Source: Chloroflexota bacterium
GTDB lineage: Bacteria > Chloroflexota > Anaerolineae > Promineifilales > Promineifilaceae
DNA: 44,892 bases
Direction of reading: 5' to 3'
Assembly (NCBI GenBank): GCA_020628815.1
Contig: JAHDEN010000034.1
Location: 1 to 44,892, forward strand
How positions within the stretch are numbered: the first letter of the stretch is position 1; the number at the start of each line of letters is the position of its first letter. The notes under the pieces are model-generated. The model was not told the origin of the DNA and made no database searches. It saw nothing but the letters and a program-made list of their open reading frames with translations. The translations under genes and the position numbers were made by a program. This document shows positions 1 through 44,892 of the stretch, one piece after another.

Positions 1-1146
1 CAAGCAACTGACATTCTAAACACCCAAATCGCTGGTGGTAACTCTCCAGACATCATTGGACCTGTTGGTGTAGCCGGCCGTGCTGCATTCACCGATGCTA
101 TTTTAGACTTGCGTCCTTTAATGGAAGCAAACAACTATGACGTAAGTGACTTTGACCCAGCGATGGTTGACTTCTACGAACTAGAAAATCGTGGTCAAGT
201 TGGTCTTCCATTTGGAATCTTCCCATCTTACATCTACGTTAACCTCGACCTGTTTGATGAAGCTGGTCTTGAGTACCCACCACAAGAATATGGCCAACCA
301 TACATCCTTGACGGTGAGGAAGTACCTTGGGATATGAACACCGTTCGTGAAATTGGGTTGTTGTTAACCGTTGATGAAAACGGTAATGACTCAACCATGG
401 ACGGATTTGATCCAGAAGCGATTGTGCAGTTTGGCTACGGTGTAGTTTGGGCTGACGTTCGCGGTCAAGCGACTCTATTCGGTGCTGACTCGTTCCACGA
501 TGGCGCTGGTGGCGCAGTAGTTCCAGATAACTGGGCAGAAGCGATGGAGTGGTATCACGATGCAATGTGGGAAGACGTGTTTATGCCAAATGGTGCATAT
601 GCAGGTTCTGACCTATTGAATGGTGGTAACTTGTTTGAGTCCGGCAACATTGCTATGTCGCACGTTCACCTCTGGTACGCGACCTGCTGTTTAGGTGGCT
701 TAGAAGCGAACTGGGACTTGGCAGTAATGCCAGCAGCTCTAGATGGTTCCATTACCGCTAAAATGCACGCTGACACCTTCGCAATCCTTGAAGGTAGCGA
801 TAACCCAGATGCTGCATTTGAAGTAATGAGCTACTTGATTGATGACGCAGCGGACACGTTGACCCAGCTATATGGTGGTTTGCCAGCACGTTTGTCTTTG
901 CAATCAGCTTATTTCGATAAACTGGATGCAGATCAATTTGCCGGTAAAGACATCAACTGGGATGTTGTCACCGCTTCAATGGCTTATCCTGACAACCCGA
1001 ATCATGAAGAAGGGTATCCAAACGAGCTTCAATCTCGTGATGCTCTGGCTGCATTTTCTGAGCAGATGAACAACAATCCTGATTTTGATGTTGCTGCAGG
1101 TTTAGAAGAATTGCGCGCGAATCTCGAAGAGATTTTCAACCAATAG
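1..1146 (+). CDS. Sugar ABC transporter substrate-binding protein (5' end missing)
   Basis: The frame is open from the first base, so the N-terminus with its signal peptide lies outside the window; about 381 residues remain. The text matches the family 1 extracellular solute-binding fold: an early segment with GGNSPDII typical of the first lobe, a middle full of Trp/Tyr (for example AMEWYHDAMW) and a late segment with AFEVMSYLIDDA and GGLPAR characteristic of oligosaccharide-binding proteins. It would capture a sugar outside the membrane and hand it to the two permeases encoded next. The glycosidases downstream suggest a beta-linked oligosaccharide, but the ligand is inferred only from context. 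Confidence in the family is high. Confidence 0.9.
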   Translation, partial: QATDILNTQIAGGNSPDIIGPVGVAGRAAFTDAILDLRPLMEANNYDVSDFDPAMVDFYELENRGQVGLPFGIFPSYIYVNLDLFDEAGLEYPPQEYGQPYILDGEEVPWDMNTVREIGLLLTVDENGNDSTMDGFDPEAIVQFGYGVVWADVRGQATLFGADSFHDGAGGAVVPDNWAEAMEWYHDAMWEDVFMPNGAYAGSDLLNGGNLFESGNIAMSHVHLWYATCCLGGLEANWDLAVMPAALDGSITAKMHADTFAILEGSDNPDAAFEVMSYLIDDAADTLTQLYGGLPARLSLQSAYFDKLDADQFAGKDINWDVVTASMAYPDNPNHEEGYPNELQSRDALAAFSEQMNNNPDFDVAAGLEELRANLEEIFNQ

Positions 1147-1162
1147 TTCTTTCTCCTTGAAT

Positions 1163-1191
1163 TACACCCCCGTCATTATGGCGGGGGTGTA
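1163..1191 (+). terminator. Hairpin after the binding-protein gene (partial terminator)
   Basis: TACACCCCCG at 1163-1172 pairs perfectly with CGGGGGTGTA at 1182-1191 around a 9-nt loop. The tail is not a clean T-tract (TTAAACTAAAC). A hairpin between binding-protein and permease genes commonly lowers permease transcript relative to the binding protein, which is the likely role here (inference). Confidence 0.6.
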
Positions 1192-1215
1192 TTAAACTAA
1201 ACTCAAAAATTGAGG

Positions 1216-1251
1216 CCTGTGGAAATTAGATTATCAGAACATTCCCACAGG
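1216..1251 (+). other. Second imperfect inverted repeat in the same gap
   Basis: CCTGTGG at 1216-1222 and CCACAGG at 1245-1251 form a 7-bp stem with a 22-nt loop. It lies between the hairpin and the permease start and could be mRNA structure or an operator; only the symmetry supports it. Confidence 0.3.
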
Positions 1252-1315
1252 TTAATTACGCGGAAGAGACGTTACAACAGTGCGTCTTGCGATTTGAAAA
1301 CACAAAGAGGTTGAA

Positions 1316-2299
1316 ATGAGTTTCGTCGATGAGGTAACAAGTGCCAGAAAGTCTCGCAGATTGCGCTGGCGTGACATGTCTAACTTAAAAAAATATGAAG
1401 CGAAGTGGGGCTACATTTTTATTAGTATTTGGATCGTCGGATTTTTGGCTTTTTATCTGATCCCAATGGTTGCCTCATTTGGTTTTTCAGTCTTAGATTT
1501 CCAGCTGGCTAAGCCAGATGATATTCAGTTTGTAGGGCTTGAAAATTGGCGGCGAATGCTGTTTGAAGATGACTTAGTTTGGCTATCGATGCGGGTCACC
1601 TTTGTATTTGCGCTGATTACATTGCCCATTGGGCTTATTGTGGCATTGGGGCTTGCCATCCTTTTAAATTCTGAGTTCTTAGTCGGCCGGGATTTATTTA
1701 GAACGCTATTTTATATGCCCTCGATGGTGCCTTTGATTGCGGCTCTCTTTATTTGGAGCGGTGTTTTAAATTCTCAATCAGGCTGGTTAAACCGTTTGAT
1801 TGAATTTACAACGGGATACCCGGCCGTGGGTCTGAACGGGCTACGCTGGCTTGATGACCCCAGCTTAATTTATATCGCCTATACATACATAGGCATTTGG
1901 GGAGTGGGGAACGCTATCATTATTAATTTGGCTGGCTTGCAAAGTGTACCTACAGACCTGTATGAAGCTGCTCGTGTGGATGGAGCCAACTGGTTCCGTC
2001 GCCTGTGGAGTATCACCATTCCAATGGTGACACCGGTAATTTTCTACAATTTGGTTTTGGGATTGGTTGGTTTACTCCAATATTTTATCGTTCCATATAT
2101 TTTGAACGGTGGTAACGGATACCCAGAAAACACAACACGATTCTACATGATCCACTTCTTTACCAACGCATTTGGCTACGCCGATATGGGGTATGGAGCG
2201 GCCTTGGCTTGGCTGATGTTTATTGTTGGAATGTTGCTAACCCTTGCCTTATTTGCATCAGCCCGTTACTGGGTGTATTACGAAGCTGAAAGCAGCTAG
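1316..2299 (+). CDS. Sugar ABC transporter permease, MalF/UgpA type
   Basis: A 327-residue integral membrane protein of the binding-protein-dependent permease family. About six hydrophobic segments are visible, beginning with YIFISIWIVGFLAFYLIP near residues 32-50. The cytoplasmic EAA loop that docks on the ATPase reads YEAARVDGANWFRRLWSITIP near residue 216. A good ribosome site (AAAGAGG) precedes the ATG by about 8 nt. It would form a heterodimeric channel with the next gene product. No ATP-binding subunit is encoded in this locus, so a shared MsmX/UgpC-like ATPase elsewhere is expected (inference). Confidence 0.93.
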   Translation: MSFVDEVTSARKSRRLRWRDMSNLKKYEAKWGYIFISIWIVGFLAFYLIPMVASFGFSVLDFQLAKPDDIQFVGLENWRRMLFEDDLVWLSMRVTFVFALITLPIGLIVALGLAILLNSEFLVGRDLFRTLFYMPSMVPLIAALFIWSGVLNSQSGWLNRLIEFTTGYPAVGLNGLRWLDDPSLIYIAYTYIGIWGVGNAIIINLAGLQSVPTDLYEAARVDGANWFRRLWSITIPMVTPVIFYNLVLGLVGLLQYFIVPYILNGGNGYPENTTRFYMIHFFTNAFGYADMGYGAALAWLMFIVGMLLTLALFASARYWVYYEAESS

Positions 2300-2311
2300 G
2301 AGGAGACCGTT

Positions 2312-3406
2312 ATGACTACTACTTTATTATCTGAACAAAGTGCGGAAACGCTTGAGCGTGTAGCCGCAAACACGGCCCGTCGTAAACAAAGAGAATGGTT
2401 GGTTAAGTTTGGGGTTACATCCTTGGCGGTTTTACTGCTTTCATTGTGGGTGATGCCCTTGTTTTATGGCGTTGTGACTTCGCTTAAAACTAAAGAGCAA
2501 ATTGCTGACCCTAAAGCTTCGATCCTTCCAGCGGCAGCGATTACGGTTGAATTTGAAGGAAAAGAGTACGATGTGTATTCAGTTCCGTTTGAAGATGGGA
2601 CGGTTCGTGAGCTGGCTTTGTATAAAAAAGGACGCCAAGCAAGCACGTTTATTGATCCTAATAATTTGTCGGCCGAGCCGATTGAATGGGAAGGGATATG
2701 GCGCCAGTTAGATCAGGCCCGTGTTGTTTCTCCTACATGGAGCAACTATTCAGAGGCTTGGACCACGGTTAAATTTGGCCAGATGTTGTGGAACACCTTC
2801 TTCTACGCAACTGTCGGCATGATCGGTGCTGTTAGCTCGGCCGCCATTGTGGCTTATGGGTTTAGCCGGTTCGAGTTTCCATTTAAGAATTTGCTCTTCA
2901 TCATCTTGATTTCGACAATCATTTTGCCACCGCAAGTGACATCTGTACCGACTTATGCATTTTGGGTTTGGTTAGATATGGTTCCATCATGGTGGCCGTT
3001 GATTATTCCGATGTTCTTCTCGAATGCGTACAACGTCTTTTTCTTGCGTCAATTCTTCCTTACTATTCCTAGAGAGATGGAAGAAGCTGCAAAAATTGAT
3101 GGTGCTGGACCATTTAGAACATTCTGGTCAATCATTTTGCCACAGTCTGGCCCTGCGATTGTTGCGATTTCATTGTTCCACTTTTTCTTTGCGTGGAATG
3201 ACTTCTTTGGTCCGTTGATCTATTTGACCGGTGCACGTGATCAAGTGCCAATTACGGTTGGATTGACGTTCTTCAACGGAATTTATGCATCACAACCTCA
3301 ACTGATCCAAGCGGCATCGATTATGACCCTTGTCATTCCATTGCTGATCTTCTTCTTTGCACAACGTTACTTCGTGCAAGGCATCGTTATCACCGGTAAT
3401 AAATAA
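2312..3406 (+). CDS. Sugar ABC transporter permease, MalG/UgpE type
   Basis: A 364-residue partner permease starting 12 nt after the previous stop behind a strong AGGAGGA site. After the first membrane segment (residues 33-54) there is an unusually long external loop of about 90 residues, ending near WSNYSEAW, which makes the protein longer than the roughly 280 residues typical of MalG-type subunits. The EAA loop reads EMEEAAKIDGAGPFRTFWSI near residue 251. The close coupling with the preceding gene indicates one transcript and a heterodimeric permease. Confidence 0.93.
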   Translation: MTTTLLSEQSAETLERVAANTARRKQREWLVKFGVTSLAVLLLSLWVMPLFYGVVTSLKTKEQIADPKASILPAAAITVEFEGKEYDVYSVPFEDGTVRELALYKKGRQASTFIDPNNLSAEPIEWEGIWRQLDQARVVSPTWSNYSEAWTTVKFGQMLWNTFFYATVGMIGAVSSAAIVAYGFSRFEFPFKNLLFIILISTIILPPQVTSVPTYAFWVWLDMVPSWWPLIIPMFFSNAYNVFFLRQFFLTIPREMEEAAKIDGAGPFRTFWSIILPQSGPAIVAISLFHFFFAWNDFFGPLIYLTGARDQVPITVGLTFFNGIYASQPQLIQAASIMTLVIPLLIFFFAQRYFVQGIVITGNK

Positions 3407-3413
3407 TCTGATA

Positions 3414-3441
3414 GGGTGCCAGAAATCAGTTTCTGGCGCCC
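3414..3441 (+). terminator. Terminator-like hairpin after the permease genes
   Basis: GGGTGCCAGAAA (3414-3425) pairs with TTTCTGGCGCCC (3430-3441), 12 bp with one G-U pair and a TCAG tetraloop, followed by CTTTAATCTCTT. It ends only 12 nt before the next ATG, so it occupies the place where that gene's ribosome site should be; it may attenuate rather than fully stop transcription. Confidence 0.7.
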
Positions 3442-3453
3442 CTTTAATCTCTT

Positions 3454-4839
3454 ATGGCTAAGCGTTTTTACTTGCCTCTGTTTGTGCTGTCTCTAATCAT
3501 ATTGGTCGCAGGGTGTAGCCAAGCTGAAGCTCCTGCACCGGTTGCTGATGAAGTTGACGAGGCCGTGCAGGCTGAACCAACTGAAGCTCCAACCGAAGCA
3601 CCTGCCACACCGGTCCCGGCCGGGGTTTGGATTGATCCCTCGCAATCTTTGGGTGAAATCAACCCGTTGGTTTACGGGACCAATTATGGTCCATGGCAGG
3701 CGGTGACGGTTGAAAACATGCCGAGGCTTGATGAATCTGGCCTTAAATTCATTCGCTTTCCTGGCGGCCGTTGGGGAGATTCAAACAACCTAAGAGATTA
3801 TCAGATTCGGCAGCTCATGACCCACGTTGATCAAATTGATGGTGATGTGACAATCAGCGCCCGTTTGTTAGGTGGCACACCGGAGCAGGCGGCCGATTTG
3901 GTAAAACTGGTGAATGAGGAGTTGGGGCATGATGTGCGCCTATGGTCGATCGGTAATGAGCCAAGCTTGTACCGCACCATGCAGCAGGCCGAGGAGTGGG
4001 ACACTGTTTACTTTAACGAACAGTGGCGGCAATTTGCAGAGGCGATGTTAGCCGTGGACCCCGAAATAACGATGCTGGGGCCAAATACACATCAGTTCAG
4101 AACAGACGAATCAACCAATCCTAAAGATGTAAACGGGCTGGACTGGATGCGGGAGTTTTTGAAAGTGAACGGTGACTTGGTTGATGTGGTCACCTTCCAC
4201 CGCTACCCGTTCCCAACCAACTTGGCTGACCCCATCCCGCCAAGAGAGGAACTGCGCAACAACTCTGAAGAGTGGGACGAAATCATTCCTAAGATACGGG
4301 AAGTGATTCTTGAGGAAACCGGCCGTGACATTCCGATTGGCATCATGGAAATCAATTCAAACTGGTCAGATGCGGCCGGAAGTGAAACAACCCCAGATTC
4401 ACATTTAAACGCGATTTGGTGGGCCGATGTGTTGGCCCGCATGATCAAACAGGATGTGGACATGGTGACTCATTTTGCGTTGCAAAGTAATAAGTCCGGC
4501 TGGGCGCTCATGAATCGAACAGATGTTAGACCCACTTACTACACCTATCAAGTTTATGACCATTTGGGCGAAACAAAAGTAGCCGCTGGCTCTGACGAGC
4601 GATATGTCACCGTGTTGGCTGCTGAGCGTGACTCTGATTCGGCGTTAACCATCCTGCTGATTAATCGTGCGGATGATCCTATGACTGTTCCGTTTGAGAT
4701 TGCTGGAGAGACCTCGGTATCTGCGAGTGAACGCTGGCTTTTTGATGCTGAGCACAATGCTGAAAACCTCGGTGCAGCATCGTTAGATGGAACAATCGAA
4801 TTGCCCGGCCTCTCGATGACATTGTTGGTGATTGAATGA
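3454..4839 (+). CDS. Clan GH-A glycoside hydrolase, surface lipoprotein
   Basis: Residues 1-20 are a lipoprotein signal with lipobox VAGC (Cys21), followed by a Glu/Pro/Thr/Ala linker to about residue 56. The catalytic part (about 57-400) begins INPLVYGTNYG and has the two-glutamate pattern of retaining clan GH-A enzymes: acid/base Glu169 in WSIGNEP and probable nucleophile Glu299 in IGIMEINSNW, with a VVTFHRYPF strand between. A small beta domain closes the protein. GH39, GH51, GH79 and GH44 are related possibilities and the substrate cannot be decided by eye. No Shine-Dalgarno sequence is visible because a hairpin lies just upstream. It overlaps the next gene by 4 bp (ATGA), so both are translated together. 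Confidence 0.8.
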   Translation: MAKRFYLPLFVLSLIILVAGCSQAEAPAPVADEVDEAVQAEPTEAPTEAPATPVPAGVWIDPSQSLGEINPLVYGTNYGPWQAVTVENMPRLDESGLKFIRFPGGRWGDSNNLRDYQIRQLMTHVDQIDGDVTISARLLGGTPEQAADLVKLVNEELGHDVRLWSIGNEPSLYRTMQQAEEWDTVYFNEQWRQFAEAMLAVDPEITMLGPNTHQFRTDESTNPKDVNGLDWMREFLKVNGDLVDVVTFHRYPFPTNLADPIPPREELRNNSEEWDEIIPKIREVILEETGRDIPIGIMEINSNWSDAAGSETTPDSHLNAIWWADVLARMIKQDVDMVTHFALQSNKSGWALMNRTDVRPTYYTYQVYDHLGETKVAAGSDERYVTVLAAERDSDSALTILLINRADDPMTVPFEIAGETSVSASERWLFDAEHNAENLGAASLDGTIELPGLSMTLLVIE

Positions 4840-6881
4840 GTTTGAATTGGTTAAACGGTTTCCAAAAGGTTGGTTTGCTTAGCCTAATCGGTGCGCTGTT
4901 TTTGTTGACGGCGTGTGAGCAAGCGACCCCTGAACCAACGGCTGAGCCTGAAGTGATCGAGGTGGTTGAAGCGACTGAAGCCGCGCCTGAGCCAACTGAG
5001 GTGGTTGAAACTGTCCGGCCGACAGCGACTGCGGTTCCACGCGGTTTTCCGTACCAAGATGCAGACCTGCCAATTGATGAACGGGTTGAAGATTTGCTTG
5101 GCCGAATGAGTTTGGACGAAAAAATCGGCCAGATGACGTTGGTTGAGAAGAACAGTATCTCAACGACAGACGTCTCTCGTTTTGGAGTCGGTTCGATCTT
5201 AAGCGGCGGCGGTGGTGCTCCGCTCGACAATAGTGCAGAAGGCTGGTACGAGATGGTTAGCGACTATCAAGAGGCGGCTATTGCAACTGAATTGCAGATT
5301 CCTCTGCTTTATGGGGTTGATGCGGTTCACGGACACAATAATGTGATCGGCGCAACGATCTTCCCCCATAATATCGGCTTGGGTGCTACCCAAAACCCAG
5401 AATTGATTGAAGCCATCGGCCGGGCGACTGCGCTCGAAACATTGGCAACCGGCATCCATTGGGATTACGCTCCGGTTTTGGCAGTGCCGCAAGATATCCG
5501 CTGGGGGCGCACGTATGAAGGGTATGGGGAGCAAACTGATCTAGTAACAGAGCTTTCCACTGCGTTTCTACTTGGGCTTCAGGGGACCGATGGGGTCAGT
5601 GATTTAGACCATCCAGCCACAATGTTAGGAACCCCCAAACATTATGTGGGAGACGGTGGAACCGAATGGGGAAGTTCAACCACTGATCGCTACATGATTG
5701 ACCAAGGGGTGACAAACGTCGATGAAGAGACGTTGCGCAGAATTCATCTGCCACCGTATCCGGCTGTGATTGAAGCGGGTGCGATGAGCATTATGGCCAG
5801 CTACAGCAGCTGGGACGGCTTGAAAATGCATGCTCAGGATTATCTGATAAACGATGTTTTAAAAGATGAGCTTGGGTTCGAAGGGTTTATTGTTTCTGAC
5901 TGGAAAGCGATTGATCAGATTGATCCGGATTATTACACCTCGGTGGTGGCGAGCATTAATGCGGGAGTCGACTTAAACATGGTTCCGACCAACTACAAAC
6001 GCTTTATCAGTACCATGCAAACGGCCGTGCGTGAAGGGGACATTTCTGAAGATCGAATCGATGATGCGGTTCGTCGTCTGTTGCGCGTAAAGTTTGAACT
6101 TGGCCTGTTTGAAAACCCATATGGAGACGCTAGCCTAATCGAAACTGTTGGCTCATCCGAACATCGCGACCTGGCTCGCCAAGCGGTGCGCGAATCGCTT
6201 GTGCTGCTGCAAAATCGGGATGGCGCTTTGCCGTTGTCAAAAACGGCTGGAACGATTTTTGTTTCTGGGATTGGGGCAGATGATATCGGGATACAGAGCG
6301 GTGGTTGGACAATTGGCTGGCAAGGGACCGAGGGTGAGGATACGCCCGGTACAACGGTTCTAGAAGGAATCGAACAGGCCATTGATTCTGACTCACGTGT
6401 CGTTTATGATCGATTTGGCAAATTTGCCCGTGAAGTTGATTCTGACGGGAACGCAGAAAGAGCTGATATCGGCATTGTGGTTGTGGGCGAGCGACCTTAT
6501 GCAGAAGGGCGAGGGGATAGTGACGATTTAGAAGTCAACTCGGTTTTGGTCGAACGGATGGCTGAACGGGCTGATAAAGTCGTCGTCATTATTTTGAGCG
6601 GCCGGCCGATGCTGATTAGCGATCCACTGCCGTTGGCTGATGCTTGGGTAGCCGCTTGGTTGCCGGGGACAGAAGGGGACGGCATATCGGAAGTCCTTTT
6701 TGGAGATTATCCGTTTACAGGAAAAACAACTTTTACTTGGCCACGGTCGATAGACCAGCTGCCTTTTGACTTTGAAAATTTATCAGAATCTGGGTGTGAA
6801 TCACCCTTATTCCAATATGGCTATGGCCTATCGGTTGAAGACGTTCAAGCGGTTGAAACGATTGATTGTAATCAAGAGTAA
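4836..6881 (+). CDS. GH3 beta-glucosidase-like surface lipoprotein
   Basis: A 681-residue glycoside hydrolase family 3 protein. The signal peptide ends at LTAC (Cys27) and a Glu/Pro/Thr linker runs to about residue 68. The (beta/alpha)8 domain starts at DERVEDLLGRMSLDEKIGQM; the substrate-binding pair is Lys268-His269 in TPKHYVGDGG and the nucleophile Asp355 lies in FIVSDWKAID. The C-terminal alpha/beta sandwich follows from about residue 440, with the GGWTIGWQG signature. The family removes terminal beta-D-glucosyl units. Anchored outside the membrane, it would cut oligosaccharides for the adjacent transporter. It overlaps the preceding hydrolase gene by 4 bp. Confidence 0.93.
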   Translation: MSLNWLNGFQKVGLLSLIGALFLLTACEQATPEPTAEPEVIEVVEATEAAPEPTEVVETVRPTATAVPRGFPYQDADLPIDERVEDLLGRMSLDEKIGQMTLVEKNSISTTDVSRFGVGSILSGGGGAPLDNSAEGWYEMVSDYQEAAIATELQIPLLYGVDAVHGHNNVIGATIFPHNIGLGATQNPELIEAIGRATALETLATGIHWDYAPVLAVPQDIRWGRTYEGYGEQTDLVTELSTAFLLGLQGTDGVSDLDHPATMLGTPKHYVGDGGTEWGSSTTDRYMIDQGVTNVDEETLRRIHLPPYPAVIEAGAMSIMASYSSWDGLKMHAQDYLINDVLKDELGFEGFIVSDWKAIDQIDPDYYTSVVASINAGVDLNMVPTNYKRFISTMQTAVREGDISEDRIDDAVRRLLRVKFELGLFENPYGDASLIETVGSSEHRDLARQAVRESLVLLQNRDGALPLSKTAGTIFVSGIGADDIGIQSGGWTIGWQGTEGEDTPGTTVLEGIEQAIDSDSRVVYDRFGKFAREVDSDGNAERADIGIVVVGERPYAEGRGDSDDLEVNSVLVERMAERADKVVVIILSGRPMLISDPLPLADAWVAAWLPGTEGDGISEVLFGDYPFTGKTTFTWPRSIDQLPFDFENLSESGCESPLFQYGYGLSVEDVQAVETIDCNQE

Positions 6882-6933
6882 CGGCCGGTTTGATGACTAA
6901 AGGCTGAAAACTGAAAAGAAATAGAGAAATATC

Positions 6934-8781
6934 ATGACACCAACTCAAAACGAAGTAAAAACAACCCCACTTGACGCTGAGATTGAAGCTCGAGTGGATA
7001 CGCTATTAGAACAAATGACGCTTGGGGAAAAAATCGGTCAGATGACCCAAGTGGAAAAAAACAGTATCAAAAAAGGGGATATTGCTAAATATGGCATCGG
7101 CTCGATTTTGAGTGGTGGTGGTGGGAATCCTGAGCCCAACACTCCGCAAAACTGGCGCGATATGGTCAATGGGTTCATCGAAGAATCTCTTGAAAGCCGA
7201 ATGGGCATCCCCCTAATTTACGGTTCTGACTGTGTGCATGGGCACAATAACTGCGTTGGCGCAACGATTTTTCCACACAATGTGGGATTAGGTGCGGCCG
7301 GTGATGTTGAGTTAGTAGAAAAAATTGCGGCCGCAACGGCACAAGAGATGATGGCAACCGGCGTGCGCTGGAACTTTGCTCCGGCCGTATCTTTGCCCCT
7401 AGACTTACGTTGGGGACGCAGCTATGAAGGGTTTAGCCAAGACCCTGCCATGATTTCAGAAATGGCAGCGGCCTACGTGCGTGGCTTGATCGGCGGAGAT
7501 ATGACCACCGGCGTTTTGCCTTCTGTTAAGCACTTTGTGGGTGATGGAGCAGCCTCTTGGGGATCTTCAACCCGCATCACCGCAGAACAGTGGGAAATGA
7601 TTGAAAATGACCCGACCCTGGCGAATGCCAAAGTTGGGGAACACATGATGGACCTGCTCAAAATCGGCGCATGGCAAATTGACCAGGGCGTGAGCGATAT
7701 TGATGAAGAGACGCTCCGCAGAGAACATTTGCCCCCGTATGCAGCTACGATTGCAGAAGGTACGATGAACATCATGGTCAGCTATTCGTCTTGGGGCGGT
7801 TTGAAAATGCACGCTCAAAAATATCTGCTAACCGATGTGTTGAAAGGGGAGATGGGCTTTAATGGGTTCTTAGTAACCGACTGGGAAGCGATCGACCAAA
7901 TCGACGAAGATTTTTATACGGCCGTTGTCGCCTGTATTAACGCGGGTATCGACATGAACATGGTGCCGTTTGATTACATGCGTTACATCAACACTTTAAC
8001 CGAAGCTGTTGGAAAAGGTGATGTTCCGATGAGTCGGATTAATGATGCGGTTCGTCGTATTTTGCGAACCAAAATAATGATGGGTGTATTTGAAAACCCC
8101 ATTTGTGACACACCGTTGTTGGTTGTGGGCAGTGCTGAGCATCGTGCTTTGGCCCGTGAAGCGGTACGCAAATCGATGACCTGCTTGAAAAATGAAGGGG
8201 CGTTGCCATTTGCAAAAGACTCAGCCGGTTTGCTGATTGCGGGCGAACATGCTGACAATGTTGGTTTGCAATGTGGCGGCTGGACAATTGAGTGGATGGG
8301 TGGCCCCGGTGCGATCACCCCCGGAACGACGATATTAGAAGGAATCCGGGATCAGGTTGGCGAAACGGCCGAGATCGTTTATGACGAGAACGGAAATTTT
8401 GGTGACGTGAAAGTTGAGACCGCCTTTGTTGTTGTTGGGGAAGAGCCCTATGCCGAAGGGATGGGTGACCGTTCTGATTTACATTTGCCTCAATCACAGG
8501 TTGATATGATCCGACGCGTGCGGAAAAACTGTAACAAATTAGTCGTTATGGTTTTATCCGGCCGGCCGATCATCATCTCAGATTGGGCCGATGATGTGGA
8601 TGGACTGATCGCAGGTTGGTTGCCTGGCACCGAAGGAGATGGTGTTGCTGACGTTTTGTTTGGCGACCATGATTTCAACGGTGTTCTGCGTTACACATGG
8701 CCACGATCAATGGAGCAGATTCCTTTGGGAACCGACGATGGACAAGAGCCACAATTTTTACCAGGTGCGGGGTTAAAGTAA
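6934..8781 (+). CDS. GH3 beta-glucosidase-like enzyme, cytoplasmic
   Basis: A 615-residue GH3 protein clearly paralogous to the preceding gene: IGQMTQVEKNSI, GSILSGGGG, VHGHNN and FPHNVGLG recur in the same order. It has no signal peptide or lipobox, so it should act inside the cell on imported oligosaccharides. Substrate pair Lys199-His200 (SVKHFVGDG) and nucleophile Asp316 (FLVTDWEAI) are intact. It carries an insertion of about 40 residues after the KH motif (about 213-250) compared with its exported twin. The gap of 52 nt from the previous stop fits the same operon. Confidence 0.93.
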   Translation: MTPTQNEVKTTPLDAEIEARVDTLLEQMTLGEKIGQMTQVEKNSIKKGDIAKYGIGSILSGGGGNPEPNTPQNWRDMVNGFIEESLESRMGIPLIYGSDCVHGHNNCVGATIFPHNVGLGAAGDVELVEKIAAATAQEMMATGVRWNFAPAVSLPLDLRWGRSYEGFSQDPAMISEMAAAYVRGLIGGDMTTGVLPSVKHFVGDGAASWGSSTRITAEQWEMIENDPTLANAKVGEHMMDLLKIGAWQIDQGVSDIDEETLRREHLPPYAATIAEGTMNIMVSYSSWGGLKMHAQKYLLTDVLKGEMGFNGFLVTDWEAIDQIDEDFYTAVVACINAGIDMNMVPFDYMRYINTLTEAVGKGDVPMSRINDAVRRILRTKIMMGVFENPICDTPLLVVGSAEHRALAREAVRKSMTCLKNEGALPFAKDSAGLLIAGEHADNVGLQCGGWTIEWMGGPGAITPGTTILEGIRDQVGETAEIVYDENGNFGDVKVETAFVVVGEEPYAEGMGDRSDLHLPQSQVDMIRRVRKNCNKLVVMVLSGRPIIISDWADDVDGLIAGWLPGTEGDGVADVLFGDHDFNGVLRYTWPRSMEQIPLGTDDGQEPQFLPGAGLK

Positions 8782-8815
8782 GCAGTATAAAGTTTATGTT
8801 CTAATGCGATCTCGA

Positions 8816-8922
8816 CTTCGACAAGCTGTGCCAACAAGTTGGCCTCAGAAGAACAAAGTTCTTCATGTGAGCGTAGCGACGCTCAGTCTACACCATAATA
8901 GGGTAAGCTGAGCTTGTCGAAG
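8816..8922. repeat. Composite palindromic intergenic element
   Basis: An outer inverted repeat CTTCGACAAGCT (8816-8827) / AGCTTGTCGAAG (8911-8922) encloses three separate perfect hairpins: CCAAC-AA-GTTGG (8831-8842), GAAGAAC-AAA-GTTCTTC (8848-8864) and TGAGCGT-AGCG-ACGCTCA (8868-8885). RNA or extruded DNA could fold as a multi-branched cloverleaf. The CTTCGACAAGCT end resembles intergenic repeats widespread in bacterial genomes. It may also act as the terminator of the glycosidase operon. Confidence 0.75.
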
Positions 8923-8973
8923 CTGGGGTTACAAGTTTAAACATATTACTTGGCCGAGAACTTCATATTTGAA

Positions 8974-10167
8974 ATGAAAAAACTTTCAATTTCGATCCTC
9001 TTTTTAGTCTTAGTACCTTTGGCAATTTCCGCCTGTGGGTATGGCCCCGTCACGGGGCCGAGACGGTTCAATCCTGCCACAGAGCCGACCCTTGTCCCTA
9101 CATCGCAAGCGGTGGCTCCCCCGATTTATACGATTGAGGAAGGGGTTGTGACCGAGCGGCTGACATTTCAAGCCCGTGTTTCCCCCCGTTTAGAATCGGA
9201 AACATTGTCCCCGATTAGCGGCATTATTTCTGAATTTGATGTTTCCGTTGGGGATTTTGTGACCGAGGGGGATCGGATTGCACGGTTTGACTTTAGTAGC
9301 CAAGAAGAGCAAATTGATCAATTGCAAAGTGAGATTGATGCGAGGCAGGCTATTTTAGATGAGGCTGAAATGGAGTTGGCGGCCGAAATTGAGCGTGCAA
9401 CGCTTGAGCTTGAAATCGCTCAGCTAGACCTTGATTTGGCACCGGCTGGGACTGCACAGGCACAATTAGATCTGTTACAGCGCAAAATCGATTTGGCCAC
9501 TGCGGAATTAACCCGTGTCAATCGAGAGGTAGATCCTGACGGAATCATCTCGGCCGAAATGGCGGAGCTGCAACTGCAGATCGACGAATTGGTGCAGCAA
9601 ACCGAAATCCGATCTATCTCGGCATCGGCCGACGGAGTGGTTTTGGCCTTGGCCGTTGGTCGTGATAGTCGTGTAAACGCTGAACAGTCGATAGCCGTTA
9701 TTGGCCAACTCGGGTCGATAGATGATGCCTCGGTGTCAGCCGTGTTGCGCAGCGAAGACCTTGAGCGCATGGCCGAAGGGATGCTGGTTGAGATGTCGTT
9801 TTCTTCAGATCTAGACAATGTGGTTAACGGATCAATCGTGCGCATGCCTTACCCGTACAGCACTGGGGGAAACAAGCTCGGTTTTGAAGATCAAGACAAA
9901 GCGGTCCGCATTTTGCCCGATGACGCGTCGATTTTAGACGAGGTTAAAATCGGTGAGCTAGTGGCAGTAACGTTGCAATTGGACCAAAACAACGATGCGC
10001 TGTGGCTACCGGCCGAGGCGATTCGGGAGTTCAACGGCCGGACATTTGTCGTGGTGCTTGAGGACAATCGCGAAAAACGAGTTGATGTTCAAAAGGGGCT
10101 GCAAGGGGACGGGCGGATTGAGATTTTAGGCAATATTTCGGCCGGACAACAGGTGATCGGCCCTTAG
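8974..10167 (+). CDS. Membrane-fusion (HlyD/MacA-like) lipoprotein
   Basis: The ATG at 8974 is chosen over an upstream TTG because the protein then opens with a proper lipoprotein signal, MKKLSISILF to lipobox ISAC (Cys21). A biotinyl/lipoyl-like half (SPISGIISEFDVSVGDFV) precedes an alpha-helical hairpin rich in Glu, Gln and Leu (about residues 112-200, coiled coil). The second lipoyl half and a beta-barrel follow (SISASADGVVLALAVG), then a membrane-proximal domain ending KGLQGDGRIEI. This is the adaptor architecture that works with MacB/FtsX-type ABC permeases, and the next gene, 10 nt away, encodes one. In a cell with a single membrane it would be a cell-surface accessory subunit. Confidence 0.82.
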   Translation: MKKLSISILFLVLVPLAISACGYGPVTGPRRFNPATEPTLVPTSQAVAPPIYTIEEGVVTERLTFQARVSPRLESETLSPISGIISEFDVSVGDFVTEGDRIARFDFSSQEEQIDQLQSEIDARQAILDEAEMELAAEIERATLELEIAQLDLDLAPAGTAQAQLDLLQRKIDLATAELTRVNREVDPDGIISAEMAELQLQIDELVQQTEIRSISASADGVVLALAVGRDSRVNAEQSIAVIGQLGSIDDASVSAVLRSEDLERMAEGMLVEMSFSSDLDNVVNGSIVRMPYPYSTGGNKLGFEDQDKAVRILPDDASILDEVKIGELVAVTLQLDQNNDALWLPAEAIREFNGRTFVVVLEDNREKRVDVQKGLQGDGRIEILGNISAGQQVIGP

Positions 10168-10177
10168 CCCTAAACTT

Positions 10178-13012
10178 ATGATTGCTGGCATTTTTAACTT
10201 AACTTGGAAACGTCTTATCGCTCGTCCGGTGATGACGCTTGCCATCATTTTAGGCCTTTCGATCTCCGTTGCGCTGACCATGTCGGTACCGATGTATGCG
10301 GATGCGGTTAACTTTCGCCTGCTAGAATCCCGTCTTGCCAATCAAACCGAGCGGAACAACCGACCCCCATTTGCCTATTTGTACAACTATGTTGGCGCTT
10401 GGCACGGCCCTGTCGAGCAACCAGATATTGCTGAAATTACTGATTATTTGCTGACACAAGGGGCCAACGACTTGGGGTTAACGGCTGAGCAGCAAGTGAC
10501 CCATTTCGAAACGGGGGACTTTCGCCTTTTCCCGGCCGATGTGCCCCGCGTAACCGAGCGCCGATTTGGGCTTGAAATTGTCAAATTTGCGACCACAAGT
10601 GATATCGAGAACCACATCGAGCTAATTAACGGCGCTTGGCCCGAGGTTTCTCGGGGTGGCGGTGCGGTTGAAGTGTTGGTGCGTGACACGCTTGCGGCCG
10701 AATTTGACCTACAAACTGGCACCGAATATTTAACCTACGATTTGCGCAGTGAACTGGGCAAGCCGATCACAATCCCGATAAGAGTTGCAGGCATTTGGAA
10801 ACCGATCGATCCAGAAGATGCTTATTGGCTGTATGCGCCAGATAGCTATTATGATCGGTTGATTGTGCCGGACGAGACGTGGACCGGCCGGATCGCTGGC
10901 ACTTTGTCAGACGAAATTTATTTGGCCGCTTGGTATCTGGTTTTAGACGGCAGCCGTATTACCACGGCACAGGTGGATCGCCTGTTAGCAGGTGCAAATC
11001 GGGTTGATGCCCGTGTGGCCGAGCTGTTGCCAGAGGCTGGCCCGCTGCAATCTCCGGCCGACTCATTTGAGGGATACGGCCGTGATGCACGTGGTTTAAC
11101 CTTTCAGCTTTTGGCCTTTAACGTGCCAACGCTCGCTTTGGCCTTCGCCTTTTTAAGTTTGGTGATCGGTCTAGTCGTCGATGAACGGCGTAACGAAACG
11201 GCCATTATGCGTAGTCGCGGTGAACGGGTGTGGCAACTGCTCACTCGCTTTTTGCTCGAGGGTGCGATTATCGGTGCCGCCTCGCTGGTTTTGGGCAGCG
11301 GTTTGGCTTGGGCATTTACCCGTGCAATGGGTCAGGTGCGCAGCTTTTTAGACTTTTCGGCCGACACGACATTGCGGGTGCTATTTGTGCCGTGGGCATG
11401 GTGGTTCGGCATTGGCACTATTTTGCTATTTTTGTTTATCGCCGTGTGGCCCATGCGCACGGCGGCCGGGTACACCATCGTATCTTATCGGGAATCACAG
11501 GCGCGTGATTTGCAAAAACCTTGGTGGCAACGGGCCTATTTAGACCTCGTGTTGCTGGTTGCTGCGTTCTTAGGCATCCGCCAATTAGGGTTAGCCGATG
11601 GGGTAAGCCAAGCCAACATATTTGAAAACCCGCTGTTGTTTTTGTTACCGGCGTTGGTCATCCTAGCCGCCTGTTTGCTCGTTTTACGCATATTGCCCGT
11701 TTTAATGGAAGGGGCCAGCCGTCTGCTCGTATTTACAGACAGCATCGGCCTGCTTCAGGCGACCCGCAACCTGTCACGAACAACTTCTTTCTTCATCACC
11801 CCGTTTATTTTGCTAACCGTCACGGTCAGTTTATCGATTTACACCGCATCGCTGGCCCGTACCATGGACCTGCAGCTGTTCGATGAAACGTGGTACAAGA
11901 TCGGGGCAGATTTAAATCTGTTTACCACCCCCAGCCCGTTTGGGGACGAAAGCCGCTTTGGTTTTGTGAGCCGAGATGAAAGTGTCTCTGACGCTTATAT
12001 TTTCCTACCCGTTTCAGAATATGAAAATGTGGATGGGATCGATCAAGCCACCCGTATCGGCCAATATCCTGCCACTGTCTTTTTAGGGGCGGCGAACGAA
12101 CCGAGAGAAGAAGTTGAATTTATCGGAATCGACTACGATACCTTCCCCGAAATCGGCTACTGGCGCGAAGATTTTTCACGCTATCGATTAACCACGCTGA
12201 TGAACAGCATGGCGCTGGCTGATGGCGGGGTGCTGGTATCTGAAGCATTTTTGGAAGCGCACGATCTTGCGGCCGGTGATCGTTTGAACATGGTTGTAAA
12301 TTTAGAGGGGGGCTTGGTTCAACTCGACTCTGTCATCAGCGGGTCATTTGACCTCTTCCCGATGTGGTATCCAGAAACGGATGGGGAAATTGTGGTCGGC
12401 CGTTTAGACACCCTGTTTGAACAAGTTGGAGCAGAATTCCCTTACCGGCTGTTGATGAACACGGACGGTCGCTTAGACGATGAGAAATTGCGTGTAGACC
12501 TGCTCGATCGGCGCATTGTCGGCAGCAGTTGGGACGAGCCTTTTAGCCTTGTGCTGGGTGAGCAAACTCGGCCGGCACGCCAGGGTCTGTTCGGTCTGCT
12601 TTCAATCGGGTTTGTGGCGGCCGTCGTGCTAACCGTGATCGGCTTCTTCTTGTACATGTTCTTTTCGTTCCGCAGGCGGACGGTTGAGTTGGGTGTCTTG
12701 CGCTCAATCGGGCTGCCTTTTAAGGTGTTAATTCAACTGTTGGGATGGGAGTTGGCGCTGTTAATGGGCTCTGGTCTGTTGCTTGGCTCTGTGATGGGGA
12801 TTGTGGTGAGCTATGCCTTTATCCCGTTTTTGCAGGTGGGGCAAAACTCGGCCGAACTGGTGCCGCCGTATCTGGTCGAAATCGCGTGGAACTCTGTTTG
12901 GCAGATCGTGATTTTGTTTGTGCTTTTGTACGGCGTCGTTTTAGGGGCGGTCTCTGCCTTGCTTAACAGGGTAAAATTGTTCGAAGCGATTAAGTTGGGT
13001 GAGTCAGTTTAG
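10178..13012 (+). CDS. FtsX/MacB-type ABC transporter permease, double-repeat form
   Basis: A 944-residue membrane protein with two FtsX-like units. An N-terminal membrane segment (about residues 14-36) is followed by a large external domain to about residue 315, a bundle of membrane segments to about 510, a second external domain and a C-terminal bundle from about residue 805. The coupling helices [18 protein letters not shown] and [17 protein letters not shown] are the ATPase-contact motifs of the family, one per repeat. It is probably co-transcribed with the fusion-lipoprotein gene. No ATPase gene lies in this locus, which is unusual because such permeases normally sit beside one. Confidence 0.87.
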
Positions 13013-13032
13013 CCAATCCGCCTGTTTCCAAC

Positions 13033-13038
13033 TATAAT
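13033..13038 (+). promoter_or_regulatory. -10 element of a near-leaderless ruvB promoter
   Basis: A perfect TATAAT ends 9 nt before the ruvB ATG, so transcription would begin about 3 nt upstream of the start codon. No Shine-Dalgarno sequence lies in between, which fits leaderless translation. No strong -35 hexamer is visible at the usual spacing. Confidence 0.5.
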
Positions 13039-13047
13039 ACAGCACAT

Positions 13048-14136
13048 ATGATCGAAAAATCGACGCCCAAGCAAAAAGCACCTGCGCCCAAAAAAGAGGA
13101 TCGGGAGATTTCTGGAGAGAAAAAACCGGAAGATCTCGATAATCTGTTACGGCCGCAATCCTTAAGCAACTTCACCGGACAAAGAAAACTAATTGCCAAT
13201 CTCGAGATTTTAATCGAGGCGGCCAAAGGGCGCGATGAGCCGCTGGATCATGTTTTGTTTCATGGACCGCCTGGGCTTGGCAAAACGACTCTTTCCCACA
13301 TCATCTCAAACGAGATGGGGGTCAACATCAGAATCACGGCCGGACCCGCCATCGAGCGGGCGGGAGATTTAGCCGCCATTTTGACCAACTTGCGGGCGGG
13401 CGATATTTTGTTCATCGATGAGATTCACCGCCTCGGCCGGGCCGTCGAAGAGATTTTATACCCTGCCATGGAAGACTTTGTGCTTGACATTGTGGTGGGG
13501 AAAGGGCCGGGGGCCAAAAATGTTCGTCTTAAACTACCCCGCTTTACCGTGATCGGAGCCACAACCCGATTGGCGTTACTGACTGCTCCATTGCGGGCCA
13601 GATTCGGCGCACTTTACCGGATGGACTTTTACGATGTTGAGTCGATCACTCAGATTGTCACTCGTGGCGCCCGCATCCTTGAAACTGAAATTGTAGAAGA
13701 AGGGGCGATTGAAATTGCTCGTCGTTCGCGTGGAACCCCCCGTGTCGCCTTGCGCATGTTGCGCCGCGTGCGCGACTATGCCCAGGTTAAAGGGGATGGG
13801 TCGATTGATCTTGACACAGCACAGGCGGCGCTCGATTTGCTTGAGATCGATGGATTGGGTCTCGATGATTTGGATCGGCGTGTCCTCTCGTCAATCATTG
13901 AAAACTTTAGCGGCGGCCCGGTTGGCCTTGAAACGATCGGTGCCTCGATCAGTGAAGAAGGGGATACGATCATGGATGTGGTTGAACCCTATCTTTTGCA
14001 GCTTGGCTTTATCGCCCGTACCGCCCGCGGCCGAGTTGCGACTCAAAAAGCCTACAAACACATGGGCATCACCATGCCGGACAACGCGGCCGGTGGCCCT
14101 CAGCAACAATCTCTGTTTCCCGGTATTGAATCCTAG
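13048..14136 (+). CDS. ruvB: Holliday junction branch-migration DNA helicase RuvB
   Basis: A 362-residue AAA+ ATPase with the whole RuvB pattern: the [13 protein letters not shown] entry, Walker A GPPGLGKT (residues 73-80), Walker B LFIDEIH (121-127), sensor 1 GATTR, arginine-finger region APLRARFGA, and the C-terminal winged helix with [19 protein letters not shown] and [12 protein letters not shown]. RuvB hexamers drive migration of Holliday junctions with RuvA during recombination repair; ruvA and ruvC are not adjacent. A charged extension of about 30 residues (many Lys, Glu, Pro) precedes the normal start of the family. Confidence 0.97.
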
Positions 14137-14137
14137 C

Positions 14138-14158
14138 CCTGCGGGATGAATCCCACAG
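14138..14158 (+). other. Small hairpin between ruvB and the phosphatidyltransferase gene
   Basis: CTG-x-GGGAT and ATCCC-x-CAG pair around a GA loop just after the ruvB stop. There is no T-tract, so it is at best a weak terminator or processing site. Confidence 0.35.
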
Positions 14159-14182
14159 CTAAGATAATAAGCATGATAAATC

Positions 14183-14881
14183 ATGCTGGATGATTGCATG
14201 ACTGACTCTCTAAAATCTAAAGTTCAATTTTATGTTGTGAGTGCAGTAACTCTGGGGAACCTCTTCTTTGGTCTTTTGTCGATTGCGCTGGTGGCGTCAG
14301 GTAACTTGACGGCCGGAGCGATTTGTTTGATTGTGGGAGCCACGCTCGATGCGTTTGACGGCAGTTTGGCCCGTCGCTGGGATGTCTTATCCCCGTTTGG
14401 GGCTCAGTTAGACTCATTAGCAGACATGGTTGCCTTTGGGGTTGCCATCTCTTGGCTGGTGTGGAACTGGCTGTTACCCAAAGCGCCCGAGTGGTGGCTG
14501 GTTGTGGCGGCCGTATCCGTCCTTCCCGGCCTGATGAGCGCCATCCGCTTAGCTCGTTTTAACACCAGCGAATCAAATCCAAACTACTTTGAAGGGATAC
14601 CAACCACAGCGATGGCCGGTTTTGTCGTGCTGCTGTTTTTGACCAACTCCGATTTGCCGGTTGAATGGCTGCTAGGCATTGTGGCGCTGGTTTCCCTGCT
14701 GATGGTGAGCACGTTCCCGTATCCTAAATTGCGCTATTTGCTCTGTTTTTCTGCATGGTGGGCGGTGCCGTTGGCTGGTTTGGCCGCCGTGCTTCTCGGC
14801 CGGTCTGTGCTGCTGTTTGGGGCGATCTACATGCTGTGGGGGCCGGTGAGCCAGTTTTACAGTAGATCAGCGAATCAGTAG
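14183..14881 (+). CDS. CDP-alcohol phosphatidyltransferase, PssA-like
   Basis: A 232-residue membrane protein with the family active-site motif: DAFDGSLARRWDVLSPFG followed by AQLDSLAD near residues 52-77, supplying the conserved Asp residues that bind metal and CDP-diacylglycerol. About six further hydrophobic segments follow. The LDSLADMVAFGVA text and overall size best match CDP-diacylglycerol-serine O-phosphatidyltransferase, which makes phosphatidylserine, the precursor of phosphatidylethanolamine. A phosphatidylglycerol-type synthase is the alternative. The start could also be the ATG at 14198, five codons later; neither has a clear ribosome site, though a GATAAT box lies at 14163-14168. 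Confidence 0.85.
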   Translation: MLDDCMTDSLKSKVQFYVVSAVTLGNLFFGLLSIALVASGNLTAGAICLIVGATLDAFDGSLARRWDVLSPFGAQLDSLADMVAFGVAISWLVWNWLLPKAPEWWLVVAAVSVLPGLMSAIRLARFNTSESNPNYFEGIPTTAMAGFVVLLFLTNSDLPVEWLLGIVALVSLLMVSTFPYPKLRYLLCFSAWWAVPLAGLAAVLLGRSVLLFGAIYMLWGPVSQFYSRSANQ

Positions 14882-14887
14882 ATCAGT

Positions 14888-16030
14888 CTACTCATCCCCA
14901 ATCGATAGATACTGATTGTTTTCGGCCGTCAGTTCCCACGTCTGTTCAGCGATTGAGGCGATATAATCCTCGTCTACCTCAATTCCCAGCCCTGAGCCCG
15001 TGGGGACGGTGATGGTGCTGTCTTCAGTGTTCAGGCTAAAGCGGTCTGATACGTCACGGTCGTAGTAGCGATCTGTAGCTGAGACATCCCCCGGCAGGGT
15101 GAAGTTGGGCATGGTGCACAGGTGCAAATTGCCCGCCCGGCCGATGCCGGTTTCTAACATCCCACCACACCACATTTGGATACCGGCCGCCTGCGCCATA
15201 TCATGGATTTTGATGGCGTTGGTGAAACCGCCCACACGGCCGACCTTCATGTTGATGATGCGTCCCGCTTTGAGGTCGATCATGCACTGCACATTGGCCG
15301 GGCTATGGATACTTTCGTCGAGACAGACGGCCGTCTCGATTTGCGCCTGCAAACGGGCATGATCGGCGATGTCATCATATCCCAAAGGCTGTTCGAGCAT
15401 CAGCAAGTTAAACGGATCAACCTGTTTGAGCAGATCAACATCGTCCAGCGTAAACGCGGAATTGGCGTCTCCCATCAGCAAAATGTCTGGGAACTTTGAG
15501 CGGATGCGCTCAATCGGTTCAACCAACCAGCCCGGCTCCACCTTCATTTTGATCCGGCCGTAACCCGCCTCAACAAAACCGGCCACCCGCTCTTCAAACT
15601 GCTCAACCGTCGGCTGGATGCCGATGCTCACCCCAACCTCAACCCGCTCGCGTACACCGCCGAGCATGGCCGAGAGTGGTTTTCCTTCTGCTTGGCCAAA
15701 CCAAGCCCACACGGCGTTTTCAAGCGCCGCTTTGGCCATCACGTGGCCGCGTACCGGTTTCATCAGCGTATGCATGTCTGACGGATGCTCAATCGTCTGC
15801 CCAACCGTCATCGGGATCAAAAAGTCGGTTAAAACGTGCCATGCCTCTTTATTGGTGTCCGACGAATACCACGGACCCATGCTGGCCACGCACTCACCCC
15901 ATGCGCTCATCCCATCCCCCGTAATTTTTGTCAGAATGGCTTGTCGTGCCGTTTGGGTGCCAAAGCTGGTCCGGAACGGATGCACAAGCGGGAGTTTGAT
16001 TTGGAAGAGTTCAATTTTTTCTAGTTTCAT
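14888..16030 (-). CDS. Enolase-superfamily N-acylamino-acid racemase / o-succinylbenzoate synthase
   Basis: A 380-residue member of the MenC/NSAR subgroup of the enolase superfamily. The capping domain (1-125) has the PFRTSFGTQ loop. The barrel holds the acid/base lysines Lys161 and Lys163 (RIKMKVEPG), metal ligands Asp188 (GDANSAF), Glu213 (LEQPLGYDD) and Asp238 (CLDESI), and Lys262 (NMKVGRVGG). In this family the same active site racemises N-succinylamino acids or makes o-succinylbenzoate for menaquinone. No other men gene is nearby, and the upstream neighbour encodes a GNAT acyltransferase, as in known D-to-L amino-acid conversion operons, so the racemase role is favoured (inference). Confidence 0.88.
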   Translation of the reverse strand: MKLEKIELFQIKLPLVHPFRTSFGTQTARQAILTKITGDGMSAWGECVASMGPWYSSDTNKEAWHVLTDFLIPMTVGQTIEHPSDMHTLMKPVRGHVMAKAALENAVWAWFGQAEGKPLSAMLGGVRERVEVGVSIGIQPTVEQFEERVAGFVEAGYGRIKMKVEPGWLVEPIERIRSKFPDILLMGDANSAFTLDDVDLLKQVDPFNLLMLEQPLGYDDIADHARLQAQIETAVCLDESIHSPANVQCMIDLKAGRIINMKVGRVGGFTNAIKIHDMAQAAGIQMWCGGMLETGIGRAGNLHLCTMPNFTLPGDVSATDRYYDRDVSDRFSLNTEDSTITVPTGSGLGIEVDEDYIASIAEQTWELTAENNQYLSIGDE

Positions 16031-16043
16031 AATTTTTTACTTG

Positions 16044-16080
16044 TAGGGGGTCAGCGTGCTGGACCCCTATGTGGGGGTCC
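16044..16080 (-). promoter_or_regulatory. Two mutually exclusive hairpins between acyltransferase and racemase genes
   Basis: Read on the minus strand, GGACCCC and GGGGTCC form a 7-bp hairpin (16080 to 16061) overlapping the last codons of the acyltransferase gene. The same GGGGTCC also belongs to a second stem, TAGGGGTCCAGC with GCTGACCCCCTA (16069 to 16044, 2-nt loop, one offset base). Only one can form at a time, an attenuator-like arrangement that translation through the stop codon could switch. Confidence 0.5.
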
Positions 16081-16921
16081 AATTTTTCTCAAATAAATAG
16101 TGGCACACCGTTTCGCCTGGGATCAGATCGATAGCGGTGTAGTCATTGTCAAATGCGGCCGTAAACATTTCGCGCGAATGCATGCGCCAAGCAACCCCGG
16201 TTTGCAGATCAGCCTTTTTGACCGCCTGAAAGTTGCGCGGCACCTGTAACAGCACCTGTCGTGGTGCGGCCGCAAGGTCGGCCGGGGTAGCTTCAGCCTG
16301 TGGGGTCAGTACACCGTTTTCTTGGCGGGATTGGTTGAGCAAAAGTCCACCATCTGCCAAAACTGAGGCAACCGTCGGAATCGGCCGGCTGTTGTCCGCA
16401 TGGCTCTGCACCCAGTCAGACGCGAGCCACCAATCAACCCCAAAGCGGTCGGTTTCGATCCCACGGTTCAGCTCGTCATCGAGCATGCCATACAGATTTT
16501 TGTAGTAGGTTTGGCTGACTGCGCCTAACTTACGGATGTTGAGCGAGCCGTTCATCGTTTCAAGTGGATCGTAGGTCCAGGTCATCCAATCAAACCCTTT
16601 TTGTAGAGAGTGATCGCGTTGAGCCCATTTGATCTTGCCACCCAACCCTTTTCCTTTGTATTCGGGGATCACGCCCGCCATGTGTGAGGCACATTTCCAC
16701 CGTTTTTGACTTTCAACATAGGCCCAGAACCCCCAGCAAAAACCGATCGGCCGGTCTCCGTCAAACGCCAGCAGGATCACGCCCCCGTTTTCTTTGGCGA
16801 TTGTTTGGCTCAGGTGGCCCGGAATCGCGTCCAAGCCATCGCTGCCCCATGCGGCCATTCCAATTTGTTCTATGTGGCGGCCGTCTTCGGCCGATTTGAT
16901 TGGACGGATTGTTAGATTCAT
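16067..16921 (-). CDS. GNAT-family N-acyltransferase
   Basis: A 284-residue GNAT protein. The N-terminal half has the expected order: IRPIKSAEDGRHI, then ILLAFDGDRPIGFCWGFWAY (beta-4), then the acyl-CoA binding turn PEYKGKGLGGKIKWAQRD at about residues 85-102. The C-terminal 120 residues are less typical and end in a short beta region. It stands 36 nt upstream of the racemase-like gene in the same direction. Known N-succinylamino-acid racemase operons contain a GNAT succinyl-CoA:D-amino-acid N-succinyltransferase, so acylation of D-amino acids is a reasonable guess. No Shine-Dalgarno sequence is seen before the ATG. Confidence 0.75.
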   Translation of the reverse strand: MNLTIRPIKSAEDGRHIEQIGMAAWGSDGLDAIPGHLSQTIAKENGGVILLAFDGDRPIGFCWGFWAYVESQKRWKCASHMAGVIPEYKGKGLGGKIKWAQRDHSLQKGFDWMTWTYDPLETMNGSLNIRKLGAVSQTYYKNLYGMLDDELNRGIETDRFGVDWWLASDWVQSHADNSRPIPTVASVLADGGLLLNQSRQENGVLTPQAEATPADLAAAPRQVLLQVPRNFQAVKKADLQTGVAWRMHSREMFTAAFDNDYTAIDLIPGETVCHYLFEKNWTPT

Positions 16922-16931
16922 TTTCGTTTTG

Positions 16932-17594
16932 TTATTTTAATTCAAAAGAGGCAAAAAACTTATCCACTTCAATGCCTGAAATCATTTCTTCATTAAAGCC
17001 TGTGATTCGCAAAACATAAATGTAATCACCATGCACAATGGTGCGTACCCTAGCGTGAGCCCCTACTTCTGAGCCTTCTTCGATTGGAATGAAATACCAA
17101 AACTCTAACCCTTCAACTCCGTTTGTTTTAAAGGGAAATCTGTGATGTGCAGGTTCAAAGTTAGGTATAATCCTGTCAGCTAACTCCGCCTGAAACTCTT
17201 CTGTGTAATCAATGGGAGGATCCGCTTTGAAATATGCAACCCGCTGAGCAATGATCCCCTCTTCTGCAAGAGGAAGACTTCCCCGAAGCATTACCTCTCT
17301 AGATATTGAATACTCGGTCCATTCAAGATCTGTCTCAAGAGGAACGCCAGCAAAAACGATGCTGAAAGTTTTTTCTAGATCTTCGTAAAGAACGTAATGA
17401 TGTGAAATGATTACGTCCAAAAAGGCGTCCGCATCCCGTTTAACTTCCCTGTAATTAACGATGGAATCAGCATAGAATAATTCATCAAGGTCAAAATTTT
17501 CGACAACGACAGTTGATTCTATGTCGGCGCTTTGGCATCCGACAAGGACAAATGTTATCAAAAAAAAATGAAAGTATGACCGCACTGAATTCAT
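16932..17594 (-). CDS. Putative lipoprotein of unknown function
   Basis: I do not recognise the family. The start at 17594 is preferred over an upstream one (17672) because the protein then opens with a lipoprotein signal, MNSVRSYFHFFLITFVLVGC, Cys at residue 20. The mature part of about 200 residues is acidic and looks like an alpha/beta secreted domain, with a C-terminal stretch of beta strands (VRTIVHGDYIYVLRITGFNEE) ending in FFASFELK. Base composition is AT-richer than its neighbours and it lacks the CGGCCG motif common elsewhere, so it may be a recent arrival. Confidence 0.65.
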   Translation of the reverse strand: MNSVRSYFHFFLITFVLVGCQSADIESTVVVENFDLDELFYADSIVNYREVKRDADAFLDVIISHHYVLYEDLEKTFSIVFAGVPLETDLEWTEYSISREVMLRGSLPLAEEGIIAQRVAYFKADPPIDYTEEFQAELADRIIPNFEPAHHRFPFKTNGVEGLEFWYFIPIEEGSEVGAHARVRTIVHGDYIYVLRITGFNEEMISGIEVDKFFASFELK

Positions 17595-17756
17595 ATTATT
17601 AGCCCCGAATAACTTAACTGGTCCAATTAAACACAGGATCCGATTATCATTCGCTTTTCCTAAGATGTCCATTCCAATTTATGGGATACAATCTTTCTAA
17701 TTGGCATAGTTTCAAGGCTAGCAAAAATCTTATGCTCGAGGAAAAATAGAACTTTC

Positions 17757-18692
17757 ATGATCGATGGCGTACACGGTACACACAATGCGGTTCCTGATGA
17801 CCGTAATAAAGATGTTTTGATTTACGTAAACGGCGAACTATCAAAACGAGAGGATGCGAAAATCTCCGTTTTTGACAGCGGTTATCTTGTGGGAGATGGA
17901 GTTTGGGAAGCCCTACGGCTGCACGAGGGTGTCCTAGTATTTCTTGATGAACACCTAGATCGTTTATGGACGGCCGCAGCAACCGTCGGGATGAAGCTCC
18001 CGTGGACCAAAGATGAGTTGGTGGCTGAAATTTGGAAAACGCTCAATGCGAACGAGATGGTCGACAACGTCCACTGCCGTTTTATGGTGACCCGTGGGAT
18101 CAAAAAAACACCATCCCAAGACCCGCGCCTGACAATTAGCAAACCCAATTTGGTCATTATTGCTGAGCATAAAAAGGCAAGCAAGCAGTCAAAAGAAAAA
18201 GGGATCACCCTGTTCACCAGCACCATTCGGCGCGGTCAGCCAGATTATTTGGATGCTCGCTTAAACTGTCACAGTAAATTGCACGAGGTGATGGCGTTGG
18301 TGCAGGCCATCGAAGCGGGTGCTGATGAGGCACTTATGCTAGACGTAAACGGGATGGTTGCGACCTGTAACGCCACCAATTTTTTCATGGTTAAAAACGG
18401 TGAGCTTTTGACCTCAACGGGTCAATATTGCATGAACGGGATCACCCGTGGCAAAGTGATTGAGCTGGCGCATGAGAACGGTATTCCGTGCTATCAAAAA
18501 GACTTTTCGCTGTTTGATGTGTATGGGGCGGATGAGGCGTTTGTAACCGGCACATTTGGCGGTATGACACCGGTCACAAAAATTGACGGCCGTCAGATCG
18601 GCGATGGTGGGTACGGACCGATGACCCGGCGGGTTAGCGAATTGTACGAAGCTAAGATTCATCAAGTAGTCGCAGAGTTTAAAGGGGAATAA
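17757..18692 (+). CDS. Class IV PLP aminotransferase (BCAT / D-amino-acid transaminase family)
   Basis: A 311-residue fold-type IV aminotransferase. It shows VYNG-like IYVNGELSKREDAKISVFD at the start, GDGVWEALRLHEG, and the catalytic lysine Lys174 in DARLNCHSKLHEVMA; this lysine carries pyridoxal phosphate. The phosphate-binding and substrate loops NGMVATCNATNFF and TGTFGGMTPVTKIDGRQIG follow. Substrates in the family are branched-chain L-amino acids, D-amino acids or 4-amino-4-deoxychorismate. The nearby racemase-like and GNAT genes make a D-amino-acid role worth considering. GAGGAA at 17738-17743 is a somewhat distant ribosome site. Confidence 0.88.
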   Translation: MIDGVHGTHNAVPDDRNKDVLIYVNGELSKREDAKISVFDSGYLVGDGVWEALRLHEGVLVFLDEHLDRLWTAAATVGMKLPWTKDELVAEIWKTLNANEMVDNVHCRFMVTRGIKKTPSQDPRLTISKPNLVIIAEHKKASKQSKEKGITLFTSTIRRGQPDYLDARLNCHSKLHEVMALVQAIEAGADEALMLDVNGMVATCNATNFFMVKNGELLTSTGQYCMNGITRGKVIELAHENGIPCYQKDFSLFDVYGADEAFVTGTFGGMTPVTKIDGRQIGDGGYGPMTRRVSELYEAKIHQVVAEFKGE

Positions 18693-18696
18693 TCGG

Positions 18697-19281
18697 ATGT
18701 CAGCAGCTTTTTTTATGTGGGTGATGCGTGCGTGTGGATGGGAGATTGTTGGCGGCCGGCCGCCCGCAGATAAATATATCTTTTTGTGTGCGCCTCATAC
18801 GTCCAATTGGGACGCTCTTTGGCTTTTTGTAGGGGTGCGCGGCTTGAAGATGAAGCCGAGGGTTTTGATTAAATCAACCTTCAACGTTTTCCCGATGAAG
18901 TGGCTTTTCAATTTCTTAGGTGGAGTTCCGGTTGATCGGAGCAGTAAGGCTTTTGGTCTAGCTCAGCAAATGGTTGATTATGCCAAAACGGTTGATGAGT
19001 TAGCCCTGGTGATCACGCCTGAAGGCTCTCGGTCACATCGCAAATTTTGGAAGACCGGCTTTTATCAAATTGCGTTAGCCGCAGAATTGCCCGTCTATCT
19101 GGTTTCAGTTGACTATCCGGCTGGCATTATCAAGATTTCTGAGGAACCAACTCCGATAACGGGGGATCATTCGGCCGATATGGATCATATTCGCAAATAT
19201 TACGAAGGGATTCGGGGCAAATACCCAGAGCATTTTGGGCCGGTCATGTTGAGGACAGAACTCAAAAAAGAGAAATCTTAA
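18697..19281 (+). CDS. PlsC-like acyltransferase, copy 1
   Basis: A 194-residue lysophospholipid acyltransferase-family protein. The catalytic HX4D motif is His34-Asp39 in APHTSNWDAL; the glycerol-phosphate site appears as FLGGVPVDRSS and the third block as ITPEGSRSHRKFWKTGFY. It lacks the usual N-terminal membrane anchor of PlsC, so it probably binds the membrane through surface helices. It starts 4 nt after the aminotransferase stop behind AAGGGGAA and overlaps the next gene by one base. It would transfer an acyl chain to a lysolipid or related acceptor; the acceptor is unknown. Confidence 0.85.
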   Translation: MSAAFFMWVMRACGWEIVGGRPPADKYIFLCAPHTSNWDALWLFVGVRGLKMKPRVLIKSTFNVFPMKWLFNFLGGVPVDRSSKAFGLAQQMVDYAKTVDELALVITPEGSRSHRKFWKTGFYQIALAAELPVYLVSVDYPAGIIKISEEPTPITGDHSADMDHIRKYYEGIRGKYPEHFGPVMLRTELKKEKS

Positions 19282-19847
19282 TGCTCGAAAAGATCGCACG
19301 ACTCATCCTAAAGCTATCCGGTTGGACGATGATGGGGACCAAGCCGCCAGAGAAAAAATATATGGCGATTGGGTATCCTCATACGGCCAATTTAGATGGA
19401 TTGTGGGTGATTCTGACGATCTTGGCGATGGGGGAGCGGCCGAAGGTTTTGGCCAAATCTACCCTGTTTCGATTTCCGATTAAGCGGCTGCTAACTTGGG
19501 CTGGTGGGGTACCTGTCGTGCGGGGCGAAGGTGCAAAGGATTTGGTTCAGCAGAGCGTGGAATATATTCAGTCGGTAGAAAATATCGCGCTCATGCTGTC
19601 ACCAGAGGGTAGCCGGTCTTATACAGAGTATTGGAAATCCGGCTTTTACCACATCGCTAAAGCGGCCGAGATTCCGATCTATTTTTGCTTTTTGAACTAT
19701 GGCACCAACGAATTGGGAATCAATAGTGATCCGCTCTATCTAACCGGAAACATGAAAGTTGATATGGATGTGATTAGAGGGTTTTATGCTGATAAGGCTA
19801 GCAAATGGCCGGAACGTAACGGCCCAATTCGGTTAAAAGGGGAGTAG
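19281..19847 (+). CDS. PlsC-like acyltransferase, copy 2
   Basis: A 188-residue paralogue of the preceding gene, sharing the same layout: His34-Asp39 in YPHTANLDGL, then LTWAGGVPVVRGEG and LSPEGSRSYTEYWKSGFYHIAKAAEIP. The stop and start codons of the two genes share one base (TAATG), so they are translationally coupled. The copies have drifted far outside the active-site blocks, which suggests an old tandem duplication and probably different acyl acceptors or a heteromeric enzyme (inference). Confidence 0.85.
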   Translation: MLEKIARLILKLSGWTMMGTKPPEKKYMAIGYPHTANLDGLWVILTILAMGERPKVLAKSTLFRFPIKRLLTWAGGVPVVRGEGAKDLVQQSVEYIQSVENIALMLSPEGSRSYTEYWKSGFYHIAKAAEIPIYFCFLNYGTNELGINSDPLYLTGNMKVDMDVIRGFYADKASKWPERNGPIRLKGE

Positions 19848-19854
19848 GGGCTAT

Positions 19855-19904
19855 CTCATTCGCATGAAAGAAATTCCAAAGCGGTTCGACTAACTGCGAA
19901 TGAG
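19855..19904. terminator. Inverted repeat between convergent genes
   Basis: CTCATTCGCA (19855-19864) and TGCGAATGAG (19895-19904) are perfect 10-bp complements separated by 30 nt. The position between convergent genes suits a bidirectional terminator, but there is no T-tract and the loop is long, so a small repeat element is equally possible. Confidence 0.45.
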
Positions 19905-19925
19905 TCGGCCTGGAATAAGCCCAAC

Positions 19926-20699
19926 CTAACCCGTTTCTGCCATCTGTTCAAACAGTTTGCCTGTTAAAACCATCTCATCCGGCCGGAGACCCAAAACTTG
20001 CCCGGCCGCAAACATCAGCGCTTGATTGCTCGTCACCACCGGCTTGCCCAACTTTTTCTCTAACTCACCAATTGCCTCAACCGCCCGCATGTCAGTGCAC
20101 GACAAAATGATGGCCTCCGCCTCTTCACTGTCCGCGTCACATCCCAATTCAACAACTCGGTCAGGTGTCAGTTCCCCTTGTCCATAGTTGCCCAAGTCTG
20201 AGCCGACGTAGGCGCTAGACACCGTTTCAAAGCCACACTGAGTTAAGAAATCTATCGCTTCTTGGTTAAGCTGTTCGACGTACGGTGATGAAAATCCGAT
20301 CTTTTTCACACCCAGCGCATTAAGGGCTAAAACCAACGCCCCGGCCGCTGTAATGGCAGGTTTGCCGATCATGTCGCTGATCCGTTGCGCAAACTGCTGG
20401 TCAAATTCAGGGCCATGCGCCAGTGTGGCCGAGGTGCAACCGTAAATGATCGCATCCGGCCGGGTTGCGGCTAACGAGTCCACCACCTCTTCAAGCGAAG
20501 CCAGAGCGAACTGTCGCATTTGGTTGCTGTCCGGCACTTCGTCCAGATCGTATCCACCGGCGCGTGCGAAGTGGAGCGACACGCCGTTCGGCCGGAGCAG
20601 TTGCATGTCTGGCTCAAGGTTGGTATTTGAAAATGGGACAACGATGCCGAGGCGAGCCCGGCCGCGGGATGGAAAAACGGTATAGGAGTCTGGTTGCAT
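19926..20699 (-). CDS. Asp/Glu racemase superfamily, maleate isomerase / arylmalonate decarboxylase-like
   Basis: Start chosen at 20699, where GGAG stands 8 nt before the ATG; upstream in-frame codons lack a ribosome site. The 257-residue protein has the two-cysteine centre of the superfamily, Cys88 in IIYGCTSATLAHG and Cys201 in IILSCTDMRAVEAI, one in each pseudo-symmetric half, and an N-terminal LGIVVPFSNTNLEPD typical of the maleate cis-trans isomerase and arylmalonate decarboxylase branch. Hydantoin and Asp/Glu racemases are relatives. Substrate unknown. Just upstream on the same strand lies the foreign-looking LRR-Roc gene and beyond it the hydantoinase-family gene, so the two metabolic genes may once have been adjacent. 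Confidence 0.8.
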   Translation of the reverse strand: MQPDSYTVFPSRGRARLGIVVPFSNTNLEPDMQLLRPNGVSLHFARAGGYDLDEVPDSNQMRQFALASLEEVVDSLAATRPDAIIYGCTSATLAHGPEFDQQFAQRISDMIGKPAITAAGALVLALNALGVKKIGFSSPYVEQLNQEAIDFLTQCGFETVSSAYVGSDLGNYGQGELTPDRVVELGCDADSEEAEAIILSCTDMRAVEAIGELEKKLGKPVVTSNQALMFAAGQVLGLRPDEMVLTGKLFEQMAETG

Positions 20700-20836
20700 T
20701 ATTTTCTCCAACATTCTCAACAAAATTTGTAACCAATATGAAATCAGATGTGAATTGATCATGGAATGCTTTTTCATAACAATGCTAAGGATATGGTGTT
20801 GTATCTTCTTCGAAATCAGCTATTAGTTACATTAAT

Positions 20837-23575
20837 TTATAAAATATCTGGAAACGATTTCTCACACTGTATAATAAACTCTCTTGCTTTGCCTCGTTGT
20901 TCAATATAAGAAGTTATTCCCAATATTTTCTCTTGCTTACCTCCGGGGAAATTTTCAAAATCAAAATTATGATCGTGTTCATTGTTGTAGTCTATGGAAA
21001 TGATTTTAAGCTGGCCCATTGAATATTTTTGCATAAATTCTCTAAACTCCCGATTTGAAGCTGGCCCATCAACTCCTTCGAGCATTTGCCTAACGTCAAC
21101 GTAGTCTCCAATTTCCTCAATTAAAACTCTTACATCTTTTTTCTCTTCAGCTAATCGGAGTAATTTGTATGAAACTGCAAAATTTGTGCCATGGATTGGG
21201 ACTTTTGCTTTTGCTGGGGACTTTGCATAACTGTTATGAATTGATTCAAAAGTTCCACGGATAATTGCTAGTAAGTCTCTTCTGCTTCCTTTATCTCCTC
21301 TTACTGCAATTGTTATTTTCTTTGAAGGTGCGTTGGATCTTATAATTGCAACACTTTTTTCAAAGTGAATAAGTAATGCGTTTTTCTTTAAATTTTCAGA
21401 CATATTTTTGATCCTATTATGCTCTCTCACAATAAATCGAGAAAATACGCTGGGAGGAACTCCATTTTCGTAATGATATTCAAAAAACAAATTACCTTCG
21501 AATCCTTCATCTTGAATATTTGTGTCAGGCAACAGATCAGGAATTAGATATCGGGCTTCTCCGTCAAATGAGAAAGCTAGTTCAAATTCTTCCATCATGT
21601 CTAATATAAATTGACGATGGCTAGTTGTTTTATATCGATTAGTTTCTAATATAGATGGAGTAATTTTTTTGTCTAAGACACCATTGTTTTTTACTACGTG
21701 CTCAGAATTTATGATGGCGTAAACTCCAGAGGTCACCCACTCGGGATTCAATATATTGGTTTCTTCGAGGATTGGATTTTGCTTGCCAGTAGAAAAATTT
21801 AAAACTGTTCCTAAATCATGTAATAAGCGTAACAAAGTTGGTTGATTATGCTCGTTTATATTTTCTTTTATACACATGTCGGCAAATTGATCGTACTTGA
21901 TGATATCTTTGCTTTCCTTTTCCTTCTCGATTAATTTCTTTACGTTGGCCCAAGGTTTTGGAATTATGTCATTGATGTGAGGCAAAAGTTCAATCGTTTT
22001 GTGCACTTCGGATAGCAGTTCGTCCAGTCCATCATTGTTCTTGCAAGATGTCCTTAAAATGTTTTGAATATTTGGATATTTATCCCTCAGAGCGAATTCG
22101 TTTAGATTGAGCATTGGATTTTCATCAATCCTATTAATCACTAAAATTATGGGTACACCAGTTCCACCATACTGTTCAATTAAGCTAAGCCAATAATCCG
22201 GTCTGTTCGCATTTCGGTCTGTTCTAGCATCAAGTACATAGAGGTAAATACTTCTTTTGGTAAGAAAAAATTGATGAGTGGCATGCATAACTTCTTGCCC
22301 ACCGAAATCCCAGATGTTTAATTGGACATGTCCTTCTTGAGTAGGAAGCTCTAGCGCATTTATTTTTATCCCATTTGTTTTGATACTTTTTGGATCAAAT
22401 GTATTGCTAATCAAGCGGTTAACTATTGAGGTCTTGCCGCTTCCTCCTTGCCCAAGTACTAAGACTTTTATTTCAGAAAGAGGCCTTTCGCTTTTTTGGA
22501 TTTCTTTTAGGTAGGATAGTATGTTATGGGCTAAGTAATTTTCTTTCCACTGAGCTTCTCCCAAAAGCTCTTCGGGGATATCTAGTTGATTTTCATGCAA
22601 CATCAAGGTTTTTAATGTTTCTAAATTAGTTATTTCTTTTGGTAACCGATTAAGAAGATTGTGCGAAAGATTTAAAATTTCGAGACTTTCAAGGCCGATG
22701 AAAGTCAATAATAATTCGGAGATTATGTTGTTATTTACATGAAGAATTTTAAGCCACTTGAGGCGGCATATTTCTTCGGGTAAGGTAGTTAAATTATTGT
22801 GACTAACATTGAGTTCTTTGAGATTTATTAAGTTTTGAATGTCCGCAGGTAAGCTTTCTAATCTATTTGAAGCAATATCTAGCTTCGCTAAATCGGGGAA
22901 ACTGCAAATATTTATCGGAATTTTGCTAAAACCATTGTTACTTAGGTTAAGTTCTTTGAGGTTTTTGATATGCTCAAATCCCTTTGGGAGGCCTTTAAGG
23001 GAGTTTGACTTTAAATTCAACTTTGTAAGATTTTGAAGGTTTTTGATTTCTTTTGGTAACCAATTTAAAGAATTATTTGATAAATCTAAATCCTTGAGAC
23101 TAGATAGACCTCCAATTGCAGTGTCAATGATTCTGATTGAGTTGTCTTTAACATCTAGACGAACCAATTTTTCTAAGTTGCTTATGCTTGAAGGTAAGAA
23201 ATCAAATTGATTTTCTGATAGGTCTAAATCTGTTAAGTTTATTAGATTCCCTATTTCTTCTGGTAAATGATTAATTAGATTGTTTTCTGCATTTAAAACC
23301 TGAAGCTGTGTAAGCTCCCCAATTGATTTAGGCAGTTGATGAATGTCATTATTTGAGATGTTTAACTTATTTAATGATTTGAACTTACCTAAGTCAGTCG
23401 GCAAAGATTTCAGTCTGTTTCCTGATAAGTCTAAAATTCTTAGGTTATCAAGTTCGGTGAATCTCGCAGGTAGACTGCTTAATTCAAAATTGTGGAGGCT
23501 GAGAGATTCAGAACTATTGATAATTGCATTATTAATTAAATCTACAGCTTCTTTGTATCTATTTTGTTGGCTCAT
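20837..23575 (-). CDS. LRR-Roc-COR (Roco) GTPase with C-terminal death-like EAD domain
   Basis: A 912-residue multidomain protein. Thirteen leucine-rich repeats with a 23-residue period (about 42-343, pattern NLxxLNLSxNxLxxLPxEI) precede a Ras-of-complex GTPase: P-loop GQGGSGKT (375-382), switch DFGGQEVMHATHQFF (423 on) and NRID (481-484) in place of NKxD. A COR-type region follows to about 800. The last 70 residues read like bacterial effector-associated domains (FENFPGGKQEKI, ITSYIEQRGKAREFI, ending FPDIL). Roco proteins are dimeric nucleotide-switch sensors; EADs recruit effectors by homotypic contact. GGAG lies 9 nt before the ATG. The gene is strikingly AT-rich and has no CGGCCG, unlike both flanks, so it was probably acquired. 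The domain calls up to COR are firm; the EAD call rests on motif memory. Confidence 0.85.
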   Translation of the reverse strand: MSQQNRYKEAVDLINNAIINSSESLSLHNFELSSLPARFTELDNLRILDLSGNRLKSLPTDLGKFKSLNKLNISNNDIHQLPKSIGELTQLQVLNAENNLINHLPEEIGNLINLTDLDLSENQFDFLPSSISNLEKLVRLDVKDNSIRIIDTAIGGLSSLKDLDLSNNSLNWLPKEIKNLQNLTKLNLKSNSLKGLPKGFEHIKNLKELNLSNNGFSKIPINICSFPDLAKLDIASNRLESLPADIQNLINLKELNVSHNNLTTLPEEICRLKWLKILHVNNNIISELLLTFIGLESLEILNLSHNLLNRLPKEITNLETLKTLMLHENQLDIPEELLGEAQWKENYLAHNILSYLKEIQKSERPLSEIKVLVLGQGGSGKTSIVNRLISNTFDPKSIKTNGIKINALELPTQEGHVQLNIWDFGGQEVMHATHQFFLTKRSIYLYVLDARTDRNANRPDYWLSLIEQYGGTGVPIILVINRIDENPMLNLNEFALRDKYPNIQNILRTSCKNNDGLDELLSEVHKTIELLPHINDIIPKPWANVKKLIEKEKESKDIIKYDQFADMCIKENINEHNQPTLLRLLHDLGTVLNFSTGKQNPILEETNILNPEWVTSGVYAIINSEHVVKNNGVLDKKITPSILETNRYKTTSHRQFILDMMEEFELAFSFDGEARYLIPDLLPDTNIQDEGFEGNLFFEYHYENGVPPSVFSRFIVREHNRIKNMSENLKKNALLIHFEKSVAIIRSNAPSKKITIAVRGDKGSRRDLLAIIRGTFESIHNSYAKSPAKAKVPIHGTNFAVSYKLLRLAEEKKDVRVLIEEIGDYVDVRQMLEGVDGPASNREFREFMQKYSMGQLKIISIDYNNEHDHNFDFENFPGGKQEKILGITSYIEQRGKAREFIIQCEKSFPDIL

Positions 23576-23714
23576 ATTTTAATACTCCAGTAATCGAGTT
23601 TTATTTTTCGATGGATTTTATTTGTAGTTTTGATTATCGTCAAAAATCAGACAAGGTTGTTGATGGATTATGGTTAGTTTTTATTGGCATTCAACAGATC
23701 AAATACCCCGCCGT

Positions 23715-26700
23715 TTACAGCGAATTCCTTTTAGGACATTCGACACCCTGTTGCTTGTAGCGGGGTAGCTCATTGTTTTCAAGCTCGGCCGGATCGCCGT
23801 AACCACCACCACCAGGCGTTTCAAAAATCAAGCGCTCCCCGGCCGGGATTTCAAACTCACCTTTGCCGGGCAGTTCCTCACCCGAGCTGGCAAACCAGAT
23901 TTTCCCCGGCGCACCGGGTCCGCCGCCTGCCAACCCTCGTGCTGGATATTTCATTCGCTCAACCGACAAAAAGAGCATAAACGGCCGGTTTTCGAGACTC
24001 TCAATCTCTAAAATCTGCCCGTGCCCGCCGCGGTATTTTCCTACACCACCCGAATTCTCCCGTAGCTCTCTGCGGTAAATAACCAACGGCGTTGTTGTTT
24101 CCGTAATCTCTACCTGTGACCCCCACACCCCGCTAGGATAAGCGGTGGCCGACAAGCCATCTTTGTTCGGCCGTGCGCCTGTGCCGCCGTTATGCGTTAG
24201 CTCGGCCGCAAAATGAGTCACGTCCCCATCCTGACCCAGATCGACCACATTCCGCATCGGCAGGTCGTACATGCAGGATGCACCCTCGGCCGGGACCTGC
24301 CCCGGCATCGCCTGATGCAAACAGCCAAAGACCACATCCGGCATCAGCTGCCCGATCGTGTGGCGCATTGCCACAGGAGCCGGATGCTGTGCGTTGAGAA
24401 TGCACCCCTCCGGAGCGGTAACGATAAATGGTGCCAGTGACCCCGCGTTGTTGGGGATGTCGCTCGCCACCAAGCAGCGGATGCCAAAGACCGCATACGC
24501 CGTCGCATAGTTGAGCGGCACGTTGATCCCCATCTTTGAACAGGGGGAGGTGCCAGTTAAATCAAGCACCATTTTGTCCGACTCAACTTTGAGAGCCGCT
24601 TCAACGGTGATTTCTTTGTCATACCCATCCATCATCAGGGTGTTTTTATACGTTCCAGCCGGGATTTGGGCGATGGTTTCCACCGTCCCCTGATAGCTGG
24701 TGTTGATGATGTATTCGGCCAGCTCCTCCAGGCCGCTGATTCCAAAATCAGCCATCATCTCGAGAACCCGTGTGGCTCCGACCTCACAGCAGGCGATGAG
24801 CGCATAGGTGTCCCCTTCGTTCTGAATCGGCTCGCGCGAATTGGCTTTAACGATTTGGAGTAAAAGCTCGTTCACAACCCCGCCGTCAACCAGTTTGCAG
24901 GGTGGGATCAGCAACCCCTCGTCATAGATGTCGCTTCCTTCTGGCCCCATCCCCCGGCCGCCCAAGTCGATCAGATGAGACGTACAGGAGGTGTATCCAA
25001 TGACGGAATTTTCTTTAAATATCGGCTGGACTAAGAAGAAATCGTTTAAATGCCCGGCCGCCAGCCACGGATCATTGGTCATGTACACGTCCCCCGGTTG
25101 CATTTGCTCAACGGGAAAGTGATCAAGCATGTATTTGACCCCTTCAGCCATTGTGTTGATGTGGCCCGGCGTGCCGGTCACCGCTTGAGCCAGCATCCGT
25201 CCTTGTAGGTCAAATACCCCGGCCGAAATGTCGCCGCACTCGCGCACAATGGGGCTAAATGCGGTGCGGATCAACACCTGACCCTGCTCTTCAACCAGCG
25301 CCAACAGCCGGTTCCACATGATCTGCAATTCAATCTGGCTTTGTTGGACGGGTATCCCCGCCTGCGCATGAACAGGCAGGGATGCCTGTTCAACCCGTTT
25401 AGCAATAATGTTGCCCGTCCCATCCACAACGGCCGAAAAACCGGGTGTTAGCAGCGTTGTCGTTTGGGCTTCAACGATTAGGGCGGGTCCATCAATCTTG
25501 TCGCCAGCTTGCAACCCATCCCGATAAAAAACCGAGGTTTCTAGCTCACCCACATCTTGCCCAAAATAAACCAGTTGCTTTTTTGCAGGATTGGGCGCAG
25601 CACGCTGCACCCCTACTGTTTCACCGTGTAAGCGACGCGACACTGCCTCACTGGCTACTGATTTCGTGCTAACCGTCACGCTCCAATTCATGATTTCAAT
25701 CGTAAACGCAGGAACCGACCGCTTAAATTGAGCCTGATAAGCGGTGTCATACGCTTGGGCCAAGCTCGCCAAATCCGCTTCGGTCAACGGCCGATTTGGG
25801 ATGTCAACCTCGATCTCATGCCCCTGCCCTTTGTAGCGCATAAAGACCGTACGGGTTTCGACAAGCTCAGCACCCAAAGCCCCCTGTTCAACGATGGCTT
25901 GCGCCTCGGCCGACATCGTCTGGAGCAATCCGTTTATCCCCTCAAAATCAAATTCTTTCAGCGTTGTGTACCCGCTGCGAACAATCTCATAGCTTACTGG
26001 GGCGAATAAGAAGCCGACGGCCGACCCTACTCCCGGATCTTGCGGAATCACGATGCGTGAGACTCCCATCTTTTCAGCCACCCGCGCGGCGTGTAACGGC
26101 CCATTGCCACCAAAGGCGATCATAGTCCGTGACCCCAATTCAAGCCCCTGCTCAACCGCATGGATGCGCCCCGCACTCGCCATGTTTTCATCTACGATCT
26201 GCCCGATGGCAAAGGCGGCCTCGGCCGTGGGCAAGCCCAAACCTTGCCCCACATGCTCTGCAATGGCACGTTTTGCCAACTCTGGCTGGATGGCAAGCCG
26301 CCCCTCGGCAAATGCGCCGGTGTCGATATGGCCCAGCGCGACGTCGCTGTCGGTTACCGTTGCTTCAGTGCCGCTCCGGCCGAATGCGGCTGGCCCCGGC
26401 TCGCTGCCTGCGCTGTCTGGCCCCACCGTTAGCCTGTTCAAACGATCCAGTCGAGCGATCGATCCACCACCGGCCCCAATCTCAATCATTTCGATCACCG
26501 GGATGCGGACCGGCAGACCGGACCCTTTCATAAAGCGTTCTTCGCGCGCGATTTCAAAGTTGCGCGTCTTTTGCGGCTTTCCACCGTCGATAAGGCAAAT
26601 CTTGGCCGTCGTGCCACCCATATCAAATGAAACCACCTTGTCTAGCCCCAAATCTTTGGCGACCTGTGCGGCCAATATCGCCCCACCGGCCGGTCCTGAT

Positions 26701-27503
26701 TCCACTAGCCGGATCGGGAATCGACCGGCCGTTTCAAGCGTGGTCATGCCGCCGCTGCTGGTCATGATGAAAATAGGGCAGGTGATTCCTTCGGCCGTTA
26801 GCGAGCTTTCGAGTTTGGTCAGATAGGTTTGCATCAGCGGCCGGATATAGGCGTTGGCAACTGTCGTACACATCCGGTCAAACTCCCGAACTTCAGGACT
26901 GACTTCGCTTGATAGACTGAGTGATAAATGGGGGCGTTTGGCCATGATGACTTCGGCCAAACGTTGCTCATGAGCTGGATTGGCATAGGCGTGGAGCAGG
27001 CAAATGGCGACTGACGTAACTCCGGCCGCGTCGATCTCGGCCAATACCGGCTCTAGGCTCGCCTCATCTAGCGGGATATGAATCGCACCGTCGGCCGTGA
27101 CCCGCTCATCCACCGTGTAGCACCGTTCCCGTGGCACCAGCATGTCCGGCTTGTCTAGAAACACATCGTACTGGTTGTAACGCCGTTCATAAGCGATCTC
27201 TAAAACATCCCGAAACCCTTTGGTGGTGATGACACCCACCATCGCCCCCTTTTTTTCGATGAGTGCATTGGTCGCCAGCGTGGTGCCGTGGATAAAGCTT
27301 GAAACCTGCTCAGGCTTTATCCCACTGTCATCCAGAGCAAGCCGGACACCGGTAATCGCCCCTTCAACCGGGTCTTGAGCGGTGGTTGGGGTTTTGGCGG
27401 TAATGAAGGTTCTCTCACCACTGCGGGTCGTTTCTAAGGCAACATCTGTAAATGTCCCGCCGATATCTACGGCGATTCTGGCTTGGGTCTCGGGTTGTTC
27501 CAC
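23715..27503 (-). CDS. Hydantoinase/5-oxoprolinase-type HyuA-HyuB fusion
   Basis: A 1262-residue ATP-dependent amidohydrolase. The N-terminal HyuA half has the actin-like ATPase entry IAVDIGGTFTDVALE, SFIHGTTLATNALI, SFDMGGTTAKICLIDGG and FGGNGPLHAARVA. The HyuB half starts near residue 720 (QIMWNRLLALVEEQGQVLIR) and contains GDVYMTNDPWLAAGHLNDF and the C-terminal GGGGYGDPAE. The two halves are usually separate genes in bacteria; the fusion has the size of eukaryotic 5-oxoprolinase. The family opens cyclic amides such as 5-oxoproline or hydantoins with ATP. The start is GTG, supported by GGAG 7 nt upstream. Substrate undecided. Confidence 0.92.
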   Translation of the reverse strand: MEQPETQARIAVDIGGTFTDVALETTRSGERTFITAKTPTTAQDPVEGAITGVRLALDDSGIKPEQVSSFIHGTTLATNALIEKKGAMVGVITTKGFRDVLEIAYERRYNQYDVFLDKPDMLVPRERCYTVDERVTADGAIHIPLDEASLEPVLAEIDAAGVTSVAICLLHAYANPAHEQRLAEVIMAKRPHLSLSLSSEVSPEVREFDRMCTTVANAYIRPLMQTYLTKLESSLTAEGITCPIFIMTSSGGMTTLETAGRFPIRLVESGPAGGAILAAQVAKDLGLDKVVSFDMGGTTAKICLIDGGKPQKTRNFEIAREERFMKGSGLPVRIPVIEMIEIGAGGGSIARLDRLNRLTVGPDSAGSEPGPAAFGRSGTEATVTDSDVALGHIDTGAFAEGRLAIQPELAKRAIAEHVGQGLGLPTAEAAFAIGQIVDENMASAGRIHAVEQGLELGSRTMIAFGGNGPLHAARVAEKMGVSRIVIPQDPGVGSAVGFLFAPVSYEIVRSGYTTLKEFDFEGINGLLQTMSAEAQAIVEQGALGAELVETRTVFMRYKGQGHEIEVDIPNRPLTEADLASLAQAYDTAYQAQFKRSVPAFTIEIMNWSVTVSTKSVASEAVSRRLHGETVGVQRAAPNPAKKQLVYFGQDVGELETSVFYRDGLQAGDKIDGPALIVEAQTTTLLTPGFSAVVDGTGNIIAKRVEQASLPVHAQAGIPVQQSQIELQIMWNRLLALVEEQGQVLIRTAFSPIVRECGDISAGVFDLQGRMLAQAVTGTPGHINTMAEGVKYMLDHFPVEQMQPGDVYMTNDPWLAAGHLNDFFLVQPIFKENSVIGYTSCTSHLIDLGGRGMGPEGSDIYDEGLLIPPCKLVDGGVVNELLLQIVKANSREPIQNEGDTYALIACCEVGATRVLEMMADFGISGLEELAEYIINTSYQGTVETIAQIPAGTYKNTLMMDGYDKEITVEAALKVESDKMVLDLTGTSPCSKMGINVPLNYATAYAVFGIRCLVASDIPNNAGSLAPFIVTAPEGCILNAQHPAPVAMRHTIGQLMPDVVFGCLHQAMPGQVPAEGASCMYDLPMRNVVDLGQDGDVTHFAAELTHNGGTGARPNKDGLSATAYPSGVWGSQVEITETTTPLVIYRRELRENSGGVGKYRGGHGQILEIESLENRPFMLFLSVERMKYPARGLAGGGPGAPGKIWFASSGEELPGKGEFEIPAGERLIFETPGGGGYGDPAELENNELPRYKQQGVECPKRNSL

Positions 27504-27543
27504 GCTTTTGCTCCGAATTTTTAAAGATTTTCGGAATAGTAGC

Positions 27544-27578
27544 GTTGCAGACTAAAGTCGGCAATCTTAGTTTGCGAC
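27544..27578. repeat. Imperfect inverted repeat between divergent genes
   Basis: GCAGACTAAAG (27547-27557) and CTTAGTTTGC (27566-27575) form a stem with one mismatch and one bulge around TCGGCAAT, extended by GT/AC pairs outside. It lies in the 120-nt gap between the hydantoinase start and the next gene and may be a repeat element or an operator. Confidence 0.4.
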
Positions 27579-27623
27579 ACCCAGGTGCTTTGCTTATGTA
27601 TGCTCTAGAGTTAGCCTAGTTTT

Positions 27624-28181
27624 ATGTTAGTCGGTCTTATTTATCTATTTTGTTCACCAATAATTGTATTTTTGTTCATCCTCTGGATTCGATCATTTTG
27701 GATCCGTAGGAAATCTAAACCTGAAAACTTTACAATTTGGAACAGCCCAGTCAAATTAGGGATAGTTCTTATTATAGGAATATCGATTATGGCAGCACCG
27801 TCAATTTATCGGAACAGCTTTTATCTATACCGTGGTTTAGCAAATGAAAGGGTTCCTTTAGTCTATCCCTATCAGCTCACTGATCTTGGGTTCGTAAGTA
27901 ATAATGGCTTAATTAATCATTGGTCTGAGGCTGAGGCTCCATCTTTTACCGTCGAGGCATTTGCTGTTGAGCGGAATTATATTCTCGGATTTTGGTTAAC
28001 AGATTCTCTTCCTCGTCAAAATCAGTGGTTTATTTTTGATACAGAGACAGGGGCTTTAACAAGTTTTGACTCTAAAGACGGTTTTGATTATGCAAGAGCT
28101 TCTCTTGGGCTAGATACTGAAGCAACATTTTTTACTGTTGATGAACAGCTATTTCGATATTGGAGTTGGTGGAGAAGGTGA
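27624..28181 (+). CDS. Hypothetical membrane protein
   Basis: I do not recognise this 185-residue protein. Two hydrophobic segments stand near the N-terminus (about 2-24, LIYLFCSPIIVFLFILWI, and 45-60, LGIVLIIGISIMAAPS), separated by a basic stretch, followed by an external or cytoplasmic domain rich in aromatic residues (WFIFDTETGALTSFD) and a basic end WSWWRR. The region is AT-rich and lacks CGGCCG, so it may be acquired. There is no convincing ribosome site before the ATG. It is divergent from the hydantoinase gene. Confidence 0.6.
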   Translation: MLVGLIYLFCSPIIVFLFILWIRSFWIRRKSKPENFTIWNSPVKLGIVLIIGISIMAAPSIYRNSFYLYRGLANERVPLVYPYQLTDLGFVSNNGLINHWSEAEAPSFTVEAFAVERNYILGFWLTDSLPRQNQWFIFDTETGALTSFDSKDGFDYARASLGLDTEATFFTVDEQLFRYWSWWRR

Positions 28182-28579
28182 AAATTTATCCATTCTTCAT
28201 TCCAATGGCTTGAACCAATGGCTTGAAAAAACTGTGAACTCCATTATCTTTTGTGTATGGCAAAATTTACTAAATGGCGTAGGGTTTGTGGAAAGACAGT
28301 TTTATAAGAAAACAGGATCGCAACCTGTTTTCACCTCTTTAGTTTCAATTTACGAGACAGGTAAAAGTCAACCTGCAAGCTGGTTCCAAAGGCTCTTAAC
28401 ACTTCGTACTGGAACCTTTGTTGTAACCAACTCTCATCTACTAATTCGATCTAATTTTTATTCTCCCTTTGCTTTTGATTTATTTTTGATTGTGGTTGTT
28501 GAGTCGAATTCCTTATTTTAAACTGTTGGAAGTTCAAAACCTGAATGACAGTGTTGATTTGAAAAAAAGTGAGGGAGCG
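28182..28579. other. AT-rich stretch without a convincing gene
   Basis: An open frame on the plus strand (28138-28521, TTG start) overlaps the end of the previous gene but its 127-residue product has no recognisable domain, no ribosome site and poor composition, so I do not accept it as a gene. The 13-bp sequence CCAATGGCTTGAA is duplicated in direct tandem at 28202-28214 and 28215-28227; such a duplication shifts the reading frame and could mark a decayed gene. No CGGCCG occurs here. Confidence 0.4.
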
Positions 28580-28600
28580 AAGTTGATCATAGATCAACTT
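28562..28600 (-). terminator. Terminator of the ABC exporter operon
   Basis: On the minus strand AAGTTGATC and GATCAACTT form a perfect 9-bp stem with a TAT loop (28600-28580), followed after about 11 nt by seven T residues (28568-28562). It lies 25 nt beyond the stop of the exporter gene at 28625. Confidence 0.6.
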
Positions 28601-28624
28601 CATATCACTATTGAAGGCCGGGGG

Positions 28625-30397
28625 CTAATCGATCTCCTGAGCCTTAATCAAGCCAGCATAATGACCCCCGGCCGTAACTAACTCATCATGAGTCCCACGT
28701 TCAACAATCCCACCTTTGCCAATCACCACAATCTGGTTTGCATGACGGATGGTGCTCAACCTGTGGGCAATCACAAACGAGGTCCGGTTTTCGAGCAAAT
28801 TGTCGATCGCTTTTTGCACCAGTCGCTCGGTTCGCGTATCGATGTTTGAAGTCGCCTCATCCAAAATCAAGATTTTCGGGTCAGCAAGGATGGCGCGCGC
28901 AATGCACAACAGCTGGCGCTGACCCTGACTAATCGAGGTGGCTCCGGTTGAGAGCACCGTGTCGTAGCCATCTGGTAGATCCATGATGAACTCATGGGCC
29001 ATGGCAGCTTTTGCGGCCGAAATCGCTTCATCGTCTGTCGCTTCATGCGCACCGTATTTCAGATTGTTCATGATCGAGTCAGCAAACAAAAAGCTGTTTT
29101 GCGGAACTTCGCCCAGCTGCTGGCGTAGGCTGCGCACCGTCACGTCCCGCACGTCGGTGCCATCGATCAGCAGATCGCCCGAGTTGATATCGTAGAAGCG
29201 GCCGAGTAGATTGACAAACGTACTTTTGCCAGCCCCAGTCTCACCTACAAATGCGATCATTTCTCCCGGCTTGGCCTCGAGCGAAACCCCATCGAGTATG
29301 ATTTTGGAGTCATCGTACCCAAATACAATATCTTTGAAGGCAACATGACCATCGACGTCAGAAAATTCTGAGGCGTTTGGTTTGCTGCTGATTTCCGGCT
29401 CCGCATCGAGTAAGTCAAAGACCCGATCTCCTCCGGCGAAGGCGGATTGGGCCGTGGTGTAGAGATTAGACAGAAGCTGAACCGGCCGGAAGAATTGCTG
29501 TGCGTAAGACAAAAAGGCAACGACGACACCAACCGTGACCGTCCCATCCCCAAAAATCGCGAGGTAGCCGCCATAACCGGCGACTAGCACCGTGGCTAAC
29601 GTAGAGAGGGCGTCCATGATCGGGGCGAAGGCGGCGGTGATTCCGGCCGCTCGAATTTCAGCGTCACGGTTGTGTGCATTGTCCTGACGGAAGTGATTGA
29701 TGACATCTTCGGTGACTGCGAACGATTGGGCTTCGCGCACCGTGCTCAGATCCTCTTCAAGCCCGGCCGAGAGTTGCCCCAACGCCTCACGTGTTTCTCG
29801 ATAAGCGGCACGAGAGCGAATCGAAAACCACCATGTGATCGCCACCATAATCGGCAGAATGATGATCGTTACGAGCGTCAGTTGAACATTGAGCGCAAAC
29901 ATGGCGATCAGGACCGCAATCAGCCCAAACAAAGAGCCGAGAGATTGGATGAGCTGTTGACCCATCAGATTGCCAACGGCGCTTGTGTCATTGACCAAGC
30001 GGCTCATCAGGTCCCCAGCGCCATGTTTGAAAAAGTAACCGATAGAGAGCTTTTGGACATGCTCAAAGATGTCGCTACGCAGCTTTTTAAGCAGCCGTTG
30101 GGACAACATGCTCATGAAGTAAATCTGCCCCATAAAGCCGACCCATCCGACCAGATAAACACCCCCAAGCGTGAGCATGGTGGTGCGGAGCCCGGCCCGG
30201 TCATCTACGGAGATAAATTCATCAATCGCCCGGCCGATTAGAGTTGGGCCAAAGGCGTTCCCCACCGTTTGTAAAACCAACATCACCAAAACGACAGCTA
30301 GTACAGATCCTTCGCCGCCCAAATAGGCGAGGAGTCGCTTGATCACGTCCCAATCTGTGCGGGTGCGTGCGGGTATTTGTTCATTTTCTTGGCTCAT
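28625..30397 (-). CDS. ABC exporter half-transporter, subunit with intact Walker B
   Basis: A 590-residue type IV ABC exporter subunit: six membrane helices (about 30-300) and a nucleotide-binding domain from about 352. Walker A is GETGAGKS (385-392), Walker B ILILDE with catalytic Glu514, and the H-loop His544 (IAHRLST) is intact. The signature is ISQGQ (489-493) instead of LSGGQ. The start codon overlaps the upstream subunit's stop by 4 bp behind a strong GAGGAGGAGG site. Together with the upstream subunit, whose Walker B is degenerate and signature intact, this makes a heterodimer with one working and one degenerate ATP site, as in TM287/288- or BmrCD-like exporters. Substrate unknown, perhaps drugs or lipids. 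Confidence 0.94.
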   Translation of the reverse strand: MSQENEQIPARTRTDWDVIKRLLAYLGGEGSVLAVVLVMLVLQTVGNAFGPTLIGRAIDEFISVDDRAGLRTTMLTLGGVYLVGWVGFMGQIYFMSMLSQRLLKKLRSDIFEHVQKLSIGYFFKHGAGDLMSRLVNDTSAVGNLMGQQLIQSLGSLFGLIAVLIAMFALNVQLTLVTIIILPIMVAITWWFSIRSRAAYRETREALGQLSAGLEEDLSTVREAQSFAVTEDVINHFRQDNAHNRDAEIRAAGITAAFAPIMDALSTLATVLVAGYGGYLAIFGDGTVTVGVVVAFLSYAQQFFRPVQLLSNLYTTAQSAFAGGDRVFDLLDAEPEISSKPNASEFSDVDGHVAFKDIVFGYDDSKIILDGVSLEAKPGEMIAFVGETGAGKSTFVNLLGRFYDINSGDLLIDGTDVRDVTVRSLRQQLGEVPQNSFLFADSIMNNLKYGAHEATDDEAISAAKAAMAHEFIMDLPDGYDTVLSTGATSISQGQRQLLCIARAILADPKILILDEATSNIDTRTERLVQKAIDNLLENRTSFVIAHRLSTIRHANQIVVIGKGGIVERGTHDELVTAGGHYAGLIKAQEID

Positions 30398-32130
30398 GCT
30401 TCCTCCTCCTCTAGCTGTGATCTGACGATGTCTTGATAGACGCCGCTCGATTCGAGCAGTTCTGTATGGGTCCCACGAGCGATAATTTCGCCGTTGTCGA
30501 TAACCAAGATTTGGTCGGCCGAAACAACGGTTGAGATTCGCTGAGCAATAATGATGGCGGTGTGTTTTTCAAGGAACGGATTAAGCGCCACTTTGAGCTC
30601 TTGTTCTGTTTCGGCATCAAGCGCGCTCATCGAATCATCGAAAATGATGATGCGGGGGTGGACGAGCAAGACTCGGGCAATCGCCACACGCTGTCGTTGC
30701 CCACCGCTCAGACCGCTACCCCGTTCACCAACTTGGGTGTCATATCCGTTGGGCTGCTGCATGATGAACACATGCGCCTGAGCCATTTTCGCTGCCTCGA
30801 TAATCTCATCTTCGGTGGCATCTGGTTTTCCAAAGCAGATATTGTCACGGATGGTGCCGCTTCGCAGGGTGACCTCTTGCAAACAAGAGCCAACTTGCTC
30901 CCGCAGCATGTTCAAATCATATTCTCGGATGTTAGTGCCGTCTATGGCGATCCGGCCGTCTGTGACATCGTAAAAGCGAGGGATCAGATTAACGATCGAG
31001 CTTTTGCCGCTGCCGGTTGAGCCCAATAGGGCGACCGTTTGGCCGGGATGAGCCTCAAATGAAATATCGGTGAGGACATTGCTATCGCTCCCCTGATAGC
31101 GAAAGGTGACATTTTCAAAGCTGAGATGACCGGGTGATTGATGGGTGATTGGGATCGGGTTTGCTGGGCTGGTGATTTCGATTTCAGTGTCGATGATTTC
31201 AAAAAGGCGATTCCCAGAAGCTGTTGCTGAAGAGAGCTGTTGAGACAGGCCGCCAATTTGAAAGATCGGGTTGAGCAGGTAAGAGAGGTAGCTGTTAAAT
31301 GCGATGAGTTGGCCCAGCTGGATCTGTTCTGAAATAACACGGTTGCCCCCATACCAAATGACGATCAATGTGCCGATGTTGGAGAGTAAAAAGACGGTGG
31401 GAAATCCTGTGCCAAAGTAGCGGGCGACGTGGATGTTTTGCTGGTAAAGGTTTTCGTTTTGATCGCGATAGCGTTGTAGTTCAAAAGGCTCGGCCGTAAA
31501 TGATTTCACGACCCGTATCCCCGCAATGTTTTCTTGTAGGATGGTGTTGAGCTTGCCCAACATCCGCTGAACCTCGCCAAAGAGCGGCCCCATCCTGCTA
31601 AACAAAAAGACGAAGATGACAATGATGACCGGGACGGTGCTCAAGACCGCTAGGGCCAAGCGCCAGTCTGTCACAAGCAAAATGATGATGCTGCCCAAAA
31701 ACGTGATGAGGGCGGAAACGAGCTGAAGCAGCCCCTGTGCAAAAAATGTGCGCACATTTTCCACGTCTGATGTGGTGCGGGTCATCAGCTTGCCGGTTTG
31801 GTGGGTGTCGTGGAATGAAAATGAAAGATTTTCGAGCTTTTCGAAAATTTCGTTGCGCAGGTCGTAGGCGATCCCTTGAGATGATTCAGCCGACCAGTAA
31901 GTGTTGGTGAAGCTAAATACTCCGCGGATTAGCGCCAATCCCAGCAGGATGACGGTTGCCCAGATGATCCCTTCCCAATTTTGGGCTTCGATCCCGTCGT
32001 CAATTAACTGTTGTATGACCTGTGGCACATAAAGGTTCGTGGCGGTCACAATGAGCATTGATGCAAATGCCCCGGCCGCCAGCCGCCAATACGGCCGCAG
32101 GTAAACGAGTCCTCGTCTTATAATGTCCAT
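30394..32130 (-). CDS. ABC exporter half-transporter, subunit with degenerate catalytic site
   Basis: A 578-residue half-transporter with six membrane helices (about 15-300) and an ATPase domain from about 337. Walker A GSTGSGKS (370-377) and signature LSGGQ (474-478) are canonical, but the catalytic Glu after Walker B is Asp499 (IIIFDDS) and the H-loop His is Gln530 (IIAQRIST). These are the replacements expected on the degenerate side of heterodimeric exporters. It is the first gene of the two-gene operon and lacks a Shine-Dalgarno sequence; a promoter close to the ATG suggests a leaderless message. Confidence 0.94.
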   Translation of the reverse strand: MDIIRRGLVYLRPYWRLAAGAFASMLIVTATNLYVPQVIQQLIDDGIEAQNWEGIIWATVILLGLALIRGVFSFTNTYWSAESSQGIAYDLRNEIFEKLENLSFSFHDTHQTGKLMTRTTSDVENVRTFFAQGLLQLVSALITFLGSIIILLVTDWRLALAVLSTVPVIIVIFVFLFSRMGPLFGEVQRMLGKLNTILQENIAGIRVVKSFTAEPFELQRYRDQNENLYQQNIHVARYFGTGFPTVFLLSNIGTLIVIWYGGNRVISEQIQLGQLIAFNSYLSYLLNPIFQIGGLSQQLSSATASGNRLFEIIDTEIEITSPANPIPITHQSPGHLSFENVTFRYQGSDSNVLTDISFEAHPGQTVALLGSTGSGKSSIVNLIPRFYDVTDGRIAIDGTNIREYDLNMLREQVGSCLQEVTLRSGTIRDNICFGKPDATEDEIIEAAKMAQAHVFIMQQPNGYDTQVGERGSGLSGGQRQRVAIARVLLVHPRIIIFDDSMSALDAETEQELKVALNPFLEKHTAIIIAQRISTVVSADQILVIDNGEIIARGTHTELLESSGVYQDIVRSQLEEEEA

Positions 32131-32136
32131 CGAGGG

Positions 32137-32164
32137 ATTGTATGGGGGAAACTATGTTCGACAA
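32137..32164 (-). promoter_or_regulatory. Promoter of the ABC exporter operon
   Basis: On the minus strand TTGTCG (32164-32159) and TACAAT (32142-32137) are separated by 16 bp. The -10 box ends 6 nt before the ATG at 32130, so the transcript would start at or beside the start codon (leaderless). Confidence 0.5.
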
Positions 32165-32221
32165 GGCCAAAATAATGGGAATACTGGTGTTTTTTGTGGT
32201 TGAGCGATGATCTACTTGGGT

Positions 32222-32650
32222 TTAGGCTGCTGCTTCAGCTGAATCTCGCCTTGAAATTCTGTACACAACAACAAATGCCGCAATTTCAAGCGCAACGATC
32301 ACAACGTGGATACCAAAGTCAACTGCGGGAGAGGCTGATGCATCCGCATATGGGAAGAGGGGGTCGATGAACATCTCTTGCCCTTCTCGAAAGATACTCA
32401 TTAACCAAATAACAAGGTGCTGTTTTGGATTTTGAGTAATCAGAACAAAGATCGAAGCTGCGATCATCGCAACTAATCTTCCGGCCGTTGTGTAAATGAT
32501 ATTTAGATCTGGGGCACCTTGAATGGTGATTCCTGCGTCGAAAAGCGTTTGATGGTTAAAGTAGAAAGTGAATACTTGGGCAGCCATGATTAGAATGAGG
32601 GCGGCTAGAGTTATATTTACCCAGATTGGAATTTGTGAGTTCTTGAACAT
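32222..32650 (-). CDS. Small integral membrane protein of unknown function
   Basis: A 142-residue protein with about four hydrophobic segments (about 8-30, 54-72, a shorter one near 80 and 110-132) and a short basic-acidic C-terminus. I recognise no family motif. AGGAAAAA precedes the ATG. It is divergent from the TetR-type regulator gene, the classical layout for a repressor and its target, so the regulator may control it (inference). Confidence 0.7.
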   Translation of the reverse strand: MFKNSQIPIWVNITLAALILIMAAQVFTFYFNHQTLFDAGITIQGAPDLNIIYTTAGRLVAMIAASIFVLITQNPKQHLVIWLMSIFREGQEMFIDPLFPYADASASPAVDFGIHVVIVALEIAAFVVVYRISRRDSAEAAA

Positions 32651-32817
32651 GAGATTTTTCCTGTTTCCTTAAGCTTTATAGATCGAGCGGATAATATTAA
32701 TCCCAACCCAACAAGTGTTGTTTAACGATCTAATGTTGGTTAGAATGTACCCGTTCGATTTAATTGGAACAACCAGCAAAAACAAGAATCTGTAGGATAT
32801 ACAACAAAAGAGGCAAA

Positions 32818-33405
32818 ATGTTGGAGAACGTACAAACTAAACCGGTTGATCTCAGAGCGCAACGGTCTAAAAAGACTCTGATTGATGCAATGTGTAATTT
32901 GATTCAGGATCGGCCGTTATCAAAGATTTCTGTAGGTGATCTCACGCAAGAGGCGATGGTGAATCGCTCAACTTTCTACGCTCATTTTGCCGATAAGTAT
33001 GATCTGTTCCGGAAAGCGATCGGTTCTCGTATGCGGAACGGCATCGTACCCATGTTCGACAAATCATTGGAGCTCACCACTGCAAATCTTCGCACCTTAA
33101 TTCTTGTGTGCGCCAGCACGATGGTTGGCATCTCTGAAAACTGTCAGCAAGTATCAATGGGGGAGCTTGTCCCTGTTTTTATGACAGAGATGCAGGAAAT
33201 CATCTACGAAATCACACTGTCGTGGACCGAGAATTTGGAGATTTCTAAAACAGAGGCAACCACTTTGGCTCTGTTTACCACGGGGGCTATTTTGGGATCA
33301 AGTCTGCTCTGGGCACAGCGGTCAGATGGCAAGCAGAGTGCAGATGAACTTGCAGACCAGATGATGCCATTGCTTTTGGATGGGGTTAGTCAGTATCTAA
33401 ACTGA
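32818..33405 (+). CDS. TetR/AcrR-family transcriptional regulator
   Basis: Start taken at the ATG at 32818, which has AGAGG 5 nt upstream; an in-frame TTG 54 nt earlier is less likely. The 195-residue protein has the TetR DNA-binding domain at about 15-62 (AMCNLIQDRPLSKISVGDLT, then NRSTFYAHFADKYDLF), followed by an all-helical ligand domain. The divergent small membrane protein gene is the natural candidate target. The 167-nt gap contains GGATAATATTAATCC (32689 region) and partial AACA/TGTT symmetry that could be its operator, but no perfect palindrome. Confidence 0.9.
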   Translation: MLENVQTKPVDLRAQRSKKTLIDAMCNLIQDRPLSKISVGDLTQEAMVNRSTFYAHFADKYDLFRKAIGSRMRNGIVPMFDKSLELTTANLRTLILVCASTMVGISENCQQVSMGELVPVFMTEMQEIIYEITLSWTENLEISKTEATTLALFTTGAILGSSLLWAQRSDGKQSADELADQMMPLLLDGVSQYLN

Positions 33406-33440
33406 TCGTTGCTTCACTTACACGTAAGCGAAGCGACCGA
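33406..33440. terminator. Hairpin between convergent TetR and citrate synthase genes
   Basis: Directly after the TetR stop, TCGTTGCTTCACTTAC (33406-33421) folds on GTAAGCGAAGCGACCGA (33424-33440) with a 2-nt loop, one bulge, one G-U pair and one mismatch. It carries GCGAAGCGA, also present in the palindromic element at 34625-34689. No T-tract; probably a bidirectional terminator or repeat. Confidence 0.5.
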
Positions 33441-33463
33441 ATCTGTGACTGCCAAAGCAATAC

Positions 33464-34603
33464 CTAATCCCAACTTGAGTGAATATCGCCTACAAATCTC
33501 GCCTTCGGCCGTATGAGTCGTTTTGTCTCAAGCTGCTCAAAGCAGTGAGCCATCCAACCGGCCGCACGAGAGATGGCAAAGGTGGGGGAGAATAGGTCGG
33601 TTGGTAAGCCTAAGCCGTGCAAGAGCAGGGCGGTATAAAACTCAACGTTAGTCTGTAGCTTACGCCCCGGTTTGTACTCTTCAAGCAGCTCAATCGCCTT
33701 TTCTTCGACCGCTAGAGCAAGCGTGTAAAGCTCATATCCTTCAGGGGAGTCGGCCGCCATCGATTCAAACATGCTCTCAGCCGCAACCCCCAGCACATCG
33801 GCTCGTGGATCACGCACCTTATAAACCCGATGACCAAACCCCATCAGCCGTTCCCCTTGTTCGATCTTGTCTCGCAGATATGGCTCTGCTCGCTCGGCCG
33901 ACCCGATCTCAAAGACCATGTCTAACGCTGGGCCGGGGGCACCACCGTGCAATGGCCCTTTGAGCGCCCCAATCGCCCCAACCACGGCCGAAAGCATGTC
34001 CGACTGGGTGGCGATGATGACGCGTGCGGCAAAGGTTGATGCGTTTAAACCGTGGTCGACCACGGTGTTGAGATAGGTTTCCATCCCTTTTGTCTGAGCC
34101 GGTGTCGGCCGGATACCCGTTAGCATGTAAAGGTAATTAGCGGCGTGGGATAAGTCAGGAATTGGCTGGACCGGAGCTTTGCCAGTAACCAATCGATGAT
34201 ACGCAGCCACGGCCGTTGGTAAACGAGCCAAGGTTAGCTTGGCCCCATCTCGTGGAGATAGGTTTGGCTGATCAAGATCAAGCGTTCCGGCCACCATGCG
34301 CAGTGCGTCCATTGCCGGTTTTTGTTGGATGGCGATCGCCTCGAGCAAGGTGAGCGTGGCTTCTGGCAGGTCGCGCAGCTGTGCCAGCTCCGCTTTGAAT
34401 GCATCTAGTTCATCTTTGTTGGGGCGGCGGCTGTTCCACAACAGGTAAACCACCTCTTCGAATGTGGCATTGGGGGCCAATGTTTCTAATGGATAACCAG
34501 CGATAATTAATTCACCAAGCTGTCCATCTACCCGACTGAGCCGTGTTTCGGCCGCAATGACCCCTTCAAGCCCAGGTTTAAATTCTGAATCTAATGTTTG
34601 CAT
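33464..34603 (-). CDS. gltA: Citrate synthase (type II-small / methylcitrate synthase family)
   Basis: A 379-residue citrate synthase, the short form found in Gram-positives, archaea and Chloroflexota. Condenses acetyl-CoA with oxaloacetate, first step of the TCA cycle. Visible active-site residues: His184 (VDHGLNAST), His219 (GPLHGGAPGPA), His258 (MGFGHRVYKVRDPRA); the motif that normally holds the catalytic Asp (NVDFY) reads NVEFY with Glu321. GGAG lies 7 nt before the ATG. Methylcitrate synthase (propionyl-CoA) cannot be excluded. The divergent gene encodes a HTH-citrate synthase fusion. Confidence 0.92.
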   Translation of the reverse strand: MQTLDSEFKPGLEGVIAAETRLSRVDGQLGELIIAGYPLETLAPNATFEEVVYLLWNSRRPNKDELDAFKAELAQLRDLPEATLTLLEAIAIQQKPAMDALRMVAGTLDLDQPNLSPRDGAKLTLARLPTAVAAYHRLVTGKAPVQPIPDLSHAANYLYMLTGIRPTPAQTKGMETYLNTVVDHGLNASTFAARVIIATQSDMLSAVVGAIGALKGPLHGGAPGPALDMVFEIGSAERAEPYLRDKIEQGERLMGFGHRVYKVRDPRADVLGVAAESMFESMAADSPEGYELYTLALAVEEKAIELLEEYKPGRKLQTNVEFYTALLLHGLGLPTDLFSPTFAISRAAGWMAHCFEQLETKRLIRPKARFVGDIHSSWD

Positions 34604-34624
34604 GTTTATCTCCGTTTCTAGTTT

Positions 34625-34689
34625 TCAGTTGTCAGTGATCAGTTAGCTTCTTGAACTGATTACTGAGAGCGAAGCGAACTGACAACTGA
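34625..34689. repeat. Nested palindromic element upstream of citrate synthase
   Basis: An outer 12-bp inverted repeat, TCAGTTGTCAGT (34625-34636) with ACTGACAACTGA (34678-34689), encloses an inner hairpin ATCAGTT (34638-34644) / AACTGAT (34654-34660) and the sequence GAGCGAAGCGA. It resembles the composite palindrome at 8816-8922 in design and lies in the divergent intergenic region, in the citrate synthase leader. Confidence 0.6.
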
Positions 34690-34723
34690 TTACTTTTCCT
34701 GTATGCTGTTGAGATTAGATATA

Positions 34724-34758
34724 TTGATCAACACTGTCAATCTTGATTTATAAATCAA
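34724..34758. promoter_or_regulatory. Paired palindromes in the divergent citrate synthase promoter region
   Basis: TTGATCAA (34724-34731) and the perfect 16-bp palindrome TTGATTTATAAATCAA (34743-34758) lie 11 bp apart, the second ending 17 nt before the fusion gene's ATG. Both begin TTGAT and end ATCAA-like, as expected for two sites of one dimeric regulator. The protein encoded immediately downstream has an N-terminal DNA-binding domain, so autoregulation and control of gltA are the natural hypothesis. Confidence 0.55.
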
Positions 34759-34775
34759 TCTATGGGTGTGAAAAC

Positions 34776-35969
34776 ATGTCGAATCAAACTTATTTGTCTG
34801 CCAAAGAAGCGGCCGCTGAGCTAAAAATTTCAGTCCCTACCCTTTATGCGTATGTCAGCCGCGGGCTGATTCGGTCTGAAGCGGCCGAGGGCAAAACGCG
34901 CGCGCGAAAGTATTTAAAAAGCGATGTTGAAGAGTTAAAAAATAAGCAGGCGTATCGGAAAAACCCCGGTCAGGCGGCCCGTAAAAGCCTCCGGCTAGGG
35001 ATGCCGGTGCTCGATTCTGCTATCACCTTAATTGAGGACGGGGAACTATATTACCGTGGAGAGAGCGCCATCCAGCTGGCGCAGACACGGACGTTTGAAG
35101 AAGTGGCCGCATTTTTATGGAACGGCGAATTTTCACATAGTCAACTGTTTGTGCCGCCGGGCGATGGTTATATTCCAAATCAACCTATCCCAAAATTGAC
35201 ACCGCTTGAGCGATTTCAAACGGTTTTGCCCTTGGCCGCGGCCGAAGATTTGGCCGGATATGACCATTCACCGGCCGGATTACATCGGACCGGGGCGCGC
35301 ATTTTGCACTTGTTAACCCGCTTGACTGTGGGGAATCGGCCGATCGATTCGATTGCTGGGGCGTTGCAGCAGGCATGGCTGCCGGATCGGCCGGAAACAA
35401 AACGAGCTATCGAAGCCGCCCTGATTTTGTGTGCCGATCACGAATTGAACGTGAGCGCTTTTACGGCTCGCTGTATCGCTTCGGCCGGGTCTACTTTGTA
35501 TCAGGCGATTTTGGGTGGACTCGCCGCCTTGCAAGGGGTGAAACATGGGGGACACACGCTACGGGTGCAGGCGATGTTTGATGAGGTTAGCGGAAACGTT
35601 GAAGAGAAGCTGGGGAATCTGATTCGACGAGGTGATGATCTGCCTGGTTTTTGGCAACCGCTGTACCCAGATGGAGATCCTCGCGGCCGACGATTGATCC
35701 AGCTAGCGGGGGAGGTGGATCATGACGCAAAACAGCTCGCCGAAGCGGTTCAAACGGCCGAATTTGTGACCCATCATCTACAAAAACACCCCAACTTAGA
35801 TTTTGGCCTTGTGGCACTGGCCCGTGCTTTGGGCTTGCCCCAAGAAGCCCCTATTGTGCTGTTTGCTATCGGCCGCACCAGCGGTTGGATCGCTCACGCG
35901 CTTGAGCAGTACGAGAGTGATCGGCTTATTCGGCCGCGGGCGAGATACGTTGGTCCGCCAGCGGGTTGA
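34776..35969 (+). CDS. HTH (MerR/excisionase-type)-citrate synthase fusion, probable regulator
   Basis: Start at the ATG at 34776 (weak GGGTG upstream). Residues 5-33 form a helix-turn-helix of excisionase/MerR type (LSAKEAAAELKISVPTLYAY). Residues 70-395 are a citrate synthase fold: His222 (DHELNVSAF), His257 (KHGGHTLRV) and Asp342 (NLDFG) are kept, but the third catalytic position, usually His in GF-G-H-x-x-Y, is Gln294 (GFWQPLY). Catalysis should be impaired, so the domain probably senses oxaloacetate, acyl-CoA or citrate and controls DNA binding. It is divergent from the conventional citrate synthase gene. A low-activity or altered-specificity enzyme remains possible. Confidence 0.88.
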   Translation: MSNQTYLSAKEAAAELKISVPTLYAYVSRGLIRSEAAEGKTRARKYLKSDVEELKNKQAYRKNPGQAARKSLRLGMPVLDSAITLIEDGELYYRGESAIQLAQTRTFEEVAAFLWNGEFSHSQLFVPPGDGYIPNQPIPKLTPLERFQTVLPLAAAEDLAGYDHSPAGLHRTGARILHLLTRLTVGNRPIDSIAGALQQAWLPDRPETKRAIEAALILCADHELNVSAFTARCIASAGSTLYQAILGGLAALQGVKHGGHTLRVQAMFDEVSGNVEEKLGNLIRRGDDLPGFWQPLYPDGDPRGRRLIQLAGEVDHDAKQLAEAVQTAEFVTHHLQKHPNLDFGLVALARALGLPQEAPIVLFAIGRTSGWIAHALEQYESDRLIRPRARYVGPPAG

Positions 35970-36053
35970 GACAAAATAATTGTGGATTGAGACATCAAAA
36001 GTCAGCTTCCAATTTATTCTGATGGTAGGAATTCATTTTGGAAAGGTAAACCT

Positions 36054-36644
36054 ATGATTTTAGATGCACTTGATAACTTAGCGTTTGGGACCGACTTATT
36101 GTTAGAAGATTTCTTCTCGTTTAAAGGTAGAGGAAGAAAGAACCAAGCCGGGCTAAAAGACGGCCGGAGGGTTCGTTTTGAACCGATGCGTGAGGGGCAT
36201 GTGGACGCACTTTATGAGCTGTATGCTGGCTTAAGCCCCAAGAGCAAACGCACCAGATTTTGCGCTGAGCTGACTCATATAGCTGATGATTTCTTTATCA
36301 ATCTTGCGAAAGCAACGGTGAAAAATAGCCAGGCGGATGGGTATGGGCTCGTTGTTTTTGATTGCGAAACAGACCAGCTTGTTGCGACATGCCAATTGGT
36401 GCGCAGTTCAAAACGATCAGCCGAATTTGCGCTAACGATTGCAGATCAATGGCAGGCTGTTGGCTTGGGCAAAGTCTTGATGAAGCGGTTAATTCAGCAT
36501 GCGAAGCAGGATCAGATTTATGCGTTGGAGGGTGTTGTGTCTCACGAAAACAGCGCAATGAAGCTTTTGTTGATGCGCAGCGGTTATTCGTTTTCAAAAA
36601 CCGACTACCAAAACTGCGCAATTTATAAATTGCACTTAATCTAG
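36054..36644 (+). CDS. GNAT-family N-acetyltransferase
   Basis: A 196-residue protein. After about 40 N-terminal residues, the GNAT domain runs RFEPMREGHVDALYELYAGLSP, then SAEFALTIADQWQAVGLGKVLMKRLIQHA, the acetyl-CoA loop being QAVGLG near residue 139, and then SHENSAMKLLLMRSGYSF. This resembles the C-terminal acetyltransferase domain of Pat-type protein acetyltransferases (LSPKSKRTRF), but without their CoA-ligase or cyclic-nucleotide domains. The acceptor is unknown. GGAAAGG lies 8 nt before the ATG. Shares a terminator with the convergent acyl-CoA dehydrogenase gene. Confidence 0.82.
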   Translation: MILDALDNLAFGTDLLLEDFFSFKGRGRKNQAGLKDGRRVRFEPMREGHVDALYELYAGLSPKSKRTRFCAELTHIADDFFINLAKATVKNSQADGYGLVVFDCETDQLVATCQLVRSSKRSAEFALTIADQWQAVGLGKVLMKRLIQHAKQDQIYALEGVVSHENSAMKLLLMRSGYSFSKTDYQNCAIYKLHLI

Positions 36645-36673
36645 TGGTTCGTTACGCACATGTGAAAACAAAA

Positions 36674-36704
36674 AGCCCGGCCGAAAATCAATTTCGGCCG
36701 GGCT
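36674..36704. terminator. Strong bidirectional terminator between convergent genes
   Basis: AGCCCGGCCGAAA (36674-36686) and TTTCGGCCGGGCT (36692-36704) form a perfect 13-bp, GC-rich stem with a 5-nt loop. An A-rich stretch on the 5' side gives a T-tract for the minus-strand dehydrogenase message; the plus-strand GNAT gene ends 29 nt before it. Each arm contains one CGGCCG. Confidence 0.9.
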
Positions 36705-36733
36705 AACGTTTGCCATTTAGTTGCAATTAGAAC

Positions 36734-38068
36734 TTAAACAAAGGCACTTTGACCCGTGATCGCTTTGCCCACAATCAGGGAGTTCATTTCATACGTCCCT
36801 TCATATGAATAGACCGCTTCAGCATCTACAAAGAACCGAGCTACATCGTGCTCGATTAAGATGCCGTTGCCGCCTAGCGCACCCCGGCCGAGTGCCACCG
36901 TTTCTCGCAGTTTGTCACTCATCCACGCTTTGCTGAGCGATGCCCGCTCGTGTGAAATGGTGCCGTCCCGCTCTTCAAGCTGCGCCATGCGCAACGCCAT
37001 CGTCTGCATTGCGGTTAAGTTGCCCAGCATCTGAACCAGCTTCATTTGTACCAATTGGAAGGCGGTGATCGGTTTTCCAAATTGTTTCCGATTGTTGCAA
37101 TAGGCCAAGGTTGCTTCATATGCACCTTTGGCGACACCAACCGCTTCCCATGCAACGCCTGCACGGGCCGAGGCCAATTGACGTGCGGTGTCTTTAAAGC
37201 TTTTTACGCCAGGAAGACGGGCTGATTCACTTACTTCTACCTCATCAAGGGTGATGAGTACGTTCTCAACCAGCCGTTTGCTGATTTTGCCTTCAAGCTT
37301 TTCAACTGTGTAACCGGGCTGATCTTTCTCGACGAGGAATCCGTTGACTTGACCCGTTTCCATGTTTTTGGCCCAAATCACGTTCACGTCTGCGATGGTG
37401 GCGTTGCCGCTCCATTTCTTTTGCCCGTTGATGATCCAAGTGTCGCCGTGGCGCTCGGCTGTTGTTTCAAGACCTGCAGCGGTGGCTGAGCCGGTATCTG
37501 GCTCTGTGAGCGCCCATGAGCCGATTTTTTCAAAGCGGGACATCGCTGGCAACCATTTCGCCTTTTGCTCGTCTGATCCGAACATATAAATCGAACCGGC
37601 GCACAGGCCAAAGTGAACGCCTACAAAGGTTTGGAACGATGGCTCAACGGCGGCCATTTCCATTTGCATTACGCCTGAGGATACAGGATCGGCCGGTGGA
37701 AATTGAAACTCCCATCCTTTGCCCATAATTTTTTCATGCATACGCGCCGCGGCCGAAATAAATTCTTTGGGCGTTTCCCCTTTTTCCCAATATTCCGCTG
37801 CGACTGGCTTGATCTCTTCCAGCATAAATTCGCGCGTAATTTGCCCTACACGCCGCTGTTCTTCAGTCATCGCTTCATAAATGTCAAAGAAGTCGCTGTT
37901 GACTGGTGGTGCTTGACGCGGTTTACGGCCGCCTCCCGCAGTTGCCATGAGGGTTTTTTGCAGAGTTGCTGGATCCATGCCTGCTAAGGTGCGCAGGATA
38001 ATATTAGGATCAATATGCTTTGATAGTTTTTCGAATGCTTCAAAATCTACGTCTTGAGCCGGTGTCAT
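36734..38068 (-). CDS. Acyl-CoA dehydrogenase
   Basis: A 444-residue FAD-dependent acyl-CoA dehydrogenase. After an unusual N-terminal extension of about 60 residues come the helical domain, the flavin/substrate motif ALTEPDTGSATAAGLETTA, the middle beta domain (INGQKKWSGNATIADV), the CNNRKQFGKPITAFQLVQ helix and RGALGGNGILIEHDVARFFVDAEAVYSYEGTYEMN. Glu423 in YEGTYEMN is the expected catalytic base, placed as in the glutaryl-/isovaleryl-CoA type branch. It oxidises acyl-CoA to enoyl-CoA; the chain specificity is unknown. AAGGA is 8 nt before the ATG. A perfect palindrome 136 bp upstream suggests TetR-type repression. Confidence 0.92.
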   Translation of the reverse strand: MTPAQDVDFEAFEKLSKHIDPNIILRTLAGMDPATLQKTLMATAGGGRKPRQAPPVNSDFFDIYEAMTEEQRRVGQITREFMLEEIKPVAAEYWEKGETPKEFISAAARMHEKIMGKGWEFQFPPADPVSSGVMQMEMAAVEPSFQTFVGVHFGLCAGSIYMFGSDEQKAKWLPAMSRFEKIGSWALTEPDTGSATAAGLETTAERHGDTWIINGQKKWSGNATIADVNVIWAKNMETGQVNGFLVEKDQPGYTVEKLEGKISKRLVENVLITLDEVEVSESARLPGVKSFKDTARQLASARAGVAWEAVGVAKGAYEATLAYCNNRKQFGKPITAFQLVQMKLVQMLGNLTAMQTMALRMAQLEERDGTISHERASLSKAWMSDKLRETVALGRGALGGNGILIEHDVARFFVDAEAVYSYEGTYEMNSLIVGKAITGQSAFV

Positions 38069-38081
38069 AGTTCTTGTCCTT

Positions 38082-38121
38082 CAACTGCAAACTGGCCGTT
38101 CGGCCGATGTTTTAGCAGTTG
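38082..38121. other. Nested palindrome in the acyl-CoA dehydrogenase leader
   Basis: CAACTGC (38082-38088) / GCAGTTG (38115-38121) encloses GGCCG-TT-CGGCC (38094-38105). In the minus-strand transcript it lies 13 nt before the dehydrogenase ATG and could affect translation, or be another small palindromic element. Confidence 0.4.
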
Positions 38122-38203
38122 GGTTATTTGATATTGAGTGAGGGCGCAGCTCAGTGCTTTTGATGGAAAACAGGTCCATTTAAAAGCAAATTGGCATTGG
38201 CCC

Positions 38204-38237
38204 ATATCTACTTACTTATCAATCAGTAAGTAGATAT
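38204..38237. promoter_or_regulatory. Perfect 13+13 bp palindromic operator upstream of acyl-CoA dehydrogenase
   Basis: ATATCTACTTACT (38204-38216) and AGTAAGTAGATAT (38225-38237) are perfect inverted copies separated by TATCAATC. Length, symmetry and TTACT/AGTAA half-sites are typical of TetR-family operators such as those of fatty-acid-degradation repressors. It lies in the 398-bp gap between the divergent acyl-CoA dehydrogenase and DUF1801 genes, nearer the former. The rest of this gap holds the nested palindrome at 38082-38121 and AT-rich promoter-like sequence (TATAAA at 38422, TAAAAT at 38436). Confidence 0.7.
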
Positions 38238-38466
38238 TAATCGAAAATCAGACTCAATGGAATAGATTAAACGATCCTTTACCATTTTCTAACGTGACCT
38301 TTTGGGGACGTGATTGGGCAGCAGGCTCCGGCCGATTGAGAAACTAAACATTAAATTTGTGACAAGTTCAAGTCACTCCCTAAGATGATTTAATTCTTAG
38401 TCCTTATCATTGTCCCTGTTCTATAAACTTTAGGGTAAAATCTGTTTTTTAGATTTGGAGGCAAAA

Positions 38467-38877
38467 ATGGCTGAGCTAAAAACAAAAAAGAATGATGGGA
38501 GCGTAGATGAATTTCTTAACAGCGTTGAGAACCCCAAACGGAAAGCGGATGCCTTTGAAATACTAAATTTAATGAAAGAAGTGACCGGGGAAGAAGCTGT
38601 GATGTGGGGCAAAAGCCTTGTAGGATTTGGCAGCTATGACTACAAATATGCAAGCGGAAAAGAGGGGAGCTGGTTTTTGACAGGGTTTTCTCCACGCAAG
38701 CAGTCTATGACCCTCTACATTATGCCCGGCTTTGATCGCTACGATGATCTGATGTCTGACTTGGGCAAATACAAAACCGGCAAGTCTTGTTTGTATGTTA
38801 ATAAATTGGAAGATGTGGATATGGATGTGTTACGCCAGTTGGTACAGCTGTCGGCCGATCATATGCGCAGTAAATAA
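38467..38877 (+). CDS. DUF1801-family protein
   Basis: The ATG at 38467 has GGAGG 5 nt upstream and is preferred to an in-frame TTG 12 nt earlier. The 136-residue product matches the DUF1801 pattern: DEFLNSVENPKRKADAFEILNLMKE, then MWGKSLVGFGSYDYKY and WFLTGFSPRKQSMTLYIM, ending SADHMR. The fold is known as a small alpha/beta domain related to YdhG; function is not established. First gene of a same-strand run that continues to the methyltransferase. Confidence 0.85.
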   Translation: MAELKTKKNDGSVDEFLNSVENPKRKADAFEILNLMKEVTGEEAVMWGKSLVGFGSYDYKYASGKEGSWFLTGFSPRKQSMTLYIMPGFDRYDDLMSDLGKYKTGKSCLYVNKLEDVDMDVLRQLVQLSADHMRSK

Positions 38878-38885
38878 ATAATTTG

Positions 38886-39437
38886 ATGAAAAAACCAAAC
38901 TTGATCGGGGAAAAAGTTGTGCTGCGGCCGATTACAAAAGATGATGCGGCCGAAATGTTTAAATCCTTGTCCGACGAAGAAGGGATGCGCCTGACCGGAA
39001 CCCAAGCTGAATTTACATTTGAGCAAGTTGAAGCCTTTTGTGAGCGTATTTCAAAGGCTGATGACCGGGTTGACTATGCAATCACCCTCAAAACAGACCC
39101 CAGCATGACTTATATTGGTGAGGTGGTTCTGAATCAATTTGATGACGACAACCGCTCTGCCAGTTTCCGCATTGCGTTGCAGGGCAAAGACTTTTATGGT
39201 CAAGGCTACGGAACCGAGGCGACAAAGCTTATTGTCGATTATGGATTTAGCCAGCTTAATTTGCATCGGATAGAGCTCGAGGTTTACGATTTTAATCCGC
39301 GTGCACAACGAGTTTACGAAAAGGCCGGGTTTAAAAAAGAAGGGATCAAGCGAGACGTATTGCTGTGGGAAGGCAGTTATCAGAGCGCAATCGTGATGAG
39401 TATTTTAGAAGATGAGTGGCGCGATAAAAATGACTAA
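38886..39437 (+). CDS. RimJ/RimL-type GNAT acetyltransferase
   Basis: A 183-residue GNAT protein with the usual RimL-like order: LIGEKVVLRPITKDDAAEMF, then YIGEVVLNQFDDDNRSASFRIAL, acetyl-CoA loop GQGYGTEATKLIVDYGF, LNLHRIELEVYDFNPRAQRVYEKAGFKKEGIKRD. These enzymes acetylate N-terminal alpha-amino groups of ribosomal or other proteins, or aminoglycoside-like substrates. The ATG at 38886 follows a TTG directly; no ribosome site is seen, so it is probably coupled to the gene ending 8 nt upstream. Its end overlaps the lspA start. Confidence 0.88.
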   Translation: MKKPNLIGEKVVLRPITKDDAAEMFKSLSDEEGMRLTGTQAEFTFEQVEAFCERISKADDRVDYAITLKTDPSMTYIGEVVLNQFDDDNRSASFRIALQGKDFYGQGYGTEATKLIVDYGFSQLNLHRIELEVYDFNPRAQRVYEKAGFKKEGIKRDVLLWEGSYQSAIVMSILEDEWRDKND

Positions 39438-40014
39438 TCGTTTTAGACCCATTCTGATCATCACTATCATTGTTGTGGCGCTTGATCAGGCGACAAAATA
39501 TTGGGCATGGCTCACTTTTCGTGGTGAACCGACCCAGCGTTTGTTTAACGACATGTTGCGCTTGAGCTACCACGAAAACCCAGGCGCCTTTATGAGTATG
39601 GGTGCTAATCTGCCTGAAATTTGGCGTACAACATTATTTGTAGGGCTGACATCTGTATTTCTACTCTATTTGCTGTTTTATTTGCTGACAGAAGAAGGGT
39701 TTAATTTTACCGCTCTCGCATTTGGTAGCATGATGTTCGCAGGTGGCGTTGGGAATTTGATCGATCGCATTTTCTTCGAGAACGGGGTTATCGACTTCCT
39801 TAATGTGGGGATTGGTAGTTTGCGCACCGGCATATTTAATGTGGCTGATATGGCGATTATGGTGGGGGTGTTTGGCCTTCTGATTTTCGGCCGTATTGCG
39901 CCCGATGATGAGCCTAATCATACTGAAGAAGAAACCAATGAAACGTTTGAGAGCGACGCGCAAGCCGTTGTTGATATGGCAACAGAAGAGGTTGTAAATG
40001 AATCAACGGATTAA
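39430..40014 (+). CDS. lspA: Lipoprotein signal peptidase (signal peptidase II)
   Basis: A 194-residue membrane aspartyl protease with four helices. Motifs in order: ALDQATKYW at 17-25, YHENPGAFMSM at 47-57, GGVGNLIDRIF with catalytic Asp112, and FNVADMAI with catalytic Asp140. It cleaves signal peptides before the lipid-modified Cys of lipoproteins; several such proteins are encoded in this window. After the last helix it has an acidic tail of about 45 residues (Glu/Asp/Thr), longer than usual. The ATG at 39430 is preferred; an in-frame ATG at 39412 would add six residues. Both overlap the previous gene. Confidence 0.95.
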   Translation: MTNRFRPILIITIIVVALDQATKYWAWLTFRGEPTQRLFNDMLRLSYHENPGAFMSMGANLPEIWRTTLFVGLTSVFLLYLLFYLLTEEGFNFTALAFGSMMFAGGVGNLIDRIFFENGVIDFLNVGIGSLRTGIFNVADMAIMVGVFGLLIFGRIAPDDEPNHTEEETNETFESDAQAVVDMATEEVVNESTD

Positions 40015-40543
40015 TGGCGTTGAGCCTGCAGATACCGAAAAACGGATACAAGCCGTGCTTGAGGCACAGGCCAAGAAATGGGGCAGCCCTCTAGTCAATC
40101 ATCTGGTTTATGCGCGGAACCCGCATATTTTTAAAGCGGTTCGTGGGATGTGGGGAGGCTTGGATCAATCAGGCCTGCTCGATGGCAAACTGGTTGCCCT
40201 TGTGAACCGGAGAATTGCGACGATCAATCGCTGCCCGTTTTGAATGGACATTAACGCTGCCGTGGGCAGTGAACTGGGAATTTCTGATGAAAAAATCTTG
40301 GCATTAGATCATTATGCCAGCAGTGACCTGTATTCTGAGCAGGAAAAAGTAGCGCTGCGTTACGCAGATGCAATGACCTATTCTGATCAAGATGCCGACG
40401 ATCAGCTTTTTGCCGAGGTGCAAACCCATTTTAGCGAAGACGAAATCATTGAGCTGACTGAGGCAATCGCATGGGAGAATGCCTCTAGTAAATTTAACCG
40501 TGCATTGCGCATACCGTCTCAAAATCTTTGGAACAGGTCCTAA
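39998..40543 (+). CDS. AhpD-like / carboxymuconolactone decarboxylase-family selenoprotein (in-frame TGA = Sec82)
   Basis: One continuous frame of 182 codons is interrupted only by TGA at 40241-40243. The upstream part reads ALVNRRIATINRCPF and the downstream part MDINAAVGSELGISDEK, EKVALRYADAMTY, DDEIIEL-like EDEIIELTEAIAWENASSKFNRAL: together a full CMD/AhpD-family protein. In relatives this place reads CxFCxDIN, so TGA replaces the second Cys of the redox CxxC, giving Cys-Pro-Phe-Sec. AhpD-like proteins reduce peroxides, and the second Cys is the peroxide-reactive one. A SECIS-like hairpin starts 11 nt after the TGA. AGAGG 6 nt before the ATG fixes the start, 17 bp inside lspA. A nonsense mutation is the alternative, but the remainder is undamaged. 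Confidence 0.82.
40255..40271 (+). promoter_or_regulatory. Putative bacterial SECIS element
   Basis: CGCTGCC (40255-40261) and GGCAGTG (40265-40271) form a 7-bp stem (one G-U) with apical loop GUG. The stem begins 11 nt after the TGA and the loop G is 19 nt after it, inside the spacing usual for bacterial SECIS hairpins, which also need a G at the start of the apical loop to bind SelB. Confidence 0.65.
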
Positions 40544-40546
40544 TCT

Positions 40547-41740
40547 ATGATCGATCCGCAGGAGATAATCGCTAAATACTCTGTTGAGGAGCTGAACCAG
40601 ACGGCCGAAGCTTACTTTAGCCAGATCGCAGACCCGACGCACTTGTTTGTAAAACCGTTTAGCAGTGCGGGTGAGGCGTCGGTGTTGCTTGAAAATATCG
40701 GCTTGCTTTTGTCTGGTGTGCGATTGGGCCATGGAATGACTGTGCTTGAATTTGCGGCCGGTTCTTGCTGGCTGTCCCGCTACATCACCCAGCTTGGCTG
40801 TAAAACGATTAGTGTAGACGTCTCTCAGTCCGCCTTGGATTACGGAAAACAGCTGTTTGAACAATATCCTACCCCGGTAGAGCCTGTAGCAGAGCCGGAG
40901 TTTTTGCTTTTTGACGGGTTTAAACTTGATCTTCCCGATGAAAGTGTGGATCGTATTCTGTGCAATGATGGCTTTCATCATGTCCCAAATCAGAAGCAAG
41001 TTTTGGCTGAGCTTTGCCGAGTCTTAAAACCTGGCGGCATTGCAGGGTTCAGCGAGCCGGGGCGCTATCATTCACAGGGGCCTGTTTCGCAACATGATAT
41101 GGCCCATTTCAAGGTGCTCGAGAATGATATTTTGCTCAATGATGTGTTTGAAAAAGCACAAGCAGTAGGGTTTACAGATATTAGGATCAAACCAATTGGA
41201 AATTTAGAGGTAGGGCTGACGCTTTACAATCGGATGACCAGCTGGCTGGTTACAAAAATGTTGAGCTTTGTTTCTCCTAATACGGCTGAACAACTTTTGG
41301 GGCGCTCTCTGTTTTTCCTTTATAAAGGTGATTTTCAGCTAGACAGTCGTGGTTCGGCCGGTTTGAAGCATGCAACCCGTTTGGAGAACCCTAATCAAAC
41401 TAAATTTGACATCAAGGCTGGGGAGTCCGTGCAGATTCCACTCAACATCACAAACAGTGGTGAAGCGGTTTGGTTGAATCAAAATATTAAGCAAATCGGG
41501 GTAGTTAAGGTTGGAACGCGCTTGAAGGATGCAAAAGAGGGTGTTCTCTTGAATCAATGGACATGGCACGAACTTGAGAGAGAGGTGCGGCCGGGTGAGC
41601 AAATATCGATGACCGTTGATGTACCTTTTGCCGAAGCTGGAGAGTTTGAGCTAATCTTAGACTTAGTGGCGATGGATGTGGCCTGGTTTGAACACCTTGG
41701 CTCGGAGACTCTAAATATTTCAGTGTCAGTTAGTGCATAG
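40547..41740 (+). CDS. SAM-dependent methyltransferase with C-terminal beta-sandwich domain
   Basis: A 397-residue protein. Residues about 60-180 are a class I methyltransferase: motif I VLEFAAGSCWLSRYI (about 66-80), the SVDVS acidic strand, and LCNDGFHHVPNQKQVLAELCRVLKPGGIAGFSEPG. From about residue 285 there is a separate beta-rich domain (FDIKAGESVQIPLNITNSGEAVW, then VRPGEQISMTVDVPF and FELILDLVAMDVAWF) resembling Ig-like or CARDB-type domains found in surface or glycan-related proteins. Similar fusions occur near glycan biosynthesis genes, so a sugar or lipid-linked acceptor is possible. It starts 3 nt after the selenoprotein stop. Confidence 0.85.
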   Translation: MIDPQEIIAKYSVEELNQTAEAYFSQIADPTHLFVKPFSSAGEASVLLENIGLLLSGVRLGHGMTVLEFAAGSCWLSRYITQLGCKTISVDVSQSALDYGKQLFEQYPTPVEPVAEPEFLLFDGFKLDLPDESVDRILCNDGFHHVPNQKQVLAELCRVLKPGGIAGFSEPGRYHSQGPVSQHDMAHFKVLENDILLNDVFEKAQAVGFTDIRIKPIGNLEVGLTLYNRMTSWLVTKMLSFVSPNTAEQLLGRSLFFLYKGDFQLDSRGSAGLKHATRLENPNQTKFDIKAGESVQIPLNITNSGEAVWLNQNIKQIGVVKVGTRLKDAKEGVLLNQWTWHELEREVRPGEQISMTVDVPFAEAGEFELILDLVAMDVAWFEHLGSETLNISVSVSA

Positions 41741-42140
41741 ATCACTTGTCTTTAAATCTTGAAAAACGCCTATTTCTAATTGTCGTTCTAGGTCTACTTC
41801 TTTGCCTTTGACCAAATCGTGTGAAATAACGGCAGGGCTGCTGCAGATAGTTGGGTTGGAATACGGTGGAAGCCATTGTCGGTCAAGCTGAAACGACCTA
41901 TATCATCAAATGCATAGCATTTGGTGCCCAAACCTTTACCAGAGGTAGTTAGGCTAAAAAATAGCTTGCTGAATCCCAAAAAAGTACTGATTTACTTACT
42001 TCTAGGTTACATAATCATTACACCTTTTCATTGTTTCCCCCCTTGAGCGTGTGTTAAAATTAGGGCTTGATAAAAGACGAAATAACGAGAGAGATTTTCT
42101 CACATAAGTCTAAATTCTTCTATCAGAAAACGAGCTTTTT
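41741..42140. other. 400-bp intergenic region before coxB
   Basis: No convincing gene. A 61-codon minus-strand frame (41794-41979) lacks a ribosome site and homology. CAAATGC-ATA-GCATTTG (41907-41923) is a perfect 7-bp hairpin. A possible coxB promoter is TTGTTT (42031-42036) with TAAAAT (42055-42060), spacing 18 bp, leaving an 80-nt leader. Confidence 0.4.
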
Positions 42141-43064
42141 ATGAGTAAAAACGCTAAACATTTTTCGATTGTAGGGGTAGCAATTGCCATTGTTACTTAT
42201 CTAGTCTACTTTATCCTTTCCACATTCTTTTTTGAATTGCCAGAGGCCGCTAGCGCTGAAGCCACTATCATTGACGCGCTTTTCAACGGCCATTACATCC
42301 TGATCGCCTTTTTGTTTGCGATTGTGGTTGTACCAATGGTTTATTCAATTGCGGTTTTCCGCCAAGAAGAAGGGGATGATACTGACGCACCACACATTCA
42401 CGAAAATACCGCACTGGAAATCGCTTGGACCGTTTTGCCAATCTTTTTGGTAATCGGATTTGGTGTATGGGGTGTTTCTTCATACAACCAAGTTATCGCC
42501 AGCGAGCCAGATGAGGTTGTCATTCGTGTGTGGGGATTTAAATGGGACTGGCAATTCTATTATCCAGAACACGGAAACATCAATGACCCCGCGCTTGTTC
42601 TGCAAGAAGGTGTTCCGATCAAACTTGAAATGCAATCAACTGACGTGATTCATGCCTTTTGGGTTCCAAAATTCCGAGTCAAACAAGACGTTTTCCCATA
42701 TGATGTTGAAAATCCTGATTTGAGCTTCGGAAACATTGATTACACACCAGATGATGCGTTTTACGAACCACAGGTCATTCGATTTACACCTGTTAAAGAA
42801 GGCGTTTATCGTGTACGTTGTGCAGAAATTTGTGGCACAAACCACTACGCTATGCTTGCTAACGTGTTTGTACTCAGCCCATCAAATTATCAAGCTTGGT
42901 TAGACGGGGAGTTTTTGCTTCCACCTGATCCAAACCAAGGTAATTCACAAATCCAAGATGGTGTGGACACTTACTTAAAAGAGTTAGAACGTTTCGACAT
43001 TAACACAGGATACACTCCTCCTCCTGACCCATTTGCTGCACCTGAAGCTGGGGAAGACGGCTAA
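42141..43064 (+). CDS. coxB: Cytochrome c oxidase subunit II
   Basis: A 307-residue subunit with two N-terminal membrane helices (about 9-31 and 52-73; another hydrophobic stretch at 95-114 anchors the periplasmic domain) and a cupredoxin domain holding the binuclear CuA centre: His171 (DVIHAFWVP), Cys227, Glu229, Cys231, His235 and Met238 in CAEICGTNHYAM. It accepts electrons from cytochrome c or a copper protein and passes them to subunit I. There is no C-terminal cytochrome c domain, so it is not a caa3-type fusion. The leader just before the ATG is poor in SD sequence. It is followed after 27 nt by coxA. Confidence 0.96.
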   Translation: MSKNAKHFSIVGVAIAIVTYLVYFILSTFFFELPEAASAEATIIDALFNGHYILIAFLFAIVVVPMVYSIAVFRQEEGDDTDAPHIHENTALEIAWTVLPIFLVIGFGVWGVSSYNQVIASEPDEVVIRVWGFKWDWQFYYPEHGNINDPALVLQEGVPIKLEMQSTDVIHAFWVPKFRVKQDVFPYDVENPDLSFGNIDYTPDDAFYEPQVIRFTPVKEGVYRVRCAEICGTNHYAMLANVFVLSPSNYQAWLDGEFLLPPDPNQGNSQIQDGVDTYLKELERFDINTGYTPPPDPFAAPEAGEDG

Positions 43065-43091
43065 GCCAACGATAGATTGGAGATCTGAAAC

Positions 43092-44892
43092 ATGAAATAT
43101 TTTTTAACTTCAGCATTAATGAAAGGGCTTGTAGGTCAAATTCTGACCTTCATTGTCAGCTATGGGTTGATCCGCAACTTCCGCAAAACAGTTCCTGGTT
43201 GGGAAGTCCCCGGCCGTGATCTTTCAGGTTTTGCAGCCCCATATGACGAACCCGCCATGGTTATCGCAACGATCATCAGTCTTTTTGGATTTTTGATTGC
43301 GTGTGGTGTTGTTACCGACTGGCTCAAAATGATGGGTGGTCAAAAACCTCATTTAAAACATGGTGCTCAAGGCAAGCCTGAATGGACCCGCTACATTAAC
43401 ATCGATGTTAACCACAAGGTTATCGGTATTCAGTACGGTTTAAACAGTATTTTCATTCTATTGGTGGGTGGTCTCTTGGCCATCTTATTCCGATTAGAAT
43501 TGGCGTTGCCCGGTCTGCAATTCTTGCAAGACGGTTCTCAATACAACACATTATTCAGCGCGCACGGCATCATCATGATCGCCGCGATCTTTGCTGGTGT
43601 AGGTGCCATGACCAACTATCTTGGCCCTGTACTCATCGGCGCATCTGACATGTCATTCCCTCGCTTAAACGCATTCAGCTACTGGGTGGGTGTGCCATCG
43701 GCCGTCATCCTAATCGCTGGAATCTTTATGGGCGGTTGGGACACCGGCTGGGTAGGATATCCAACACATTCAACCACCACTCAAATGATCGGTGTTCAGA
43801 TGTTCTTGTTGGGCTTCTATCTAAATGGTTTCTCATCAATTGCTTCTGGTTTGAACATGGTTGTAACGGCCGTTTACATGCGGGCTAAAGGGATGAGCTA
43901 CTTCCGTATGCCGATCTTCGTTTGGGCCGCTGTTGCTGCATCTATCTTGCAGGCAACCACCACTCAAACTGTTGGTGTCGCGTTGACCATGGTTGTGGCA
44001 CAACGTACGCTGGGCATGAACTTTTTCACTCCAGTTATTTCACCAGAATTGCTAGCGGCTGGCGTTCCGGCCGGAGATCCTATTCTCTTCCAGCACATTT
44101 TCTGGTTCTACTCACATCCGGCCGTATATGTCTGGATTCTGCCAGGGCTTGGAATTATTTCAGAGCTGTTGCCAGTATTCACACGTAAACCACTATTCGG
44201 TTACAAATGGATCGCACTTTCATCAATCGGTATCGCACTTGTTGGTATGTTGGTGTGGGCGCATCACATGTTAACCTCATCAATGCCACCAGCATGGAAG
44301 ATTCCGTTTATGCTCTCAACGTTGTTGGTTGCGGTTCCCACCGGTGTGAAATTCTTTAGCTGGCTGGCAACTATCTGGGAAGGCAAGATGCGCTTCCCAA
44401 CTCCGATGTTGTTTGTTCTGGGCGCAATATCCGTCTTCTTGCTCGGTGGTTTGTCTGGGCCGATTTTAGGCACCATCGCTACTGACATGCATTTACATGA
44501 CACCTACTTTGTAGTGGGCCATTTCCACGCAACGATCTTCGGTGGATTTGTATTCCCATTCTTTGCTGCCATCTACTACTGGTTCCCTAAAATTACCGGT
44601 AAGATGTACGATGAGCTTTTGGGTAAGATCCATTTCTGGATTATGGTTCCCGGATTCTGGGTGATGTCTTTGTTGCAAATGCGCGTCGGTGTACTTGGTA
44701 TGCGTCGTCGTATTGCTGACTACGGCACCGACTTAGGAATTCAGGTTGAACATGCACTGATCACGGTGGCTACACTGGCTATCGGCTGGTCAATTTTGAT
44801 CATGATCTATAACCTGATCTCAAGCGCCCGCAAAGAAGAGTTGGCTCCAGAAAATCCATGGGAATCACGTTCTCCAGAATTTTTGGCTCCAT
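43092..44892 (+). CDS. coxA: Cytochrome c oxidase subunit I, A2 type (3' end missing)
   Basis: The frame is open from the ATG at 43092 (GGAG 9 nt upstream) to the window edge, 600 codons. Haem-copper oxidase signatures are all present: low-spin haem ligand in SAHGIIMIAAIF, CuB/Tyr helix FWFYSHPAVYVWILPGLGIISE, the CuB pair in WAHHMLTS, and the two haem ligands in YFVVGHFHATIFGG. YSHP in place of GHPE marks the A2 subfamily, which uses Tyr-Ser instead of Glu in the D-channel. About 100 extra residues with two hydrophobic segments precede the usual start of the family. With coxB it forms the proton-pumping terminal oxidase. Confidence 0.97.
   Translation, partial: MKYFLTSALMKGLVGQILTFIVSYGLIRNFRKTVPGWEVPGRDLSGFAAPYDEPAMVIATIISLFGFLIACGVVTDWLKMMGGQKPHLKHGAQGKPEWTRYINIDVNHKVIGIQYGLNSIFILLVGGLLAILFRLELALPGLQFLQDGSQYNTLFSAHGIIMIAAIFAGVGAMTNYLGPVLIGASDMSFPRLNAFSYWVGVPSAVILIAGIFMGGWDTGWVGYPTHSTTTQMIGVQMFLLGFYLNGFSSIASGLNMVVTAVYMRAKGMSYFRMPIFVWAAVAASILQATTTQTVGVALTMVVAQRTLGMNFFTPVISPELLAAGVPAGDPILFQHIFWFYSHPAVYVWILPGLGIISELLPVFTRKPLFGYKWIALSSIGIALVGMLVWAHHMLTSSMPPAWKIPFMLSTLLVAVPTGVKFFSWLATIWEGKMRFPTPMLFVLGAISVFLLGGLSGPILGTIATDMHLHDTYFVVGHFHATIFGGFVFPFFAAIYYWFPKITGKMYDELLGKIHFWIMVPGFWVMSLLQMRVGVLGMRRRIADYGTDLGIQVEHALITVATLAIGWSILIMIYNLISSARKEELAPENPWESRSPEFLAP

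Follow-up and report, generated by a model that had tools for sequence, protein, structure and literature searches.

We identified, in a Chloroflexota genome, a gene whose in-frame UGA (positions 40241-40243 of the window, that is, of the whole 44,892-nt stretch of DNA that was analysed) is very probably read as selenocysteine (Sec), so that two adjoining short frames would be translated as one enzyme with the CMD/AhpD fold. Sec insertion had already been inferred at this codon in a first-pass annotation made from the letters of the window, and it is supported here by a TGA conserved among relatives, by a conserved SECIS-like hairpin behind it and by the Sec machinery encoded in the genome. 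The relevant features of the window are the following, with conservation given for the aligned rows described below:

39412..40014, + strand: upstream gene, which we take from its sequence to be lspA-like, overlapping the start of the selenoprotein gene by 17 bases
39985..39991, + strand: putative Shine-Dalgarno-like GAAGAGG, read from the sequence, 6 nt before the ATG
39998..40543, + strand: predicted selenoprotein gene, 181 aa when read through (Met1 to Ser181, stop TAA), CMD/AhpD fold
40232..40243, + strand: predicted redox motif Cys79-Pro-Phe-Sec82 (C79-P-F-U82), with Cys at codon 79 in 69/69 rows readable there
40241..40243, + strand: in-frame TGA predicted to encode Sec (residue 82), the codon being TGA in every readable locus as well
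40255..40271, + strand: predicted SECIS hairpin, six conserved pairs (40255-40260 with 40266-40271), loop 40261-40265 CGUGG
40547..41740, + strand: downstream class I SAM methyltransferase gene (PF08241, 67.1 bits), beginning 3 bases after the selenoprotein stop

The open reading frames at 39998-40243 (81 aa) and 40244-40543 (99 aa) share one frame and are divided by a single TGA, and the Pfam CMD profile PF02627 matches the read-through protein with 39.9 bits (cut-off 23) over residues 42-124, thereby crossing the TGA. Alignment with AhpD-fold relatives puts this codon at the second Cys of the CxxC motif. On both points, the two frames in the same phase and the position of the TGA within the motif, the first-pass annotation was right. 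Both halves of the gene are under purifying selection when compared with the loci L016 and L017: against L016, the nearest locus, pN is 0.148 before the TGA and 0.101 behind it, with pS of 0.698 and 0.762, and against L017 the values are 0.207 and 0.167, with pS of 0.926 and 0.894. The overlap with the lspA-like gene recurs in these two nearest loci, and the methyltransferase gene is present downstream in L016 and absent at this place in L017. Among the 71 aligned rows, no neighbours common to phyla were found; synteny is confined to the level of clades, as in L016 and L017, and no cluster extends to more than 5 rows, such that the gene context is of little help on function.

Relatives were collected as 71 loci of named genomes, found by a scan of species genomes with protein alignment and two search patterns, one lying far from the TGA and blind to that codon, and the other demanding Cys or Trp codons there. 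Codon 82 is TGA in 70/70 readable loci, across many phyla; the remaining locus of the 71 fetched, L085, does not cover this codon and was left out. In L083, codon 79 was not read, and the printed motif shows Arg replacing the first Cys. Relatives from other branches carry Cys at the position of the TGA, which is what the first-pass annotation had proposed to look for, and the matched stretches of the fetched loci hold no other stop, further disruptions having been named there as possible counter-evidence.

The hairpin had been described from the sequence as 7 bp long with a GUG loop, starting 11 nt behind the TGA, and this description is accurate: in the window, a seventh C-G pair is possible on top of the six conserved ones. 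When folded alone and compared with shuffled sequences, however, the hairpin is unexceptional (z -1.21; 21 of 200 shuffles are at least as stable), and no Rfam family exceeds its gathering score in the window, and the case for the hairpin therefore rests on comparison. The alignment used for this purpose consists of 71 Sec rows (the 70 loci and the window) and is gap-free behind the TGA. The six pairs are formed in 96.0% of its cells (all six in 56 rows, five in 14 and four in one), and both sides have changed at two of the six pairs, in nine cells. The covariation score is 0.152 versus 0.122 in shuffles, with 0/500 shuffles reaching either the observed score or the observed percentage paired, and 20/500 reaching the observed number of pairs (two) with both sides changed. 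Within the five-base loop, G occupies the second place in at least 90% of the rows and U the third in all 71.

Nine Cys relatives read from DNA, of which four come from plasmid records, two from genomes in the phylum sample and three are CMD genes of the window's own genome, form one to three of the six pairs, a difference from the Sec rows that may in part reflect kinship, these Cys controls being distant. The nucleotide constraint is also apparent in codon choice: Ala87 is encoded by GCT in 67/71 rows compared with 156/1457 Ala codons in the remainder of these genes (Fisher p 4e-55, a value that is overstated because the rows are related). When 19 distant TGA loci were combined with 25 of the 71 rows, the six pairs were formed in 89.4% of cells and both-side changes occurred at three of the six. 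Two of the distant loci, L118 and L119, seem to fold in a different register but were scored in the one shared by the rest. The distant loci keep the pairing while encoding different residues (NAAVGS, NAVGSS, NSAGS).

The assembly that contains the window is a draft of 332 contigs and 6.5 Mb, 77.2% complete with 4.25% contamination. A search for selA, selB, selC and selD, suggested in the first-pass annotation, recovered all four, on contigs other than that of the window: tRNA-Sec was identified by ARAGORN (SeC, TCA anticodon), SelA is split into halves between contigs C16 and C309, the ends of which share 55 identical bases, SelB is represented by a fragment, located at the end of a contig, that nevertheless scores over the cut-off (272 bits), and SelD (G000:C26:6978-7913, locus L014) scores 386 bits. 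This SelD is itself a predicted selenoprotein, with an in-frame TGA in SSSAG-U-AAKLAPGEL.

In a sample of 400 genomes of the phylum, 116 yielded a match, and ten, including the window's own genome, contain close relatives of the gene (TGA, at least 53% identity); tRNA-Sec was detected in 10/10 of these and SelB over the cut-off in 9/10. Across 57 genomes picked from the 116, SelB exceeds the cut-off in 26 of the 28 that bear the TGA versus 27 of the 29 whose listed matches are without an in-frame stop, and the tRNA-Sec model exceeds its cut-off in 327/400 genomes of the sample; neither SelB nor tRNA-Sec presence singles out the TGA carriers. Among 14 control genomes, five (Caulobacter, Thermus and Thermotoga among them) are over the cut-off for tRNA-Sec, two for selB and one for selA, the SelA counts covering the window's genome and these controls. 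The Rfam tRNA-Sec model RF01852, used alone, may thus overcount Sec users, and SelB together with SelA look like stricter markers because fewer control genomes exceed their cut-offs.

Translation might instead stop at the UGA and restart at the adjoining AUG, yielding separate products of 81 and 99 aa, a scheme that we consider very unlikely. An ATG stands directly behind the TGA in the window (40241-40246) and in L016 and L017. Ten of the 19 distant TGA loci share it, and under selenium shortage such a restart could accompany read-through; however, CAG or CAA is found there in 58/71 rows, the single-domain fold spans the TGA, and the constraint on the hairpin would be left unexplained. Still less probable is the reading of this TGA as Trp, or its decoding by another suppressor. 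Gene calls from JGI show Trp at this position in 32 of 207 aligned relatives, most likely a letter inserted by a gene call with TGA as Trp, whereas in the window TGA ends 5 of the 35 closed open reading frames, the genome has the Sec machinery, and relatives from other branches align a Cys with this codon. Hardly credible at all is a Cys enzyme broken by a nonsense mutation, with both halves decaying, because, although TGA is one base change away from the Cys codons TGC and TGT, the same TGA recurs in independent assemblies from many phyla with no other stop, pN is low in both halves and the hairpin is conserved. A conserved TGA, a conserved hairpin and purifying selection, taken together, would not be explained by chance, by a pseudogene or by a sequencing error, and Sec insertion at codon 82 is the reading that we adopt below.

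The expectation that annotation programs would split a gene of this kind proved correct. Among the 120 relatives listed of 402 found, 86 are no longer than 125 aa and 35 start at the Met right behind the Sec position. The Trp that 32 JGI relatives (P0002-P0019 and 14 others) show in place of Sec can also mislead residue counts. Genes of this kind are thus split or misread in databases, and the window protein is still unnamed by the curated model. The model in question, NCBIfam NF053654 (GroundWater_YciW, 'YciW-related (seleno)protein'), represents the branch to which the window protein belongs and matches it over the full length (profile 3-179 of 179) with 287.2 bits; L016 scores 278.4 bits. 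Both scores are below the cut-off of 310, such that the curated model would name neither protein, and among ten relatives scanned, the cut-off was passed by three, L031, P0020 and P0122. By comparison, TIGR01926 (peroxidase-related enzyme) gives 28 bits against a cut-off of 81.8.

The first-pass annotation had called the protein a probable new selenoprotein, which holds for the gene and not for the family, given that AhpD-like selenoproteins with a CxxU motif have been known from the literature since 2005 and that NF053654 models this very branch. The Sargasso Sea paper (2005) reports 27 sequences of AhpD-like CxxU selenoproteins assigned to COG2128, the GOS study (2008) counts 299 'AhpD-like 1' proteins with CxxU in the same COG, a 2022 review refers to the family as COG2128 (YciW), and a 2026 review counts AhpD-like and CMD-like proteins among its CxxU families and assigns TIGR01926 to the COG2128 YciW AhpD-like family. 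The AhpD-like CxxU selenoproteins share with the window protein the Sec at the second Cys and a predicted SECIS hairpin behind the UGA. The name of NF053654 hints at a groundwater survey cited in the 2026 review. A term search of deep-Sep (PMC12013277) returned no AhpD, and the titles and abstract openings listed for groundwater and MAG literature contain nothing on this family. The window protein is therefore a well-supported new example of a described family, lying just outside the curated cut-off.

The first-pass annotation had also drawn on the mechanism of AhpD, which, judged by the active-site residues, does not apply to this protein in full. According to PMC3141380, the AhpD proton relay consists of Glu, Cys, His (Tyr in PA0269), Cys and His; the corresponding positions in the window protein are Ala67, Cys79, Phe81, Sec82 and Asn86. 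The redox pair is thus present, as CxxU, whereas the relay Glu and the second His are absent, being replaced by Ala67 and Asn86. Asn occupies the position +4 from codon 82 in 71/71 rows.

The following mechanism can be proposed. In the mRNA, the UGA is followed after 11 nt by the start of the conserved hairpin, to which SelB carrying Sec-tRNA-Sec would bind in order to decode the UGA, the charged tRNA being produced by SelA, SelD and tRNA-Sec. In the folded enzyme, the selenolate of Sec82 could attack a peroxide or another oxidised substrate or small molecule, upon which the resolving Cys79 would form a selenenyl-sulfide bond, to be reopened by a cellular thiol reductant. Sec has a low pKa, and this property would do more of the work in a protein in which the relay Glu and second His are replaced by Ala67 and Asn86. 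From the fold alone, peroxidase activity would be predicted. Bmp8 is among the fold matches, and the fold also performs reductive dehalogenation.

Ten CMD-domain genes of the window's genome score over the cut-off, and four of them have an in-frame TGA at the second Cys of CxxC. Besides the gene of the window, these are:

G000:C132:3499-3846 (L121:452-1045), - strand: second YciW-like gene, CPF-U with a hairpin behind, NF053654 106 bits over the matched part
G000:C211:71298-71453 (L126): CMD gene with CVYU, His at +4, as in classical AhpD
G000:C80:6600-6740 (L128): CMD gene with CEYU, His at +4, as in classical AhpD

The presence of four CMD/AhpD genes with a TGA at this Cys in one genome is a new detail, and, since the genes on C211 and C80 keep the His at +4, the use of Sec extends to forms that have this His as well as to forms that lack it.

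The residues at positions 81, 86 and 160 differ between Sec and Cys forms of the protein. In 91 rows counted as Sec, of which 68 come from DNA and 23 are JGI proteins whose Trp at 82 was taken to stand for TGA, Asn86 is found in 91, Phe81 in 90 and Glu160 in 91; for the 68 rows read from DNA, the respective numbers are 68, 67 and 68. The 76 Cys rows, two of which (P0020 and P0122) are placed among the Sec rows, show His86 in 70, Tyr81 in 72 and Gln160 in 71. The tree behind these counts omits L082-L084 (shorter than 150 aa) and, generally, proteins shorter than 150 or longer than 230 aa, as well as those in which position 82 is not Cys, Ser or Trp. The bulk of the Cys rows form a Bradyrhizobium-type sister branch that is about 50% identical along most of its length and is characterized by CEYC..H and mostly by His86, Tyr81 and Gln160, in contrast to the Asn, Phe and Glu of the Sec forms. 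The YnjA-like Cys proteins of the four plasmid records resemble the window protein at the motif, with CxFC followed four residues on by Asn in three of the four (Thr in the fourth) and Phe at 81, but differ from it in having Cys for Sec, Gln for Glu at 160 (4/4) and two or three of the six hairpin pairs.

The initial contrast between His86 in 70/76 Cys rows and Asn86 in 91/91 Sec rows had suggested that Sec replaces a lost proton relay, an idea that we dropped. Residue 86 is not simply tied to Sec, because the YnjA-like Cys proteins have Asn or Thr there, His86 occurs in five of 75 Sec rows, and two of the TGA-bearing CMD genes of the window's genome have His at the equivalent place. Glu160 is present in 72 of the same 75 Sec rows versus 5 of 31 others, a comparison that is confounded by kinship.

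The four YnjA-like proteins served to root a tree from which 14 Sec loci, 21 'Trp' proteins and 52 Cys rows (of 76) were left out. In it, the Cys sister branch is nested within the Sec rows, beside L078 (100/98), at nodes whose support is weak to moderate (88/85, 82/74). AU tests do not reject the grouping of all main Sec rows in one clade (p 0.15 with L078 and 0.322 without), and the history may have been either a loss of Sec with a regained His or a single gain of Sec. A more specific scenario, in which Sec is ancestral in the branch and has spread across phyla, with several AhpD-fold selenoproteins per maker (four here) and with the rhizobial Cys branch arising by loss of Sec and regain of the relay His, Tyr and Gln, is tentative, and we regard it as possible but rather unlikely. 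If true, evolution would here have documented which features an enzyme has to restore once selenium is abandoned. Natural Sec, Cys and Ser versions with linked differences at positions 81, 86 and 160 make the benefit of Sec testable in one scaffold.

Elsewhere in the window, two large genes lie on the - strand. The region 20840-23578 encodes a bacterial Roco-type protein with leucine-rich repeats and Roc GTPase, COR-A and COR-B domains, and the region 23718-27551 encodes a 1278-aa protein in which hydantoinase A and B (oxoprolinase-type) are fused.
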